DNA from: Candidatus Eisenbacteria bacterium
Lineage (GTDB): Bacteria; Eisenbacteria; RBG-16-71-46
Length of the DNA stretch: 64,000 bases
Assembly (NCBI GenBank): GCA_020847735.1
Contig: JADLBL010000026.1
Location: 1 to 64,000 of the forward strand
Direction of reading: 5' to 3'
Shown: in pieces, positions 1-64,000 of the stretch
Layout of the letters: every line of letters begins with the position of its first letter
How positions within the stretch are numbered: the first letter of the stretch is position 1
The notes under the pieces: generated by a model
Seen by the model: only the letters and a program-made list of their open reading frames with translations
What the model was told of the DNA's origin: nothing
The model's database searches: none
Program-made: the position numbers and the translations under genes

Positions 1-4
1 CGTC

Positions 5-65
5 GCAGGGCTGGCCAGCTTCCTCGACGTGTCACCGACACGACTGCGTCGCTGGCCAGCCCTGC
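5..65. repeat. 15-bp perfect inverted repeat with inner hairpin
   Basis: Positions 5-19 and 51-65 are exact reverse complements (arm GCTGGCCAGCCCTGC), and the 31-nt loop holds a second 6-bp stem at 28-33/37-42 with a 3-nt loop. It lies about 60 nt past the stop of the minus-strand GH1 gene, so it may act as its transcription terminator, but there is no U-tract. It could also be one copy of a dispersed palindromic repeat; no second copy was noticed in this window. Confidence 0.55.
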
Positions 66-122
66 TCCTTGCGCTTCACGGGCATCCGTCACTCTCGGCT
101 CACGGTTCATGAATAGGTCGGG

Positions 123-1493
123 CTAGAGCTCGTTCCGCCGGATCACGTTCGTGAGCTTCCAGGCGCTCGGCCGGATGCGCCGGGCCTGCGTCGCGAAGTC
201 CACTTCGACCAGCCCGAAGCGCGCCGCATAGCCATCCGCCCATTCGTAGTTGTCGAGCAGCGACCAGTGCAGGTAGCCGATGACCGGCACTCCGTCGGCG
301 ATGGCCCGTGCGACCTGCCACAGGTGCAGGAAGATGAACACCCAGCGGTCGTCGTCCTCGTGGGCGGGGACGCCGTTCTCGGTGATCAGGATCGGCAGTC
401 GGAAGCGCGCGAACTCGCGCAGGTAGCGCGCGAGTCCCTCCGGGTAGATCTCCCAGCCGAGGTCGTTGAGCTTGCCCACGTGCTGGCGGTTGTCGAGCCG
501 GCAGGCGCCGCCCATCCAGCCGGGCAGGTCCAGCCCGGTGTTCTTCACGAAATCCCGCGTGTAGTAGTTCATGCCGATGAAGTCGAGCGTGCGGCCGTGC
601 GGCAGCCGCTCCCAGAACAGTCCCGGCACGCGCAGCACGCCGGTGTGCAGGGCGTCCACGAACAGGTGATTGAAGAAGTAACTGCGCACCCGCACCGACA
701 GGCGGTCGCGCAGACTCCGCGGATCGCAGGCGGACAGCGCCAGCACGTGCTTGGCGATGCTGACCTTCGCGTCCGGCCGGTGCCGGTGAATGACGTGATA
801 GGCGCGCACGTGGGCGCGCAGCATGTGCCGCAGCACCGAGAACGCGACGCGCCAGTCGGTCCTGCCCGGCGGCCACTGGCCGATGATCCAGCCCTTGAAG
901 ACCTGCACGACCGGCTCGTTGAGCGTGATCCACCAGCGGGCGAGCGGTCCCAGCTCGGACAACACGTGGTCCACGTAGCGCGTGAAGCGCTCTTCCATCG
1001 CCGGGCTCTCCCAGCCGCCCTTCGCGGCCATCCACCGGGGCATCGTGTAATGGTAGAGCGTGACGACCGGTTCGATGCCGCGCTCGCGAAGGGCCGTGAG
1101 GACGTCGCGATAGTGCGCGATCGCCTCCTGCGACCAGCGGCCTTCCTCGGGCTCGATGCGGCTCCACTCCAGCGAGAAGCGGTGCGCGTTGTGTTCGAGC
1201 GCCTGCGCCAGGTCGAAGTCGCTCCGGTAGCGGTGGAAATGATCCGCCGCCTTGCCCGACGGCTCCAGAACCCGGCCCGCGGCCTCCCAGTCCCACCAGT
1301 CGTTGTTGGTGTTGTCGCCCTCGACCTGGTGCGCGGAGGTCGAGGCTCCCCACAGGAAGCCGGGAGGAAAGCGGAAGTTCGACGCATGCGCTCCGAGCTC
1401 GGGTGCCCGGACAGGCTCCGGCGGTCCGCCGGCGTCCTGCGCACCCGCCGGATCCGGCGCGGGACCGCCCTCGTGTAGGATGCGCTCGTCCAT
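123..1493 (-). CDS. Glycoside hydrolase family 1 beta-glucosidase
   Basis: A 456-residue GH1 enzyme, a cytosolic-type retaining beta-glycosidase that releases terminal beta-linked glucose or galactose from small glycosides. The family hallmarks are all present: the N-terminal GFLWGASTSAHQVEG block (about 46-60), the acid/base glutamate in TLNEP (about 193) and the nucleophile in ITENG (about 372). The length matches the family (440-470). No signal peptide is seen. About 40 residues precede the conserved start of the barrel and look non-conserved; no closer ATG or GTG is in frame. A -10-like GATACT ends nine bases before the ATG, so the mRNA may be leaderless. It is transcribed divergently from the DinB-like gene. 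The substrate cannot be told from sequence alone. Confidence 0.93.
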   Translation of the reverse strand: MDERILHEGGPAPDPAGAQDAGGPPEPVRAPELGAHASNFRFPPGFLWGASTSAHQVEGDNTNNDWWDWEAAGRVLEPSGKAADHFHRYRSDFDLAQALEHNAHRFSLEWSRIEPEEGRWSQEAIAHYRDVLTALRERGIEPVVTLYHYTMPRWMAAKGGWESPAMEERFTRYVDHVLSELGPLARWWITLNEPVVQVFKGWIIGQWPPGRTDWRVAFSVLRHMLRAHVRAYHVIHRHRPDAKVSIAKHVLALSACDPRSLRDRLSVRVRSYFFNHLFVDALHTGVLRVPGLFWERLPHGRTLDFIGMNYYTRDFVKNTGLDLPGWMGGACRLDNRQHVGKLNDLGWEIYPEGLARYLREFARFRLPILITENGVPAHEDDDRWVFIFLHLWQVARAIADGVPVIGYLHWSLLDNYEWADGYAARFGLVEVDFATQARRIRPSAWKLTNVIRRNEL

Positions 1494-1502
1494 TTGCACG
1501 CC

Positions 1503-1531
1503 AGTATCGAGCGCATCCCTCCCACCCACAA
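1503..1531 (-). promoter_or_regulatory. Putative sigma-70 promoter of the GH1 gene
   Basis: On the minus strand TTGTGG (1526-1531), a 17-nt spacer and GATACT (1503-1508) precede the ATG at 1493 by only nine bases, implying a leader of about 0-3 nt. The -35 match is weak. This is one of five similar arrangements in the window. Confidence 0.35.
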
Positions 1532-1550
1532 CCCGACCCGCGGAGGCTCC

Positions 1551-2126
1551 ATGGCGGTCCCCCTCCAGTCCCACGTCCTGCGGCGGCCGCGTGGCTGGCG
1601 CAGCGAGGAGGCGGCGCTGTTCGTCGCCCAGCTCGACGATCTGAGCCGGCTGCTGTGGCGCGACATGGCGGGCGCCTCGTCCGCCGAACTCGTCTGGCAG
1701 CCGAAGCGCGGCTTGAACACCCAGGGGATGCTGCTCGCCCACATGGCGATCGTCGAGGCGTTCTGGATCCAGCGCGCGACCACCGGCGTGGACGACGCGA
1801 AGCTCGAACGCCTGCTCGGAATCGGAGTGGACGACGACGGCATTCCGCTGCCCGCGGGCGGCACGCCACCGCGCGCGCTCCACGGCTGGAAGGTCGGGGA
1901 CTACCGCGCGCTCGAAGCCCGCGCGCGCTCGTTCACCCGCCGCCACGTGCGCCGCTTCACCGCCGCCGATCTTCAGGAGTCGGTGCGGGCCGACCGGCCC
2001 GGCGGACCCCGTCGCAGTTTCCAGCGGCGCTGGATCCTGCATCACCTGGTCGAGCACTACGCCGGACACTACGGCCAGATCCTGCTGCTGCGCCACCTGT
2101 ACCGGAGCCGGCGCGCGAAGCGCTGA
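1551..2126 (+). CDS. DinB-like (DinB/DUF664 superfamily) four-helix protein
   Basis: A 191-residue protein with the layout of the DinB/YfiT metal-binding four-helix bundle. A first histidine lies in the LLAHMAIVE helix, and a C-terminal helix carries HHLVEHYAGHYGQ, giving the usual histidine triad for a divalent metal. Members include thiol-dependent transferases (bacillithiol or mycothiol linked) and many uncharacterised proteins; nothing here fixes the substrate. I chose the ATG at 1551 because GGAGG precedes it by a few bases; an in-frame upstream ATG at 1494 would add 19 unconserved residues. It ends six bases from the convergent aminotransferase gene. Confidence 0.7.
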   Translation: MAVPLQSHVLRRPRGWRSEEAALFVAQLDDLSRLLWRDMAGASSAELVWQPKRGLNTQGMLLAHMAIVEAFWIQRATTGVDDAKLERLLGIGVDDDGIPLPAGGTPPRALHGWKVGDYRALEARARSFTRRHVRRFTAADLQESVRADRPGGPRRSFQRRWILHHLVEHYAGHYGQILLLRHLYRSRRAKR

Positions 2127-2131
2127 GCCGG

Positions 2132-3295
2132 TCAGCCCCCGGCGAGCAGCCCCGAGAGCTCGGCGCAGCCGCGCCGGACGTCGGCGGGAGACGCGATCAG
2201 GCTCACGACCAGGTGCTCCCCGCGTTCGAAGCCGTAGAAGTCGCCGGGGTGCACGGCCACCGATCGCTCGAGCAGCGACAGGGCCCAGTCCCCGGCGCCG
2301 CGCGTCGCGGGCACTCGCAGCACCGCGCTCCAGCCGCCGAGCCCCGGCAGCCGCGTCACGACCGGCCGGGCCAGCGCCAGCGCGTCGAGCGCCTCGAGGT
2401 TCGCCACCAGTCGTTCTCTTACGCGCGGCACGAACTCGCGTGACAGCGCAAGCAGGGCGGGCAGGGCCGCCTGCACCGGCGAGCCGACGCTCAGCTGCAG
2501 ATCGGCGAGCCACTCGAGCCCGGCCAGGGCCTCGCCACGCGCCCGCGCCGGCCCCGCGGCCACGATCCAGCCGAGCTTGAGCTGCGGCAGGCCGCATTGC
2601 TTGCTGAGCCCGCCCAGCACGAAGGTCGGTGCGCGGCGCGGACCGTCGAGCCACGACGGCAGGGACGTCCGGCCGGGCCACGGGTGCTCGCGGAACACTT
2701 CGTCGGCAATGAGGGCGCAGCCCGCGCGCTCGACGGACGCCTCCACGAACTCGCGCTCGTCCCGATCGAGGCACGTGCCCGTGGGGTGGTTCGGCTCCAC
2801 CAGCACGACCGCCTTCGCCGTCCGAAGCGCGGCGGTGAACGACCCGCGATCGAGATGCCAGGCGCCGTCCCACGCGAGCCGGTAGGTGAGCGGCCGCACG
2901 CCCTCGGCCAGCGCCAGCGGCTCGAAGAGCGGGTAGCTCGGCGCCGGGAACGCGATGGCCTCGCCCGGGTCGGCGAGCAGGCGAAAGAGCTGCGCGTAGC
3001 TCTCGCTCGTGCTCGCGGTGATCACGACGCGGTCCGTTTCGGCGCGCAGTCCTCGCGATTCGAGGTCGGCCGCGATCGCCGCGCGCGCCGCCGGCTCCCC
3101 GAGCGGAGCCGGCATGCAGGAGCCGACGCCGGCCGCCGCCAGCGCCTCGGCCGCCGGCCCGAGAGGCGAAAGCCCGAGCGCGCCCGGATGGCTCGCGGTC
3201 AGGTCGGCGACGGGTCCGCCGGCCGCCCGCAGCGCGGCCAGCTTTCGTGCCCAGGCGTTCGGTTCGGGATTCTCGGGGACGCGATGCGACAGCAT
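2132..3295 (-). CDS. PLP-dependent class I/II aminotransferase
   Basis: A 387-residue fold-type I aminotransferase. Visible features are the cofactor-contacting ASTSESY segment, the substrate/PLP loop VEPNHPTG, the aspartate in IADEVF that pairs with the PLP ring nitrogen, and a Schiff-base lysine in GGLSKQCG. It is closest in style to the alanine/aspartate aminotransferase branch, but the donor and acceptor cannot be assigned. A TTGCCC/TTAACC promoter sits right in front of the ATG, which has no Shine-Dalgarno sequence, so a leaderless transcript is likely. The gene stands alone, between the convergent DinB-like gene and the ahcY terminator. Confidence 0.85.
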   Translation of the reverse strand: MLSHRVPENPEPNAWARKLAALRAAGGPVADLTASHPGALGLSPLGPAAEALAAAGVGSCMPAPLGEPAARAAIAADLESRGLRAETDRVVITASTSESYAQLFRLLADPGEAIAFPAPSYPLFEPLALAEGVRPLTYRLAWDGAWHLDRGSFTAALRTAKAVVLVEPNHPTGTCLDRDEREFVEASVERAGCALIADEVFREHPWPGRTSLPSWLDGPRRAPTFVLGGLSKQCGLPQLKLGWIVAAGPARARGEALAGLEWLADLQLSVGSPVQAALPALLALSREFVPRVRERLVANLEALDALALARPVVTRLPGLGGWSAVLRVPATRGAGDWALSLLERSVAVHPGDFYGFERGEHLVVSLIASPADVRRGCAELSGLLAGG

Positions 3296-3302
3296 GCGCG
3301 CA

Positions 3303-3331
3303 GGTTAAGCGTCGCCCCGCGGCGCGGGCAA
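3303..3331 (-). promoter_or_regulatory. Putative promoter of the aminotransferase gene
   Basis: Minus strand: TTGCCC (3326-3331), 17-nt spacer, TTAACC (3303-3308), then seven bases to the ATG at 3295. Spacing is ideal for sigma-70, and the start codon falls about where transcription should begin. Confidence 0.45.
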
Positions 3332-3348
3332 CGCCCGACGGGACGCGA

Positions 3349-3380
3349 AACGCCCCGGCGCGCGAGGCCGCCGGGGCGTT
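3349..3380 (-). terminator. Hairpin terminator after ahcY
   Basis: A perfect 12-bp stem (AACGCCCCGGCG at 3349-3360, its complement at 3369-3380) with an 8-nt loop, 24 nt past the ahcY stop. It has no clear U-tract, which is usual in GC-rich genomes. Confidence 0.65.
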
Positions 3381-3403
3381 CGGAACCGCGACCGCATCGA
3401 GGG

Positions 3404-4699
3404 CTAGGTGCCCTCGCTCCAGGTGGCCAGGTACTTCACCTGCTCGGCCGTCAGCGTGTCGATCTCGATGCCCATGCTCTTGAGCTTCAGGCGGGCCACT
3501 TCCTTGTCGATCGGCTTCGGAACGACGTAGACGTTCTTCTGCAGCTTGCGCGCGTTGCGACGCAGGTACTCGACGCTCAGCGCCTGGTTCGCGAAGGACA
3601 TGTCCATCACCATCGCCGGGTGGCCTTCGGCCGACGCCAGGTTGATGAGCCGGCCCTCGCCGAGCAGGAACACCCGCTTGCCGCCCTTGAGCCGGTACTC
3701 GTCCACGAACGGGCGGGCGACCTTCTTGCTGACCGCCATGCGCTCGAGCGACGGGATGTCGAGCTCGACGTTGAAATGCCCGCTGTTGCAGACGATCGCT
3801 CCGTCCTTCATGGCCGCGAAGTGCTCGCGGCGGATGACCGACTTGTTGCCGGTCACCGTGATGAACAGGTCGCCCTTCGGGGCCGCCTCCTCCATCGAAC
3901 AGGTGATGTAGCCATCCATCTGCGCCTCGAGCGCGCGCAGCGGGTCCACCTCGGTGACCATGACCGTGGCGCCCATGCCCTTGGCACGCGCGGCGAGACC
4001 GCGGCCGCACCAGCCGTACCCCGCGATCACCACCGTCGAGCCCGCGACCAGCATGTTGGTCGCCCGCAGCACGCCATCGAGCGTGCTCTGGCCGGTGCCG
4101 TAGCGGTTGTCGAACAGGTGCTTCGTGTCGGCGTCGTTGATCGCGACGACCGGGAAGCGCAGCTTGCGGTCCGCGGCCATCGCACGCAGGCGGGTCACCC
4201 CCGTCGAGGTCTCCTCGGTGCCCGCGAAGACGTCCTTGAGGAACTTCGTCTTCTTGGTGTGCAGCACGGTCACGAGATCGCAGCCGTCGTCCATGGTGAC
4301 GTGCGGACGCGCCTCGATGCACGAAACGATGTGCGAGTAGTAGGTCTTGTGGTCCTCGCCCTTGATGGCGAACGTCGGAATGCCGTAGTGGCCGACGAGC
4401 GCCGCCGCCACGTCGTCCTGGGTGCTGAGCGGGTTCGAGCCGCACAGGTAGACTTCCGCACCCCCGGCCTTCAGGGTGCGCGCGAGATTCGCGGTTTCGG
4501 TCGTGACGTGCAGGCAGGCCGCGATGCGCACGCCCCGGAGCGGACGCTCCTTCGCGAAACGCGCGCGGATGGCGCGCAGCACGGGCATGTTGCGCTCGGC
4601 CCACTCGATGCGGGCGCGGCCGGCGCGGACGAGGCCCATGTCCTTCACGTGGCCGGGGATGACGATGTCTTCGGAAGCGGCAGGACGGCGTTTCGCCAT
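3404..4699 (-). CDS. ahcY: Adenosylhomocysteinase (SAH hydrolase)
   Basis: Hydrolyses S-adenosylhomocysteine to adenosine and homocysteine with NAD, closing the methylation cycle that metK (10970-12109) opens. The 431-residue product shows the N-terminal HVTTETANL block, the [10 protein letters not shown] segment, the NAD-binding GYGWCGRG loop, and the [10 protein letters not shown] and C-terminal [13 protein letters not shown] motifs. It ends [10 protein letters not shown], close to the canonical KPDHYRY-type tail position but different, as in archaeal-like and short bacterial forms lacking the long insertion. The ATG at 4699 has AGGAGAGG in front; an in-frame start at 4741 would add 14 unconserved residues. 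Confidence 0.95.
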
Positions 4700-4777
4700 G
4701 GCCTCTCCTGGTGAGTGCGGACGACGGGAACGTGCGGGCAACGACGCGCAGGAGCATGCCGGAATCGGGCGCGCGTC

Positions 4778-4833
4778 TCAATCGGAAATTGAGTTCTTGT
4801 GGTGGCCAGCCGATGATGTTATGCGTATGCATA
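4778..4833 (+). promoter_or_regulatory. Promoter and operator-like repeats of the vapBC pair
   Basis: TTGAGT (4789-4794), 17-nt spacer and GATGAT (4812-4817) form a sigma-70-like promoter. Two inverted repeats overlap it: TCAAT/ATTGA (4778-4792) across the -35 box and the 8-bp palindrome TATGCATA (4826-4833) at the expected start of transcription. Such repeats are where VapB antitoxins usually bind to repress their own operon. Confidence 0.45.
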
Positions 4834-5072
4834 TGAAACGAACCACGCTGATTCTCGATCCCGCCCTGTACGCGGAACTCCGGCGCCGCGCCGCGGTCGA
4901 AGGGCGCACGCTCACCGAGCTGACCGAGCGGACCCTGCGTCTGGGGCTGGACGCCCACGCGCCGTCCCGCCGCGTACGCGTGCAGCTTCCCTCCTACGAC
5001 CTCGGCCCGTTCCTCGCGGACCCCGCGCGCCGCGACGATCTGCCCGGCCTTCCGCCGGGCGAGGACGACTGA
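4833..5072 (+). CDS. VapB-like antitoxin
   Basis: A 79-residue protein whose first 40 residues (MKRTTLILDPALYAELRRRA onward) fit a ribbon-helix-helix DNA-binding domain: a short strand, then two helices. The Pro-rich, acidic C-terminal half would be the toxin-binding tail. It overlaps the next gene by one base (stop TGA shares its A with the toxin ATG), the classic translational coupling of a toxin-antitoxin operon. In-frame ATGs at 4821 and 4827 are alternative starts; 4833 fits the promoter and the family N-terminus best. Confidence 0.8.
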   Translation: MKRTTLILDPALYAELRRRAAVEGRTLTELTERTLRLGLDAHAPSRRVRVQLPSYDLGPFLADPARRDDLPGLPPGEDD

Positions 5073-5584
5073 TGCGCGCCGTGGACACCAGCCTGCTCGC
5101 CTACGCGGTCAACCGCTACGCGCCGGAACACGCACGCGCCGCCGCGGTGCTCGAGGCGCTCGCCAACGACGACCGGTCGTGGGCGCTGCCCTGGCCGGCG
5201 GTTCACGAGTTCCTCGCCCGCGTCACCCACCCGCACGCCGTCGCGCGCGCCCTTCGCCCGGCGGACGCGTGGGCGTTCGTCGAGGAACTCGCGCGCAGCG
5301 CCTCGCTGCGCTGGCTCGCCCCGACCGAACGGCACGCCGCCGTCGCCTCCGAGGTGCTGGCGCTCGCGGCCGGCGGCGGCCCCGCCTGGCCCTCGGGGTT
5401 CGAGACCGCGGTCGTTCTGCGCGAGCACGGCGTGCGCGAGCTGCTGTCGGCAGACCGCGGCATGCGCCGGTATCGCTTCCTGGACGTGCGCGACCCCGTG
5501 CACGGCGAACTGTGGACGCCGGCCGAGCCGCCGGCCCGCCGCTATCGTACGCTCACGCGTCGCCCCCGACGCCCCACTTCCTGA
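5072..5584 (+). CDS. VapC-like PIN-domain ribonuclease toxin
   Basis: A 170-residue PIN-domain protein, paired with the antitoxin above. Expected metal-site acids are D5 (AVDTSLLAY), E46 (VHEFL) and D128 (LSADRGM). The usual aspartate of the D-x-x-x-A-A helix is missing; the equivalent stretch reads SGFETAVVLREHG, so E111 would have to substitute. The C-terminus is about 30 residues longer than a compact VapC and ends in an Arg/Pro-rich tail. It may be an active VapC with a variant site or a decayed copy. VapC toxins cut tRNA or rRNA; the target here is unknown. Confidence 0.78.
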   Translation: MRAVDTSLLAYAVNRYAPEHARAAAVLEALANDDRSWALPWPAVHEFLARVTHPHAVARALRPADAWAFVEELARSASLRWLAPTERHAAVASEVLALAAGGGPAWPSGFETAVVLREHGVRELLSADRGMRRYRFLDVRDPVHGELWTPAEPPARRYRTLTRRPRRPTS

Positions 5585-5594
5585 GGAGGATGCC

Positions 5595-5957
5595 GTGGAC
5601 CCTGCACGCGACCGTTTCGCCCGGACCCCGTCGCCCCCCTACTGGGCGGTGATGTTTTCGAGTCAGCGCTCCCCCGAGGACCCGGAAGGCTACGGCCGCA
5701 TGGCCGCCGCGCTCGCCGACCTCGCTCCGGGTCAGCCGGGCTTCCTCGGCATGGAGAGCGTGCGCGGCGAGGACGGCTTCGGCATCACGCTGGCCTTCTG
5801 GGAGAGCGAGTCGGCGATCGCGGCGTGGAAGCGCCTCGCGGCGCACCAGCACGCCCAGCGTCTCGGCCACGAGCGCTGGTACGACGAGTTCTTCCTGCGA
5901 ATCGCGCGCGTCGAACGCGCGTACACGAAGGCGACGAGCACGCGCGAAGGGCTTTGA
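5595..5957 (+). CDS. Antibiotic biosynthesis monooxygenase (ABM)-domain protein
   Basis: A 120-residue single-domain protein of the dimeric alpha/beta-barrel type. The stretch from YWAVMFSSQRSPED through GFLGMESVRGEDGFGITLAFWESESAIAAWK to HERWYDEFFLRIARVER is the typical ABM/heme-degrading-monooxygenase-like pattern, with the conserved W in the third strand. Enzymatic role is unknown for most members. The GTG start at 5595 is chosen for the GAGGAGG seven bases upstream. It follows vapC by ten bases and may be cotranscribed. Confidence 0.7.
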   Translation: MDPARDRFARTPSPPYWAVMFSSQRSPEDPEGYGRMAAALADLAPGQPGFLGMESVRGEDGFGITLAFWESESAIAAWKRLAAHQHAQRLGHERWYDEFFLRIARVERAYTKATSTREGL

Positions 5958-5996
5958 AGGAACTCCCGTCGCCCGCGCGGAATCCGTCCCCCGGCG

Positions 5997-6989
5997 CTAC
6001 CCTCGCCCGCGCCACTGCGCGAGCAGCTCCGCCTCGCGGGCGGGCCGGAGGGCCCTCGATCCCTCGCGCGCGGCGTCGGGCCGGGCGATGTCCCATGCGA
6101 GCGTGTCCCGGACCGTGTCGGCGATAGGGCGATACGAAAGCCCGTTCGCCCGTGCCCGCCCGACACTGACCTCGTCCATGCCCTCCTCCCCGGCCGGCAC
6201 CCACAGGGGCAGCTCGGTCCACGGCTCGACACCGCGTTCGAGGAGGAACCCGCCGTCCACCCACACGAGCCGCGGCGTCACGCCGAGGGCGTGCGCGGCG
6301 CTCTCAATCAGGCCGCGGAACGTCAGCGGCTCGGCGGGTCCGGTCGCGTTGAACGTCCCTCCGGACCCGCGTTCGATCATCCCCAGCGACCAGGCGGCCA
6401 GGTCGCGCGCGTCAATCAACTGCACGGGCTGTCCGGGGACGCCGGGCACCAGCACGTCGCCACCGCGTGACAGCCGACGCGGCCAGTAGCCGAAGCGGTC
6501 GGTCGGGTCATGGGGCCCGACGATCAGTCCCGGCCGGACGAGCAACGCGCGTTCGGCGAACGCGCGCACCACCTCCCGCTCGCAGGCCGCCTTGAGGGCG
6601 CCGTACGTCCCGCCCGAGACAACCTCCGTCGTAGGGTCGGCCAGCGTCGCGAGCGGCGCCGACTCGTCGGAGCCCGGGGCGAGCGGCGTCGCGTAGACCG
6701 AGATGCTCGAGACGAAGGCGTAGAAACCGACGCGTCCGGCCAGCGCGGCGGCGGACGCCGCGACGAGGCGCGGCACGTAGCCGCCCGGGTCGAACACGGC
6801 GTCCCACGTGCGCCCGGCCAGCGCGCCAAGTCCGCCGTCCCGGTCGCCCGGAATCGTCTCGATCCCCGGGAACAGCCCCGGGGCCGTACGGCCGCGATTG
6901 AACAAGGTCACCTCGTGGCGGCGGCCGAGCGCCGCCTCCACGAAGTGCCTTCCGACGAACTTCGTCCCGCCGAGGACGAGCAGCCGCAC
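5997..6989 (-). CDS. NAD-dependent epimerase/dehydratase family protein
   Basis: A 330-residue extended short-chain dehydrogenase. The Rossmann motif is GGTKFVGRH at the N-terminus, the catalytic region has FVSSISVY and YGALKAACE (the Y-x-x-x-K pair), and VRPGLIVGPHDPTDRFGYW is the substrate-side loop. It resembles isoflavone-reductase/CSP41-like bacterial proteins annotated as sugar-nucleotide epimerases; the true substrate is unknown. The GTG start lies five bases past the stop of the M16 gene upstream, so it is the third gene of the M16 operon. Confidence 0.8.
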   Translation of the reverse strand: MRLLVLGGTKFVGRHFVEAALGRRHEVTLFNRGRTAPGLFPGIETIPGDRDGGLGALAGRTWDAVFDPGGYVPRLVAASAAALAGRVGFYAFVSSISVYATPLAPGSDESAPLATLADPTTEVVSGGTYGALKAACEREVVRAFAERALLVRPGLIVGPHDPTDRFGYWPRRLSRGGDVLVPGVPGQPVQLIDARDLAAWSLGMIERGSGGTFNATGPAEPLTFRGLIESAAHALGVTPRLVWVDGGFLLERGVEPWTELPLWVPAGEEGMDEVSVGRARANGLSYRPIADTVRDTLAWDIARPDAAREGSRALRPAREAELLAQWRGRG

Positions 6990-6994
6990 GCGCG

Positions 6995-9139
6995 CTACGG
7001 CGCCGGCTTGCGGAACGTCCCGTCGGTGACCGCGGGGTTCAGCTTCACCGACGTCGTCTTCATCTGCAGGAAGGGAGCGCCGTCACGCAGCATCCGGGAC
7101 TGGTGCGGGTAGCGCAGCGAGCCCTCGGGAGCCCAGTCCTCGAAGAGTTGCACGACGCGCGCCGGCCCCATCTGCCCACCGCCTTCGTCCTGGTAGGCGC
7201 AGCCCGCGAGGGTGCCGTCCTCGGCGAAGAGCAGGGTCAGGTCCTGCGACCTGGCCCCGAGCACCGCGGCCGCGCGATAGGAGGCGTCGCCGACCTTCTC
7301 CGGGGCGTCGAGCGCGGCGAGTTCGACCTTCGCCGGATCGGAGAACAGCCGCCAGAGCGAGCGCTCCCACTCCTTCGCGGTCTCCTCGGCCGCCTTCGGG
7401 TTGTCGCGCGACTGGCCCATGCCGCTCATCCAGCCAGCCTTGCCGTCGAAACCCTGGCGGATCTCGCCGAACGGCAGCTTCTGCAGCGAGACCTGCCGGT
7501 CCGGAAACGCCCACGTCTCCTCGCTGGTGAGCGCGATGCTCTGGCCCTGCATGGTCAGGTTGGCCTCGCCCGAGATCGTCACCGACTTGACCGCGCCCCA
7601 CGCCGCGCTGCCGCCGGCGGCCTGCGCGGCGGCGGCGAGCCACTCGCCGCCCTTGCGCTTCGCCTCCGGGGTCGCCGCCACACCCGGGTGCTTCGAGGGC
7701 GGAGGCGGGATCGTGATGTCCACGCGCTCGACGGGCAACCCGGCGCTCGCGAGCGGACGGTCGAACTCGGACTCCTTGCCGACGATGATCGCGACCTGGC
7801 GGTCGGGGTGGATCTTGCGCTTCGCCGCCGCCAGGACACCCTCGCTCGTCACGTCTTCGAGGGCCTTCTGGTAGCGCTGGAGGAAGTCGGCCGGATATCC
7901 GATCGCCTCGTAGTAGGCCGCCCGGAACAGCACCTGGCTCGGATCCTCGAAGTTGAAGACGTAGCCGTTGACGACCGCCTGCTTCGCGGCCTGCAGTTCC
8001 GACCCGGTGAACGGTGACTGCGTGACCGCCCGCACCTCGTCGCGAACCAGCCCGAGGGCCGTCATCGTCGAGTCGTTGCGGGTGAGCGTGAAGCCCATGA
8101 AGATGCCGGGCTTCTGGAAGTCCGATCCCGCGCGGGCGCCGGCCGCGTAGGCGAGCCCGCGCTGCGTGCGGATGTGCTGGAACATGCGCGACGAGAATCC
8201 GCCGCCCAGCCCCTGCTCGAGCACCTGCAGCGCCGCGTAGTCGGGATCGTCCGCCCGCGAGCCCGGCTCCGCGACGACGATGCCGGACTGGGTCACGTCG
8301 TCCTTGGGCGCGAACACGAGCCGGGGTTCGACCGAAGTAGGGGTCGGCGGCAGCACGGGCTTGGGCGTGCCGCTCTTCTTCCAGTCCCCGAACCTCGCCG
8401 CCAGGAGCTTCTTCATGTCGGCGGCGCGGAAGTCGCCGTAGACAGCGACGATCATGCGCTCCGGCACGAAGATCCTCGCGTGCAGCGCCTGGCAGTCGCC
8501 CGGGGAAATGGGCTCGACGGTGGCGTACTCGGGCTGCGCGGACCACGGGCTGTCCTTGCCGTAGATCGCGAGCGTGCCGGTGCGGAACAGCATCGGCAGC
8601 ATCTCGTCGTTGCGCCCCGCGATCGAGCGGCGCAGGCCCACCTTGGCGAGCTCGATCTTGTCCGCCGGGAACGCCGGCTGGCGCAGGATCTCGGCCCACA
8701 GGCCGAGCACCTCGGCCGTGTTGTCGCTCAGGCAGCGGAAACCGGCGTTCGCGAGCCCCGCGCCGATGTTCGAGTTGATGGACGCTCCGATCGCCCCGAG
8801 GCGGTCGTCGAGCCAGTCGCCCGGGTGCGCGGCCGTGCCGCCCGAGCGCATGACCTCGCCGGCCAGTTCCCGCAGCCCGGCGCGATCGTTCGGCGCGAGC
8901 GAGGGACTCGAGAGGAAATAGGCCGTCCCCTTGACGACCGGCAGGTCGTGATTCTCGAGTAGTAGCACGACCGCACCGTTCGGCAGCACGTAGCGTTCGG
9001 GCTGGATCGCCGGAATGCGGCCGATGGGCGGCACCGGAAGCTGTCGCGGATCGTACTTCGAGACGTCGGTCGCCGAGGCGTTCGTCGCGGCGAGCAGCGC
9101 GGCGAGGAACAGCAGGCGCGTCAGGCGGATCGGGTTCAT
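6995..9139 (-). CDS. M16 peptidase-like protein without zinc motif, with LolA-like C-terminus
   Basis: A 714-residue exported protein (signal peptide about 1-23). Residues about 45-465 are two M16 halves, but the zinc motif H-x-x-E-H is replaced by RELAGEV, so it should be non-catalytic. In bacterial M16B pairs such a partner completes the chamber of the active subunit. Beyond M16, residues about 500-700 contain strand-rich text (VTISGEANLTMQGQ, FGEIRQGFDGKAGWM) resembling LolA/outer-membrane lipoprotein-sorting folds; that part is my inference. It starts two bases after the stop of the active homologue. Confidence 0.82.
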   Translation of the reverse strand: MNPIRLTRLLFLAALLAATNASATDVSKYDPRQLPVPPIGRIPAIQPERYVLPNGAVVLLLENHDLPVVKGTAYFLSSPSLAPNDRAGLRELAGEVMRSGGTAAHPGDWLDDRLGAIGASINSNIGAGLANAGFRCLSDNTAEVLGLWAEILRQPAFPADKIELAKVGLRRSIAGRNDEMLPMLFRTGTLAIYGKDSPWSAQPEYATVEPISPGDCQALHARIFVPERMIVAVYGDFRAADMKKLLAARFGDWKKSGTPKPVLPPTPTSVEPRLVFAPKDDVTQSGIVVAEPGSRADDPDYAALQVLEQGLGGGFSSRMFQHIRTQRGLAYAAGARAGSDFQKPGIFMGFTLTRNDSTMTALGLVRDEVRAVTQSPFTGSELQAAKQAVVNGYVFNFEDPSQVLFRAAYYEAIGYPADFLQRYQKALEDVTSEGVLAAAKRKIHPDRQVAIIVGKESEFDRPLASAGLPVERVDITIPPPPSKHPGVAATPEAKRKGGEWLAAAAQAAGGSAAWGAVKSVTISGEANLTMQGQSIALTSEETWAFPDRQVSLQKLPFGEIRQGFDGKAGWMSGMGQSRDNPKAAEETAKEWERSLWRLFSDPAKVELAALDAPEKVGDASYRAAAVLGARSQDLTLLFAEDGTLAGCAYQDEGGGQMGPARVVQLFEDWAPEGSLRYPHQSRMLRDGAPFLQMKTTSVKLNPAVTDGTFRKPAP

Positions 9140-9141
9140 CG

Positions 9142-10737
9142 TCAGCGCCCTCCCTTCGCGGCTTCCCCGTCCTGCGACGGGTTCACGATCATGGCGACGG
9201 TCCGGTTGCTCTTCACGAGCGCCTGCTTCATCACCGCGATCAGATCCTGCGGAGTGAGCGCCTGGACGCGCTCCTGCTCGCGGAAGAACTCGCGCCAGCC
9301 CCCGTACAGCACCTGCGCCTGCGCGAGTTCACCGGCGAGCTGGCCGTTGTCTTCGGCGGCGCCGATCTTCTGCGCACGAACCCGGACCTTGTAGCCGTCC
9401 AGTTCCTCCTGCGTGAACGGCTTGTCGCCCAGCACCTCGTCGATCACGTCGTAAGCCGCCTTCTCGACCACCGCCGGGTCCTGGCCCGAGGCCGGAACCA
9501 GGAACATGGTGAACAGGTTCGGGTAGCGCTCGCCCGGCGTGCCGGTTCCCACTCCGGCCTGCACGGCGATGTGCTTCTCCTTGACCAGCGTCTTGTAGAG
9601 GCGGGACCAGTGGCCACCGCCCAGCAGGTCCGCCGCGGCCTTCCACGCCGCGTAGCTCGGGTCCGAGACCGCGGGAATGTGCCAGCCCACGATCACGAAC
9701 GGCTGCGCCTTGTCCTCGAGGAGAACCCGCCGTTCGGCGATCTGCTTCGGTTCGACCGTGTCGATCGGCGGCGGCGCGGGCGCGTCGGAAACGTCGCTGA
9801 AGTACTTGTTCGCGAGGCGCTTCATCTCCGCCAGCGTCACGTCGCCGACGACCGCGATCGTCATGTTCTTGGCGACGTAGTTGCGACGGAAGAACTGCTC
9901 GCCCTGCGTGCGGCTGAAGGTCTTGAGGTCGGACGGGTAGCCGATCCCGCCGAAGCCGTACGGGTGGGCGTTGAAGGCCGAGGTGATGAACTCGTAGTAG
10001 AGCCGCCCGATCGGCGAGGACTCGACGCGCATGCGCCGCTCCTCGTAGACGACGTCGCGTTCCTTGTAGAACTCGCGGAACACCGGATCCACCATCGCCC
10101 CCGCGAACAGCGAGGCCCACAGTTCGAGCCGATTGGACGGCAGCGAGTAGAAGTAGGCCGTGATGTCGTCCGCCGTGAACGCGTTGACGTTCTGTCCGCC
10201 CGCCTGCTCGATGAGCTGCGAGTACTCGCCGGTGACGACGTACTTGCCGGCGGCGATCTGCGAGTCGAGGAAGGCCTTCTCGAGTCGCACCAGCGCGGCC
10301 GTGTCGGCTCGCGCGCCCTTGCGGCGCTCGTCCAGCAGCGCCGCCCACGCCTTCTCCTCCGCGTCCATGGCGACCTTCTCCTTCGCCGCGTCGGTCGTTC
10401 CGACGAGCGAGGTTCCCTTGAACGCCATGTGCTCCATCATGTGCGCGAGCCCGGTGGTGCCGACCTGGTCGTTCGCCGAGCCGGAGCCGACCACGGTGAA
10501 GAAACTGAAGACGGGCGCCTGGTGGCGCTCGACGACCAGGAAGCGCAGGCCGTTCGGCAGCGTGAACTCCTGGACCTGGCGTTCGATGGACTCGAGTCCG
10601 GTGCGCGCGGTCGCGGGGGGCGCCGACCGGGCCGCCGGTTTCGCGGGCGCGGCCCGCAGGGCCGCGGGGATCGCGAGGGCGAGGGCGCACGCCAGTCCGA
10701 GCGAAATCCTCCCGGCCGGGCGATGGAGCTTCAACAT
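9142..10737 (-). CDS. Exported zinc peptidase, M16 (pitrilysin) family
   Basis: A 531-residue periplasmic metalloprotease with a signal peptide (about 1-29). The inverted zinc motif HMMEH appears in GLAHMMEHMAFKGT, and the third ligand is the glutamate in DVVYEERRM. The segment NAFTADDITAYF matches the M16 substrate-contact region. An extra charged stretch of about 60 residues lies between motif and third ligand. Active M16B subunits work with an inactive partner, which is the gene immediately downstream. The ATG at 10737 has AAGGAGG seven bases upstream. Confidence 0.9.
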   Translation of the reverse strand: MLKLHRPAGRISLGLACALALAIPAALRAAPAKPAARSAPPATARTGLESIERQVQEFTLPNGLRFLVVERHQAPVFSFFTVVGSGSANDQVGTTGLAHMMEHMAFKGTSLVGTTDAAKEKVAMDAEEKAWAALLDERRKGARADTAALVRLEKAFLDSQIAAGKYVVTGEYSQLIEQAGGQNVNAFTADDITAYFYSLPSNRLELWASLFAGAMVDPVFREFYKERDVVYEERRMRVESSPIGRLYYEFITSAFNAHPYGFGGIGYPSDLKTFSRTQGEQFFRRNYVAKNMTIAVVGDVTLAEMKRLANKYFSDVSDAPAPPPIDTVEPKQIAERRVLLEDKAQPFVIVGWHIPAVSDPSYAAWKAAADLLGGGHWSRLYKTLVKEKHIAVQAGVGTGTPGERYPNLFTMFLVPASGQDPAVVEKAAYDVIDEVLGDKPFTQEELDGYKVRVRAQKIGAAEDNGQLAGELAQAQVLYGGWREFFREQERVQALTPQDLIAVMKQALVKSNRTVAMIVNPSQDGEAAKGGR

Positions 10738-10792
10738 GCAGATCCTCCTTGGAAATGCCGTCGGGTTGCACCTGGGATTGGAAGCGCGGGCG

Positions 10793-10821
10793 ACTATCGC
10801 ACCCCGCCCCGGTGGCGGCAA
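10793..10821 (-). promoter_or_regulatory. Putative promoter of the M16 peptidase operon
   Basis: Minus strand TTGCCG (10816-10821), 17-nt spacer, GATAGT (10793-10798). It would give a leader of about 50 nt containing the AAGGAGG ribosome binding site of the first M16 gene. Confidence 0.45.
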
Positions 10822-10911
10822 AGGCTCTCCCACTCGGGGGTGACCGGCGCGGCAGGACGGCGGACGAAGGCGGCGGGTGGAGCTGGTGCGAAGGTCGCGC
10901 CGAAACGCGTG

Positions 10912-10940
10912 CGCCCCCGCCGGACCAGCCGGCGGGGGCG
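10912..10940 (-). terminator. Hairpin terminator after metK
   Basis: A perfect 12-bp stem CGCCCCCGCCGG (10912-10923) with its complement at 10929-10940 and a 5-nt loop, 29 nt past the metK stop. It closes the long lptC-to-metK gene run. Confidence 0.7.
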
Positions 10941-10969
10941 TCGCAGGGGCTTCGTCGCGGCCCGGACCC

Positions 10970-12109
10970 TCAGGCGCTGCGCGCCAGGTCCCTCGCCCGG
11001 TTCGTCTTCTCCCACGCGAACTCGGGGCGGCCGAAGTGACCGTACGCGGCGGTCGCGCGGTAGATCGGCCGGCGCAGCTTGAGCGCCTCGATGATGCCGC
11101 GCGGCGTGAGGTCGAAGTTCTTCCGCACGATCGAGGTGAGCTTGTCGTCGCTGACCTTGCCGGTGCCGAAGCTGTCCACCGTGACGCTCACCGGCTCGAC
11201 GACGCCGATCGCGTACGCGACCTGCACTTCGCAGCGGTCGCACAGTCCCGACGCCACGAGGTTCTTGGCGACCCAGCGCGCGGCGTAGCAGGCGGAGCGG
11301 TCCACCTTGCTCGGATCCTTGCCCGAAAACGCGCCGCCGCCGTGCCGGCCCATCCCGCCGTAGGTGTCCACGATGATCTTGCGCCCGGTGAGTCCGCAAT
11401 CCCCCATCGGCCCGCCGATCACGAAACTGCCCGTGGGGTTGACGTGGAACTTGACCGGCTGCTTGCGGCTCACGAGCCGCTTCGGCAGCAGCGGCAGGAT
11501 CACCTTCTCGATCATGTCCCTGCGGATCTTCGCCTGCGTCGTCCGGTCCGAGTGCTGCGTCGAGAGCACGACCGTGTCCACGCGCACCGGGTGGGCGCCC
11601 TCGTACTCGACCGTCACCTGCGTCTTGCCGTCCGGCCGCAGGTAGTCCACGAGGCCCTGTTTGCGCACCTTCGAGAGGCGCATCGCGAGCTTGTGCGCCA
11701 GCATGATCGGCAGCGGCATCAGCTCGGGAGTCTCGTTGCACGCGTAGCCGAACATGAGGCCCTGATCGCCGGCGCCGCCCGTGTTCACGCCCATGGCGAT
11801 GTCGGGCGACTGCTGGTCGATCGTCGTCATGACGGCGCAGGTGTGGCAGTCGAAGCCGTAGTTCGCGTCGTCGTAACCGATCCCCTTGATCACCGAGCGC
11901 ACGAGCTGGGGGATCTCGACGTAGGCCTTCGTGGTGATCTCGCCGGCGACGACGGCGAGCCCGGTGGTGACCATCGTTTCGCAGGCGACGCGGCTGGCGC
12001 GGTCCTGCGCCAGCATGGCGTCGAGAACGGCGTCCGAAATCTGGTCCGCGATCTTGTCGGGGTGGCCCTCGGTGACGGACTCGGAGGTGAACAGGTGACG
12101 CGACGCCAT
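10970..12109 (-). CDS. metK: S-adenosylmethionine synthase
   Basis: Makes SAM from methionine and ATP. The 379-residue product carries the signatures [15 protein letters not shown] near the N-terminus, [12 protein letters not shown], the phosphate loop [16 protein letters not shown] and the C-terminal [11 protein letters not shown]. The length fits the family. The ATG at 12109 has GAGGAG upstream; a start at 12160 would add 17 unconserved residues. It follows the SIS isomerase gene by 63 nt, the largest gap in this part of the run, so it could have its own promoter. No SAM riboswitch is seen in that gap. Confidence 0.97.
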
Positions 12110-12172
12110 CGAATGCTCCTCGTGGAATGGGACCGGCCCCGGAGCGGCTGCTTCCGGCACCGTCGGCGAGCT

Positions 12173-13255
12173 TCAGCGGGGCCGGGACATCTCCGCCAGT
12201 CGCCTCTTGAACTCGTCAATGCTCGAAATGTCCACCGGGTCCACCCCGCCGAGCAACGCGAGATAGACGCTGAAGTAGTCGCCGAACTGCACGAGAGAGG
12301 CGAGCCGGGCCAGCCGGCTCTCCCCCGTGGAGTGCAGTTCGTGCACGGCCGCACCCTGGCGGGCCGCGTACTCCGCGGTGAGTTCGAGCCGAAGCTTCGC
12401 TTCGGCGCTGTCCTCCCGATCCCGCAGCACCAGCACCGAACTGCCCCGCTGCAACGCACCGGCGGCCTGCCAGCCGACGATTTCGTTGTGGTTCAGCTCG
12501 GGCACCGCCGCGGAATGGGCGGCGAGCTTAGCATTTTCGTGCAGCTGGTGCCGCCAGCGGAGCCCCACCGCCTCGACCGCTCCGGCGGACGAGTAAAGGA
12601 ACACGAACCGCCCGAGGCACGCCCGGGCGAGGCGCTTGGCCTCGTTCGTCGCCTCGGGGACGGCGAAGCCGATCCGCCCGCGGGCCGCGCGCATCACCGC
12701 GGCCGCCTCACGCCAGGCGGGCACGGGATCCGGAACCCATCCGAGCCCGGCGGCGAGCCGCGTGAGCGGCACCCAGCCGTGGAAGAGCGCCGCGCGGGGA
12801 GGCATTCCCGCCGGCACGGCCTGCACGTGCAGGCCACGCTCGCGGGCTCGCCCGGCGAGCGGGCCGCCGCTCGTCAGGGCGACCGAGGGAACGCCGCGCG
12901 CGTGCGATTCCGCCTCGAGAGCCAGCGTCTCTTCGGTGCCTCCCGAGTTGCTCGACAGCACGGCCAGCGAACGCGGGCCGACGCACGCCGGCCAGTGATA
13001 GTCGCGCACAACGAGCCAGGGCCGGGGAAGCAGATCGCGGTACATCGCGCCGGTCAGCTCGCCCGCGATCGCCGAGCCGCCCATGCCGCCGACCGCGACC
13101 AGGTCCGGATCGGCGAGCGGCAGCTTCCAGGGCGCGCCGTCGGTGCGTGCCAGCGCCTCCTCGACGTGCTCGGGAAGCGCGTCCACGAGCGCCGTCATGC
13201 CGCGGGGGTCGCGGCCGCCGTAGGGCGGCTCGAGCGAGGACGGGAGGTCGCTCAC
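12173..13255 (-). CDS. SIS-domain phosphoglucose/phosphomannose isomerase
   Basis: A 360-residue protein of the bifunctional PGI/PMI type, interconverting glucose-6-P or mannose-6-P with fructose-6-P. SIS-domain motifs are GMGGSAIAGE and the phosphate-binding SSNSGGTEET, and the catalytic region NHNEIVGW is present. The GTG start overlaps the ptsI stop by four bases (GTGA), which argues for translational coupling and makes a PTS-derived hexose phosphate a sensible substrate. The exact sugar specificity is inferred from context. Confidence 0.85.
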   Translation of the reverse strand: MSDLPSSLEPPYGGRDPRGMTALVDALPEHVEEALARTDGAPWKLPLADPDLVAVGGMGGSAIAGELTGAMYRDLLPRPWLVVRDYHWPACVGPRSLAVLSSNSGGTEETLALEAESHARGVPSVALTSGGPLAGRARERGLHVQAVPAGMPPRAALFHGWVPLTRLAAGLGWVPDPVPAWREAAAVMRAARGRIGFAVPEATNEAKRLARACLGRFVFLYSSAGAVEAVGLRWRHQLHENAKLAAHSAAVPELNHNEIVGWQAAGALQRGSSVLVLRDREDSAEAKLRLELTAEYAARQGAAVHELHSTGESRLARLASLVQFGDYFSVYLALLGGVDPVDISSIDEFKRRLAEMSRPR

Positions 13256-15033
13256 GCTTCGCGCCCCGCCGGTCCGCCGTCGCCCTGGCGCTCGTAGACC
13301 AGCACGCTCGGCAGCAGAGAATCCACGCGCTGACGGACCAGGCGGCGCACCTGCGCCGCCGAAGTGCACCGCAGCGCCTCGCCGGCGATCTCCCGCGCGG
13401 CCTCGTAGCGCACCGATCGGATCGCCAGCTTGACCCGCGGCAGGTCGGGTGGCGGCACCGACAGCTCGTCCACGCCCAGCCCGAGCAGCAGCACGGCGTT
13501 CTGAGGGTCGCTCGCCATCTCGCCGCACACGCCGACCCACCGCCGCTCGGCGTGTCCGGCGTCCACGGTGTGCCGGATGCTGCGCAGCACGGCCGGGTCC
13601 AGCGGCTCGTACAGGTGCGAGAGCCGTTCGTTGTCGCGGTCCATCGCCAGCGTGTACTGGATGAGGTCGTTCGATCCGACGGAGAAGAACTGCGAGTGCT
13701 TCGCGAGCGCGTCGGCCATCCACACGGCGCTCGGGGTCTCGATCATGATGCCGGTCTCGACCTGCGGATCGAAGGGTTTGCCGTCGCGCCGCAGCCCCTC
13801 GAGCGCCTCGTCACGCAGCGTCAGCGCGCGGGTGAGCTCGTCCACGCTCGAGACCATCGGGAACATCATGCGGACGCGGCCGTGCGCGCTCGCCCGGTAG
13901 ATCGCGCGGATCTGCGCGCGGAACATCTCCGGGCTCGAGAGCGCGAGCCGGATGCCCCGCAGGCCGAGAAACGGGTTGGTCTCGTGCGTCATGCCGAGAT
14001 ACGACGCGACCTTGTCGCCCCCCAGGTCCATCGTCCGGAACAGCACCGGACGGCCCTGCATCGCCTCGGTGACGCGGCGGTAGGCGAGATACTGTTCCTC
14101 CTCGCCGGGCAGGTCCACGCGGTTCATGTAGAAAAACTCGGTGCGGAAGAGCCCGACCGACTGGGCGCCGGCCTTGACGGCGGCCTCCACGTCCTCGGGC
14201 TGCTCCAGATTCGCGCCCAGTTCGACGGCCCGGCCGTCGAGCGTCTCGCAGGGCGCCGCCTGCAGCGCTTCGAGCGCGGCGACCTTGCGGCGCAGGCGCT
14301 CGGCGCGCGCGTCGAACTCGCTTCGCCTCGCCTCGTCCGGGTTGATCTCGACCAGGCCCTCGAAACCGTCCACCGTCGCCGTGTCGCCCGTCTTCGCGTG
14401 CAGGAGCGCGTCGCGCACGCTCACCACGGCCGGAATGCCGCGCCCGCGGGCGACGATCGCGCCGTGCGAGGTGCGCCCGCCCACCTCGAGCACGAACGCC
14501 AGCACGCGCTCGCGCGGCAGCATGGCCACCTCGCTGGGCCCGAGGTCGTGCGCGACGATCACGGCCGGCGAGACGAGGCCCTCGAGCTCGTTGCGGCCCT
14601 TGCCGAGCAGTTCGCGCAGCACGCGCCGTTCGCAATCCACGATGTCGGCGCGGCGCTCGCGCAGGTATTCGTCCTCGAGCTGCTCGAGCGCCGCCGCCAC
14701 GCGCGACATGTAGGCGCGGAACACGAAGCCCGGGAACAGCAGCATCTCGCGAACGCCCTTCTCGACCGTGCCGATCAGGTCGGGGTCGTCGAGGATGAGC
14801 AGGTGCGCGTCGTAGATGCGCGCGTCGTGCTCGCCCAGCTCGGCCGCGATGCCGTCGCGGATGGCGACGAGATCGCGCCGCGACTTGTCGAGCGCGGCGT
14901 GGAACCGCGCGAGCTCGGCCTCGACCTCCCCGGGAGCGATCGAATACTCGCGCACCGGGATTTCCTCGCGCTCGAACCGGAACGTGGGGCCGGAGGCGAA
15001 TCCCGGCGAGGCGGCGATGCCGCTCAGCTTCAT
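13252..15033 (-). CDS. ptsI: PTS enzyme I (PEP-protein phosphotransferase)
   Basis: Transfers phosphate from phosphoenolpyruvate to HPr. The 593-residue protein has the HPr-binding N-terminal region, the phosphorylated histidine H190 in GGRTSHGAIVARG, a linker, and the PEP-binding barrel with LFRTEFFYMNR, LGLRGIRL, and the catalytic cysteine in VGVCGEMASD. No GAF domain is fused, so it is the sugar-PTS type rather than the nitrogen PtsP. Its ATG overlaps the ptsH stop (ATGA). Confidence 0.96.
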   Translation of the reverse strand: MKLSGIAASPGFASGPTFRFEREEIPVREYSIAPGEVEAELARFHAALDKSRRDLVAIRDGIAAELGEHDARIYDAHLLILDDPDLIGTVEKGVREMLLFPGFVFRAYMSRVAAALEQLEDEYLRERRADIVDCERRVLRELLGKGRNELEGLVSPAVIVAHDLGPSEVAMLPRERVLAFVLEVGGRTSHGAIVARGRGIPAVVSVRDALLHAKTGDTATVDGFEGLVEINPDEARRSEFDARAERLRRKVAALEALQAAPCETLDGRAVELGANLEQPEDVEAAVKAGAQSVGLFRTEFFYMNRVDLPGEEEQYLAYRRVTEAMQGRPVLFRTMDLGGDKVASYLGMTHETNPFLGLRGIRLALSSPEMFRAQIRAIYRASAHGRVRMMFPMVSSVDELTRALTLRDEALEGLRRDGKPFDPQVETGIMIETPSAVWMADALAKHSQFFSVGSNDLIQYTLAMDRDNERLSHLYEPLDPAVLRSIRHTVDAGHAERRWVGVCGEMASDPQNAVLLLGLGVDELSVPPPDLPRVKLAIRSVRYEAAREIAGEALRCTSAAQVRRLVRQRVDSLLPSVLVYERQGDGGPAGREA

Positions 15034-15299
15034 GGCTCTCCCCCGAACTTGCCGTCCACCAGCTCGCGGATCGCCTGCAGCGCCTCCTGCTCGTCCGGGC
15101 CGACGGTGCGCACCGAGATCGTCGCCCCCTCCTCGGCGGCCAGCATCATGACGCCCATGATGCTCTTGCCGTTCACCTCGAGGTCGTCGCGCGAAACGAA
15201 CACCTCCGAACGGAACCTGGAAGCGGTCTTGACGAACAGGGCGCACGCACGGGCATGCAGACCGAGCTGATTCCGGATCACCAGCTGCAGATCGGGCAA
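15030..15299 (-). CDS. ptsH: Phosphocarrier protein HPr
   Basis: An 89-residue HPr. H15 in GLHARACALF accepts phosphate from enzyme I. S46 in NGKSIMGVMML matches the serine that HPr kinase phosphorylates, and hprK is encoded in the same run, so both the transport and the regulatory modification are plausible. I chose the TTG at 15299 because GGGAGG lies six bases upstream and the resulting length is typical; no ATG is suitably placed. Confidence 0.94.
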   Translation of the reverse strand: MPDLQLVIRNQLGLHARACALFVKTASRFRSEVFVSRDDLEVNGKSIMGVMMLAAEEGATISVRTVGPDEQEALQAIRELVDGKFGGEP

Positions 15300-15318
15300 G
15301 ACCGTCCTCCCTGACCCT

Positions 15319-16080
15319 TCAGAATCCGCGCAGCCACGCGGCTGCGAGCACGAGCGCACCGATGCCGAGCGCCCACTGCGTGGGCGAAGGGCGGGACCGT
15401 TGCGCGGAAACCAGACCGAGCCCGAGGCCACCGGCGAGGGCCGACTGTACCGCGATCGGACGGGGTTCGCCTCCCGGCGCGAGCGCCCAGGCGACGGCGA
15501 CGCCGACCACGATGCAGCCCCCGTAGGCGAGCACCCGGACCGCGGCTTCGAGCAGCCCGCGCAGCCGGCCGCCGAGCACGCCGGGTCCCTGGGCGTATCC
15601 CCAGCCCACCCCGGCGAGACGCACGCCCAGATGCACCGAGGCGTAGCAGGTCCACAGGGCGAGCGCGCCCCAGCCCGTCTCGGGCCGGGCGAGCGTGACG
15701 AGCACGCCGAGGACCGCGGCGAACGGACGCAGCGAAAACCAGAACAGCCGGTCACCGAGCGCCGCCAGCGTCGAGCCCAGCGCCGCCTTGACGCGGGCCA
15801 TCGCCACTTCGTCCGGTCCGGTACCCTGCGAGCGCTGCTCCTCGAGCTGCGCGACGGCGCCGAGCGCCAGCGAGGCCAGCGTCGGCTGGGTGTTGAAGTA
15901 GGCCGTGTGCTCGGCGAGGCGCGAGCGACGCTCGGCCGCGTCGCGGTAGAGCGCTTCGAGCGCGGGCTGCAGCGCGTACACCCAGCCCACCCCCTGCTGG
16001 CGCTCGAAGTTCCAGGTCGCCTGCAGGAGGTTCGCGCGCAGGGCCATGCGCAGGAGCGTCCGGAATCCGAGCTTCGCCAT
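15319..16080 (-). CDS. PTS mannose-family IID membrane component
   Basis: A 253-residue protein matching the IID subunit of mannose-type permeases: an N-terminal RTLLRMALRANLLQATWNFERQQGVGW, an AYFNTQP helix-loop typical of ManZ, and three to four hydrophobic segments in the last 120 residues. It acts with IIC to carry the sugar across the inner membrane. It follows the IIC gene with a one-base overlap and precedes ptsH by 19 nt. Confidence 0.88.
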   Translation of the reverse strand: MAKLGFRTLLRMALRANLLQATWNFERQQGVGWVYALQPALEALYRDAAERRSRLAEHTAYFNTQPTLASLALGAVAQLEEQRSQGTGPDEVAMARVKAALGSTLAALGDRLFWFSLRPFAAVLGVLVTLARPETGWGALALWTCYASVHLGVRLAGVGWGYAQGPGVLGGRLRGLLEAAVRVLAYGGCIVVGVAVAWALAPGGEPRPIAVQSALAGGLGLGLVSAQRSRPSPTQWALGIGALVLAAAWLRGF

Positions 16081-16787
16081 CAGGGAGTTCCCATCACGAG
16101 CGTCAGCCAGGCTCCGATCATGGCGGCCGCGAAGACCGCGGCGCGGATCAGCCGCCGCTGCACGAACGCGTGCAGCAGCTGCGCGAGTCCGAAGCCGAGC
16201 CACAGCGGCTGGGCGAGCGTCCAGGCGCGCGAGAGGTGCAGCGATTCGTTCTCCACGAAGCCGCGCAGCAGCAGCGCGGCGCCTCCGATCCACACGGCGC
16301 AGAACGCGACGCCGACGCCGAACGCCATCGCCGCCCCCGCGAGGTTCGCGATGCCCGGCGCGCCCTCGTGGCCGGCGCGCAGCTCCGCCTCGCACCACCG
16401 CGCCAGGCCCTCGTTGCGGCGGCGCTGCCAGCGGATGAGCGGCACGCCGGTCGTGGCGGCCAGCAGGCCGGCGAACACGCCCGCGAGCTGCGCGGCGTCG
16501 CGCCACGGCTGGAGCCCCGCTCCCGGCGCCAGCGCCAGCGCGACGCCGGCGCCGACGACTCCGCCGGCGGCATAGTCCTCGGGCGTGCGCGAGCCGATCG
16601 GCAGCGTGCTCGCGGCCAGGATCTGCAGGACGACGCCCACCGCCAGCGCCGTCGCCCAGTCCCCCCACAACCAGCCGATCAGCGAGGCCGTGACGAGCGG
16701 CTGCGAGAGCAGCGTCTGCGCCACCGGTGTGGCGTCGAGCGCGGCGACGCCGCCGAGCAGCGCCGTCAGCGCGACCCGGACGATCAC
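16080..16787 (-). CDS. PTS mannose-family IIC membrane component
   Basis: A 235-residue, strongly hydrophobic protein with about six or seven membrane segments. PLVTASLIGWLWGDWATALAVGVVLQ and the following TLPIGSRTPEDYAAG block fit the sugar-binding IIC channel of the Man family. It overlaps both neighbours (IIB by four bases, IID by one). Family members carry mannose, glucose, amino sugars, sorbose or galactosamine; the substrate cannot be read here. Confidence 0.86.
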   Translation of the reverse strand: MIVRVALTALLGGVAALDATPVAQTLLSQPLVTASLIGWLWGDWATALAVGVVLQILAASTLPIGSRTPEDYAAGGVVGAGVALALAPGAGLQPWRDAAQLAGVFAGLLAATTGVPLIRWQRRRNEGLARWCEAELRAGHEGAPGIANLAGAAMAFGVGVAFCAVWIGGAALLLRGFVENESLHLSRAWTLAQPLWLGFGLAQLLHAFVQRRLIRAAVFAAAMIGAWLTLVMGTP

Positions 16788-17269
16788 GGCTGGACCGCCG
16801 CGTCGAGCGACGCCAGCGGCACGGACCGGCTGGCCGGCACGTCGCGGACCTCGAGCGCCACGCCGCGGGCGAGGAGCGCGCGCGCGTGCTCGCGGTCCGC
16901 GGCGTCGAGGTAGACGTACTCGCCCACCTTGTCCTTGCCCGGCGCGTAGTGCAGGCCGCCGACATTGAACTCCCGCACGGCCGCGCCCGCCTCGACGAGG
17001 CGGCGGGCGGACCCGAGGTCACGCACGAGCAGGAACGCGCCCCCCGTCGCGCGCGCCTCGCCGGCGTGCTCGGCGGCGGCCGTGGCCACGTCCACGACGT
17101 GCACCTCGATGCCCGGGGCCGCCTCCTCGTACACGCGGCGCTCCCACTCGCTCGCGGCGACGGCGTCGTCCACGAGCCACATGCGGACCGGGTGCAATCG
17201 CGCGCCCCACGCCACGAGCACCTGGCCATGGATGAGCCGGTCGTCGATCCGGTGCAGCAGCCAGCTCAT
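16784..17269 (-). CDS. PTS mannose-family IIB component
   Basis: A 161-residue cytosolic IIB subunit. The phosphorylated histidine is H15 in DDRLIHGQVLVAW, an exact family hallmark, followed by the WLVDD strand. FNVGGLHYAPGKDK matches the active-site loop. It receives phosphate from IIA and passes it to the sugar held by IIC/IID. Confidence 0.93.
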   Translation of the reverse strand: MSWLLHRIDDRLIHGQVLVAWGARLHPVRMWLVDDAVAASEWERRVYEEAAPGIEVHVVDVATAAAEHAGEARATGGAFLLVRDLGSARRLVEAGAAVREFNVGGLHYAPGKDKVGEYVYLDAADREHARALLARGVALEVRDVPASRSVPLASLDAAVQP

Positions 17270-17706
17270 GCCGCCGGGCCGCGCTGGATGCGGATGCTCT
17301 CGCGTCCCTTCACCTGCAGCCGCTCGGCGAGCGCCGACACGCCGAGGTGGTCCCGGTTGTGGAGATAGTCGAGCAGCAGCGGCAGATTGACGCCGGTCAC
17401 GATCACGATCCCCGCGCTGCCGCGGGCCGCGGCGAGGCCGCTCGTGTGGCAGGAGCCGCCCCAGAAGTCGGTCAGCACCAGCCCGCCGTGCGGCCAGTTG
17501 CCGGTCGTCCCGGCCATCCGCTGTTCGAGCTCGGCGCGGGACAGGCCTTCGTTCGACAGCACGAGCACGTCGTCCACCGGGCCGTACACGCGCGCCGCGG
17601 CGTGCATCAGCGCGGCGGCGAGGTCGGCATGCATGACCAGCATCGCCGGCACCCGCGCCGGGACCGCGGATTCCGGCGGCGTCGCTTCGCCGCGGGAGGC
17701 GCTCAC
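17266..17706 (-). CDS. PTS mannose-family IIA component
   Basis: A 146-residue IIA domain protein. The acceptor histidine is H26 in MLVMHADLAAAL, followed by the DDVLVLSNEGLS strand and the TDFWGGSCHT loop, as in ManX IIA. The first 20 residues are a Pro/Ala-rich extension absent from most relatives. The GTG start overlaps the hprK stop by four bases (GTGA). IIA-HPr kinase proximity is also seen in other lineages where Man-type IIA proteins serve regulation as well as transport. Confidence 0.88.
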   Translation of the reverse strand: MSASRGEATPPESAVPARVPAMLVMHADLAAALMHAAARVYGPVDDVLVLSNEGLSRAELEQRMAGTTGNWPHGGLVLTDFWGGSCHTSGLAAARGSAGIVIVTGVNLPLLLDYLHNRDHLGVSALAERLQVKGRESIRIQRGPAA

Positions 17707-18674
17707 TCGGTGTCCTCCCGGACCCACGCCCGCGCGGCGCTCTTGCGCTTCATGACCTCGAGCATGTGCTGGTTGAGACGCTCCGCCGGCGAGAAGCCGC
17801 CGACGACCTTGACCAGGTAGTGCAGCGCGATCACCTCGGCGATCACGGTGATGTTCTTGCCGGGCGTGATCGGCACCTGGACGAGCGGAATCTGCACGCC
17901 CAGCACCTCGGTCTTGCGTTCGTCGAGGCCGACGCGCTCGTAGTCCGCGTCGTCGGACCACTCCGTCAGGTTGACCTCGACCTCGACGCGCTTCTGCAGG
18001 CGGATCGAGCGGATCCCGAAGATGCTCTGCACGTCGATGATCCCGAGGCCGCGGATCTCCATGTGGTGGCGCAGGAGCTGGTTGCCGGCGCCGATCAGCA
18101 GGTCGCCGTGACGGCGCGTGATCGTGACGATGTCGTCGGCGACCAGCCGGTGGCCGCGCTCGACGAGGTCGAGCGCGGTCTCCGACTTGCCGATCGCGCT
18201 GCGGCCCGTGAACAGCAGCCCGCAGCCGTACACGTCCACGAGCGAACCGTGCACGCTGACGGTCGGCGCGAACATGTGGTCGAGGTAGCTGGTGAGCTGG
18301 TGGATGAACGGCGTCGTGCTCTGCGGCGTGCGCAGCACGGGCACGCCGCACTCGTTCGCCCGCTGCACGAACGAGGGCGGCACCTCGAGGCCCTTGCAGA
18401 CGACGATGAGCGGCATGTTGAACGCGAACAGCCGGTCCAGCGACTGCCGAACCCCTTCGGGCGAAAGCGTCCCGAGATACGCGAGCTCGGTCTGGGCGAG
18501 GATCTGGATGCGCTCGTGCAGGAAGTTCTCGACGAATCCCATGAGCGCCATGCCGGGGCGATTGATGTCGCTGACCGTGATCTCGCACCGCGAGGCGAGC
18601 GTCTCCGTCAGCAGCTCGAGCTGCAGGTCCTCACGCTGGTCCTCGAACAGGCGCGCGACGCCGAGGGTCTTCAC
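17703..18674 (-). CDS. hprK: HPr kinase/phosphorylase
   Basis: Phosphorylates Ser46 of HPr with ATP or PPi and removes it with phosphate, linking carbon state to regulation. The 323-residue protein has the catalytic HGSLVDVYG (H142), a P-loop GRSAIGKS (157-164), the VADD segment and the family signature MEIRGLGIIDV followed by a conserved Arg-rich loop. The P-loop has Ala where most members have Gly (GxSGxGKS). The GTG at 18674, eight bases past the hpf stop, gives a normal length; an earlier in-frame GTG at 18707 would overlap hpf. Confidence 0.95.
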   Translation of the reverse strand: MKTLGVARLFEDQREDLQLELLTETLASRCEITVSDINRPGMALMGFVENFLHERIQILAQTELAYLGTLSPEGVRQSLDRLFAFNMPLIVVCKGLEVPPSFVQRANECGVPVLRTPQSTTPFIHQLTSYLDHMFAPTVSVHGSLVDVYGCGLLFTGRSAIGKSETALDLVERGHRLVADDIVTITRRHGDLLIGAGNQLLRHHMEIRGLGIIDVQSIFGIRSIRLQKRVEVEVNLTEWSDDADYERVGLDERKTEVLGVQIPLVQVPITPGKNITVIAEVIALHYLVKVVGGFSPAERLNQHMLEVMKRKSAARAWVREDTE

Positions 18675-18681
18675 CGCCGGC

Positions 18682-19041
18682 TCAGTCCTGTTCGCCCGGT
18701 CCGTCACCGGCGACGCCGTCCGCCGCGGCCTCGGGAACGCCGGCCGGACGCTGCTTCGAGGCGATCTTGCGTTCCTTGTGGCGGCGCAGCTGCTCCTCGA
18801 GCCGGTGCGCGGCAAGGTCGATCGCGGCTCCCGCGTCCGCGTGCGTTTCCGTGCAGACGAGCTGGCCGCCGTTCAGGCGCATGGTGATTTCCGCCTCGTA
18901 CCGGGCGCGTTCCTGCGAGACCACGACGTGGATCGTGCGGATGTCGGTGGCGAATTTCTGGAGTTTCTCGAGACGCTGCGTCGCGGACTGACGCAGGTCG
19001 GGGGCGACTTCGAAATGGCGGGCGGTGATGCTGATCTGCAC
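18682..19041 (-). CDS. hpf: Ribosome hibernation promoting factor
   Basis: A 119-residue short-type HPF/YfiA that binds the decoding site of idle 70S ribosomes. The N-terminal strand ITARHFEVAPDLRQ, the helix LEKLQKF, HVVVSQERARYEAEITM and the second helix with DLAAHRLEEQLRRHK follow the family. The last 25 residues are a low-complexity acidic tail. The GTG start has AAGGAGG upstream. Its place right behind rpoN matches the arrangement in many proteobacteria. Confidence 0.94.
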   Translation of the reverse strand: MQISITARHFEVAPDLRQSATQRLEKLQKFATDIRTIHVVVSQERARYEAEITMRLNGGQLVCTETHADAGAAIDLAAHRLEEQLRRHKERKIASKQRPAGVPEAAADGVAGDGPGEQD

Positions 19042-19096
19042 GGCGCTCCTCCTTGGTTCTCGGGATGGACGCGACGTCTCGAAGTGTTCCGGGGAC

Positions 19097-20530
19097 TCAG
19101 GCGACCCGCCGGCGGAACCTCGCCGGCAGGATGTTCAGCTGTTCGCGGTACTTGGCCACGGTGCGGCGGGCGATGCGCAGGCCGCGCTCGTGGAGCAGCT
19201 CCGCGATCCGCTGGTCCGACAGCGGATCCTTCTTGTCCTCCTCGTCAATGAGCGTCCGGATGATGTCCTTCGCGGTGCGGGCCGACACGTCCTCGCCGTC
19301 GTCCGTCTCGAGCCCGCTCGAGAAGAAGAACTTGAGCTCGAACACGCCGCGTGGCGTCTGCACGTACTTGCCGCTGCACACCCGGCTCACGGTGGATTCG
19401 TGCATGTCGATCTGGCGCGCCACCTGCGCGAGCGTCAGCGGGCGCAGGAAGGCGATGCCCTTGTCGAAGAACTCGCGCTGCTCGCGCACGATGCAGTTCA
19501 TGACCTTGATCATCGTGCGCCGGCGCTGCTCGATGGTCTGGATCAGCCACTTGGCGGACGCCAGCTTCCCCTGGATGAACTCGCGGGTCTGCTTCTGCTC
19601 GGCGGTCGCGTCGGCCTTCTTCTTCTCGCGAATCACCGTCTCGTACGCGGACGAGATCCGCAGCCGTGGAACGTTCCGGTCGTTCAGCATGACGAGGTAC
19701 TCCTCGTCCACGCGCTCGACGAGCAGGTCGGGCGTCACGTAACGCGGGTCGTCCGCCGAGACGGCGGTGCCCGGCCGAGGGTTCAGCGTCGCGATCTCGT
19801 CGGCGGCCGCCTGCACTTCCTCGACGCCGGTCTTGAGGAGCCGGGCGATCTCGGGGAAGCGGCGGTTCACGAGGTGATCGAAGTGATCGTGGATCAGCCG
19901 CCACGCCATCGTGTCGCGGTCGCCGCGCGCGTCGAGCTGGATCAGCAGGCACTCGCGCAGGTCGCGGGCGCCGACCCCGATCGGCTCGAGCGCCTGAACG
20001 ACGGCGAGCACGCGCTCGATCTCGTCCGCCGGCCGGCCGAGGGCCTCGACGATGTCGGCCATCGGCGTGACCAGCCAGCCGCGCTCGTCGAGGGAGCCCA
20101 CCAGGAACTCGGCGATCGTCATCTGTTCCGCGGGCAGGTTCAGGAAGTGGAGCTGCTCGAGCAGGCTCTCGGCGAGCGTCACGCGGGTCACCGGCACCTT
20201 CTCGAGGAACTCGATGCTCGTCTCGCTCTGCGGCACGTAGGTGCGGTCGAGGCCGTCCTGCATGTACTCCGACCAGTCGATCGCGTCCTCCTCGCCCGGC
20301 TCCTCGGCTTCCTCGTTGTTCTGCTCGTCGGCCGAGTTCTCGCGCTCGATGTCCTCCTGCTCGGCGAGATCGTCCACCTCCTCGAGCAGCGGGTTCTGGA
20401 GAACCTCCTGCTTGAGGATCTGCTGGAGCTCGAGCGTCGGCACCTGCAGCAGCTTGAGCGCCTGCTGCAGGCGGGGAGTCATGATGAGCGACTGCTTCTG
20501 CTGCAGGTGCAACGAATGCTTCATTTCCAT
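19097..20530 (-). CDS. rpoN: RNA polymerase sigma-54 factor
   Basis: A 477-residue sigma-54. Region I (residues about 1-50) is Gln/Leu-rich (QQKQSLIMTPRLQQALKLLQ), followed by an acidic region II, the core-binding region, and the C-terminal RpoN box ARRTVAKYRE that reads the -24 element. It starts 13 nt after lptB. Its likely partner activator is the NtrC-type regulator at 45416-46804. A second ATG lies two codons inside the chosen start. Confidence 0.97.
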   Translation of the reverse strand: MEMKHSLHLQQKQSLIMTPRLQQALKLLQVPTLELQQILKQEVLQNPLLEEVDDLAEQEDIERENSADEQNNEEAEEPGEEDAIDWSEYMQDGLDRTYVPQSETSIEFLEKVPVTRVTLAESLLEQLHFLNLPAEQMTIAEFLVGSLDERGWLVTPMADIVEALGRPADEIERVLAVVQALEPIGVGARDLRECLLIQLDARGDRDTMAWRLIHDHFDHLVNRRFPEIARLLKTGVEEVQAAADEIATLNPRPGTAVSADDPRYVTPDLLVERVDEEYLVMLNDRNVPRLRISSAYETVIREKKKADATAEQKQTREFIQGKLASAKWLIQTIEQRRRTMIKVMNCIVREQREFFDKGIAFLRPLTLAQVARQIDMHESTVSRVCSGKYVQTPRGVFELKFFFSSGLETDDGEDVSARTAKDIIRTLIDEEDKKDPLSDQRIAELLHERGLRIARRTVAKYREQLNILPARFRRRVA

Positions 20531-20543
20531 GGCTGGTCCATCC

Positions 20544-21311
20544 CTAGAGGGTGAAGCCTTCGCCGAGATAGTACTGCCGTGCGAGCGGATTGTCCGCGAG
20601 CTCCTGCGGGGAGCCCGCCAGCTGAATCCGGCCGTCGAACATGATGTACGAGCGGTCGGTCGTGTTCAGGGTCACGCGCACGTTGTGGTCGGTGATGAGG
20701 ACGCCGAGGCCACGGCCCCGGAGCCGATGGATGATCTCCTGGATCTCCTCGACCGCGATCGGATCAATGCCGACGAACGGCTCGTCGAGCAGCATGAACG
20801 AGGGCCGGCGCGCGAGCGCCCGGGTGATTTCGACACGGCGGCGCTCTCCGCCGGAAAGCTTGTGCGCCTGACGACCGGCCAGGTGGGTCAGGTTGAGGTC
20901 CTCGAGCAGCTGGGCCAGCCGCGTCTCCCTCTCCGCGGGCGTCAGCTTCATGGTCTCGAGGACCGCGAGCACGTTCTCGCGCACGGTCAGCCGGCGGAAG
21001 ATGCTCGGATCCTGCGCCAGGTAGCCCAGCCCGAGTCGCGCGCGCCGGTACACGGGCTCGTTGGTGATGTCCCGTCCGTCGAGTCGGATGGTGCCCGCGT
21101 TGGGCCTGAGCAGGCCGACGATCATGTGGAAGGTCGTGGACTTGCCGGCGCCGTTCGGACCGAGCAGCCCGACGACCTCGCCCCGGCGCACGTGCAACGA
21201 CACGTCCGAGACGACACGCCACTTGCCGTAGTAGCGCTCGAGTCCTTCGGCCACGAGCCCGCCGGTCGCGACCGGCGTGGCGGACGGAATCTCGGGAAGG
21301 GCCTGGGTCAC
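20544..21311 (-). CDS. lptB: LPS export ABC transporter ATPase
   Basis: A 255-residue ATPase powering LPS extraction from the inner membrane. Walker A GPNGAGKST, Q-loop YLAQDPSIFRRL, signature LSGGERRR, Walker B FMLLDEPFVGIDP and the switch histidine in ITDHNVR all match LptB closely. About 15 residues precede the family's normal N-terminus. The GTG start overlaps the lptC stop by four bases. The membrane partners LptF/LptG and the bridge protein LptA are not in this window. Confidence 0.96.
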   Translation of the reverse strand: MTQALPEIPSATPVATGGLVAEGLERYYGKWRVVSDVSLHVRRGEVVGLLGPNGAGKSTTFHMIVGLLRPNAGTIRLDGRDITNEPVYRRARLGLGYLAQDPSIFRRLTVRENVLAVLETMKLTPAERETRLAQLLEDLNLTHLAGRQAHKLSGGERRRVEITRALARRPSFMLLDEPFVGIDPIAVEEIQEIIHRLRGRGLGVLITDHNVRVTLNTTDRSYIMFDGRIQLAGSPQELADNPLARQYYLGEGFTL

Positions 21312-21901
21312 TTGCGTCCCTCCCGCGATTCGAGGATCGCGCCGGACTTGCTCCGGACCGTGGCGTTCACCCGCGAGCGGAACTCGAAATGGCGCAGGTT
21401 GGGGTCGCTTGTGAATCCGATGCCCTCGAGGACGTCGCCCTGACGTTCGACCCGGACGAGCCGGTCGGACGTGATCTGCTGCTCGCGATTGCCGAAGTGA
21501 ATCTCGTCCGTCGTCATGCGTGTGCCTTCGGTCGTGCGCAGGACGACGTTGCCGCGCGCGGTCATGTCGCGGGTCTCCTGCTGGATCTCGCCCTCGCGCG
21601 CGGTCAGCTCCGAGGACCGGACGCCCTTTTCGTCGAAGAAGTCCACGCGGATGTCCCTCGCCACGACGACGTTGCGGGCCGTGTAGGTGGCGGCCCACTT
21701 CGAATAAAGGGTCCATTCCGGGTGCCCGGCGTCGGTTTCCGTCAGCACGAAGTCCGTGACCTCCTGGTCCGGCATCTCGCCCTGGCTGCGCATCGGGTTC
21801 GCCCGCGGCAGGCCGTTGCACCCCGCGGCCGTCACCGCCGCGAATGCGGCGACCAGCAACGCGGCGCGCCCGCGAGCGAAATGGGTACGGCGTGCTCTCA
21901 T
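21308..21901 (-). CDS. lptC: LPS export periplasmic protein LptC-like, lipoprotein
   Basis: A 197-residue envelope protein. The N-terminus has a hydrophobic stretch ending in a lipobox TAAGC (C28), so it is probably a lipoprotein instead of the membrane-anchored LptC of E. coli. The rest is repeated beta-strand text (WTLYSKWAATYTARNVVVARDIRVDF.., LTAREGEIQQETRDMTARGNVVL, LRHFEFRSRVNATV) as in the LptC/OstA jelly-roll. It takes LPS from the LptB2FG complex. It opens the long run that includes lptB and rpoN. A separate lptA, usual between lptC and lptB, is missing. Confidence 0.85.
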   Translation of the reverse strand: MRARRTHFARGRAALLVAAFAAVTAAGCNGLPRANPMRSQGEMPDQEVTDFVLTETDAGHPEWTLYSKWAATYTARNVVVARDIRVDFFDEKGVRSSELTAREGEIQQETRDMTARGNVVLRTTEGTRMTTDEIHFGNREQQITSDRLVRVERQGDVLEGIGFTSDPNLRHFEFRSRVNATVRSKSGAILESREGRK

Positions 21902-21958
21902 GGATGGCTTCCGGTCGGCCTCGAACGTCGCAGCGCTGCGCGCGACACGTCCGAGGCC

Positions 21959-22003
21959 ACGCTAGCAAGCAGGCCACAGCGTGGCAAGCACGGCCTGTGC
22001 CAC
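21959..22003 (-). promoter_or_regulatory. Overlapping sigma-54-like and sigma-70-like promoters of the lptC-rpoN run
   Basis: Minus strand GTGGCACAGGCCGTGCT (22003-21987): the GG (22001/22000) and GC (21989/21988) dinucleotides have the fixed 10-bp gap of sigma-54 promoters, with one mismatch in the -12 TTGC box. Starting inside it, TTGCCA (21982-21987), 17-nt spacer and TAGCGT (21959-21964, extended by TGC) form a sigma-70 promoter. Both would give leaders of 50-75 nt. Part of the sequence is palindromic (GCAC...GTGC), so an operator is an alternative reading. Confidence 0.45.
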
Positions 22004-22135
22004 TCGCAAGTGCTTCACCTGCCTTGAACTTATCGGGTCCGGGTGGGCCGAACTTGATGCGGGACTGAGAACGTCGGAGACGACTCGATTCCACGGTGAC
22101 CGCACGCCCTCCGGCGCGTGCTAACGTGCGCCGCC

Positions 22136-22960
22136 ATGCGCTCCGCTCGCGTTCTGCTCGCCTGCATGCTGATGGCCGCGCTCGCGCCCGCGCCCGCCCG
22201 GGGCGCGGACGCGTCCGCCGCCGGCCACCATGCCGAGCTTCGCGGCATCCGCATGTACTACGAGCTGCACGGCTCGGGTCCGCCGCTGCTCCTGCTGCAC
22301 GGCGGAGCCGGAAACGGGATGCAGTTCGAGAAGCAGGTTCCGGCGTTCGCCGCCACCCACCTCGTGATCGTTCCCGACTGCCGGGCCCAGGGCCGCACGA
22401 CCGACCGGCCCGGGCCGCTCACCTATCACGGCATGGCCGAGGACGTCCTCGCCCTGCTCGACCGGCTCGGGCTGAAGCGCGTGGACATCATGGGCTGGAG
22501 CGACGGCGGCAACATCGGGCTCGACCTCGCGATGCACCACCCCGGCCGCGTGGCGCACCTGGTCACCTTCGGTGCGAACTTCCGGCCCGACGGGCTCGAA
22601 CCCGCCGACGTGCGCTGGAACCAGACCGCCACGCCCGACAGCTTCGGCGCCGGCATGCGCGAGGGCTGGACGAAGCTCAACCCGCAGCCCGGGAACTACG
22701 AACGCGCGATGGCGAAGATCCTCGAGTTGTGGCGCACGCAGCCGCGCTGGACGGCCGCGGATCTCGGACGCATCCGCGCCCGCTGCCTCATCTGCGCGGG
22801 CGAGCACGACGTCGTGCGGCCCGCGCACACGGCGGCGCTGGCGCGCGCGATTCCAGGCGCCCGGACCTGGATCGTTCCCGGCGCCTCGCACGGCGCCATG
22901 CTCGAGCAGCCGGAACTCGTCAACGCGAAGGTCCTCGAGTTCCTCTCCGCCGGCTCCTGA
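22136..22960 (+). CDS. Exported alpha/beta hydrolase
   Basis: A 274-residue alpha/beta hydrolase with a signal peptide (about 1-25). LLLLHGGAGNG is the oxyanion-hole region, GWSDGG the nucleophile elbow with serine, DVVRP the acid-bearing strand, and GASHGAM the catalytic histidine. It resembles small esterases and haloperoxidase-like hydrolases acting in the periplasm; substrate unknown. TAACGT (22122-22127) ends eight bases before the ATG, and no Shine-Dalgarno sequence is present, so it may be leaderless. It sits alone on the plus strand between two LPS-related minus-strand operons. Confidence 0.82.
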   Translation: MRSARVLLACMLMAALAPAPARGADASAAGHHAELRGIRMYYELHGSGPPLLLLHGGAGNGMQFEKQVPAFAATHLVIVPDCRAQGRTTDRPGPLTYHGMAEDVLALLDRLGLKRVDIMGWSDGGNIGLDLAMHHPGRVAHLVTFGANFRPDGLEPADVRWNQTATPDSFGAGMREGWTKLNPQPGNYERAMAKILELWRTQPRWTAADLGRIRARCLICAGEHDVVRPAHTAALARAIPGARTWIVPGASHGAMLEQPELVNAKVLEFLSAGS

Positions 22961-22980
22961 ACCGTGCGGTCGGCCCGCGC

Positions 22981-23949
22981 TCAGCCGCGCAGGCAGTCGT
23001 GCAGGTGCAGGATGCCGAGCGGCCGGCGCCGGTCGTCCACCACCACGAGCGCGGTGATGGGACCGCCGTCGCGCTCCTCCATCGCGCGCACGGCGCTCGC
23101 CACCAGCGCGTCGGGTCCGATGACCGACGGCGTGGCCGACATCACCTCGGCGGCGGTGAGCTCCCACGGATCGCGGTGCTTCATCAGGATGCGCTTGAAG
23201 TCGCCGTCCGTCACGACCCCCTCGAGTTTGCCGTGGCCGTCGAGCACGGTCGTGATGCCGAGCCGCTTGTGCATGATCTCGAGCATGACGTCGCGCAGGC
23301 CCGCCGAGGGCTGCACGCTCGGCATCGCTTCGCCCGAGTGCATCAGCTCGCGCACGCGCCGGGCGGCCGAGCGGCCGAGAACGCCGCCGGGGTGCAGGAA
23401 GCGGAAGTCCTCCGGAGCGAATCCGCGCAGCTCCATCAGCGCGATCGCCAGGCAGTCGCCCATGACCTGCGTCAGCGTGACGCTGGTCGTCGGCGTGAGG
23501 TCCAGCGGGCACGCCTCGGTGACCGGCCCGAGCACCAGCGTGGCGGCGCTGCGCTTCGCGAGCGGCGAATCGGGCTGGGTGACGACGCTCACCATCGGGA
23601 TGCCGTGACGCTCGAGGTAGGGCATCAGGGCCAGCAGCTCCTCGGTCGCGCCGCTCTTCGAGATGAACAGCGCCACCTCCCCCGGCGCGAACAGCCCCGC
23701 GTCGCCGTGCATGGCGTCGGCCGGATGCAGGAAGATCGCCGGGGTTCCCGTGCTGGTCAGCGTCGCGGCGATCTTCTGGCCGATGAGCCCGCTCTTGCCC
23801 ACGCCGGAGACGACCACCTTGCCGCGACAGGAGGCCAGCAGGCCCACCGCCTTCTCGAATTCGGGACCGAGACGATCCTCGAGCCCGGCCAGCGCGCGCG
23901 CCTCGGTGCGGATCACGTTCTTCGCGATCGCCAGCAGGGACTTCGCCAT
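22981..23949 (-). CDS. kdsD: Arabinose-5-phosphate isomerase
   Basis: Converts ribulose-5-P to arabinose-5-P, the first committed step to Kdo. The 322-residue product has a SIS domain (VVVSGVGKSG, FISKSGATEE, HPADAMHGD) and two C-terminal CBS repeats, the standard KdsD/GutQ layout. Its ATG overlaps the kdsC stop by one base. It ends the Kdo operon and converges on the hydrolase gene. Confidence 0.95.
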   Translation of the reverse strand: MAKSLLAIAKNVIRTEARALAGLEDRLGPEFEKAVGLLASCRGKVVVSGVGKSGLIGQKIAATLTSTGTPAIFLHPADAMHGDAGLFAPGEVALFISKSGATEELLALMPYLERHGIPMVSVVTQPDSPLAKRSAATLVLGPVTEACPLDLTPTTSVTLTQVMGDCLAIALMELRGFAPEDFRFLHPGGVLGRSAARRVRELMHSGEAMPSVQPSAGLRDVMLEIMHKRLGITTVLDGHGKLEGVVTDGDFKRILMKHRDPWELTAAEVMSATPSVIGPDALVASAVRAMEERDGGPITALVVVDDRRRPLGILHLHDCLRG

Positions 23950-24455
23950 CACGGGGCCTCGTAGCGCGCCAGCACCTTCGACCACGTGCCGTTCCGCTTG
24001 AGGATCGCCTCGACCGCCTCGCGCACCGCGCCGGCGCCGGCCTTCGCCACGGTGACGGTCCGGGCGACCGGGTGCAGCTCCGGGACCGCGTCGGCCACGA
24101 CGATCGGCCAGCCGACGCGCCGCAGGAGCGGCAGGTCCGGCAGGTCGTCGCCGATCATGGCGCACGCCGCCCAGTCCGCGCCCTCGCGCGCGAGCACCGT
24201 TTCGGCGACGGCGACCTTGTCGTGGACGCCGAGGTAGTGCTCGAGCTGCAGGTCGTGCATGCGCGCTTCGGCGGCGTACGACATGCGTCCCGAGATCACG
24301 ACCGGCAGCACGTCCAGACCGCGAGCCCACTCGAGCGCGAGCCCGTCGCGCACGTGGAAGTTCCGGAAATCCCCGTCGCGGGCGAAGCCGATCACGCCGT
24401 CGGTGAGCGTGCCGTCGAGGTCCAGGAACAGGATGCGAACCGCCGCCTCAGGCAC
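23949..24455 (-). CDS. kdsC: Kdo-8-phosphate phosphatase
   Basis: Removes phosphate from Kdo-8-P. A 168-residue HAD-family protein of the tetrameric C0 type without a cap: motif I FLDLDGTLTDG, VISGR motif II, the lysine in KVAVAETVL, and motif III MIGDDLPDLPLL. GTG start with AAGGGGGG upstream; it overlaps the kdsA end by eight bases. Confidence 0.93.
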   Translation of the reverse strand: MPEAAVRILFLDLDGTLTDGVIGFARDGDFRNFHVRDGLALEWARGLDVLPVVISGRMSYAAEARMHDLQLEHYLGVHDKVAVAETVLAREGADWAACAMIGDDLPDLPLLRRVGWPIVVADAVPELHPVARTVTVAKAGAGAVREAVEAILKRNGTWSKVLARYEAP

Positions 24456-25284
24456 GTGCCCCCCCTTCCACCGCGTCGCGCACGCGACAGGCCTCGTCGA
24501 GGAACGCCGCCGCCTGATCGAGCGGCAGCTGCGTCGCCGCGTCGCTCAGCGCGTGCGCCGGGTCGGGGTGCGTCTCGAAGAACAGGCCGTCCACGCCGCA
24601 GGCGACGGCCGCGCGCATGAGCGGAAACGCGAAACGCCGCTCACCGCCGGTCTCCGCACCGGACCCGTCGCGACGCTGCAGGCTGTGCGTCGCGTCGAAC
24701 AGCACCGGCCAGCCCAGTTCGCGCAGGACGACCAGTCCGCGCATGTCCACGACCAGGTCGCCGTACCCGAACGTCGTTCCCCGCTCGGTCAGCAGCACGC
24801 CCGCGCCGCCCGCCCCCGTCACCTTGCCGATCGCGTGCGCCATGTCGGAGGGCGCGAGGAATTGGCCCTTCTTGACGTTGACCGCGCGACCGGATTTCGC
24901 GGCCGCGACCAGCAGGTCCGTCTGCCGGCAGAGGAACGCCGGAATCTGCAGCGCGTCCGCCACCTCGGCCGCCGCGCCCACCTCCGCCCGTTCGTGCACG
25001 TCCGTCAGCACGGGAACGCCCAGCTCGCGTTTCACGCGCGCCAGGGCCGCGAGCGCCTCGTCGGCGGCGAGCCCCGTGAACGCCTGCGCGCTCGAGCGGT
25101 TCGCCTTGCGATAGGACGCTTTGAACACGAACGGCAGCTCGCGCGCCGCGCACAGCGACCTGAGGCGCTCGGCGACGCGCAGGCACAGGTCCGCGTTCTC
25201 GACCACGCACGGCCCGGCCACGACCAGCAGCCGAGGGCCGCCCGCGTCGGCGGACCCGATCAGGAAGCGGTGGGCAGCGGCCAT
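24448..25284 (-). CDS. kdsA: Kdo-8-phosphate synthase
   Basis: Condenses PEP and arabinose-5-P. The 278-residue barrel shows VAGPCVVEN, FKASYRKANRSS, VLTDVHE, NVKKGQFLAPSDM and DATHSLQ. The cysteine in AGPC, in place of the asparagine of E. coli KdsA, is the mark of the metal-dependent class (as in Aquifex). Four bases separate it from pyrG. Confidence 0.95.
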   Translation of the reverse strand: MAAAHRFLIGSADAGGPRLLVVAGPCVVENADLCLRVAERLRSLCAARELPFVFKASYRKANRSSAQAFTGLAADEALAALARVKRELGVPVLTDVHERAEVGAAAEVADALQIPAFLCRQTDLLVAAAKSGRAVNVKKGQFLAPSDMAHAIGKVTGAGGAGVLLTERGTTFGYGDLVVDMRGLVVLRELGWPVLFDATHSLQRRDGSGAETGGERRFAFPLMRAAVACGVDGLFFETHPDPAHALSDAATQLPLDQAAAFLDEACRVRDAVEGGARA

Positions 25285-25288
25285 GCGC

Positions 25289-26974
<1,686 letters not shown>

Positions 26975-27151
26975 GAATCCCTTCCTGTCTGCGGCGCGGG
27001 TCCCGCCCGCGGCCTGGCCGGAAGCTCCTGCGAATCCACTCGAAATGAAAGCCCTAAGTGCTTGTCGTGCCTCGCCTGAAAATCTATGGCGGCTGGCCTC
27101 TACATCTAGAGATGGCGCCCGGGCTGGGTCTGGCTTCGGGCGGCCTGCACG

Positions 27152-27904
27152 TCATGTCGCCGGAGCTCCGCGCGCTTCGAGCGCGGCCAGTTGCTCCGGC
27201 GTGTCCACTCCCGCGAACGGCCGCTCCCCCAGCACCACCCGGATGCGCACGCCGCGCTCCACCGCGCGCAACTGCTCGAGACGCTCGGCCAGCTCGAGCT
27301 TGCCCGGCGGCCACGACGCGAACTCCAGCAGCAGCTCGCGCCGGAACGCGTACACGCCCGCGTGGCGGAGCGCGGGCCCGCCCTTCGAAGCGCTGGCGAG
27401 GTCGGCGCGCGAGAAGTAGAGCGCGAAGCCCGCGTCGTCCAGGACCACCTTGACCACGTTCTCGTTCGCCATCGCGACCAGGTCCGGTTCGCGGTGCGCG
27501 ATCGTGCCCATGCGGACCGAGTCGTCGGCGCGCATGGCCGCGACGAGCCGAGTGACCGCCTCGGTCTCGAGCTCGGGCTCGTCGCCCTGGATATTGAGCA
27601 CCACGTCGGCGTCCGGGCGACGGCGCGCCACCTCGGCCGCGCGGTCGGTGCCGCTCGCGCAGTCGGGCGAGGTGCGCTCGACGGCTGCGCCGAAGGCGCG
27701 GGCCACGCGCTCGATGCGGTCGTCGTCGGTCGCGATCACCAGCTCGTCGATGCCGCGCGCCGCGCGGGCGCGTTCCCAGACGTGCTGGATCATCGGCCGG
27801 CCCCAGAGAGGAGCGAGCGGCTTGCCCGGAAAACGGGACGCGCCGTACCGGGCGGGTATCACGCCCAGAACGGCGCGGCGGTTGTGGGTCTTTCCCGTGA
27901 GCAC
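27152..27904 (-). CDS. kdsB: CMP-Kdo synthetase
   Basis: Activates Kdo with CTP. The 250-residue protein has the nucleotide-binding GVIPARYGASRFPGKPL, the TDDDRI segment, SGTDRAAEVA, LNIQGDEPE and a late HAGVYAFRRE motif. The GTG at 27904 has no Shine-Dalgarno sequence; a promoter whose -10 box ends eight bases upstream suggests leaderless translation. The conserved core begins about ten residues in. It heads the Kdo run; 177 nt with no recognisable feature separate it from pyrG. Confidence 0.93.
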   Translation of the reverse strand: MLTGKTHNRRAVLGVIPARYGASRFPGKPLAPLWGRPMIQHVWERARAARGIDELVIATDDDRIERVARAFGAAVERTSPDCASGTDRAAEVARRRPDADVVLNIQGDEPELETEAVTRLVAAMRADDSVRMGTIAHREPDLVAMANENVVKVVLDDAGFALYFSRADLASASKGGPALRHAGVYAFRRELLLEFASWPPGKLELAERLEQLRAVERGVRIRVVLGERPFAGVDTPEQLAALEARGAPAT

Positions 27905-27912
27905 GGGATGGC

Positions 27913-27941
27913 AAGCTAGCACGCCCGCCGGAGTGTGTCGA
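27913..27941 (-). promoter_or_regulatory. Putative promoter of the kdsB-kdsD run
   Basis: Minus strand TCGACA (27936-27941), 17-nt spacer, TAGCTT (27913-27918, preceded by TGC), ending eight bases before the GTG of kdsB. The -35 box matches consensus in five of six positions. Confidence 0.5.
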
Positions 27942-28035
27942 AGGCGCCGGCGCGGGCTCCCGCCCGGGCGTGCCGCGCTGCGCGAGGCAGGCCCCCGATG
28001 CGCCCGCCGAACTTCCGCGAAGCATCGGGAATCGC

Positions 28036-28065
28036 TGGCCGACCGGCACGACGTGCCACTAGACT
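28036..28065 (+). promoter_or_regulatory. -10 element with a 13-bp palindrome, hydrolase promoter
   Basis: TAGACT (28060-28065) ends eight bases before the ATG at 28074. The 13-bp palindrome GGCACGACGTGCC (28045-28057) fills the space just upstream of the -10 box, where a repressor would block polymerase. The -35 region (around 28036-28042) is poor. Confidence 0.4.
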
Positions 28066-28073
28066 GCGCGCCC

Positions 28074-29060
28074 ATGCGTCTTGCGTCCCGCGTCCTCATC
28101 GTCGTCGTTGTGCTGGTCCTCGCGGGCGTCGCGTGGCTGCTGCGCCCGCCCGCGCCGGTGCGGGCGCCGGAGTATCACGCGGCCGCGGACTACGACGAGG
28201 CGGTCGGCCGCCTGTTCGAGTTCCTCTCCCGCGACACGCTGGCGCTGCACCCGGGCTGCGGCACGACCGCGCTGCTCACCGGCGCGAGGTCGCCCCGCGC
28301 GTTCGTGCTCCTGCACGGCATCACGAACTGCCCGCTCCAGTTCATGGCGCTCGCCGAGTCCCTGCGCGCCGGCGGCGACAACGTGCTGGTGCCGCGGATG
28401 GACCACCACGGCCTCGCGAACCGCATGACGACCGACCTCGCCAACGTTCGAGCCGAGGAGACCGTCGCGCTCGTGTCGGAATGCGCGGGCATCGCGCGCG
28501 GCCTGGGCGACACGCTCATCGTGTGCGGGCTCTCGACGACCGGCGTCGCCGCCTCGTGGGCCGCGGTGAACCTGGAAGGGCTGGACCGCGTCGTGGCGAT
28601 CGCGCCCGCGTTCGCGCCGCCCTGGAAGCCCGGTTGGATCGCGCCCATCCTGACGCGGACCGCACTCAACCTCCCCAACCAGTTCGTCTGGTGGGACGAC
28701 AAGGCGAAGGAGAACCTCGGCGGGCCCGTGCAGTGCTACCCGCGCTTCTCGACGCGCGCGATGGGCGAGACGTACCGGCTGGGCGAGGAGGTGATGCGCG
28801 ACCTGGCGAAGCACGCCCCGCGCACGCGCGAGTTCGCGGTGGTCACGACGGGGTACGACCACGCCGTGAGCAACGACCCGCCACACCGGCTCGCGGAGCG
28901 CTTCCGCGCGGCCGGCGCTCACGTGCGCGAGCACACGTTCGCGTACAGCGACTCGGTCGAGCACGACATGGTGGACCCGGTGCAGGTCGGCGCCCGGATC
29001 GATCGCTCCTACCCCGTGCTGCTGGCGATGCTCCGCGGCGAGCCGGTTCCGGGCCGGTGA
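28074..29060 (+). CDS. Membrane-anchored alpha/beta hydrolase
   Basis: A 328-residue protein with one N-terminal membrane segment (about 6-23) and an alpha/beta hydrolase domain: VLLHGITNCPLQF (oxyanion loop), VCGLSTTGVAA as a serine elbow (G-L-S-T-T-G), and a late EHDMVDP that can supply the catalytic histidine. It is similar in style to carboxylesterase/lipase-like proteins of unknown substrate. It overlaps the acetyltransferase gene by four bases. Confidence 0.8.
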   Translation: MRLASRVLIVVVVLVLAGVAWLLRPPAPVRAPEYHAAADYDEAVGRLFEFLSRDTLALHPGCGTTALLTGARSPRAFVLLHGITNCPLQFMALAESLRAGGDNVLVPRMDHHGLANRMTTDLANVRAEETVALVSECAGIARGLGDTLIVCGLSTTGVAASWAAVNLEGLDRVVAIAPAFAPPWKPGWIAPILTRTALNLPNQFVWWDDKAKENLGGPVQCYPRFSTRAMGETYRLGEEVMRDLAKHAPRTREFAVVTTGYDHAVSNDPPHRLAERFRAAGAHVREHTFAYSDSVEHDMVDPVQVGARIDRSYPVLLAMLRGEPVPGR

Positions 29061-29893
29061 CGCTTTCGCCCGAGCTCGTCCGCGCCGCCGAGCTCGGCGA
29101 AATGGATGCGACCGAGTCGGCGTTTCGCGCCGTCCCGGCCGACTTCGCGAGCGAGGCGCGCGTCGGATGCCAGCGAGCGAACGGCACGCTGCTCGTGCAT
29201 CTGGCGGCCGCGGACGTGCTCGCCTTCAACCGCGTGATCGGGCTGGGCGTGACGCAACCCGCGGACCTGGACGCGCTCGACGCCGCCGAGGCGCGATTCC
29301 GCGACCTCGGCGCGAAGCGCTTCATGGTTCCGCTCGCCCCGGGCGCCGAGCCCGCCGATCTCGCGGAACGACTCGGTGAGCGGGGCTTCTACCGGCACAA
29401 CCACTGGATCCGGCTCGTGCGCGAGGTTGGCGACGTGCCGCAGGCGCGCACCGATCTGCGCGTCGCCGAGCTCGGGGGCCCGCACGCGGAGGAGTTCGGC
29501 CGTGTGAACGCCGAGGCGTTCAAACATCCCCCGGCCATCGCCGTGTGGAACGCGCGGCTGGTCGGCCGGCCGGGCTGGCGGTTCTTCGGAGCGTTCGACG
29601 GCGACGCGCTGGCCGGTGTCGGCGGCCTGCACGCGCAGGGCGACGCGGCCTGGTTCGGCTACGCCGCGACCCGGGCGGCGTTACGCGGCCGCGGCGCGCA
29701 GAGCGCCACCATCGCGGCGAGACTCGAGGCCGCGCGCGAATTCGGTTGCCGCTGGTGCGTGGTCGAAACCGCCGCCGACACACCCGAGAAGCCGAATCCC
29801 TCGACGCACAACCTGCGGCGGATGGGATTCCGCGATGCCTACGAGCGACCGAACTGGGTGAAAGTGCTCGAGGCTCCGGCGACCACGGCCTGA
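29057..29893 (+). CDS. GNAT-family acetyltransferase
   Basis: A 278-residue protein with a C-terminal GNAT domain. AWFGYAATRAALRGRGAQSATIAARLEAA is the acetyl-CoA-binding strand and Q/R-x-x-G-x-G/A loop, and NLRRMGFRDAYERPNWVK is the terminal segment of the fold. The N-terminal half may be a second, degenerate GNAT repeat. The GTG start overlaps the hydrolase stop (GTGA). The acceptor is unknown. Confidence 0.8.
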   Translation: MTLSPELVRAAELGEMDATESAFRAVPADFASEARVGCQRANGTLLVHLAAADVLAFNRVIGLGVTQPADLDALDAAEARFRDLGAKRFMVPLAPGAEPADLAERLGERGFYRHNHWIRLVREVGDVPQARTDLRVAELGGPHAEEFGRVNAEAFKHPPAIAVWNARLVGRPGWRFFGAFDGDALAGVGGLHAQGDAAWFGYAATRAALRGRGAQSATIAARLEAAREFGCRWCVVETAADTPEKPNPSTHNLRRMGFRDAYERPNWVKVLEAPATTA

Positions 29894-29900
29894 GCCCGGG

Positions 29901-29939
29901 GAGGACACTTCCCGCGGCTACAGATCACCCGCGGTCCTC
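29901..29939 (+). terminator. Hairpin after the acetyltransferase gene
   Basis: Nested arms: GAGGA (29901-29905) with TCCTC (29935-29939), and CCGCGG (29912-29917) with CCGCGG (29929-29934). It begins eight bases past the stop. No U-tract is visible. Confidence 0.4.
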
Positions 29940-30147
29940 ATCTGTCCACCCAAACGGGGGAACTCCACCCTCGGACACCTCGATCCACCCTGCGTTCGGG
30001 CTGGGGGAATTCGTGCGCTGCCCTGCCGGCGTCATCCGGCTTGCGCGACTTCGATGCCCGACGACGGGGCTGGCTGCGACTTCGCAAGACGAAGTGCCGA
30101 CGACGATGACGTGTCGCAAACGGCATTCGGACGAGCCCACCCACGCG
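29940..30147. other. Intergenic stretch without recognisable gene
   Basis: Between two hairpins and two converging operons. I see no ORF with a credible start and no RNA fold beyond a small ACTTCG/CGAAGT stem near 30080-30096. Base composition matches its surroundings. Confidence 0.4.
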
Positions 30148-30179
30148 AACGCCCGCGGAACATTCGTTCCGCGGGCGTT
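30148..30179 (-). terminator. Strong hairpin terminator after mdh
   Basis: A perfect 14-bp stem (30148-30161 with 30166-30179, arm AACGCCCGCGGAAC) and an ATTC tetraloop, 28 nt past the mdh stop. Confidence 0.75.
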
Positions 30180-30207
30180 GCACTTCCCTGCCAAGCCTGA
30201 GGCTGGC

Positions 30208-31155
30208 TCAGCCCGCCTTCGCGGCGCCCTCCAGCTCGGCGATCATCTCGCTCACGTCCCTGGCCGACTTGGTCAGCGCGGCCAGCTCCGCGGCGTCGAG
30301 CTGCAGGGGCACGATCTTCTCCACGCCCTTGCCGCCGAGCATCACGGGGACGCCGATGAACAGGTTGTTCAGCCCGTACTCGCCCTCGAGCAGCACGCTG
30401 CACGGGACCAGGCGCTTCTGGTCGGTCAGAATGGCCTCGGCCATCTCGACCGCACTCATCGCCGGCGCGTAGTAAGCCGAGCCCGTCTTGAGCAGCTTCA
30501 CGATCTCGGCGCCGCCATTGCGCGTGCGCTCGATGATCGAGGCCAGGCGGTCGGCCGGGACCAGATCCGACACGCTGATGCCGCCGACGGTCGTGTACTT
30601 GGGCAGCGGCACCATCGAGTCGCCGTGGCCGCCGAGCACCATCGCCTGGACGTCGGTGCCGGAGACGCCCAGTTCCATCGCGAGGAACGCGCGGAAGCGG
30701 GCCGAGTCCAGGATGCCGGCCATGCCGACGACGCGGTGCTTGGGGAAGCCCGTGGTCTTCCAGAACAGCCACGCCATCACGTCGAGCGGGTTCGTCACCA
30801 CGACCACGTAGGCGTCGGGCGCGTGCTGCTTCACGGCCTGCGCCGCGGGCACGATGATCTCGGCGTTCGCCTTGAGCAGGTCGCTGCGCGACATGCCGGG
30901 CTTGCGCGGGAAGCCGGCCGTCATGATGACGACGTTCGCGCCCTTCACGGCCGCGAGGTCCGTCGCCCCGGTGATCGTGCCGCCCTTGTGCCACAGCGTC
31001 GCGGCCTGCTGCATGTCGAGGGCCTTGCCCTGCGGCATGCCGTCCATCTCCGGACGGTCAATGAGCACCACGTCGGCGAGCCCGCGCTCGGCCACGAACA
31101 GTGCCGCGCTCGCTCCCACGTTACCCGCGCCGATGACGGCGACCTTGTTCTTCAC
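30208..31155 (-). CDS. mdh: Malate dehydrogenase
   Basis: Oxidises malate to oxaloacetate with NAD. The 315-residue protein is of the LDH-like type: Rossmann GAGNVGAS, substrate arginines in PRKPGMSR, VVTNPLDVM, catalytic GGHGDSMVP (His) and the aspartate/arginine of GILDSARFR. The acidic residue at the end of the second strand (VLIDRPE) favours NAD. The GTG at 31155 is chosen for the GGAGG seven bases upstream; a longer in-frame start would add 15 residues. It sits downstream of rpmA, across a hairpin. Confidence 0.96.
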   Translation of the reverse strand: MKNKVAVIGAGNVGASAALFVAERGLADVVLIDRPEMDGMPQGKALDMQQAATLWHKGGTITGATDLAAVKGANVVIMTAGFPRKPGMSRSDLLKANAEIIVPAAQAVKQHAPDAYVVVVTNPLDVMAWLFWKTTGFPKHRVVGMAGILDSARFRAFLAMELGVSGTDVQAMVLGGHGDSMVPLPKYTTVGGISVSDLVPADRLASIIERTRNGGAEIVKLLKTGSAYYAPAMSAVEMAEAILTDQKRLVPCSVLLEGEYGLNNLFIGVPVMLGGKGVEKIVPLQLDAAELAALTKSARDVSEMIAELEGAAKAG

Positions 31156-31191
31156 GGAAGACCTCCGGTTGGCGATCGACTGAAACCGAAA

Positions 31192-31224
31192 CGCCGCCAC
31201 GGTCGTTTGCGACCGATGGCGGCG
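31192..31224 (-). terminator. Hairpin after rplU-rpmA
   Basis: A 14-bp stem with one bulged base (31192-31205 with 31210-31224, arm CGCCGCCACGGTCG) and a 4-nt loop, between rpmA and mdh. It could end the ribosomal operon or attenuate read-through into mdh. Confidence 0.65.
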
Positions 31225-31245
31225 GGGATCCTGCGATGCGAAGAG

Positions 31246-31515
31246 CTAGTGGGCCTCGGCCGGCACCGGCAGCACATGAACCTTCTTGCGCGTCTTGCCG
31301 AAGCGCGTGAAGTGCACCTTACCGTCCGCGAGCGCGAACAGCGTGTCGTCCCTGCCGAGCCCGACGTTGGTGCCCGGGTGCATGACGGTGCCGCGCTGGC
31401 GGACGAGAATCATGCCCGTGCGCACGAGCTCGCCGCCGAACTTCTTCACGCCGAGTCTTTGCGCGTGGGACTCGCGGCCGTTCTTGGTGCTGGACTGACC
31501 TTTTTTGTGAGCCAT
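31246..31515 (-). CDS. rpmA: 50S ribosomal protein L27
   Basis: An 89-residue L27: [16 protein letters not shown] at the N-terminus (which reaches the peptidyl-transferase centre), [20 protein letters not shown] and the central [14 protein letters not shown] block. The N-terminus starts directly with MAHKK, without the cleaved Firmicute-type extension. It lies 15 nt behind rplU. Confidence 0.98.
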
Positions 31516-31530
31516 GGAACGACCTCGTGC

Positions 31531-31842
31531 TTACGCCGAAATGGCGGTGACGCGGATTCGCGTGAGTTCGTCGCGGTGCCCCTTGCGGCGGCGGTATTCG
31601 CGGCGACGCTTGAACTTGAAGATCTTGAGCTTGGGTCCGCGCAGGTGTTCGAGGATCTCGACCGCGACCTTCGCGCCCTTCACCGTGGGCTGGCCGAGGG
31701 AGATCTTCTCGCCGTCGCCGACGAGCAGCACGCGGTCGAAGGTGACCTTCGAGCCCGGCTCGCCGGGCATGAGCGGCACGTTCAGCACCTCGTCCGGCGT
31801 GACCTTCTGCTGGACACCGTTGATGTCGACGATCGCGTACAT
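31531..31842 (-). CDS. rplU: 50S ribosomal protein L21
   Basis: A 103-residue L21 with MYAIVDINGVQQKVTPDE, the VLLVGDG loop and the basic RRREYRRRKGHRDELT tail. The start MYAIV gives the normal length; an ATG six codons upstream (31860) is possible. A near-consensus promoter lies about 120 nt upstream. Confidence 0.97.
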   Translation of the reverse strand: MYAIVDINGVQQKVTPDEVLNVPLMPGEPGSKVTFDRVLLVGDGEKISLGQPTVKGAKVAVEILEHLRGPKLKIFKFKRRREYRRRKGHRDELTRIRVTAISA

Positions 31843-31967
31843 GATCGCGTAACTCTCCATGAAAGCCGCGGGATACTCCCGCGCGGCGACGCGCCGGCGG
31901 GATGCCGGCACACCGTGGCGCCCGCCGGACTGGACGGGCCGGCAGGGTGGTTGCGGAACGGGAGTTT

Positions 31968-31996
31968 GTAGCATGCGGCGCAAAGCGATGTCAAAC
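31968..31996 (-). promoter_or_regulatory. Near-consensus sigma-70 promoter of rplU-rpmA
   Basis: Minus strand TTGACA (31991-31996, perfect), 17-nt spacer, CTACAA (31968-31973, preceded by TG). This is the best sigma-70 match seen in the window, as expected for ribosomal genes. The leader would be about 120 nt, enough for autoregulation, but I see no known L21 leader fold. Confidence 0.7.
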
Positions 31997-32034
31997 TGCG
32001 GCCCGTTCACCCGAACCGACGGAGGACCCAGCCG

Positions 32035-32724
32035 ATGAACGCTATTCCGGTGCGCCGGACCACCCGAGCGGCCGCAGGACCTTCGGCGCTTCGGCTCCTC
32101 GCCTGCCTGACCCTTCTCGCCGCCGCGCCTCTCACCGGGGCCGCCGACGACGCGCCGGCGACTGGTCGCGGGCACGTGCAGCCGGCCCCGGCGGCGGCCT
32201 ACGACACGCTCCGCCATGTCGTCGCGACCGACGAGCGCGCGGCGACCGCGCCCGCCGGGACCGAGGCCCTTCCGCCGCTCACGGCGCTCCCCCTGCTGCT
32301 GGACACGAACGACCCCGGCTTCGGCACGTCGGTCGTCTTCGGCCGGCTGCCCTCGGTGCGGGACCTCGGCGACCTCATGAGCCTGACCTCGGTCCAGCAC
32401 GTGGTCGTCGCGCTCAGCGAATGGCCGGCGGGCTACGAGGCGCTGCAGCCGCTCGCGCAGGCGCTCCTGCCCGAGGGCGCCGACCTGATCGTCGTCCTCC
32501 CCGGTTACCCGCCGACGCGATCGGCCGCCGAGGCCTGGAACTACCTGCGTCTGCCGCTGCGGCTGGTGCTGGTCGTGGACGGTCCGCCGGCCAACCGCGC
32601 CGGCATCGACGAGCTCAACCGCATCCGCGCGCTCGAACGCGTGATCGCCGACATGCCGTACCCCTCGCGCAGCGGCTTCGAACGGCTGCAGCGCCCGCTC
32701 AGCTTCCGCGTGATCCGGCCGTAG
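32035..32724 (+). CDS. Exported protein of unknown function
   Basis: A 229-residue protein I do not recognise. It starts with a basic stretch and a hydrophobic segment ending in GAADDA, a likely signal peptide (about 1-37). The mature part is rich in Ala/Leu/Pro and holds two predicted strand runs, HVVVALSEW and DLIVVLPGYPPTRS, then LVLVVDGPP, so an alpha/beta fold is plausible. GGAGG lies nine bases before the ATG. It is divergent from rplU, on the opposite strand to the surrounding ribosome-related genes. Confidence 0.6.
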   Translation: MNAIPVRRTTRAAAGPSALRLLACLTLLAAAPLTGAADDAPATGRGHVQPAPAAAYDTLRHVVATDERAATAPAGTEALPPLTALPLLLDTNDPGFGTSVVFGRLPSVRDLGDLMSLTSVQHVVVALSEWPAGYEALQPLAQALLPEGADLIVVLPGYPPTRSAAEAWNYLRLPLRLVLVVDGPPANRAGIDELNRIRALERVIADMPYPSRSGFERLQRPLSFRVIRP

Positions 32725-32757
32725 CCCGCGCCGGCCGCCAGGGCGCTGCGCGCCGCC

Positions 32758-32795
32758 CGCGTCCCCGGCGCCGCTCGCGCCGGCGCCGGGACGCG
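32758..32795. terminator. Bidirectional hairpin between two convergent genes
   Basis: A 15-bp stem with one bulge (CGCGTCCCCGGCGCCG at 32758-32773 against 32781-32795), a 7-nt loop, followed by TTT on the plus strand. It can end both the plus-strand gene and rng. Confidence 0.65.
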
Positions 32796-32803
32796 TTTCC
32801 CGG

Positions 32804-34354
32804 CTACGTCCCCGGCACGGCCCCGACGACCTGCTTCGTCAGGTCCTGCTTCTTCTCGCTGAAGAGCTTCATCTCGCCGCGCTTGAGCTGCGGATCGTCC
32901 TTCAGGTCAATCGCGATCCTGAAGCGCTTCTCGAGCTCCGAGAACCGTCGCGCCTCCTGCTCGACGAAGTACAGCGCGACGTCGGGCGCGACCTTGACGG
33001 TGATGCGGCGGTTGCCGCCCATGGCCATCACCCGGCGCATCGCACGCTCGAGCTTGACCAGCATCGTCTCGCTGCTCGGCACCTTGCCGAGCCCGCCGCA
33101 GGTCGGGCAGTCCTCCGTGTAGTAGTGCAGCAGGCTCGAGCGCTCGCGCTGGCGGGTCATCTCGACCAGGCCGAGCTCGCTCACGGCGAACGCCTTGGTG
33201 CGCGCGCGGTCCTTGCGCAGCTCGCTGCGCAGCGTGTCGAGCACGGCGCGCTTGTTCGAGTCGTTCTCCATGTCAATGAAGTCCACGACGATGATGCCGC
33301 CGATGTCGCGCAGCCGCAGCTGGCGCGGCACCTCGACCGCCGCTTCCATGTTGGTGCGGAAGATCGTCTCTTCCTGGTTCTTCTTGCCGGTGAATCGCCC
33401 GGTGTTGACGTCCACCGCGACCAGCGCCTCGGCGTGGTCAATGCAGATGTAGCCGCCCTTCTTGAGCCACACCTTGCGCTCGAAGGTCTTCTCGATCTGC
33501 GACTCGATCCCGAACGCGTCGAAAATCGGCTCCTTGCCCTTGTAGTGCCGGACGCGATCGGCGAGTTCGGGCGAGACGGCCTTCAGGTAGCGCTCGATCT
33601 CGGTGAACGAAGCCCGGTCGTCGATGAACACCTCCTCGACGTCGTCCGTGAACAGGTCACGAATCAGGCTCGCCGTCATCTCGAGCTCGCGGTGCACCAG
33701 CGCGGGCGCGCGCGACCCGCCGGCCTTCTTCTCGATCCGCTGCCAGAGTCGCGTGAGGTGCTTGATGTCGGCGGCGTACTCCGCGTCGCCCTTGCCCTCG
33801 CCCGCGGTCCTGGCGATGAGGCCGACGCCCGGGGGCTTGAGGTCGTGGATGATGGCCTTGATGCGCTGGCGCTCGGCCCGCTCCTCGATGCGCCGCGAGA
33901 CCCCGACGTGGTCCACGCCCGGCATGAGCACGCAGAAACGGCCGGGCAGGCTGAGCTGCTGGGTCACGCGCGGGCCTTTCGTGCCGATGGACTCCTTGGT
34001 GATCTGCACCAGGACCTCCTGCCCCTTCTTGAGGTGGTCCTCGATCTTGGGGATCGGCGCGCGGCGGCGCTTGTGCCGGTCGCCGGTCGTCTCGTCCGCG
34101 TCCGAAAGGTCCTCGAGTCCGCTCAGGGACTCGGCCAGGTCGGAGGCGTGCAGGAAGCCGGTCTTGGGCAGTCCGAGATCCACGAAGGCCGACTGCATGC
34201 CCGGCAGGACCGCGTTGACCCGGCCCTTGTAGACGTCGCCGACGTTCCGGCGCTGCTCGGCGCGCTCGACGAACAGCTCCGCCAGCTCGTCGTGCTCGAG
34301 GATCGCGACGCGCGTCTCGTACGCGTCCGCGTTGATGATGATGCGCTGCTTCAC
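32804..34354 (-). CDS. rng: Ribonuclease G/E family
   Basis: A 516-residue endoribonuclease for rRNA and mRNA processing. An S1-like domain (VGDVYKGRVNAVLPGMQSAF) is interrupted by a charged insertion (about 70-90), then come the 5'-sensor/RNase H-like domain, the catalytic aspartates in AVDVNTGRF and IVVDFIDM, and the Zn-link CPTCGG. It lacks the long C-terminal degradosome scaffold of RNase E, so it is RNase G-like. The GTG start has GGAAGGA upstream. Confidence 0.93.
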   Translation of the reverse strand: MKQRIIINADAYETRVAILEHDELAELFVERAEQRRNVGDVYKGRVNAVLPGMQSAFVDLGLPKTGFLHASDLAESLSGLEDLSDADETTGDRHKRRRAPIPKIEDHLKKGQEVLVQITKESIGTKGPRVTQQLSLPGRFCVLMPGVDHVGVSRRIEERAERQRIKAIIHDLKPPGVGLIARTAGEGKGDAEYAADIKHLTRLWQRIEKKAGGSRAPALVHRELEMTASLIRDLFTDDVEEVFIDDRASFTEIERYLKAVSPELADRVRHYKGKEPIFDAFGIESQIEKTFERKVWLKKGGYICIDHAEALVAVDVNTGRFTGKKNQEETIFRTNMEAAVEVPRQLRLRDIGGIIVVDFIDMENDSNKRAVLDTLRSELRKDRARTKAFAVSELGLVEMTRQRERSSLLHYYTEDCPTCGGLGKVPSSETMLVKLERAMRRVMAMGGNRRITVKVAPDVALYFVEQEARRFSELEKRFRIAIDLKDDPQLKRGEMKLFSEKKQDLTKQVVGAVPGT

Positions 34355-34386
34355 GGGGCGTCCTTCCGTGGGACGCGAACGTCCGG

Positions 34387-37047
34387 CTAGGGCGACGACA
34401 GCAACTGCATCGGGTCGAGCCGATCGCTCCCGCGCTCCACCCACAGCTCCGTGCGCTCCACGTCCACGGTGCGGGGATCGAGATCCGGGAACAGCAGGCC
34501 GACGACGTCGTCGGGCCGGGCCTGGGCTCGCACCGTGAATCGCAGGTGCAGGTCCAGGACGGCCGGAGCTTCGTCGTCGCCCACTCGCAGCGCCGCCAGC
34601 GAGGGCCGGGCGTCGAATTCGCGTACCTTGTCCTCGCTGACGCGCCGGACCACGAGGCTGTCGCGCGCGAGCAGTTCGTCCGTCCGCGTCCGCAGCGTCG
34701 CGAGGAGTTGCGCCGGCGAGTCACCGGTCTGCTCCACGAACGGGCGGGGGAATCGGACGCGATAGCTCGCGCCTTCCAGCTGGCTCATCAACGAAGGGGT
34801 CTTGAAGAGAATGGGCCGGAAGTCCCGGACCCGGAGTCCATCCGGCAGCACGGCGCCCAGCCTCTCGGCGAGGTCGACGCCCGGCGGCCGGCCGAACTCC
34901 AGATCGAAGACTTCGGCCCGCGAACGAAATCCCAGCGGCAGCGGCGGCCCGAACGACATCTTGAGGTGCGGGTGATGCCCCTGGGTGAAAGCGAGCGGCA
35001 ACTCGGAGCGGCGAAGAGCCCGCTCCCAGGTACGCATGAGGTCGAGGTGCGAGAGGAAGCGCATCGCCGCGCCCTTCTCGAACCGGATGCGGAAGCGCGT
35101 GGCCGTCGCCACGCCCCCCGCGGTGGCGGGTGCGCGCCGCCCCCGCCGGCCGAACGCCGGCGCCGGCAGCGACGCGAGCGCCGCCCCCAGATCCAGCGTC
35201 GCGTGGGGCGTGCGGACCCACGGGCGCTGCGGACACTCGACGACGCCGCACGAGAAGCAGACGTCCTCGAGCCGGCAGTCGTCGGTCACCCCGGCCCGGT
35301 CCGCGCGCAGTTTCTCGCGGACCAGGAACTTCCTCGTCACCGGGGACTGCACCGAGTCCCACGGCTGGTCGAGATCCGTCGAACGCCCGATCAGCCAGCG
35401 CTCCGGATCCATGCCGTGCTCGGCGAACACCGCGAGCCAGGTGTCGAAGCGCAGGTGTTCCGACCACGCGTCGAACCGGCAGCCGCGCCGGTAGGCCTCC
35501 TCGACGACGGCGCACAGGCGGCGGTCGCCGCGCGTGAAAACGCCTTCGAGCAGGCTGGTTTCGGCGTCGCGGTACTTCAGGGAAATCGGCCTGCCCTTCA
35601 CCGCTTCGCGAAGCACGCCGAGGCGGCGGCGCAACTCGCGCGTCCCGACCTGCTCCGCCCACGCGAACGGCGTGTGCGGCTTGGGGACGAGAGGCGAGAC
35701 GCTGACCGTGATCCGGAACGCCCGGTTGCCGGCGTCGCGGGCGGCCTGCCACGCACGATGGCCCAGTTCGAGGATGGCGCGCAGGTCGTCGTCCGTCTCG
35801 GTCGGCAGGCCGCACATGAAGTACAGCTTGGCGCCCGTGTAGCCTTCGCGGGCCGCCGTCCGGACCGAGTTCAGGAGTTCCTCCTCGGAGTGGTTCTTGT
35901 TGATGACGTCGCGCATGCGCTGGCTGCCCGCCTCCGGGGCGAGCGTGATGCTGCCCTTCTTCTGCGCGGCGATGCGCGTGGCCACGTCGGCGGGCACGTT
36001 GTCCGGCCGCGTCGAGGGCAGCGAGAGCTGCACGCGCGTCGGGCAGAGCAGGTCGGCGAGCGCGTTCACCTGCTCGACGATCTGGGTGTGATCGGTGGTG
36101 GACAGCGAGATGAGCGAGACTTCCTCGAGCCCCGTCCCCTGCAATCCGCGCAGCACTTCCTCGACCACGCGCTGCGCGGGCTTCTCGCGCACCGGGCGGT
36201 TGATCATTCCGGCCTGGCAGAACCGGCAGCCGCGCGTGCAGCCGCGCATGACCTCGACCGAGAGCCGGTCGTGGGTGATCTCGCCGACCGGCAGGAGCGG
36301 CATCGGCGGGTAGTACTCCGGCTTGAGCTCGCGCGTGTACACGGAGCTCACCCGGTCCGGAAATCCGGGTAGCGCGCGCGGGACGAGCCAGCCCTCGTCG
36401 CTCGCCTCGGTGACGTACCCGGAGGGCACGTAGACGCCGGGCACGTGCGCGAGGCGGCGCAGAAGCGCGCGCCGCGGCAGGCGTTCCCGCTTCGCCTGCT
36501 TCACCGCGTCCACGACGGCGTGGATCACCTCCTCGCCGTCGCCGATCACGAACGCGTCCACGAACTCCGCCATGGGCTCGGGGCTGAAGGCCTGCGCGCC
36601 GCCGGCGATGATCAGCGGGTGGCGCTCGTCCCGCGCGAGGGTGCGCAACGGCAGGCCGGCCAGCTCGAGCATCATCAGCACGTTCGTGTACTGCAGCTCG
36701 TACTGCAGCGAGAAGCCGATGATGTCGAAATCGGCCGCCGGCGTGTGGCTGTCGTTGGAGAACAGCGGGATTCCCATGCGCTGCATCTCGGCGGCGGCGT
36801 CCGGCCACGGCGCGAACGTCATCTCGGCGGCGGCGTCGGCGCGCCCGTTCACGATGTGGTGGAGGATGCGGATGCCGAGGTTCGAGAGCCCGATCTCGTA
36901 GGCGTCCGGAAACGCGAGCAGCACGCCGACCTCCACCGAGGCCAGCGGCTTCGGTGAATCCTGAAGCGCGTTGCCCAGGTAGCGGTTCGGCTTCGAGACC
37001 TTCGGCAGCAGCTGGTGCTCGATGATCTCGGTCAGGCTCGTGCTCAT
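34387..37047 (-). CDS. Radical SAM protein fused to DUF2344 (TIGR03960/TIGR03936 type)
   Basis: An 886-residue two-part protein. Residues about 1-600 form a B12-binding-like and radical SAM module with the cluster motif CTRGCRFCQAG (C-x3-C-x2-C), and a second cysteine group CFSCGVVECPQRPW near 640. Residues about 680-880 are the DUF2344 domain (RIRFEKGAAMRFLSHLDLMRTWERALRRSELP). In many bacteria these two domains are separate adjacent genes next to rng, rplU and rpmA, the same neighbours as here, which suggests a role in tRNA or ribosome modification. The ATG at 37047 follows GAGGAG; TACCTT at 37193-37198 may be its -10 box. Confidence 0.88.
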   Translation of the reverse strand: MSTSLTEIIEHQLLPKVSKPNRYLGNALQDSPKPLASVEVGVLLAFPDAYEIGLSNLGIRILHHIVNGRADAAAEMTFAPWPDAAAEMQRMGIPLFSNDSHTPAADFDIIGFSLQYELQYTNVLMMLELAGLPLRTLARDERHPLIIAGGAQAFSPEPMAEFVDAFVIGDGEEVIHAVVDAVKQAKRERLPRRALLRRLAHVPGVYVPSGYVTEASDEGWLVPRALPGFPDRVSSVYTRELKPEYYPPMPLLPVGEITHDRLSVEVMRGCTRGCRFCQAGMINRPVREKPAQRVVEEVLRGLQGTGLEEVSLISLSTTDHTQIVEQVNALADLLCPTRVQLSLPSTRPDNVPADVATRIAAQKKGSITLAPEAGSQRMRDVINKNHSEEELLNSVRTAAREGYTGAKLYFMCGLPTETDDDLRAILELGHRAWQAARDAGNRAFRITVSVSPLVPKPHTPFAWAEQVGTRELRRRLGVLREAVKGRPISLKYRDAETSLLEGVFTRGDRRLCAVVEEAYRRGCRFDAWSEHLRFDTWLAVFAEHGMDPERWLIGRSTDLDQPWDSVQSPVTRKFLVREKLRADRAGVTDDCRLEDVCFSCGVVECPQRPWVRTPHATLDLGAALASLPAPAFGRRGRRAPATAGGVATATRFRIRFEKGAAMRFLSHLDLMRTWERALRRSELPLAFTQGHHPHLKMSFGPPLPLGFRSRAEVFDLEFGRPPGVDLAERLGAVLPDGLRVRDFRPILFKTPSLMSQLEGASYRVRFPRPFVEQTGDSPAQLLATLRTRTDELLARDSLVVRRVSEDKVREFDARPSLAALRVGDDEAPAVLDLHLRFTVRAQARPDDVVGLLFPDLDPRTVDVERTELWVERGSDRLDPMQLLSSP

Positions 37048-37260
37048 CGGACTCGGGCTCTCCTCGGGCGGAGCGTTCTGCGCGCCGGACGCGGCGTACT
37101 TCGGGGCCCCGCCCCCGGGGCGCCTGCCGGCGCGGACGGGCGTGCCGGCGTGGCCGTTCGGGAAGCCGTGGGATGCGGCCGGATGGCGGGCCAAGGTAGC
37201 ACGCGCGGCCCGCCGCGCGGAAGGCTCGAATCGCGCTAACGGATTGCGGCCGAAACGGAT

Positions 37261-37290
37261 TTGGCCCGTCCCGCCCAGGTGTTCTATCGT
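37261..37290 (+). promoter_or_regulatory. Putative promoter of the sdh operon
   Basis: TTGGCC (37261-37266), 18-nt spacer, TATCGT (37285-37290). It would give a leader of about 50 nt before sdhC. Confidence 0.45.
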
Positions 37291-37345
37291 GCCGCGTTGG
37301 GCCGCGACGGCGCGGTCCGCGAGCCTCCCAGCGAAAGGCACGGCC

Positions 37346-38041
37346 ATGAAGGTCTCCGACCGCACGTACTTCGTCCTCAAGCGGCTGCACTCGCTGACCG
37401 GGGTGTTCCCGATCGGCGTCTTCCTGCTCGAGCACTTCTACACGAACTCGATGGCCCTGCAGGGAGCCGCCGCGTTCGATCGGGCCGCCGCCGACCTGGC
37501 CCGCATCCCCTACGTCGGCGCGGTCGAGGCGTTCGGCATCTGGCTGCCGATCCTGCTGCACATGGTCCTGGGCGTGTTCATCGCCACGACCTCGAAGCCG
37601 AACCTCGAGCGCTACGGGTACGCGACGAACTGGATGTACACGATGCAGCGCGTCACCGGCGTCGTGCTGATCTTCTACATCATCTTCCACACGTTCCAGA
37701 CGCGCTTCGACCCGGCGTACCTCCAATCGCCGAGCCCCTACGACTTCATGCGCAAGCAACTCTCCTCTCCGGCGATGTTCTGGTTCATGGTCGTCGGCAT
37801 CCTCTCGGCGTGCTGGCACTTCGGCAACGGCCTTTTCGGCTTCGCGATCCACTGGGGATTCGTGACCAGCCGCAAGGCGCAACTTCGGGTCGCCCGCCTG
37901 GGGCTCGCGTTCGCCGTGGTCCTCGCGCTCGTCGCGCTCAACTCGCTGCTCGCCTTCACGGGGCGCGGGCTGTATCCCGACTGGATCACCAAGCCGCACG
38001 GGCAGGACCACGCGGTCGTGATGGATGGAGGAACGCGCTGA
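37346..38041 (+). CDS. sdhC: Succinate dehydrogenase cytochrome b subunit
   Basis: A 231-residue membrane anchor of the b558 type, with five hydrophobic helices. Histidines in RLHSLTG, LEHFYTN, LLHMVLG, FHTFQ and WHFGNG provide the ligands for two b hemes, as in the di-heme SdhC of Bacteroidota, Gemmatimonadota and Bacillus. One subunit thus replaces the SdhC/SdhD pair. Its stop overlaps the sdhA ATG by one base. Confidence 0.93.
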   Translation: MKVSDRTYFVLKRLHSLTGVFPIGVFLLEHFYTNSMALQGAAAFDRAAADLARIPYVGAVEAFGIWLPILLHMVLGVFIATTSKPNLERYGYATNWMYTMQRVTGVVLIFYIIFHTFQTRFDPAYLQSPSPYDFMRKQLSSPAMFWFMVVGILSACWHFGNGLFGFAIHWGFVTSRKAQLRVARLGLAFAVVLALVALNSLLAFTGRGLYPDWITKPHGQDHAVVMDGGTR

Positions 38042-39855
38042 TGGCCGCGCCGCGCATCGCCGTCGTCGGCGGCGGCCTCGCGGGCCTCATGGCGACGATC
38101 CGCATCGCCGAGGCCGGCGGACACGTCGAACTGTTCTCGATCGTGCCCGTGAAGCGGTCGCATTCCGTGTGCGCGCAGGGCGGCATCAACGGCGCGGTCA
38201 ACGTCAAGGGCGAGAACGACAGCCCCGAGATCCATTTCGTGGACACCTGCCGCGGCGGCGACTTCCTCGCCCACCAGCCGCCGATCAAGGGCATGTGCTA
38301 CGCGGCGCCCGGCATCATCTACCTGTTCGACCGCATGGGCGTCCCCTTCAACCGGACGCCCGAGGGGCTGCTGGACTTCCGCCGCTTCGGCGGCACGCTC
38401 TACAACCGCACGGCGTTCGCGGGGGCCACCACCGGGCAGCAGCTCCTGTACGCGCTGGACGAGCAGGTTCGCCGCCACGAGGTGGCGGGCCGCGTCAGCA
38501 AGCACGAAGGCTCGGAGTTCGTCGGCACGGTGCGCGACTCCGCGGGCCGCTGCGTCGGGCTCGTCGCGCTCGATCTGCGGACCATGAAGACACGCGCGTT
38601 CCGCGCCGACGCGGTGATCCTCGCGACCGGCGGGCCGGGCCTGCTGTTCGGCAAGTCCACCAACAGCATCATCAACTCGGGCTCGGCCGCCGCCACGGCC
38701 TACATGGAAGGCGCCCGGTACGGCAACGGCGAGTTCATCCAGATCCACCCGACCGCCATTCCCGGCGCGGACAAGCTGCGCCTGATGAGCGAATCCGCCC
38801 GCGGCGAAGGCGGCCGGATCTGGGTGCCGCGCACGAAGGGCGACGCGCGCGCCGCGAAGCAGATTCCCGAGGCGGACCGCTGGTACTTCCTCGAGGAACG
38901 CTATCCGCACTACGGCAACCTCGTGCCGCGCGACGTCGCGAGCCGCGAGATCCACGACGTGTGCGTCAACCTGGGCCTCGGCGTGGACGGCAAGCTGTGC
39001 GTCTACCTCGACCTCACGCACATCCCGCGCGCGACGCTCAAGCACAAGCTCGAGGGCATTCTCGAGATCTACGAGAAGTTCACCGGCGACGACCCGTGCG
39101 ACGTGCCCATGAAGATCTTCCCCGCCGTCCACTATTCGATGGGCGGCCTGTGGGCGGACTACGAACGCACGGCCGACGGCTTCCTCGATCTCGGCAGTCC
39201 GAAGAACCAGATGACCAGCGTGCCGGGGCTGTACGCCATCGGCGAGGTGGACTACCAGTACCATGGAGCCAACCGGCTCGGCGCGAACTCGCTGCTGTCG
39301 TGCGTGTACGCCGGACAGGTCGGGGGTCCCGCGGCGGTCGCCTACGCCCACGGCCAGGCGAAGGCCGGCAGCGAGGCGCCCGCGTCGCTGTTCGAGGCCG
39401 CCGAGGCGAAATGGACCGCCCGCTTCGCCGACCTGGCGCGCCGCGAGGGGCCCGAGAATCCCTACCGCCTCCACGAGGAACTGGGCCGGGTCATGCTCGA
39501 GAACGTCACGATCGTGCGCGAGAACTCGAAGCTGCGCGCCACCGACGCGAAGATCCTCGAGCTGATGGACCGCTGGCACAAGGCGAGCGTGCTGGACAAC
39601 GGCCAGTGGGCGAACGCCCCGCTGGCGTTCATGAATCAGCTCTGGAACATGCTGCACCTGGCGCGCGTCGTGACGCTCGGCGCCCTGGCCCGCGACGAGA
39701 CCCGCGGAGCCCACTTCAAGCCCGAGTTCCCGAAGCGGGACGACGCCCACTGGCTCAAGTCCACCATCGCGACCTTCACGCCCGACGGGCCCCAGCTCCA
39801 CTACGAACCGGTGGACGTTTCGCTCTGCGCACCGGTCGAGCGGAAGTACGACTAG
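38041..39855 (+). CDS. sdhA: Succinate dehydrogenase/fumarate reductase flavoprotein
   Basis: A 604-residue FAD-binding catalytic subunit. The N-terminal VVGGGLAGLMATIRIAEAG binds FAD, SHSVCAQGGINGA is the segment with the usual flavin-attachment histidine, and HPTAIPGADKL, SESARGEGG and HYSMGGLWADYERT carry substrate residues. NRLGANSLLSCVYAG closes the FAD domain. The type matches the di-heme anchor upstream (the B. subtilis/W. succinogenes class). Confidence 0.97.
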   Translation: MAAPRIAVVGGGLAGLMATIRIAEAGGHVELFSIVPVKRSHSVCAQGGINGAVNVKGENDSPEIHFVDTCRGGDFLAHQPPIKGMCYAAPGIIYLFDRMGVPFNRTPEGLLDFRRFGGTLYNRTAFAGATTGQQLLYALDEQVRRHEVAGRVSKHEGSEFVGTVRDSAGRCVGLVALDLRTMKTRAFRADAVILATGGPGLLFGKSTNSIINSGSAAATAYMEGARYGNGEFIQIHPTAIPGADKLRLMSESARGEGGRIWVPRTKGDARAAKQIPEADRWYFLEERYPHYGNLVPRDVASREIHDVCVNLGLGVDGKLCVYLDLTHIPRATLKHKLEGILEIYEKFTGDDPCDVPMKIFPAVHYSMGGLWADYERTADGFLDLGSPKNQMTSVPGLYAIGEVDYQYHGANRLGANSLLSCVYAGQVGGPAAVAYAHGQAKAGSEAPASLFEAAEAKWTARFADLARREGPENPYRLHEELGRVMLENVTIVRENSKLRATDAKILELMDRWHKASVLDNGQWANAPLAFMNQLWNMLHLARVVTLGALARDETRGAHFKPEFPKRDDAHWLKSTIATFTPDGPQLHYEPVDVSLCAPVERKYD

Positions 39856-39869
39856 AGGAGACGCGCGAG

Positions 39870-40622
39870 ATGCCCCGACAGTCCATCGAACTCCGCATCC
39901 GCCGGCAGGACTCGCCCACCGCGGCCCCGCGCTGGGAGGAGTTCTCCGTGCCGTGGCAGCCGAGCATGAACGTGATCTCGTGCCTCATGGAGATCCGCAA
40001 GAACCCCGTGACGCGGCAGGGCCGCACGACCACGCCGGTGCACTGGGAGTCGTCCTGCCTCGAGGAGGTGTGCGGCTCGTGCACCATGCTCGTGAACGGC
40101 CGGGTTCGGCAGTCGTGCACGGCGCTGGTGGACAACCTGCCCGAGGGCCCGATCACGCTGGAGCCGATGACCAAGTTTCCGGTCGTGCGCGACCTGCAGG
40201 TGGACCGGCAGCCGATGTTCGATTCGCTCAAGCGGGTGCACGCGTGGATCCCGATCGACGGAACCTACGACCTCGGCCCGGGGCCGCGCATGTCCGCCGA
40301 GGAGGCGGAAGCCAACTACGTCTTTTCGCGCTGCATGACGTGCGGATGCTGCATGGAGGCGTGCCCGCAGTTCAACGGCCGCTCCGAGTTCATGGGGCCG
40401 GCGCCGCTCGCGCAGGTGCGACTGTTCAACGCCCACCCGACCGGCCGGCTGAGCGCCCGCGAGCGCCTGGACCAGATCATGGGCCGCGGCGGCCTCGTGG
40501 ACTGCGGCAACTCGCAGAACTGCGTCGAGGTCTGTCCCAAGGGCATTCCGCTGACCGAGGCCTTCGGCGAGCTCGGCCGGCAGACCACGGTCCAGTGGCT
40601 GAAGCTGCTGTTCCAAAAGTAG
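39870..40622 (+). CDS. sdhB: Succinate dehydrogenase iron-sulfur subunit
   Basis: A 250-residue subunit with three Fe-S sites: the 2Fe-2S motif SSCLEEVCGSCTMLVNGR, a 4Fe-4S motif SRCMTCGCCMEACPQF, and the final NCVEVCPKGIPL for the third cluster. It passes electrons from SdhA to the b hemes. AGAGGAG precedes the ATG. Confidence 0.97.
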   Translation: MPRQSIELRIRRQDSPTAAPRWEEFSVPWQPSMNVISCLMEIRKNPVTRQGRTTTPVHWESSCLEEVCGSCTMLVNGRVRQSCTALVDNLPEGPITLEPMTKFPVVRDLQVDRQPMFDSLKRVHAWIPIDGTYDLGPGPRMSAEEAEANYVFSRCMTCGCCMEACPQFNGRSEFMGPAPLAQVRLFNAHPTGRLSARERLDQIMGRGGLVDCGNSQNCVEVCPKGIPLTEAFGELGRQTTVQWLKLLFQK

Positions 40623-40624
40623 CC

Positions 40625-41548
40625 GTGGCCTTCGCCGGCAACCGCAACGACGGCTCCACCTCGGTCGCCGCCGGCTTCCTCGACGCGCTCGAGCGCTGGG
40701 TCGCCGTGGACCGCTCCCCGTCGGCCCCGGCCCTGCGGGCGGCGCTGCTGCCGTGGCTGCGCGCGGCGCAGGCGGCCCAGCCGAGCATGGCGCTGGTCCA
40801 CCAGCTGGCCGCGCGCGCGCTGTCGGTGGCGGACGCCGGCCTCGCGCGCGAGGACGGCGCGGCCGACCTGCGCGCCCACCTCGCCGCGAGTTGCGCGAGC
40901 GAGCGCGGCGACCTGGCCGCGGCGGCGAAAGCCTCGGCGCGCACGGCGGCGGCGCTGGTTTCGCAGCCCGGTCCCTGGATCGCGACGCTTTCCATGAGCG
41001 GCCTCGTGCTCGAGGCGCTGCGCGAGCTTCGCCGCGGCGGCCGGGCGCCGCGGGTGATCCTCGCCGAGAGCCGCCCGAAGCTCGAGGGCCGCGCCATGGC
41101 GGCGGCGCTGGCGGCGGACGACATCCCGGTCTGGCTGGTCGCGGACGCCGCCCTGCCGATGCTCGTGCAGCAGGCCGCGGCCGTCTGGCTCGGCGCCGAC
41201 GCGGTCACCGAGCACGGCGTGCTCAACAAGGTCGGTTCGTTCGTGGCGGCGCTCGCCGCCCGCGAGCACGGCGTGCCGGTCCACGCGATCGCGACCCGGC
41301 GCAAGCTCATTCCCGCCGCGACGCCCGCGCTGGCGATCGCCGAGATGCCGCCCGCGGAGTTGTGGGATGCTGCGCCCGCGGGCGTGAAGCCGCGCAACGT
41401 CTACTTCGAGATGGTGCCGCTGGCGCTGCTGCGCGGCGTCGTCGTCGAGGGCGACGTGCTGGGCCCGAACGAAATCGCGGTCGCCGCGGCCGACCGTGCG
41501 CTGCCGGACGAGTTGTCAGCTGCTCCGCCGCAGGGCGACGCGGGCTGA
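40625..41548 (+). CDS. IF2B (eIF-2B alpha/beta/delta)-like isomerase family protein
   Basis: A 307-residue protein of the eIF-2B/MtnA/ribose-1,5-bisphosphate isomerase superfamily. The C-terminal Rossmann half has the family block GADAVTEHGVLNKVGS followed by ALAAREHGVPVHAIATRRK, and an earlier LAESRPKLEGR (the R-P-x-x-x-G substrate loop). In bacteria such proteins are sugar-phosphate isomerases; a translation role is not expected. The GTG start is three bases from the sdhB stop, so it is cotranscribed, but there is no obvious link to respiration. Confidence 0.78.
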   Translation: MAFAGNRNDGSTSVAAGFLDALERWVAVDRSPSAPALRAALLPWLRAAQAAQPSMALVHQLAARALSVADAGLAREDGAADLRAHLAASCASERGDLAAAAKASARTAAALVSQPGPWIATLSMSGLVLEALRELRRGGRAPRVILAESRPKLEGRAMAAALAADDIPVWLVADAALPMLVQQAAAVWLGADAVTEHGVLNKVGSFVAALAAREHGVPVHAIATRRKLIPAATPALAIAEMPPAELWDAAPAGVKPRNVYFEMVPLALLRGVVVEGDVLGPNEIAVAAADRALPDELSAAPPQGDAG

Positions 41549-41596
41549 AGGCCCGCCGCCCGTTCGACGATCCCCTGTTTCCGAGGAGGCCCGCAG

Positions 41597-41935
41597 ATGA
41601 AGCGACCGAACGAGTTCTCGCGAGGCACCATGGAGAGCGCGCTCGCCCGACAGGCGAACCAGTGCGCGTCGTGCGGCACGCCGATCACCTGGCTGGGTGA
41701 GGACGGCCGCCTCGATCACCGCTTCGGCGAGAGCGGCCAGGCGCACCACCTGACCCCGGTTCGGCTGGGCGGAACGAACTCCGAGCGCAACTGCGTGATT
41801 CTCTGCCAGGCGTGTCACTACTCCGCCCACGAGGGCGGCAACTACGCGCACGGCACCGTGCTCGGGCACGACACCGACTTTCCGCACTACGCGGGCGGCA
41901 CCACGAAGGTGAAGGCGGCCCGCAGCCGTCGCTGA
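41597..41935 (+). CDS. Small HNH nuclease-like protein
   Basis: A 112-residue protein. CASCG (about 24-28) and CQACH (about 70-74) form a zinc knuckle pair, and AHHLTPVRLGGTNSERNCVILC is the HNH beta-beta-alpha metal core with the histidines, asparagine and the following Cys. The C-terminus is short and basic. Stand-alone HNH proteins of this size occur as homing-type or restriction-linked nucleases; no partner gene is near. GAGGAGG precedes the ATG. Confidence 0.75.
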   Translation: MKRPNEFSRGTMESALARQANQCASCGTPITWLGEDGRLDHRFGESGQAHHLTPVRLGGTNSERNCVILCQACHYSAHEGGNYAHGTVLGHDTDFPHYAGGTTKVKAARSRR

Positions 41936-41961
41936 ACGCGGAACCCCTTCCGGAGCGTCGT

Positions 41962-41986
41962 CCCGCGCGGGAGTGGCCCGCGCGGG
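41962..41986. terminator. Bidirectional hairpin between HNH gene and uvrA
   Basis: A 10-bp stem CCCGCGCGGG (41962-41971) against 41977-41986, with the 5-nt loop AGTGG. It lies between the two convergent stops. Confidence 0.6.
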
Positions 41987-41997
41987 GGGCACGGCGC

Positions 41998-44784
41998 TCA
42001 GCGCGGCGCCGGCTCGAGCGATTCGAGCAGCCACCGCCCGGTGTGCGAACGCCCGCTTGCCGCGATGCGCTCGGGCGGACCTTCGGCGACCAGTTCGCCG
42101 CCGCCGTCCCCGCCGCCGGGTCCCAGGTCCACGACCCAGTCGCAGCAGCGGATGACGTCGAGGTTGTGCTCCACGAGCACGACCGTGTCGCCGCGTCCGG
42201 CCAGGTCGTCGAGCACCTCCAGCAGCAGCTGGATGTCGGCCCAGTGCAGCCCCACGGTCGGCTCGTCGAGCACGTACAGGCACGGTCCCGTGCCGCGCGC
42301 CGAGAGCTCGCGCGCGATCTTCAGCCGCTGCGCCTCCCCCCCCGACAGCGTGTTCGCGCCCTGCCCGAGCCGCAAATAACCGAGCCCGACCCGCCGCAGG
42401 ATGTGCAGGCCGCGGGTGAACTTCGGTTCGCTCGCGAAGTGGTGGAAGGCCTGGTCCACCGTCATGTCGAGCGCGTCCTTGATGCTCGCGCCGCGGTAAC
42501 GCACCTCGAGCACCTCGGGCTTGAAGCGCGAACCGCCGCACACTTCGCACGGCACGGACAGATCGGCGAGAAAGTACATCTCGACCTCGACCCGTCCGGC
42601 GCCCTCGCAGTTCTCGCAGCGCCCGCCCGCGCTGTTGAAGGAAAACGCGCCCTCCTTCCAGCCGTGCTGGCGGGCGGCCGGCTGGCGGGCGAACAGCTCG
42701 CGCAACGCGGCGTAGGCGCCCATGTAGGTGACCGGGCACGAGCGCGGCGTCCGGCCGATCGGCGACTGGTCCACCAGCACCACCCGCCGCAGGTGTTCGA
42801 GCCCCTTGAGCGCCCGGTGCGCTCCGACGGGCGCGTCCTCGCGGCCCTCGAGCGCCCGCAGCGCGGCACGGTAGAGCACGTCCTCGACCAGGCTGCTCTT
42901 GCCGGAGCCCGAGACGCCCGTCACGGCCGTCACGCGGCCGATCGGAAAGCGCGCCGTCACGCCCTTGAGGTTGTGTTCCCCCGCCCCTTCGACGGTCAGG
43001 AACGTCCGCGGCTCCCCGGGCGCGCGCGGGCGCACGACGCGTTTCTCCCCGGCCAGCCAGCGCGCGGTGTCCGATCCGGCGGCGGCGCTGGCATCCGCGG
43101 CCGGACCGGCGTAGAGCAGCCGGCCTCCGTTCTCGCCCGCCCCGGGCCCCAGCTCGACCAGATAAGACGCCGCGCGGATCACCATCGGTTCGTGCTCGAC
43201 CACGACCAGCGTGTTCCCCCGCGCGGCCAGCTCGCGCAGGATGCCGATCAGCCGTTCGGTGTCGCGCGGGTGCAGCCCCACGGTCGGCTCGTCGAGCACG
43301 TAGAGCGTGTCGGCGAGGTTCGCGCCCAGCGCGTTCGCGAGCTCGATCCGCTGCGCTTCGCCTCCCGAAAGCGTTCGCGTGAGGCGATCGAGCGTCAGGT
43401 AGCCCAGGTCCACGCGGAGCAGGAATCGCAGGCGCGACCGCACTTCGGCCAGCGCGGTGCCGGCGATGGTGCGCTGAGTCTCGGACAGATCGAGCTGATC
43501 GAGGAAACCGGCGGCGGCCGAGATCGAGTGCGCGCACAACTGCGCGATCGAGAGCCCGCCGAGCTTCACCTGCAGGGCCTCGGGCCGCAGCCGGGCGCCG
43601 CCGCAGGCGCCGCACCGCCGCGGGCTCTGGTAGCGACGGACCACGAAGCGATTCCCGGCCTTGTACGACTTCTGCTGCAGCCGCTCGAGAAACGGGAGGA
43701 CGCCGCGAAACGTCCGGTCACCGTGGAGCAGCAGGTGGCGATGCTCCTCGGACAGCTTCCGCCACGGCACCTCGAGCGGAACCCCGCGTTCGGCCGAGAG
43801 CTTCTGCAACTTCGGCCACATCGTGGCGCGCCAGGATTTCGCCCAGGGATCGAGCGCGCCGGCCTTCAGGGACTTCGATGCGTCGGGCACGATCAGCTCC
43901 GGCGCGAAGGTCAGCACGTCGCCGAAGCCACGGCATTCCGGACAGACGCCCAGCGGGCTGTTGAACGAGAACAGCGCGGGCTCGGGCTGCACCGCCGGCC
44001 GGGAACAGTTCGCGCATTCCCAGCGCTCGCTCCGCGCGACGGGCTCCGCTCCGCCGAGTTGGAGCAGCAGGCGTCCCTCGCCCCGGCGGAACGCCTGCTC
44101 GCAGGCCTCGACCAGGCGCTGCGCTTCCTCCGGCCTCCAGCGGAAGCGGTCCACCAGGATCTCGAGCGACTTCGTGCCGCGGCGCAGCTTCGGGAGCGGG
44201 TCCAGTTCGACCAGATCGCCCGCGATGCGCGCGCGCGTGTAGCCCGCCCGAAGCAGGTGCCCGGCCTGCTCGGCCCACGCGAGCCTGGCGGAAAGCGCCA
44301 CGGGCGCGAACACGTGCAGCCATTCGCCCTCCGGCCGGCCGGCCGCTTCGCGGGCAACGGACTGCGGCGAGTCGGCGAGCACCGGGTGGCCGCAGTGGGC
44401 GCAGTGGACCGTGCCGATCCGGGCGTAGAGCAGGCGCAGGTAATCGTGGACTTCGGTCGCCGTGCCGACGGTCGAGCGGGCGCTGCGCGCGGGAGCGACC
44501 TGCTGGATGCTGACGGCGGGCGTGAGGCCGTGGATCGCGTCCACGTCGGGGCGCGGCAGGCGTTCGAGGAACTGCTTGGCGTACGCCGAGACGGACTCGA
44601 CGTAACGGCGCTGGCCTTCCGCGTAAAGGGTGTCGAAGGCGAGCGAGGACTTGCCCGAGCCGGAGACACCCGTGATGACCGTCAACTCGCCGCGCGGAAG
44701 GTCGAGATCAAAGTCGCGAAGGTTGTGCTGGCGGGCGCCGCGGATGCGGAGCAGGCGGACGGGCTCGAGGGCGGGATCTTTCAT
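41998..44784 (-). CDS. uvrA: Excinuclease ABC subunit A
   Basis: A 928-residue damage-recognition ATPase of nucleotide excision repair. Both ABC modules are complete: Walker A GVSGSGKSSLAF and GVSGSGKSSLVE, signatures LSGGEAQRIE and LSGGEAQRLK, Walker B LYVLDEPTVGLH twice. Zinc modules CAHC..., CPEC... and CENCEGAG...CEVC are present, as is the UvrB-binding region (about 130-250), so it is UvrA1-like. ATG 44784 has no Shine-Dalgarno sequence; a GTG at 44808 is in frame, but TATCGT (44799-44804) there looks like the -10 box. Confidence 0.96.
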   Translation of the reverse strand: MKDPALEPVRLLRIRGARQHNLRDFDLDLPRGELTVITGVSGSGKSSLAFDTLYAEGQRRYVESVSAYAKQFLERLPRPDVDAIHGLTPAVSIQQVAPARSARSTVGTATEVHDYLRLLYARIGTVHCAHCGHPVLADSPQSVAREAAGRPEGEWLHVFAPVALSARLAWAEQAGHLLRAGYTRARIAGDLVELDPLPKLRRGTKSLEILVDRFRWRPEEAQRLVEACEQAFRRGEGRLLLQLGGAEPVARSERWECANCSRPAVQPEPALFSFNSPLGVCPECRGFGDVLTFAPELIVPDASKSLKAGALDPWAKSWRATMWPKLQKLSAERGVPLEVPWRKLSEEHRHLLLHGDRTFRGVLPFLERLQQKSYKAGNRFVVRRYQSPRRCGACGGARLRPEALQVKLGGLSIAQLCAHSISAAAGFLDQLDLSETQRTIAGTALAEVRSRLRFLLRVDLGYLTLDRLTRTLSGGEAQRIELANALGANLADTLYVLDEPTVGLHPRDTERLIGILRELAARGNTLVVVEHEPMVIRAASYLVELGPGAGENGGRLLYAGPAADASAAAGSDTARWLAGEKRVVRPRAPGEPRTFLTVEGAGEHNLKGVTARFPIGRVTAVTGVSGSGKSSLVEDVLYRAALRALEGREDAPVGAHRALKGLEHLRRVVLVDQSPIGRTPRSCPVTYMGAYAALRELFARQPAARQHGWKEGAFSFNSAGGRCENCEGAGRVEVEMYFLADLSVPCEVCGGSRFKPEVLEVRYRGASIKDALDMTVDQAFHHFASEPKFTRGLHILRRVGLGYLRLGQGANTLSGGEAQRLKIARELSARGTGPCLYVLDEPTVGLHWADIQLLLEVLDDLAGRGDTVVLVEHNLDVIRCCDWVVDLGPGGGDGGGELVAEGPPERIAASGRSHTGRWLLESLEPAPR

Positions 44785-45011
44785 GGGAGGGAGCGCGGAC
44801 GATAGCACGCGCCACAGGGCCGGCCGCCGGAGCAGGATGCGGGCGGCTCCGGCATCCGTGCCGGTAACCGCACCGCGCGAACCGGAGGGGACGGCCTGCC
44901 TTGACTCGGAGCCCCCGGTTCAATGCGCGCCCGTAGGGGCGTTCAAAGTTGAAGGGCGGCCGGCGATCAAGCCGACGCGCCCTTCAGGACGTGCCAGGTC
45001 CAGACAACCGG
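44785..45011. other. Intergenic region with a hairpin (44951-44985)
   Basis: No gene is seen. The 8-bp inverted repeat GAAGGGCG/CGCCCTTC (44951-44958 and 44978-44985), with GC-rich pairing inside the loop, lies 27 nt past the peptide gene and may be its terminator, although no U-tract follows on the minus strand. Confidence 0.4.
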
Positions 45012-45077
45012 TTACTTCTTCTTCGCGGCCTTCTTCTTCGTGGCCTTCTTCTTCGCAGCCTTCTTCTTGGCAGCCAT
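45012..45077 (-). CDS. 21-residue Lys/Ala repeat peptide (histone H1-like)
   Basis: After MAAKKK come three A-A/T-K-K-K pentads, then TAA: 12 of 21 residues are lysine, the rest Ala, one Thr and Met. The ATG is preceded by GGAGGAGGTGATC, an excellent ribosome binding site seven bases away, so it is likely translated. The composition is that of the Ala/Lys tails of histone H1, bacterial Hc1-like and AlgP-like proteins, which bind DNA or RNA; a role as a nucleoid- or ribosome-binding microprotein is inference. Each pentad is a 15-base direct repeat. A longer frame upstream (to 45326) has unconserved text and no good start. Confidence 0.6.
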   Translation of the reverse strand: MAAKKKAAKKKATKKKAAKKK

Positions 45078-45344
45078 TCGGGGATCACCTCCTCCGCATT
45101 CACTCGATTCGTTCGTGCTCTGCGGACTACCGTGATGGCGACGCGGACGAATCCGAGCGGTCGCGTCTCGCCCGAGTGCTCCAGCACGGCCCGTGCCAGT
45201 CGCTGGTGGCCGAACTGGCGGCATGACGTAATACCCATTGAACAATGGCTTTAGCGACTCATGCTGGCCTGGGATGCGGACTGATGCGGCGTGCGATCGC
45301 CGAACTTGAAATCTTCTAAGTGTCAATAAACTAGCTTCTTACGC
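45078..45344. other. AT-richer intergenic region with leader of the small peptide
   Basis: The stretch is visibly less GC-rich than the surrounding genes. It contains the palindrome CCATTG-AA-CAATGG (45235-45248), a -10-like TATTAC on the minus strand near 45229-45234, and the sigma-54-like element listed separately. No protein frame with a credible start was found; a small RNA or a long regulated leader is possible. Confidence 0.4.
45183..45199 (-). promoter_or_regulatory. Sigma-54-like -24/-12 element upstream of the small peptide
   Basis: Minus strand CTGGCACGGGCCGTGCT: the -24 half is a perfect TGGCACG, GG (45197/45196) and GC (45185/45184) have the correct 10-bp gap, and the -12 box is GTGCT, one base off TTGCT. 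Expected start near 45172, a 95-nt leader. It also reads as a palindrome GCACGG-C-CCGTGC. A near-identical element lies upstream of lptC. Confidence 0.45.
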
Positions 45345-45383
45345 CGAAAACGAAACGCATCTCGTTGTCTGCACACGAGATGC
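45345..45383 (-). terminator. Intrinsic terminator of the two-component operon
   Basis: A perfect 9-bp stem GCATCTCGT (minus-strand arms 45375-45383 and 45357-45365) with a 9-nt loop, followed on the minus strand by the T-rich GTTTCGTTTTC. It is the only hairpin in the window with a clear U-tract. Confidence 0.75.
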
Positions 45384-45415
45384 GCGGTGGTGTCCAGTTT
45401 GTTGCGTCCGTCCAG

Positions 45416-46804
45416 TTACTTGACAGTCCTGGCCTCCTCGATGCGAAGCCGTCGCAGTTTCTCGATCAGCCCCTGTCGGGAGATGCCCAGGATGCGCGCC
45501 GCCCGGCTCTTGTTGCCGGAGGTCATGCGCAGCACCTCGCTGATGTGATCCGCTTCGATCTGCGCGAGCGTCGGCAGCCCGAGCACGTCCCGCACCGCCG
45601 CAACCGCGGTGCTCGCCGGCGCGGTGCGGCGTCCGAGCAGCTCCGGCGGGAAGTGCTCCGAGTCGATCTGCTGGCCCTCCTCGAGCAGGACGACGCGTTC
45701 GATCAGGTTGCGCAGCTCGCGGACATTGCCCGGCCAGGGGTATTCGAGCAGCACGCGGCGGGCCTCGGGCGTGAAGTCGTCGAACGATTTCTGGAACTTG
45801 CGCGAGAACTCCCGCATGAAGTGCCGCGCCAGCATCAGCACGTCCTCGCCCCGCTCGCGCAGCGGCGGCAGGGTGATGGACACGACCTTGAGCCGGAAGT
45901 AGAGGTCGCCGCGAAACCGCCCGGCCCGCACTTCCTCCTCGACGCTCTTGTTAGTGGCCGCGACGATGCGGATGTCCACCGAGATGTCGTGCGCGCCGCC
46001 GACCCGCTTGAAGTTCCGATGATCGATGAATCGCAGGAGCTTGGCCTGCGTGGGCAGCGGCATGTCGGCCACCTCGTCGAGAAAGAGCGTACCGCCGTCG
46101 CACAGCTCGACGAGCCCCTTCTTGGTGTCGGAGGCGTCGGTGAAGGCGCCCTTCTCGTGGCCGAACAGTTCGTTCTCGAGCAGCGCCTCCTGGAAGGAGG
46201 AGCAGTTCACCTCCATCAGCGGCGCCTGGGCGCGGTCGCTTCGGTAGTGCACCGCGCGCGCCACCAGTTCCTTGCCCGTCCCGCTCTCGCCCGAAATCAG
46301 GACCGAGGTCGCCTTGCTGCGGACGACCTTGTCGATCAGGGCGCGCACTTCGCGCATCGCGGCCGACTGCCCGATGATCTCCTCGCCGGAGTAGTGCTGC
46401 CAGGCGCGCCGGCGGTAGAGATCGAGCTCGGTCGCCTGCCGGAAGTTCCGGCCGGCGGACTCCACGGCCAGCACGATGTCCTCCAGCTCGTAGGGCTTCC
46501 GCACGAAGTCGCAGGCGCCGTGCTTCATGGCGTCCACCGCGGTCTGCACGTCACCGTAGGCGGTGATGATGATGATCTGGAGCAGCGGATCGAGCTGGCG
46601 CGCGCGGCGCAGCACCGACAGCCCGTCCGTGTCGGGCAGGCGCATGTCGAGGATCATCACCTGCGGCCGGACCTCGCCCACCTTCTCGAGGCCCTCGGCT
46701 CCGGTGCTCGCGACCTCCACGGCGTAACCGCGCGCGCGCAGGACCTTGCCGAGCGACTTGCGGATCAGGAGTTCGTCGTCCACGACCAGCACGGAGGTCT
46801 TCAC
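45416..46804 (-). CDS. NtrC-family sigma-54-dependent response regulator
   Basis: A 462-residue activator. The receiver domain has the acidic pocket VVDDE and phosphorylated D53 (MILDMRLPD) and K104 in VRKPYE. The AAA+ domain has Walker A GESGTGKE (172-179), the sigma-54 contact loop GAFTDA (219-224, standard GAFTGA), Walker B FLDEVAD and the arginine finger region RFRGDLYFRL. The C-terminal helix-turn-helix is of the Fis type (NKSRAARILGISRQGLIEKLRR). GTG start with GGAGGAG upstream. It should act with RpoN encoded at 19097-20530. Confidence 0.95.
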   Translation of the reverse strand: MKTSVLVVDDELLIRKSLGKVLRARGYAVEVASTGAEGLEKVGEVRPQVMILDMRLPDTDGLSVLRRARQLDPLLQIIIITAYGDVQTAVDAMKHGACDFVRKPYELEDIVLAVESAGRNFRQATELDLYRRRAWQHYSGEEIIGQSAAMREVRALIDKVVRSKATSVLISGESGTGKELVARAVHYRSDRAQAPLMEVNCSSFQEALLENELFGHEKGAFTDASDTKKGLVELCDGGTLFLDEVADMPLPTQAKLLRFIDHRNFKRVGGAHDISVDIRIVAATNKSVEEEVRAGRFRGDLYFRLKVVSITLPPLRERGEDVLMLARHFMREFSRKFQKSFDDFTPEARRVLLEYPWPGNVRELRNLIERVVLLEEGQQIDSEHFPPELLGRRTAPASTAVAAVRDVLGLPTLAQIEADHISEVLRMTSGNKSRAARILGISRQGLIEKLRRLRIEEARTVK

Positions 46805-46808
46805 GGCG

Positions 46809-47909
46809 TCACTCCTCCGTCTTGCCGGGCGGCTCGGCCGGCAGCGGCAGGGAAACGCGCAGCGTCGCGCCTCCTCCCGGGTTGTTCCTGGCCGTCACCA
46901 CGCCTCCGGTGTCACGGACGATCTGCACCGAGATCGGCAGGCCGAGTCCGGTGCCCATCGAGCGCGTGGTGAAGAACGGGTCGAAGATCTTCTCCATCAG
47001 ATCGCGGGGAATCCCCACGCCCGTGTCGCGGATCGAGACGTCCACGAGCGACCGGCGCGTGCGATAGCGTCGCACGCCGGTGGCGATGGTCAGCGTGCCT
47101 CCTTCGGGCATGGCCTGCGCGGCGTTGATGCACAGGTTGAGGAACACCTGCTGCATCAGGTCGGGATCCACCTCGACCAGCGGCAGTCCCTCCATGAACT
47201 CTCGGATCACCGCCACCTGCAGGTCCGCGAGCTGCGCCGACATGAGGTCGAGCGTGCGCTCGAGCACCTGGTGAAGGTCGCACGGCTGGGGCCGCGCCTG
47301 CGGCGGGCGCGCGAACAGCAGCAGGCCGGTGATGATCTGCTCGATGCGATCCAGCTCCTTGATGACGTCGTCGAGGTCTTCGCGCCGCGCGTCGCGCGGC
47401 TTCAGCTTCGAGGCGACGAACTGGATGGTGGTGCGGATGCCCGTGAGCGGATTGCGGATCTCGTGCGCGACGTAGGCCGACAGCTCGCCGAGCGAGACCA
47501 GCCGGTCGATCTTCTTCTGGAACTCGCCGTCCTCGCTCTCGTAGATCGCCTCGGCGAGGATGACCGAGCCGGTCAGTTCGCCGTCCTCGTCGCGCATGGG
47601 CAGCGACTCCGCCTTGAGCGTGATCTCCCGTCCCTCGGTCTCGATCCGGAAATCCCGCGCCTCGCGGGTCGAGCCCTTGAGCCAGCGGGCCTCGGCGCCC
47701 GGAAAAACGCGATTGCCCGGCAGGCCGAGCAGCGCTCCGGGCTCGACGCTCAGCAGGTCCTCGAGGTGGCGGTTCGCGTAGACCACCTTCCGCTCGCGGT
47801 CCAGCGCCACGACGCCCTGCTCGAGCGTGTCCAGCACGGTGGCCGGCAGGGCCATCTCGCGGACGTCCGTTCCGCCTTCCGCGGGACGGTGGACGACGTC
47901 GGTGCGCAC
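46809..47909 (-). CDS. NtrB-like PAS sensor histidine kinase
   Basis: A 366-residue soluble kinase, partner of the regulator downstream. A PAS domain (about 25-125; LDTLEQGVVALDRERKVVYANRHLEDLL), the dimerisation/phosphoacceptor helix with H in SAYVAHEIRNPLTG, and the ATPase domain with N box NLCINAAQAM, G1 DTGVGIP, F box DPFFTT and G2 GTGLGL. No membrane segment is seen, so the signal is cytosolic. The GTG at 47909 has AAGGA upstream; the ATG at 47855 right before the PAS domain is an alternative, and an open frame runs back to 48026. Confidence 0.92.
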   Translation of the reverse strand: MRTDVVHRPAEGGTDVREMALPATVLDTLEQGVVALDRERKVVYANRHLEDLLSVEPGALLGLPGNRVFPGAEARWLKGSTREARDFRIETEGREITLKAESLPMRDEDGELTGSVILAEAIYESEDGEFQKKIDRLVSLGELSAYVAHEIRNPLTGIRTTIQFVASKLKPRDARREDLDDVIKELDRIEQIITGLLLFARPPQARPQPCDLHQVLERTLDLMSAQLADLQVAVIREFMEGLPLVEVDPDLMQQVFLNLCINAAQAMPEGGTLTIATGVRRYRTRRSLVDVSIRDTGVGIPRDLMEKIFDPFFTTRSMGTGLGLPISVQIVRDTGGVVTARNNPGGGATLRVSLPLPAEPPGKTEE

Positions 47910-48087
47910 GGTGCGATCCTTGGCGGTGCGAGGCGGACGTCCGCTCCCGCGCTCCCCTCCGGGCGCGCTCGGCGGCGGGGCCGATCCCTCGGCGTTGTGG
48001 ACGTGGGACAAGAGGTAGCACAGCACCCCGCGTCACGAAACGCCAAACTGGGCCGGGACTCGCGGCGCCGCAAGGCGTGGCGCCGCG

Positions 48088-48117
48088 TTGTGCCCGGCGC
48101 GCACCGGCTGCTAGACT
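48088..48117 (+). promoter_or_regulatory. Putative promoter of ppiD
   Basis: TTGTGC (48088-48093), 18-nt spacer, TAGACT (48112-48117, preceded by TGC). It would give a leader of about 50 nt. Confidence 0.45.
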
Positions 48118-48176
48118 CCCCGCCCACTGTTCCCACCCCACTCGAAGCACCGCGGGCCCCATTCCGGAGTCGCCGA

Positions 48177-50003
48177 ATGCTGCATCACCTGCGCGCAGGC
48201 AACAAGCGCACGAAGATCATCTGGCTGGTCATCACGGTCGCCACCGTCTTCACCTTCCTCATCGGCTTCAGCTTCTTCGGCAGCATGGGAAGCGACTCCC
48301 GCTCGGCCGCCCGCCAGTCGGGGTCGTACGGCGAGGTCAACGGCGAGAAGGTGACCGCCCAGATGTGGCAGGGAGCGCAGAACTCCGCGATCCAGGCCTA
48401 CCGGCAGCAGTACAACACCGACCCGACCGACCGGGACCTCAAGTCGGTGCAGCAGCGCGCCTGGCGCACGCTGGTCAACGAGATCCTGTTCGCGCAGCAG
48501 GCGAAGCAGGCGGGCATCAAGGTCACGGACAACGACGTGATCGTCGGCATGCGCACGACTCCGCCCGCGGCCCTGTACACGGCCGAGGCCTTCCAGACGA
48601 ACGGCAAGTTCGATCCCCAGAAGTACGCGGCGGCACTCGGCAACCCCAACATTGACTGGTCGCCGTTCGAGGAGCAGATGCGCGAGGAACTGCCCGTTCG
48701 CCGGCTCCAGGAACGGCTCATGTCCTCGCTCAAGCTCTCCGACGGGGAACTGCGCGAGGCCTGGCACGACCGCTACGACCGGCTGACCGCGGTCATCGTC
48801 CAGGTTCCGCCGGCCGACACCGGCTCGGCCGGAAACTCGGAGGCCGAGATGCAGAAGGTCTACGAGCGCTACCGCACGCGCCTCGCCACGCCCGCGCGGA
48901 CGCAGCTCGAGCTGCTCGCGATCCCGATCCAGTACAGCCCCGACGAGGTCCGGGACGCGACCGAACGCGCGAAGGGCATCTACGACCGCGCGATCGCCGG
49001 CGAGGACTGGAACACCCTCGCGCGCGACAACTCCGAGGGCGCGAACGCCGCCAGCGGTGGCGTGATCGATCGCTTCCTCCAGCCGTCGGAAATGGGTGCG
49101 GTCGGTCCACAGATCGCCGCCCTCAAGCCCGGCGGGATCCTGCCCCCGTTTCGCGAGGGCGGCCAGGTTCTGATCTTCAAGGTGCTCGACCCGGCGCGCG
49201 ATTCGGTGGCGCGCAACGCTCCGGCCGGCGCCTTCAAGCTGGCCCAGATCGCGATCAAGCTGCGGCCGTCCCCGGAGTCGCTGCGCGAACAGTACGAGAA
49301 GGCGGAGGCCATCGTCCGGAGGGCCGAACAGGTGGGGCTCGCCAAGGCCGCCACCGAGAAGGGGCTGTCCACCGAGAAGACGCCGGCCTTCGACCAGAAC
49401 AACCTGCCGCCGCAGCTGTACGTGGCACCCGAGGCCGCCGACTGGGGCCTCACCAACAAGCAGGGCGCCGTGAGCCCGGTGTTCAGCACCGGCGACGTGT
49501 TCCTGATCGCCCAGGTCGCGCTCCAGCACCCGCCCGGGCCGCCGACGCGGGCGGAGATCGGCGACCAGCTCAAGCAGATCGCCGACGTCGAACACCGCGT
49601 GAACGCCGTCAAGCCGCGTGCGGATCGGATCGAGCAGGCGCTCAAGTCCGGTCAGACGCTCGAGCAGGCCGCGCAGGCGACGGGGCTTTCCGCGCAGACG
49701 ATCCAGATGACGCGCCAGCAGCCCGACCCGCGCGTGATGGTCGCGCCCGACCTGCAGGGCGCGCTCTGGGCGGCCAGGCCCGGACAGGTCGTCGGACCCT
49801 TCCATTCGCTGGGAGGCTGGTACTTCGGGCGGCTGGAAAACATCACCACCGCGCCCGACTCGACGTTCAACGACCAGATCAAGGGCCAGCTGACGACCGA
49901 GATCCTGCAACGCCGCCAGCGCACCTTTTTCGACGGCTATCTGACGATGCTGCGCGAACGCGCGAAGATCGAGGACAACCGCCGGGCCTTCCTGAACGAT
50001 TGA
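48177..50003 (+). CDS. SurA/PpiD-type periplasmic peptidyl-prolyl isomerase
   Basis: A 608-residue membrane-anchored foldase for exported and outer-membrane proteins. One N-terminal membrane helix (about 13-36, IIWLVITVATVFTFLIGF) is followed by a SurA_N-like chaperone region (VNGEKVTAQMWQ onward), a parvulin rotamase domain (about 240-340, with GEDWNTLARDNSEGANAASGGVIDRF and LKPGGILPPFREGG) and a long C-terminal chaperone part. The layout is that of PpiD. No Shine-Dalgarno sequence is obvious before the ATG. Confidence 0.9.
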   Translation: MLHHLRAGNKRTKIIWLVITVATVFTFLIGFSFFGSMGSDSRSAARQSGSYGEVNGEKVTAQMWQGAQNSAIQAYRQQYNTDPTDRDLKSVQQRAWRTLVNEILFAQQAKQAGIKVTDNDVIVGMRTTPPAALYTAEAFQTNGKFDPQKYAAALGNPNIDWSPFEEQMREELPVRRLQERLMSSLKLSDGELREAWHDRYDRLTAVIVQVPPADTGSAGNSEAEMQKVYERYRTRLATPARTQLELLAIPIQYSPDEVRDATERAKGIYDRAIAGEDWNTLARDNSEGANAASGGVIDRFLQPSEMGAVGPQIAALKPGGILPPFREGGQVLIFKVLDPARDSVARNAPAGAFKLAQIAIKLRPSPESLREQYEKAEAIVRRAEQVGLAKAATEKGLSTEKTPAFDQNNLPPQLYVAPEAADWGLTNKQGAVSPVFSTGDVFLIAQVALQHPPGPPTRAEIGDQLKQIADVEHRVNAVKPRADRIEQALKSGQTLEQAAQATGLSAQTIQMTRQQPDPRVMVAPDLQGALWAARPGQVVGPFHSLGGWYFGRLENITTAPDSTFNDQIKGQLTTEILQRRQRTFFDGYLTMLRERAKIEDNRRAFLND

Positions 50004-50035
50004 GCCGTCCCCGCGCGGGCGCGGGCGAAACACAC

Positions 50036-50072
50036 ATCGGCGCGGCTCCGGGGTGCCCGGGGCCGCGCCGAT
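50036..50072. terminator. Bidirectional hairpin between ppiD and tatA
   Basis: A 16-bp stem with one mismatch (50036-50051 against 50057-50072, outer arm ATCGGCGCGGC), between two convergent stops. Confidence 0.65.
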
Positions 50073-50090
50073 TCGTCAGCGGGCGGGCGC

Positions 50091-50300
50091 TCAGCCGCCC
50101 GATTTCTTCTCGTTCGCCTTCGACGCGTCCGCGGGCGGCTCCTCGCGCTGGATCTCGTCGGTGATCTCGCGCTGCGCCTTCTTGAACTCGCGGATCGCCT
50201 GCCCGAAACCGCGCGCCATCTTCGGAAGCTGACTCGGCCCGAAGAGCAGCAGCACGATCAGCAGCACGATCAGCATTTCCCCGCCACCGAAGTTGAACAC
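50091..50300 (-). CDS. tatA: Twin-arginine translocase subunit TatA/E-like
   Basis: A 69-residue Tat component: a membrane helix (about 9-20), the hinge FGPSQLPKMARGFG, an amphipathic helix IREFKKAQREI and a charged tail. This is the pore-forming TatA type. The GTG start has GGAGGG upstream. tatB/tatC are not in this window. It closes the folB-to-tatA run. Confidence 0.9.
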   Translation of the reverse strand: MFNFGGGEMLIVLLIVLLLFGPSQLPKMARGFGQAIREFKKAQREITDEIQREEPPADASKANEKKSGG

Positions 50301-50325
50301 TTCCGTCCCTCCGTCTGTGAACCGC

Positions 50326-50751
50326 TCAGGGCTCGATCCGCAACCGGCTCCGGTCGCTGCCGATGATCACGCTCACGTCGGCGAGGTCCGAGTCCCAGAC
50401 CTGTCGGATGAGCGGTGGCCCGCCGAGATAATGCGCCACTTCGCGCGCGGTGGAAAGGTCGCTCCGGCGGGCCACCACCAGGGAGGAGAAGTAGTCCGGG
50501 CGGTCGGCGTTCCGCACGTCCACGACCTGGTAGCCGCCTTCGCGCAGGAAGGACGCCACCCGCCCGCCGATGCCGGCCTCTCCGGAGCCGTTCAGGACCT
50601 GCACGCGAACGACTCGCGCGCTCTTCGAAAAGGGCCGGGCCGCGCGCAGGCCGCCGAAGCGCGTCCACGCCCACGAGCCGGCGAGCGCGAGCACGACCAG
50701 CGCGAGCGCCCAGACGAGCGGTCCGCCGGATCCGCCGCGCCTACGCGCCAC
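50326..50751 (-). CDS. LytR C-terminal-domain membrane protein
   Basis: A 141-residue protein with an N-terminal membrane helix (about 12-28) and one LytR_C domain (VVRVQVLNGSGEAGIGGRVASFLREGGYQVVDVRNADRPDY...), ending in VSVIIGSD. The domain alone, without the LCP catalytic part, is common in diderm lineages, where its function is not established. The GTG start overlaps the HIT gene by 11 bases. Confidence 0.85.
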   Translation of the reverse strand: MARRRGGSGGPLVWALALVVLALAGSWAWTRFGGLRAARPFSKSARVVRVQVLNGSGEAGIGGRVASFLREGGYQVVDVRNADRPDYFSSLVVARRSDLSTAREVAHYLGGPPLIRQVWDSDLADVSVIIGSDRSRLRIEP

Positions 50752-51295
50752 GGCGACGCGCCTTCGCCGACGGCTTCCGGCCGTCGGCCGCGACCGCGGC
50801 GCGCAGGCGCCGCCAGGTGTGGGCCAGCGACTCCGGCAGCACCTTGGTCCCGCCCACGACCGGCATGAAGTTCGTGTCGCCGTCCCAGCGCGGCACGAGG
50901 TGCAGGTGCAGGTGCCCGGGGAAGCCCGCGCCCGCGACGCGGCCGACGTTGAGGCCGTAGTTGACCCCGTGCGGCCGGTATTCGGCCGCCAGCACGCGTT
51001 CGGCGAGCGCCGCCAGCTCGAGCAGGTCCACGCGTTCGTCCGCGGACAGCTCGGTGAAGCGCGCCGCGTGCCGCTTCACGGCGACCATCAGGTGCGCGGG
51101 GTTGTACGGGTAGCGGTTGAGGAGCAGCAGCGCGTGGCGATTCCGCGCGACGACCAGGTCGCGCGCGTCGGCACGGCCCTTCGCGACCCGGCAGAACAGG
51201 CAGCCCGACGGCCGGTCGGCGCTGCGCAGGTAACCCATCCGCCACGGCGCCCACAGGCGGTCGAGCGCGGCCGTGTGGCTTCGCCGCGCCGGCAT
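50741..51295 (-). CDS. HIT-family hydrolase/AP4A phosphorylase-like
   Basis: A 184-residue histidine-triad protein. CLFC near residue 32 (with a later possible zinc partner), LLLNRYPYNPAHLMVAVKRH, and the catalytic triad GHLHLHLVPRW (H-x-H-x-H). Relatives split diadenosine tetraphosphate or other nucleotide conjugates. Its ATG overlaps the preceding stop by one base. Confidence 0.9.
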   Translation of the reverse strand: MPARRSHTAALDRLWAPWRMGYLRSADRPSGCLFCRVAKGRADARDLVVARNRHALLLLNRYPYNPAHLMVAVKRHAARFTELSADERVDLLELAALAERVLAAEYRPHGVNYGLNVGRVAGAGFPGHLHLHLVPRWDGDTNFMPVVGGTKVLPESLAHTWRRLRAAVAADGRKPSAKARRRGA

Positions 51296-52062
51296 CAGCG
51301 TCCCTCCCGCATCGCGAAGTACACGGCTTCGGCTTCGGCGAGTTGCGCCACGGTGTTGATCCCCAGCAGCTCGCGCGCGTCCGGCGCGCAGACGACGGCG
51401 GCCCGCTCGCCGCGGGCGCGTAGCAGCGCGACCGTGTCGGTCAGGTAGTACTCGCCCTGCGAGTTCTCGGCCGTCAGCCCGTTCAGCACGCCGGCGAGCG
51501 AGCCGTAGCGAAACGCGTAGATGCCCGAGTTGACCTCGTCCAGCGCGCGCTCGGCGGCGCTGGCGTCCTTTTCCTCGACGATGCGCTCGATGCCGGCGCC
51601 GTCGGGGGTTCGGACGATGCGTCCGTAGCCCGTGGGATCCGGCAGGCGCATGCTGAGCACGGTCACGGACGCTCCCGACTCCGCATGGCGCCCGAGCAAG
51701 GCGTGCAGCGTCTCCGCGGTGAGCAGCGGCGTGTCGCCGCACACGACGAGCAACGTACCGGTGAATCCGGCGAGCGCCGGCGCGGCCATCCGGCAGGCGT
51801 GCCCGGTGCCGCGCTGCTCGGCCTGCACCGCCCACTCGAGGTCCGCGCGGCCGGCGAACGCCGCGCGCACGGCTTCGCGCTGGTGTCCGATCACCACCAC
51901 CTTGCGCGCCACGCCCAGCTCGTCGAGCGTCGCGACGACGTGCGCCAGCAGCGGCCGGCCCGCCATCGGATGCAGCACCTTGGCGAGGTCGCTGTTCATG
52001 CGCTTGCCCATGCCGGCCGCCAGCACCAGCGCGACGGTTCCGGGGTGCGAGAAACGGCTCAT
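51295..52062 (-). CDS. GlmU-like N-terminal nucleotidyltransferase, acetyltransferase domain absent
   Basis: A 255-residue sugar-nucleotide pyrophosphorylase like the uridyltransferase half of GlmU: LVLAAGMGKRMNSDLAKVLHPMAGRPLLAHV, QAEQRGTGHA, CGDTPLLT, GYGRIVR, EVNSGIYAF and LTD. The left-handed beta-helix half (glucosamine-1-P acetyltransferase) is missing; the product stops right after the first domain. It likely makes UDP-GlcNAc from GlcNAc-1-P and UTP, with the acetylation done elsewhere. ATGA overlap with panC. Confidence 0.88.
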   Translation of the reverse strand: MSRFSHPGTVALVLAAGMGKRMNSDLAKVLHPMAGRPLLAHVVATLDELGVARKVVVIGHQREAVRAAFAGRADLEWAVQAEQRGTGHACRMAAPALAGFTGTLLVVCGDTPLLTAETLHALLGRHAESGASVTVLSMRLPDPTGYGRIVRTPDGAGIERIVEEKDASAAERALDEVNSGIYAFRYGSLAGVLNGLTAENSQGEYYLTDTVALLRARGERAAVVCAPDARELLGINTVAQLAEAEAVYFAMREGR

Positions 52063-52952
52063 CGGGGGCTCCATTCGAAGTTGTCGATCAAGCGTGTCCG
52101 GCCGATACGCGCCGCCACGGCCACCAGCACCCGGCCGTTCACCGTGCGGACCGGTTGCAGGGTGCCGGCGTCCACGACCGCGACGTAATCCTCGCGCACC
52201 AGCGGGTAACCGGACCATTCGAGTCGGATGGCCGCCGCCAGCCGTGCCGCCGAGCGTTCGCCGCGACCGAGAAGCACGCGCGCCGACGAAAGGCCCTGCG
52301 ACAGCGCCACCGCCTGCTGGCGTTCGCGCGCACCGAGGTAGGCGTTTCGTGACGAACGCGCCAGACCGTCGGGCTCGCGAATCGTCGGACCCCGCCGCAC
52401 GCGGGTCGGCACCAGCAGGTCGGCGATCATGCGTTCCAGCACGACCGCCTGCTGGGCGTCCTTCTGGCCGAGCCACAACTGCTCGGGCTGCACGGCGTGC
52501 AGCAGGCGCGCGACCACGGTGGTCACGCCGTCGAAATGTCCGGGGCGCGAGGCGCCCTCGAGCGTGGCCGTCAGCTCCCGCACCTGCACGCGCGTGCGGT
52601 CGCCGGGCGGGTACACGTCCTCGACGCGCGGTTCCCAGAGCAGGTCCACGCCGGCCGCGGCGAACCGGGCGCGATCGCGCCGCAGCGGCCGCGGGTAGCG
52701 CCGGTAGTCCTCGCCCGGCCCGAACTGGAGCGGGTTGACGAAGATGCTCGCCACGACGCGGTCCGCCGCCCGCCTTGCGAGCGCCACGAGCGAGAGGTGG
52801 CCCTCGTGGATGGCGCCCATGGTCGGCACGAACGCGACCGACTCGCCGCGCCGGCCGAACACCGCGCGCGCGGCGCGCAACTCGGCAACCGTGACGACCT
52901 GGCGCATCGCGGTGCGACGGCCCGCCGCCACGCGCCGGGAACGAGTCGCCAT
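52059..52952 (-). CDS. panC: Pantothenate synthetase
   Basis: Joins pantoate and beta-alanine with ATP. The 297-residue protein carries VPTMGAIHEGHLSL (the H-x-G-H class I motif), SIFVNPLQFGPGEDYRRYPR, HFDGVTTVVARLL, LWLGQKDAQQ and SSRNAYL. The first 16 residues are extra, and MRQVV at 52907 is an alternative start. It starts two bases after panB. Confidence 0.95.
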   Translation of the reverse strand: MATRSRRVAAGRRTAMRQVVTVAELRAARAVFGRRGESVAFVPTMGAIHEGHLSLVALARRAADRVVASIFVNPLQFGPGEDYRRYPRPLRRDRARFAAAGVDLLWEPRVEDVYPPGDRTRVQVRELTATLEGASRPGHFDGVTTVVARLLHAVQPEQLWLGQKDAQQAVVLERMIADLLVPTRVRRGPTIREPDGLARSSRNAYLGARERQQAVALSQGLSSARVLLGRGERSAARLAAAIRLEWSGYPLVREDYVAVVDAGTLQPVRTVNGRVLVAVAARIGRTRLIDNFEWSPR

Positions 52953-52954
52953 GC

Positions 52955-53791
52955 TCAGTAGGACTCCGCCTCGCCCGGAAAGCGGCGCGCCTTCACGTCG
53001 GCCACGTAGCGGCCGTAGGCGTCGCGGACGGCGTCGCCGATCTCGGCGTAGCGGCGCACGAACTTCGCCTGCCGCCCGAAGTAGAGGCCCAGCATGTCGT
53101 GCGTCACCAGCACCTGCCCGTCGCAGCCCACCCCGGCGCCGATGCCGATCGTCGGCACCTGCAGCGCGCGGGAGACCGACGTGCCGAGCTTGGCCGGAAT
53201 GCCCTCGAGGACGATCGCGAAGCAGCCGCTCGCCTCGAGTTGCTGCGCCTCGCGCACGAGCCGTTCCTGGTCGGCCTCGCCGCGCGCCTGCACCTTGTAA
53301 CCGCCGAAGGCCAGCACCGACTGCGGCGTGAGGCCGAGATGGCCCATCACCGGGATGCCCGCGTCGGTGATTCGCCGCACCGCCTCGGCGACGCGCTCGC
53401 CGCCCTCCAGCTTGATCGCGTCCGCGCCGCCCTCCTGCACGAGCCGGCCGGCGTTGATCACGGCCTGCTCGACCGAGGCCTGGTAGCTCATGAACGGCAT
53501 GTCGCCGACCACCAGGGCCGACGGCCGTGCCCGCGTCACCGCCTTCACGTGGTGGAGCATGTCGTCCATGGTCACCGGCAGCGTGCTCTCGTATCCCAGC
53601 ATCACCGTGCCCACGGAATCACCGACCAGCAGAATCTCGACGCCCGCCTCGTCGGCGAGCCGGGCGATCGGGTAGTCGTACGCCGTCACCACCGTCACCA
53701 CCTCGCCGCGACGCTTCATCTCGACGATCGCCGGTGCCGTGATCTTCGCCCGCCGCTTCGCGGCGGCGCCCGCGGTCGGTTCCCCGCTCAT
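52955..53791 (-). CDS. panB: 3-methyl-2-oxobutanoate hydroxymethyltransferase
   Basis: Makes ketopantoate, the step before PanE and PanC. The 278-residue barrel has VTAYDYPIARLADEAG, LVGDSVGTVMLGY, DMPFMSYQAS, KLEGG, MGHLGLTPQS and TIGIGAGVGCDGQVLV. ATGA-type overlap with the kinase gene that follows it. A panD gene is not in the window. Confidence 0.96.
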   Translation of the reverse strand: MSGEPTAGAAAKRRAKITAPAIVEMKRRGEVVTVVTAYDYPIARLADEAGVEILLVGDSVGTVMLGYESTLPVTMDDMLHHVKAVTRARPSALVVGDMPFMSYQASVEQAVINAGRLVQEGGADAIKLEGGERVAEAVRRITDAGIPVMGHLGLTPQSVLAFGGYKVQARGEADQERLVREAQQLEASGCFAIVLEGIPAKLGTSVSRALQVPTIGIGAGVGCDGQVLVTHDMLGLYFGRQAKFVRRYAEIGDAVRDAYGRYVADVKARRFPGEAESY

Positions 53792-54438
53792 GACGTCCGT
53801 CCCTTCTCGATCGGCCGGTAGTAGAGCGTCCCCTGCCGGTGCGACAGGATGCGCTTCACCAGGTCCTCGTAGTCGTCCGGCTGGTTCACGAAATCGATGG
53901 CGTTGGTGTCCACGACCAGCAGCGGCGTCTCCGCGTAGTGGAAGAAATAGTGGGTGTACGCGTCGTTCAACTGACCGATGTATTCGCGCTGCATCTCGCG
54001 CTCGAACGGCCGGTCGCGCTTGCGGATCCGTTCCATGAGCGTGTCGGTCGTCGCCTGCAGGTAGACGACGATGTCCGGCTTGACCACGTCCATCTCGAGC
54101 CAGCCCACGAGGCGTTCGTACAGCTGCATCTCGCGTCCGGCCAGATTCAGGCTGGCGAAGATGCGGTCCTTCTGGAACAGGTAGTCCGAAACGAGCTTCT
54201 CGCTGAACAGGTCCGTCTGTCGCAGATCGCGCTGCTGCTGATACCGGCTGAACAGGAAGTGCATCTGCGTCTGGAACGCATAACGCAGCCGATCGCGGTA
54301 GAAGTCCTTGAGGAACGGGTTCTCCTCGACCTCCTCGAGCACCAGTTTCGCCTGCAACCGTTCGGTCAGCATGCGCGCGAGGCTGGTCTTGCCCGCGCCG
54401 ATGACGCCTTCGATGACAAGATAACGATTCTCGCTCAC
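53788..54438 (-). CDS. Deoxynucleoside kinase
   Basis: A 216-residue kinase of the dNK/dGK/dAK family. P-loop IEGVIGAGKTS, LVLEEVEENPFL (catalytic acidic pocket), the DLFSEKLVSDYLFQKDRIFA segment with the ERS-like position, and the lid RKRDRPFEREM. It salvages deoxynucleosides; base specificity cannot be told. GTG start, 28 nt after folK. Its position between folate and pantothenate genes recurs in other diderms. Confidence 0.9.
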   Translation of the reverse strand: MSENRYLVIEGVIGAGKTSLARMLTERLQAKLVLEEVEENPFLKDFYRDRLRYAFQTQMHFLFSRYQQQRDLRQTDLFSEKLVSDYLFQKDRIFASLNLAGREMQLYERLVGWLEMDVVKPDIVVYLQATTDTLMERIRKRDRPFEREMQREYIGQLNDAYTHYFFHYAETPLLVVDTNAIDFVNQPDDYEDLVKRILSHRQGTLYYRPIEKGRTS

Positions 54439-54466
54439 GCGCGCCCCACGAGTCCCGAAGCTGGAA

Positions 54467-54961
54467 TCATTTCCAGTGGAGCGTTCCCCGCTTGACGAGC
54501 GGTCGGGCCCCCAGCCGGTTCAGGTGCGCCGCCAGGGTCTCGCCCGTTCCCGGGTGGACGAGGCGCGGTTCGAGCTCGATGAGCGGCACGAGCACGAACG
54601 AGCGACGAAGGATCTCCGGGTGCGGCACCCGCAGGTCCGGCTCCTCGAGGATCTCCTCGCCGTAGAGCAGCAGGTCGAGGTCGATCGTGCGCGGCCCCCA
54701 GTGCTGGGTGCGCACACGGCCGAGGCGCTTCTCGACCAGCATCAGGTTCCAGAGCAGCTGGCGTGCGGTCAGCTCGGTGTCCACCAGCGCCGCCGCGTTG
54801 AGGAAGTTGGGCTGGTCCACGTCGCCCGCCGGTTCGGTGTCGTAGAGCGACGAGACGCGGATCAGGTCGGTCTCGGGCAGGTCGGCGATCGCCTCGAGCG
54901 CCGCGCGAATGGCGCCCTCGCGGTCGCCGAGGTTCGAGCCCAGGCCGAGGAACGCCCTCAT
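54467..54961 (-). CDS. folK: HPPK, 6-hydroxymethyldihydropterin pyrophosphokinase
   Basis: Second pterin step of folate synthesis. The 164-residue protein has FLGLGSNLGDREG, the acceptor loop SSLYDTEP, NFLNAAALVDT, the signature GPRTIDLDLLLYG and the C-terminal HPEILRRSFVLVPL. It overlaps folB by four bases. Confidence 0.96.
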   Translation of the reverse strand: MRAFLGLGSNLGDREGAIRAALEAIADLPETDLIRVSSLYDTEPAGDVDQPNFLNAAALVDTELTARQLLWNLMLVEKRLGRVRTQHWGPRTIDLDLLLYGEEILEEPDLRVPHPEILRRSFVLVPLIELEPRLVHPGTGETLAAHLNRLGARPLVKRGTLHWK

Positions 54962-55317
54962 CGCGCCTTCTCCCGCGTCACCTCGATCACCGCCCGCCCG
55001 CCCGTCGTCCAGCCGAGGTTCTGCTTCGAGATCCGTACGGTGGCGCTGCGGATCGGAAACTTCTCGAGGATCGAGTCCGCCGTGGTGCGGGCCAGCGTTT
55101 CGAGCAGGTGGAAGCTCCTGCCCTCGACGACTTCGCGGACCTGCTGGTACAGCAGGTCGTAGTCAATGGTGTCCGAAAGGCGGTCGCTCGTCTCCGAGGC
55201 GGCGCTGAGCGGTTCGAGGACGAGGTCCACCTCGAGACGCTGCCCCGCCTCCTTTTCGTAGGGGCGGGCGCCGTGGTGCCCGAACACCGACAGCCCTTCG
55301 AGCCGGATGGTCGCCAA
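54958..55317 (-). CDS. folB: Dihydroneopterin aldolase
   Basis: Splits dihydroneopterin to the substrate of FolK. The 119-residue protein has IRLEGLSVFGHHGARPYEKEAGQRLEVDL and TIDYDLLYQQV, plus FHLLETLA and a late VRISKQN. The TTG at 55317 is chosen because GGAGG lies seven bases upstream and no ATG fits; longer frames upstream read into non-coding text. It is the first gene of the run to tatA. Confidence 0.93.
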   Translation of the reverse strand: MATIRLEGLSVFGHHGARPYEKEAGQRLEVDLVLEPLSAASETSDRLSDTIDYDLLYQQVREVVEGRSFHLLETLARTTADSILEKFPIRSATVRISKQNLGWTTGGRAVIEVTREKAR

Positions 55318-55377
55318 GACCTTGCCTCCGAAAAGGATGAGCGCCGCGGACCTCCGCCGTGCGCGATTCGCGCGGCG

Positions 55378-55407
55378 AGGATAGGAGCGCGCTCGGAGCA
55401 GGGTCAA
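55378..55407 (-). promoter_or_regulatory. Putative promoter of the folB-tatA run
   Basis: Minus strand TTGACC (55402-55407), 18-nt spacer, TATCCT (55378-55383), giving a leader of about 55 nt that contains the folB ribosome binding site. An 8-bp palindrome GCCGCGGC-GAG-GCCGCGGC (55410-55428) sits just upstream and may end the dap operon. Confidence 0.6.
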
Positions 55408-55505
55408 GGGCCGCGGCGAGGCCGCGGCGCTTCCCGGCGACTCGGGCACGCGGCCGGGCGCGCCTGGACGCGCGCGTGGTCGTGATCCCGCCGTCGCCCG
55501 CGGCC

Positions 55506-55901
55506 TCAGTGCGCCCGGATGCGCCGCCCGGAGGGATGCCGACGCCCCTGCCTCCACTGGAACGCGACCATGTCCACAGTCCCCCGCGCGGTGAAGCGAA
55601 CCCCCTCGTGTTCGAGCCGGATCCGCTGGGTCATCGCCGCGTGCGGGTCGAGCTTGATCAGCGACAGCCTGCCCCCCGCCGCAAGCACGCGGTGCCAGGG
55701 CAGTCCGTCGCGGTCCCTCGAGGCGTGCAGCGCGTAGCCGACCAGCCGCGCCGAGCCGTGCATGCCGGCCAGATCCGCCACCTGCCCGTAGGTCGCCACC
55801 TGGCCTCGCGGGATGCGCCGGACGACGCGATAGATGCGTGCGTAGGAAGTGCCCGGAGCCCCGTCCCGGCGCGTCTCACCCGTCCGTTCGCGGCGCGGCA
55901 T
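55506..55901 (-). CDS. Alkyltransferase-like (ATL) protein, MGMT relative
   Basis: A 131-residue protein with the O6-methylguanine-DNA methyltransferase fold: YRVVRRIPRGQVATYGQVADLAG, the arginine-finger region GSARLVGYAL and the active-site motif. The motif reads PWHRVL, tryptophan replacing the acceptor cysteine of PCHRV, the hallmark of ATL proteins that bind O6-alkylguanine and hand it to nucleotide excision repair (uvrA is in this window). It follows dapD by four bases. Confidence 0.92.
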   Translation of the reverse strand: MPRRERTGETRRDGAPGTSYARIYRVVRRIPRGQVATYGQVADLAGMHGSARLVGYALHASRDRDGLPWHRVLAAGGRLSLIKLDPHAAMTQRIRLEHEGVRFTARGTVDMVAFQWRQGRRHPSGRRIRAH

Positions 55902-55905
55902 GACG

Positions 55906-56775
55906 TCAGACCGGAACGCCGAACTCTCGCAGCGCTTCGTTCAGGCTCGTCTTGCGGTCCGTTCCCTCGTGGCGGGTGCCGATCACCAGCGCGCACGGGG
56001 TGCCGTAGGCGCCGGCCGGAAACTGCCGCGGACGGCTTCCCGGAATCACCACCGCGCGCTCCGGCACGACGCCGCGCAGTTCCACCGGCTCGCCGCCACG
56101 CACGTCCACGATCGGGGTCGAGGCGGTCAGCACGACGCCGGCGCCGAGCACCGCGCCGGCCCGCACGCGCACGCCCTCGACGACGATCGCCCGCGAGCCG
56201 ATGAATGCGTCGTCCTCGATCACCACCGGCGCCGCCTGCGGAGGCTCGAGCACGCCGCCGAGGCCGACGCCGCCGGAGAGGTGTACGCGAGCGCCCACCT
56301 GCGCGCACGAGCCGACGGTGGCCCACGTGTCCACCATCGTGCCCTCGCCCACGCGGGCGCCGATGTTGACGTAACCCGGCATGAGGATGACGCCGCGCTC
56401 GAGGAAGCTTCCGTAACGGGCGACTCCCGGCGGCACCACCCGCACGCCGGCGCCCTCCAGGTTCCGCTTGATGGGCAGCTTGTCGAAGAACTCGAGGTCG
56501 CCCGCATGCAGCGGCTCGGAGACGCGCAGGCGGAAGTAAAGGAGGATCGCCTGCTTGATCCAGGCGTGCGTCGTCCACTCGTCGCCGGGCGCGACCGGTG
56601 GCGAGGCGACGCGAACGTCGCCGGCGTCCAGCGCCGCGATCGTGCCTTCGACCGCGCCGCGCAACTCGGCCGAGTCGAGCGTCAGTTCTCCGGCCCAGCC
56701 GCGCGCGACGGTGTCCTGCCAGCGGTCGAGCGGGACTCCGGAGACCCCGCCCGTCGCCTTCGCGGCACCGCTCAC
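55906..56775 (-). CDS. dapD: Tetrahydrodipicolinate N-succinyltransferase
   Basis: Third-stage enzyme of the succinylase route to diaminopimelate. The 289-residue protein has an alpha-helical N-terminal domain, KQAILLYFR, then left-handed beta-helix hexapeptide repeats (MPGYVNIGARVGEGTMVDTWATVGSCAQVG, LSGGVGLGGVLEP) and ends KTSLNEALREFGV as DapD does. The GTG start overlaps the dapC stop by four bases. Confidence 0.94.
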   Translation of the reverse strand: MSGAAKATGGVSGVPLDRWQDTVARGWAGELTLDSAELRGAVEGTIAALDAGDVRVASPPVAPGDEWTTHAWIKQAILLYFRLRVSEPLHAGDLEFFDKLPIKRNLEGAGVRVVPPGVARYGSFLERGVILMPGYVNIGARVGEGTMVDTWATVGSCAQVGARVHLSGGVGLGGVLEPPQAAPVVIEDDAFIGSRAIVVEGVRVRAGAVLGAGVVLTASTPIVDVRGGEPVELRGVVPERAVVIPGSRPRQFPAGAYGTPCALVIGTRHEGTDRKTSLNEALREFGVPV

Positions 56776-57953
56776 GGCAGCGCCCGCATGCGCTCGATCG
56801 CCTCGTGGCACCGGGCGAGCGTCGGGACCAGCGCCCAGCGCACGAAACCCTCCCCGCCCGCGCCGAGATAGGAACCCGGTGTGACGACGATGCCGCGCGC
56901 GAGCAACGATTCGCAAAAGGCCTCGTCGTCGCCCCCCGGCACGCGCATCCACAGGTAGAAGGTGGCCTCGCTCGCTTCCGTCCGCCAGCCGCGGCGCGCG
57001 AACTCGGAGACGAACAGCTCGCGCTTGGCCGCGTACTTCGCGCGCTGCTCGCCGGTGTGCGCGTCGTCGTTCCACGCCGCGATCGCCGCGTCCTGGATGA
57101 AGTCGGGGGTGGCCGCGCCGACGTTGGGGCGGAACCGGCGCAGCGCGTCCATCGCCCGCGGATCGCCGGCGAGGAAGCCGGAGCGATAGCCGGTCATCGC
57201 GCTGCGCTTGCTGAGCGTGTACAGGGCGAGGACGTTCTCGAATCCATGCTCGAGCAGCGTGGGCGGCGGGCCGGCTTCGAAGTAGAGGTCCCCGTAGGCC
57301 TCGTCGCTCGCCACCCAGAAGCCGTGCCGGCGCGCGAGTGTGACGATCGCCGCGCCCTCTTCGCGCGTGAGCACGGAGCCGGTCGGGTTGTGCGGCGAGT
57401 TGAGCCACAGCAGGGCCGTGCGCCGCCAGACCTCGGCGGGTACGTTCGCGGGATTGAACCTCCAGCCGTCCTGCGAGCGCAGCGGCGTGAAGTGCACCTC
57501 CGCCCCCGCGAACCGCGCGCCCGCTTCGTAGACCGGATACGCCGGCGTCGGGATCACCACGGTGCGCTTCGCGGCGGCGGGGTCCACGAACGCGAACGCA
57601 AGATTGAAGACCGCCTCCTTGAGCCCGTTCGCCGGCAGCACGTGGACTTCCGGGTCCGCGCTCACGCCGTAGCGCCGCGCGAGCCACCGGGCGCAGGCGG
57701 CGCGCAGATCCGGCCGTCCGGTCGTCGCCGGATAGCTGGAGACGGCCGGCACGTGCGCGATCATCGCCTCGCGGATGAACGACGGCGTCTCCTCGCGAGG
57801 GTCGCCCATGCCGAAGTTGATGGTCGTCAGATTCGCCGGCTGAAGCTCGCGGCGCCGGCGTTCGAGCTTCACGAACGGGTACTCCCCGCCACCGGTCAGC
57901 AGCGGGTGCAGCGGGGCGGGGGTGGCGGCGGTCCTCGCGGGCGCGGCGCTCAT
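56772..57953 (-). CDS. dapC: Succinyldiaminopimelate aminotransferase
   Basis: A 393-residue fold-type I PLP aminotransferase. NFGMGDPREETP at the N-terminus, PTPAYPVYEAG, WLNSPHNPTG, DEAYGDL and the Schiff-base lysine in TLSKRSAMTGYRSGF match the DapC/DapL-like subgroup; the position between dapD and dapE settles the role as DapC. GGGAGG precedes the ATG by six bases. Confidence 0.9.
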   Translation of the reverse strand: MSAAPARTAATPAPLHPLLTGGGEYPFVKLERRRRELQPANLTTINFGMGDPREETPSFIREAMIAHVPAVSSYPATTGRPDLRAACARWLARRYGVSADPEVHVLPANGLKEAVFNLAFAFVDPAAAKRTVVIPTPAYPVYEAGARFAGAEVHFTPLRSQDGWRFNPANVPAEVWRRTALLWLNSPHNPTGSVLTREEGAAIVTLARRHGFWVASDEAYGDLYFEAGPPPTLLEHGFENVLALYTLSKRSAMTGYRSGFLAGDPRAMDALRRFRPNVGAATPDFIQDAAIAAWNDDAHTGEQRAKYAAKRELFVSEFARRGWRTEASEATFYLWMRVPGGDDEAFCESLLARGIVVTPGSYLGAGGEGFVRWALVPTLARCHEAIERMRALP

Positions 57954-59018
57954 CTAGTCCTCCCGGGCCAGGAACCGGGCGAGCGTGTCGAACGCCACGC
58001 CGAGGTTCGCGATGGGGCAATGCTCGTCGGCACGGTGGCAGAGCTCCGCCAGGCCGGGGCCGTAGTTGAAGGCGGGAATGCCCGCGGCGGAAAAGCGTGC
58101 GACGTCGGTCCAGCCCTGCTTGCCCGCGACCTTCGCGCCGGCGCGGCGCACGAACTCGCTCACGACCGGCTGGTCGAGCGCGACGCGGCCGGGCGCCGCC
58201 GCATCCACGACCTCGAAACCGAAGGTCTCGGGTACGAGCCGGCGAAGGGCCGCGGTCGCCTGCTCGATCGTCGTGTCGGGCGTGAAGCGGTGGTTCAGGT
58301 TCACGACCATCTCGTCGGGAACCACGTTGCGCGCGCGGCCCGCCCGCACGGTCGTCACCTGCAGCGTCCGGCGGTACTCGAGGCCCTGGATCTCGACCGG
58401 GGTCACCGGGTAGCGCACGATTTCGGACAGCCACGCCGCGCCCTCACCCACCGCGTTGCGGCCGAGCCAGGGTCGCGCCGAATGCGCCGAGACGCCCGGC
58501 ACGCGCACCTCGACGTTCAGGATGCCGTTGCATCCCATTTCGACGTTGAGGTCGGTCGGCTCGAGGACGATCGCGGCCGCCGCGTCCTTCAGCCACGGGT
58601 TCTCGGGCAGCATCCGGCCGAGCCCGTTGCCCGTCGCCGGGCCTTCCTCGGCGTCGTAGAAGACGCACGCGAGATCGAAGCGCAGCGCCTCCGGGTCGAG
58701 CGACTCGACCAGCGCCTGCATCACCGCGACGCCCGCCTTCATGTCGCTCGTTCCGAGCCCGTACAGCCGGTCCCCCTCCCTCCGCGAGCGTTCGTTGCCC
58801 TGCGGCGGCACGGTGTCGAGGTGGCCGACCAGCGTGACGAGCGGCCGGCCGCGCGCCGGCGCGCGCCACAGAACGCCGTTGCCCGAGCGCGTGACCTCGC
58901 CGGTGCCGCGCTCGCGCAGGCGGTTTTCGACGAACGCCGCGATCGCGGCCTCGTTTCCGGTGACGCTCGGGATGTCCACGAGCGCGGCGAGCTTCTCGGC
59001 GATTGCATCGGCGGTCAT
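57954..59018 (-). CDS. dapE: Succinyldiaminopimelate desuccinylase
   Basis: A 354-residue M20 zinc hydrolase removing succinate to give LL-diaminopimelate. Metal residues lie in VGHLDTVP, GTSDMKAG, DAEEGPATGNG and the C-terminal EHCPIANLG; the dimerisation domain has EVRVPGVSAHSARP. The ATG at 59018 gives a normal length. TACCTT at 59070-59075 may be its -10 box. It abuts dapC without a gap. Confidence 0.93.
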   Translation of the reverse strand: MTADAIAEKLAALVDIPSVTGNEAAIAAFVENRLRERGTGEVTRSGNGVLWRAPARGRPLVTLVGHLDTVPPQGNERSRREGDRLYGLGTSDMKAGVAVMQALVESLDPEALRFDLACVFYDAEEGPATGNGLGRMLPENPWLKDAAAAIVLEPTDLNVEMGCNGILNVEVRVPGVSAHSARPWLGRNAVGEGAAWLSEIVRYPVTPVEIQGLEYRRTLQVTTVRAGRARNVVPDEMVVNLNHRFTPDTTIEQATAALRRLVPETFGFEVVDAAAPGRVALDQPVVSEFVRRAGAKVAGKQGWTDVARFSAAGIPAFNYGPGLAELCHRADEHCPIANLGVAFDTLARFLARED

Positions 59019-59186
59019 CACGGGCGGCACGCGGGCAACTCCTCGTCGGGAAGGGAAAGGATCGCGGGCAAGGTAGCACCGCCCGCGCGGCGCGCGCGAG
59101 CGCGGCCGCCCGGGGCGTTTCGCCCACGTCAAGTGAGGGGCGAAACGCTTGCGCGCCGTGCGGCCGCTCGGCCACACTTGCGGGCC

Positions 59187-60689
59187 ATGACTCCGCCCCC
59201 GGCGTTCCGGACCTCTTCCTCACCGCGCGCACGCGTGATCGCGCTGCTGGGCGCGGCGCTGCTGATCGCGTTCGCGCTCGAGCCGCCGGTGCGCGCCTCC
59301 TCCGCGACCGCTTCGGGCCCGGTCCCGTCGCCGCGCCCGTCCGCTCCCGCCGACGCGCTCGCGCGCCCGTCGGCCGCCGCCGCGCCGCTCATCGTGCTCT
59401 CCACCTCCGACGTCAAGGGCAAGAGCAGCCCGTGCGGATGCCACACGCCCAAGGGCGGGCTCGCCCGCCGCGCCGCGCTCGCCGACAGCGTGCGCGCCAC
59501 GAACCCCAACCTGATCGTGGTGGATACGGGCGGCTACTTCCCCGAGGAAGCCGACTACGAAGCGGCCGCCGTGTTCATGCTGGAGTCCATGATGAGCCTG
59601 GGCACGGACGCCGCGGGCGTCGGCGAGAGCGACCTGCGCTACGGCCTCGGCTTCCTGCGCGCCGGTCTCGCGCGCACGAAGCTCCCCGTCACGTGCGCGA
59701 ACCTGCTCGACGCCACGACCGGCAGGCCGGTGTTCCCGCCGTTCCTGCTGAAGACCGTCGGGCGCGCGAAGGTCGGCTTCTTCGCGCTGCTCGCCCCCTC
59801 GGCCGACCTCGGGCCCTCGCGCGATTCCCTGCGTGTCGCCGATCCGCTGGAGTCGGCGTATCGCACGGTCGCGGCGCTGCGGGAGCGGGGCGCCACGGTC
59901 GTGGTGCTGCTCTCGGATCTCGGCAAGATCGACTCCGAGGAAGTGGCCAACTCGATTCCCGGCATCACCCTCGTCATCGCGGGACACAAGATTCCGCTCT
60001 TTCCCGAGGGCCGGCGCGTGGGCGGCGCGGTCGTCGTCTACGGCGGCGAGCAGAGCCAGTACGCCGGCCTCGCGACGATCCCCCTCGATGCCGCGGGTCG
60101 CGCGACGGCGGTCGGGGCCGAAACCGTGATGCTCGGCCCCGAGCGGCGCGAGGAGCCGGCGATGCTGTCGCGCGTGCGCACCTTCGAGACCGCCTTCAAC
60201 GAGGAGCTGAAGCAGCGCGAGCGCCAGGAGGCGTTGCGCGCGGTCGCGGGCGAGGGCGGCGACGACGACGAACCGCGCGACCGCTACCTCGGCGCCGAAG
60301 TCTGCGGGCGCTGTCACGGCGCCGAACTGGCGCAATGGAAGACGACCGCGCATGCGCGCGCGTGGGCCACGCTGGTCGAACAGCACGCCGAAGCCCGCAC
60401 GGACTGCGTGCGTTGCCACGTGCTCGGCTTCCGCCAGCCGGGCGGGTTCCAGACCGACGACGACGCGCCCCGCCTGGCGAACGTGCAGTGCGAGAGCTGC
60501 CACGGCATGGGCACGCAGCACGACGCCACGCGTCCGGCCGCGAAACTCACCGAGGCGACCTGCCGGCGCTGCCACGACGACACGAGCAGTCCGGCGTTCA
60601 CGTTCGACGTCTACCAGCCGCACATCCTCCATCGGGCTCCCGCGAACCTGCCGCCGCTGCCGCCGAAGCCCAAGATGGCGATGCACTGA
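59187..60689 (+). CDS. Exported nucleotidase-like/tetraheme c-type cytochrome fusion
   Basis: A 500-residue periplasmic protein. After a signal peptide (about 1-37) residues about 65-330 resemble the 5'-nucleotidase/UshA-type metallophosphoesterase fold (VLSTSDVKGKSSPCGCHTPKGGLARRA, VVDTGGYF, GVGESDLRYG, VIAGHKIP), but the metal residues are incomplete and a CGC motif replaces part of the site. Residues about 373-463 hold four C-x-x-C-H heme sites (CGRCH, CVRCH, CESCH, CRRCH) of the cytochrome c554 type. It ends with an H-rich Pro tail. The electron partner and the role of the N-terminal domain are unknown. Confidence 0.82.
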   Translation: MTPPPAFRTSSSPRARVIALLGAALLIAFALEPPVRASSATASGPVPSPRPSAPADALARPSAAAAPLIVLSTSDVKGKSSPCGCHTPKGGLARRAALADSVRATNPNLIVVDTGGYFPEEADYEAAAVFMLESMMSLGTDAAGVGESDLRYGLGFLRAGLARTKLPVTCANLLDATTGRPVFPPFLLKTVGRAKVGFFALLAPSADLGPSRDSLRVADPLESAYRTVAALRERGATVVVLLSDLGKIDSEEVANSIPGITLVIAGHKIPLFPEGRRVGGAVVVYGGEQSQYAGLATIPLDAAGRATAVGAETVMLGPERREEPAMLSRVRTFETAFNEELKQRERQEALRAVAGEGGDDDEPRDRYLGAEVCGRCHGAELAQWKTTAHARAWATLVEQHAEARTDCVRCHVLGFRQPGGFQTDDDAPRLANVQCESCHGMGTQHDATRPAAKLTEATCRRCHDDTSSPAFTFDVYQPHILHRAPANLPPLPPKPKMAMH

Positions 60690-60705
60690 GGCCGTGACGC
60701 GCACC

Positions 60706-61449
60706 ATGCCCGCCGTCGCCGGATCGCGCACCGCATTGCGGCTCGTGGGCCGCGACGCGCTCTCCCTGCTCCACCGCCTCTCGACGAACGCCCTGCTCGA
60801 CCTGCCTCAGGGGGAGGCGCGCGCGACGCTGTTCTGCGACTTCCGGGGCCGGCTGCTGCACCGCGTGCACGTCGTGCACGCGCCCGGGGGCGCACTCTGG
60901 CTGGCGCGTGGCGACGCCGGCGGCGAGGCGCTCGCGGCGTTCCTGGACGGCTTCGTCTTCCGCGAGGACGTCGCGATCGAGGACCGCGAAGCGGATTTCG
61001 ACTGGCGGCTCGCGGGCGTCGAGTGGGGCGGGCCGCTGGAGGAACACCGGCGCATCGCGCTCGGCCTGCCGCGGCACGGCGCGGAGATCACCGCGGACTT
61101 CAATCCCTACGAGGTGAACCTCGCGCACGAAGTGCACCTCGCGAAAGGCTGCTACACCGGCCAGGAGGCGCTGCAGCGGCTGGTCACCTACGGCAGCGTC
61201 CGCCGCCGCCTGGTCCGCTTCGCCGGCGAGGGCGCCGCTCCCGCGGCTCCGCAGGGATTGCGGGCGGAAGGCGGTGGAAACGGCGGCCCTGCGGGCGTGC
61301 TCACCAGTGCCGCGCCATTGCCGGAGGGCGGATGGACGGCGCTCGCGGTGGTGCGCCACGAGGCCGCCGGCCCGCTGCGTCTCGCGGACGGCCGGCTCCT
61401 CGAAACGCCGGTCGAGTTCGGGTCACGGCGCCCGATCGGGCGACCGTAG
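60706..61449 (+). CDS. ygfZ: YgfZ/GcvT-like folate-binding protein
   Basis: A 247-residue protein of the YgfZ (IbA57) family that helps assemble or repair Fe-S clusters with tetrahydrofolate. The signature KGCYTGQE is present in the C-terminal half, with LLHRLSTNALLDL and LFCDFRGRLLHRVHV earlier. It is shorter than E. coli YgfZ (326). The ATG at 60706 is chosen; a GTG at 60694 is in frame but its spacing to GAGG is too tight. It probably shares the transcript of the cytochrome gene 16 nt upstream. Confidence 0.85.
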   Translation: MPAVAGSRTALRLVGRDALSLLHRLSTNALLDLPQGEARATLFCDFRGRLLHRVHVVHAPGGALWLARGDAGGEALAAFLDGFVFREDVAIEDREADFDWRLAGVEWGGPLEEHRRIALGLPRHGAEITADFNPYEVNLAHEVHLAKGCYTGQEALQRLVTYGSVRRRLVRFAGEGAAPAAPQGLRAEGGGNGGPAGVLTSAAPLPEGGWTALAVVRHEAAGPLRLADGRLLETPVEFGSRRPIGRP

Positions 61450-61514
61450 GCGCTTCGAATCCGTGTGAGGTCATGTCCACAAGCTGTTGTTCCTGCGTCC
61501 TCTGACGCCGGCGC

Positions 61515-63155
61515 TCAGGCCGCGTCATCGCCCGCGTCGTCGCCTGGATCCCCGCCGCCGCCTTCGCCGCCGGCGTCGCCCGCGGGAGCGCCGTCGTCCA
61601 CCACCAGCGCCTCCGTGGTGAGCATGAGCCCCGCGACGCTCACCGCCGACTGCAGCGCGCAGCGCGTGACCTTGGCGGGGTCCACGATGCCCTGCTCGAT
61701 CAGGTCCCCCCACCGACCCGAGCGCGCGTTGTAACCGTAGGCGCCCTCGCCGGCGCGCAGGCGCTCGAGGAACTCGGCGCCGTTCTCGCCCGCGTTCTCG
61801 CCGATCTGCCGCGCCGGCGCTTCGAGCCCGGCGAGCAGCACGTCGCGCCCGGAGTTGCGCGCCGCTCCCAGGTCCAGGCGGCGCACCGCGCGCGCGGCGT
61901 GCAGCAGCGCCACGCCGCCTCCCGGCACCACGCCCTCCTCGACCGCCGAGCGCGTGGCCGCCAGCGCGTCCTCGAGTTGCGCGCGACGCGTGGCGCGCTC
62001 GACGTCGGTCACCGCGCCGGCGCGGATCACGGCGACACCGCCGCCGAGGCGGACCAGGCGCGCGCGCAGGCGAGCACGCTCGCCCTCGTGCCGGCAGGCC
62101 GCCAGTTCGCGGTCCAGCGCCAGAACGCGCCCGGCGAGATCCGCGCTGCGGCCTCCGCCCTGCAGGAGCGTGAGCTGCTCGAGCGACGCGGTCGCGTGCC
62201 GCGCCCGTCCGAACCAGCCCGGCTCGAAGTGCGCGGCGGCGCGTCCCATTTCCGGGCCCACGACCGTTCCGCCGGTGAGGAGCGCGACGTCCTCCAGCGC
62301 CTCCCGCCGGTGCGCCGCGATGCCCGGCAGCTTGACGCCCACGGTCGGCACGCGGCCCCGCAGCCGGTTGACCACCATCACCGCCAGCGCCTCGTCCGAC
62401 AGCTCGCCGCACAGCAGCAGCAACGGCCGCGACAGGCGGGCGGCGTGCTCGAGCGCGGGAACGACGTCGCCCGCCTGCTCGAGCGCCCCGTCGAACAGCG
62501 CGACCAGCGGATGTTCGAGCGAGGCCTCCATCGTTTCGGTGTCGGTGATGAAGTAGGGCGACGCCAGGCCGCCCTCGAGGCGCGCCCCCTCGACCACGTC
62601 GAGCGTCGTGTCGGTGCCGCGGCCGTCCTCGACGGTCACGACGCCGGCGCGGCCGACCCGCTCGAGCGCGTGCGCGATCAGCTCGCCGAGCACGCGGTCG
62701 CCGGCGGCGATGCGCGCGACGCGCTCGAGGTCGTGGTGCCCGCCGACCGGCCGCGCGATCGCCCGCAGCGCCCGCAGCGCTTCCTGGGCGGCGAGGTCGA
62801 GCCCGCGGTTCAGCGCCACCGGATTGCAGCCGGCGTGGACGGCACGCATGCCCGCTCCGATCATCGCGTGCGCGAGCACGGTCGCGGTCGAGGTGCCGTC
62901 GCCCGCCGCCTGCCCCGCCTGCTGCGCCGCTTCACGCAGCATCTGGACGCCGATGTTCTCGAACGGATCGGGCAGCTCGACTTCCTGCGCCACCGCCAGA
63001 CCGTCGCGGGTGATCGTCGGGCCGGCATGCCGGTGCGTGAGCACGACGCTGCGGCCGCGCGGACCGAGCGTGATGCGCACGGCGCTCGCGAGCTGGTCCA
63101 CGCCGCGCCACAGCGCGTCGCGAGCGGCGTCGTCGAACCGGACGCGCTTGGGCAT
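61515..63155 (-). CDS. Divergent GroEL-like (HSP60) chaperonin paralogue
   Basis: A 546-residue chaperonin subunit. The ATPase core is kept: LGPRGRSVVLT, D86 in GDGTSTATVLA, and the late ALAATRSAVEEGVVPGGGVALL with the second catalytic aspartate. The apical domain has diverged: VKLPGIAAHRREALED replaces the near-universal VKAPGFGDRRK, and HPLVALFDGALEQ is altered. The C-terminal GGM tail is replaced by a Gly/Asp tail of about 20 residues. No groES is adjacent. The ATG has GGGAGGG upstream. It is probably a second, specialised chaperonin instead of the essential GroEL. Confidence 0.9.
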   Translation of the reverse strand: MPKRVRFDDAARDALWRGVDQLASAVRITLGPRGRSVVLTHRHAGPTITRDGLAVAQEVELPDPFENIGVQMLREAAQQAGQAAGDGTSTATVLAHAMIGAGMRAVHAGCNPVALNRGLDLAAQEALRALRAIARPVGGHHDLERVARIAAGDRVLGELIAHALERVGRAGVVTVEDGRGTDTTLDVVEGARLEGGLASPYFITDTETMEASLEHPLVALFDGALEQAGDVVPALEHAARLSRPLLLLCGELSDEALAVMVVNRLRGRVPTVGVKLPGIAAHRREALEDVALLTGGTVVGPEMGRAAAHFEPGWFGRARHATASLEQLTLLQGGGRSADLAGRVLALDRELAACRHEGERARLRARLVRLGGGVAVIRAGAVTDVERATRRAQLEDALAATRSAVEEGVVPGGGVALLHAARAVRRLDLGAARNSGRDVLLAGLEAPARQIGENAGENGAEFLERLRAGEGAYGYNARSGRWGDLIEQGIVDPAKVTRCALQSAVSVAGLMLTTEALVVDDGAPAGDAGGEGGGGDPGDDAGDDAA

Positions 63156-63247
63156 GGGCGTCCCTCCCGTCCGGCGGCCTCCATGGCCGCACGGCTGCCT
63201 CCCGGGTATCGGCCGCCTCGAACCCGCGCGCGAGGCCGCTCTCGCGC

Positions 63248-64000
63248 CTACCAGTAGGTGAGCCCCGCCTCGCGAGCGGCGGCTCGCAGCCGTTCGCTCA
63301 CCACCGGCCGGCGCCGGGCCTCCGCCAGCCAGCGCGCCATTGCGAGCGAATCGCCCAGGCTGGCGCGACTCACGGCCGCGTTGTAGGCGGGCTCGGCGTC
63401 CCGCGGGAGGGCCGTGGCGACCTTCTCGAACTCCCGCGCCGCCTCCTTCCACGCCCCCGCGTCGGCGAACGTGCGCGCGAGCGCCATGTGGTCGGCGCCC
63501 CAGAGCGGGTTCGCGGCCATCGCGGCGGCGGCGTTCTCGGGACCGGGCACCAGTTCGGTCCAGCCCGCTCCCTCCCGCCACTTGAAGAAGCGATCCTTCC
63601 CGGGGGCGCCCTCGGGCGCGGGCCGCCAGGCGCTGAAGAATCCGGCGCGCAGCGTCGGATCGCCGTACCAGGTCCGCAGCGCCGGTCCGTCCCCCTGCAG
63701 GAAACCGATGTTGTTCGGCAGCGACACGAACCAGAAGCGCGTGTGCGGCTCCGGGTGCGGCGCGATCGCGAGCAACCGGCCTCGCAGCGTGCCGAGCAGC
63801 GCGCCGGCCCGACGCTGGTAGGACGCGTCCCCCCAGTCGGCCGAGGGCGTCGCGTCGCGCGCCGAGGCGGCGAAGCTGAAGACGGCGATCGCGGCCACCG
63901 CGAGCGCGTCCGGCCGCACCAGCGTCGCGATCGCGAGCCACGCTCCGAGGGCGCCGAACAGTCCGTAGTAGGCATGCCAGCCGAGGCCGGGCAGCAGCAA
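63248..64000 (-). CDS. C-terminal part of a membrane/TPR-like protein (cut by window end)
   Basis: At least 250 residues are visible; the start lies beyond position 64000. The first 45 residues contain two hydrophobic segments (YYGLFGALGAWLAIATL and ALAVAAIAVFSFAASA), then an extracytoplasmic part (FWFVSLPNNIGFLQGD..) and a helical, TPR-like end (ALARTFADAGAWKEAAREFEKVATALPRDAEPAYNAAVSRA). This layout is typical of the tail of GT-C glycosyltransferases or O-antigen-type membrane proteins; I do not recognise the family. Confidence 0.55.
   Translation of the reverse strand: MLLPGLGWHAYYGLFGALGAWLAIATLVRPDALAVAAIAVFSFAASARDATPSADWGDASYQRRAGALLGTLRGRLLAIAPHPEPHTRFWFVSLPNNIGFLQGDGPALRTWYGDPTLRAGFFSAWRPAPEGAPGKDRFFKWREGAGWTELVPGPENAAAAMAANPLWGADHMALARTFADAGAWKEAAREFEKVATALPRDAEPAYNAAVSRASLGDSLAMARWLAEARRRPVVSERLRAAAREAGLTYW

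Follow-up and report, generated by a model that had tools for sequence, protein, structure and literature searches.

A conserved lysine-repeat mini-gene next to a predicted sigma-54/NtrC two-component switch in Candidatus Eisenbacteria

Described lysine-repeat proteins and activator-linked transcripts

The chlamydial Hc2 proteins bind DNA, carry lysine-rich pentamers and range from 165 to 237 aa (PMC2848022), and Chlamydia Hc2/HctB is expressed from sigma-28 (PMC12282069). AlgP of Pseudomonas is also DNA-binding, and cells starved of nitrogen need it to space their polyphosphate granules evenly (PMC9239181). The mini-gene described here, located in a 64,000-nt stretch of DNA (the window) from Candidatus Eisenbacteria (Table 1), belongs to a family that shares with Hc2/HctB and the Bordetella-type H1-like proteins the lysine-rich pentamers, the wide size range and, by prediction, the use of an alternative sigma factor. 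It differs from Hc2 in that the predicted factor is sigma-54, with an NtrC-type activator gene adjacent, and in that the products measure 11 to 37 aa in the window's own family and four others and 54 to 150 aa elsewhere. Like the Lys-Ala-Pro tails of AlgP and PhaF in Pseudomonas, for which DNA binding has been reported, the product would be a disordered Lys/Ala-rich repeat; AlgP, however, joins KPAA repeats to a helical N-terminal domain, whereas the mini-gene encodes the repeat alone, and its 21-mer lacks Pro. The gene arrangement resembles CbrAB-CrcZ, in which a kinase and an NtrC-type activator are directly followed by a short sigma-54-dependent transcript, as is predicted here. CrcZ, in contrast, is non-coding and acts on Hfq/Crc, while at this locus no part is conserved as widely as the ORF, which is at odds with a non-coding transcript of the CrcZ type, and Hfq was not found in the four genomes searched. 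No published description of the mini-gene was found in the open-licence literature.

Table 1. Features of the mini-gene locus and associated regulatory genes in the window
Feature	Position	Strand	Remarks
Mini-gene, 21 aa (MAAKKKAAKKKATKKKAAKKK, then stop)	45077..45012	(-)	66-bp ORF ATGGCTGCCAAGAAGAAGGCTGCGAAGAAGAAGGCCACGAAGAAGAAGGCCGCGAAGAAGAAGTAA, ATG...TAA
Ribosome binding site GGAGGAGGTGATCCCCGA	45078..45095	(-)	near-invariant across 20 aligned loci
3′-UTR element TGGACCTGGCACGTCCT	44986..45002	(-)	near-invariant in f1
Terminator-like GC-rich hairpin GAAGGGCGCGTCGGC-TTGATC-GCCGGCCGCCCTTC	44951..44985	(-)	hairpin after the element also in relatives
-24/-12 (sigma-54) promoter TGGCACGGGCCGTGC	45184..45198	(-)	predicted +1 near 45172
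Predicted NtrC-type activator sites	45321..45425	(-)	TGTCAAGTAACTGGACG 45425-45409, TGGACA 45396-45391, TTGACA 45326-45321
NtrC-type sigma-54 activator	45416..46804	(-)	Pfam Response_reg + Sigma54_activat + HTH_8; presumed activator of the mini-gene
PAS-HisKA-HATPase sensor kinase	46809..48026	(-)	Pfam and synteny; presumed partner of the activator
Part of rpoN, sigma-54 DNA-binding domain	19106..19582	(-)	PF04552, E 2.9e-63

A 21-codon gene and its conservation

The mini-gene lies within the 607 bp that separate the start of uvrA (44808) from the stop of ntrC (45416), and this interval contains no other supported gene, as the original prediction had stated. The pentad repeat described there is present as well, except that the middle one of the three pentads reads ATKKK instead of AAKKK; the 21-mer has a net charge of +12 and is devoid of Asp and Glu. 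Within the ribosome binding site, GGAGGTGATCC complements the entire 3′ tail of bacterial 16S rRNA, whose sequence (GGATCACCTCC) is well established. This complementarity was judged from the universal tail because no rRNA was found in the organism's own assembly. The Shine-Dalgarno (SD) sequence GGAGGTGAT occurs three times in the 64-kb window, against 0.33 expected occurrences. The window gave no Rfam match at gathering scores and no tRNA.

For comparison, we used 47 genomes of Candidatus Eisenbacteria (Eiseniibacteriota), mostly drafts and all recorded as bins from metagenomes or as uncultured isolates, with program-assigned family labels f1 to f11, f1 being the family of the window. A DNA search of relatives recovered the block of SD sequence, ORF and 3′ element in 18 further f1 genomes; it is thus kept in 19 of 20 members, the exception being an assembly of 80% completeness (G011) in which no block was found, and it also occurs in other families. 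In the 18 aligned f1 loci (own included), GGAGGTGAT is followed within a few nucleotides by the start codon, a Lys-rich frame of 17 to 22 aa and then GGACCTGGCACGTCCT. Across f1 as a whole the peptides span 11 to 22 aa, the shortest being MAKKKAAKKKK of G017, whose 3′ element carries one change. Length changes of the f1 frame are in whole codons, while the spacer between the stop codon and the element varies by single bases. The same pattern extends to the 31 short orthologues (11 to 37 aa), all of which are open and differ by whole-codon steps, one of them with a GTG start; basic residues are retained where codons become AAA or AGG, as happens in f3 and f8, and every short orthologue examined has a conserved open frame with a ribosome binding site. 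The minimum numbers of changes at codon positions 1, 2 and 3 are 1, 6 and 6, counts that carry little information on a repeat of this sort. Lysine codon usage (AAG 354, AAA 10) is much like that of neighbouring genes (50 and 5).

A TTG-started in-frame extension of the 21-mer to 104 aa is mechanically possible. Neither form matched Pfam; in NCBIfam the 21-mer gave nothing at cut-off and the extension gave only a sub-threshold match to a valyl-tRNA ligase tail. We take the short form to be the gene because the conserved SD sequence and start codon lie inside the extension and the sequence upstream is not conserved as protein, which disposes of the alternative that the ORF is the 3′ end of a longer conserved protein. 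The search of relatives for a broken frame or an absent ribosome binding site likewise left the gene standing. As judged from this comparison, the 21-codon ORF is a genuine conserved gene, neither a chance frame nor the tail of a longer one, and the predicted very short gene with a strong ribosome binding site is confirmed in its exact ORF, its near-invariant SD sequence and its conservation in relatives. Standard gene finders are likely to pass it over.

A separate observation concerns alanine codons: in the short orthologues GCT accounts for 46 of 156, and three genes that neighbour the mini-gene in the window have it at 1 of 182. This bias is an oddity and not proof of high expression, because the S16 ribosomal protein gene of the same genome contains no GCT.

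Promoter, two-component genes and their distribution in the phylum

The gene had been thought free-standing, a point that requires correction, since it is the predicted output gene of the adjoining sigma-54/NtrC two-component system. The kinase gene and then ntrC lie immediately upstream of it and rpoN is located in the same window; the -24/-12 promoter, the enhancer-binding protein gene and the RpoN gene belonging to a sigma-54/NtrC-dependent gene are all found. The -24/-12 element is present in 18 of 18 aligned f1 loci (shuffle mean 0.36, maximum 3 of 18), and its strict form TGGCACN6TGC in 16 of 18 (0.02 in shuffles). Half-sites TTGACA/TGGACA stand at near-constant spacing from the promoter in most f1 loci, and sister families retain palindromes, e.g. 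TGTCCACAAAGTGGACA, as candidate activator sites. We infer from these features that expression of the mini-gene depends on sigma-54 and NtrC. Defining a whole regulon through the strict palindrome failed, as the pattern is too strict and misses even the window's own site.

By hand tally, a Lys-rich counterpart at this locus is present in 42 of the 47 genomes, and none of the 26 with a completeness of 90% or more is without it. The five genomes lacking one are drafts below 90% completeness, and in one of them the contig ends inside ntrC. The gene order HK-NtrC-RR-LysRich recurs in f2 to f6 and f8 to f11. Specifically, in f2, f5 and f8 (G032) a single-domain response regulator (RR; Response_reg match of 82.7 bits in f2) precedes the mini-gene, with the sigma-54 promoter placed between ntrC and the RR gene; f3 shows the same arrangement, with MAKKKAKAKKKKK and GGCCACGTCCT. 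In f4, f6, f9, f10 and f11, the gene after HK-NtrC-RR encodes a Lys/Arg-rich protein, here 54 to about 150 aa long; the products outside f1 as a whole range from 13 to about 150 aa. A canonical -24/-12 site occurs in f6, in two of two readable f9 loci and in three of four readable f10 loci, and imperfect forms only were seen by eye in f4 and f11. A search of four f1 genomes for the response regulator gave no match at E 1e-20, with f2 and f5 controls positive, suggesting that it was either lost from f1 or never there. In the NtrC tree, four paralogues fall outside a single supported group of orthologues, in which each multi-sequence family is one clade, a pattern consistent with vertical descent. 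One NtrC orthologue match (L151, G042) has a single internal TAG, which may reflect a pseudogene, an assembly error or an over-extended match.

In one f8 genome (G026, L137 3464-3520) the mini-gene MAAKKKAKKKVAKKGKKK stands before uvrA, and kinase, activator and regulator are absent from the 3.4 kb read upstream; the peptide gene is thus kept where the switch genes are not nearby, which indicates that the peptide itself is what is kept. A TTGACA-like promoter element lies upstream of this copy in place of the two-component genes. A pattern scan of 84,980 species, which demands the 3′ element and so covers element-bearing forms rather than long forms beyond the phylum, placed its real matches in Eisenbacteria bins only, one of them labelled Latescibacterota; the remaining matches had neither an SD/RBS nor an ORF.

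Judged by synteny and composition, the 21-mer represents a Lys/Arg-rich, H1/Hc2-like family in miniature, the proposed homology to the long forms leaning mainly on synteny because the polypeptide is of low complexity. The tandem lysine-rich pentamers typical of HC2 are present in the 21-mer. The Pfam HC2 model (PF07382), however, matched neither the 21-mer nor the 104-aa read-through, and the 96-aa orthologue of f11 reached 23.9 bits against a cut-off of 40. We therefore class the product, by sequence, as an H1-like lysine-repeat protein and do not file it as an HC2 member, since it misses that cut-off despite its Hc2/AlgP-like composition. The term “mini-histone” proposed for it is fair as a description of the sequence, given the longer Lys/Arg-rich, H1/Hc2-like orthologues of sister families, and its binding role is a prediction. 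A near-homopolymeric 21-residue ORF that standard annotation would likely discard can thus be a gene conserved since ancient times and served by a signalling system of its own, and H1/Hc2-like polycations would be linked to sigma-54 control. With lengths running from 11 to about 150 residues at orthologous positions, these proteins offer a natural experiment on how much of the lysine repeat is needed for function.

Proposed function and competing explanations

We consider it probable that the mini-gene is a translated microgene serving as the output of a dedicated two-component switch, its product being a sigma-54-induced, disordered polycation that binds polyanions. Gene and frame, ribosome binding site, promoter, sites, activator, RpoN and the phylum-wide conservation can be read directly from the DNA. 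In the proposed mechanism, the PAS kinase would phosphorylate the adjacent NtrC-type activator, which would bind the TGTCNA/TNGACA sites and open the sigma-54 promoter. The resulting short transcript would have a near-maximal Shine-Dalgarno sequence, end at the conserved 3′ element and hairpin, and be translated into a presumably abundant, disordered polycation of +12/+13, among the smallest of the Lys/Arg-rich H1/Hc2-like family that accompanies the switch throughout the phylum. This polycation would most probably act stoichiometrically on polyanions (nucleoid DNA, RNA/ribosomes or polyphosphate) when the kinase senses its condition, for which a cytosolic cue is our guess. Polyanion binding is proposed because of the composition and the published properties of Hc2 (PMC2848022) and AlgP (PMC9239181). 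The 11-aa form of G017 counts against DNA compaction, being small for such a protein.

The 3′ element, which the original prediction does not mention, complicates this picture. All 18 aligned f1 loci share its 16-nt sequence GGACCTGGCACGTCCT without a change, which makes it the strictest part of the f1 locus, conserved above the peptide codons; the core persists in f2, f3 and f5 as GGSCRCGTCCT and has drifted in f8. It is tempting to speculate that the sigma-54 transcript is bifunctional, encoding an 11-22 aa nucleic-acid- or ribosome-binding protein and carrying a 3′ element that regulates as RNA or binds a protein, the two forming the dormancy or starvation output of the phylum-wide two-component system. 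We regard this version as possible but distinctly tentative; if true, the peptides would rank among the shortest dedicated nucleic-acid- or ribosome-binding proteins, consisting essentially only of lysine pentads.

Alternatively, and in our judgment unlikely, the locus could exist chiefly for its RNA, which would be regulatory and sigma-54-dependent and would use TGGACCTGGCACGTCCT as a seed or to bind a protein; the ORF would then be secondary, or the transcript bifunctional. The conservation of the element over the codons is a hint in this direction, as are its position adjoining the terminator-like hairpin and the likeness to CbrAB-CrcZ, where an RNA lies beside its NtrC-type activator. Against it, the Lys-rich ORF persists in f4, f6, f9, f10 and f11, in which the element was not seen, and Hfq gave no match in four genomes (G000, G001, G012 and G030) with control genomes positive. 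The 11-mer TGGCACGTCCT is no more frequent than its control, and G012 contains no site that would pair with it perfectly. The two pairings considered fared no better: the family's 23S rRNA lacks AGGACGTGCC (longest shared stretch 8 to 9 nt), and CACGTCCT resembles the anti-SD sequence, yet sequestration of the SD is not predicted in five folded f1 transcripts (0 to 0.27 expected pairs). The element may bind a protein, act as an RNA with a short seed or stabilise the 3′ end.

Two further ideas about the element were rejected. As a conserved hairpin it fails, since the GGAC/GTCC stem shows almost no variation and is interrupted in f2; as a genome-wide motif it has 0 to 2 other copies per genome, no more than the reversed-pattern control. 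The hairpin that follows it has a T-run in some relatives and none in the window's own genome, with few compensatory pairs scored in the alignment, and a conserved 5′-UTR hairpin received partial support only.

We give very little credence to a leader peptide or attenuator of uvrA, in which ribosome progress over the Lys/Ala codons would set termination. The short ORF, its strong ribosome binding site, the hairpin past the stop codon and the position of uvrA as the next gene in many f1 members all fit such a leader. The uvrA frame, however, begins anywhere from tens of nucleotides to about 3980 nt downstream, a variable distance that leaves no conserved gene directly downstream and largely refutes the idea; moreover, an alternative antiterminator pairing was not seen, and the ORFs of sister families are 54 to 150 aa long. 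Hardly credible, finally, is the view that a longer Hc2-like gene is in decay and that what is left of it is still open by chance, a view which the 95-150 aa versions of sister families might suggest and the strong conservation of ribosome binding site, start, frame, 3′ element and promoter across f1 genomes contradicts.

Basic sequences also occur away from the two-component locus. Arg/Lys-rich H1-like proteins are encoded at L131 (G021:C34, 3321-3768, (-)) and L136 (G024:C42, 3357-3798, (-)), and ribosomal protein S16 at L141 (G000:C21) is extended at its C-terminus by a Lys-rich stretch (..RVKKKANPKKPKPKKK). A long ORF, topoisomerase-like by eye (L132, G025), ends in a Lys-rich repeat tail, so that such tails are also found on unrelated proteins of the phylum.
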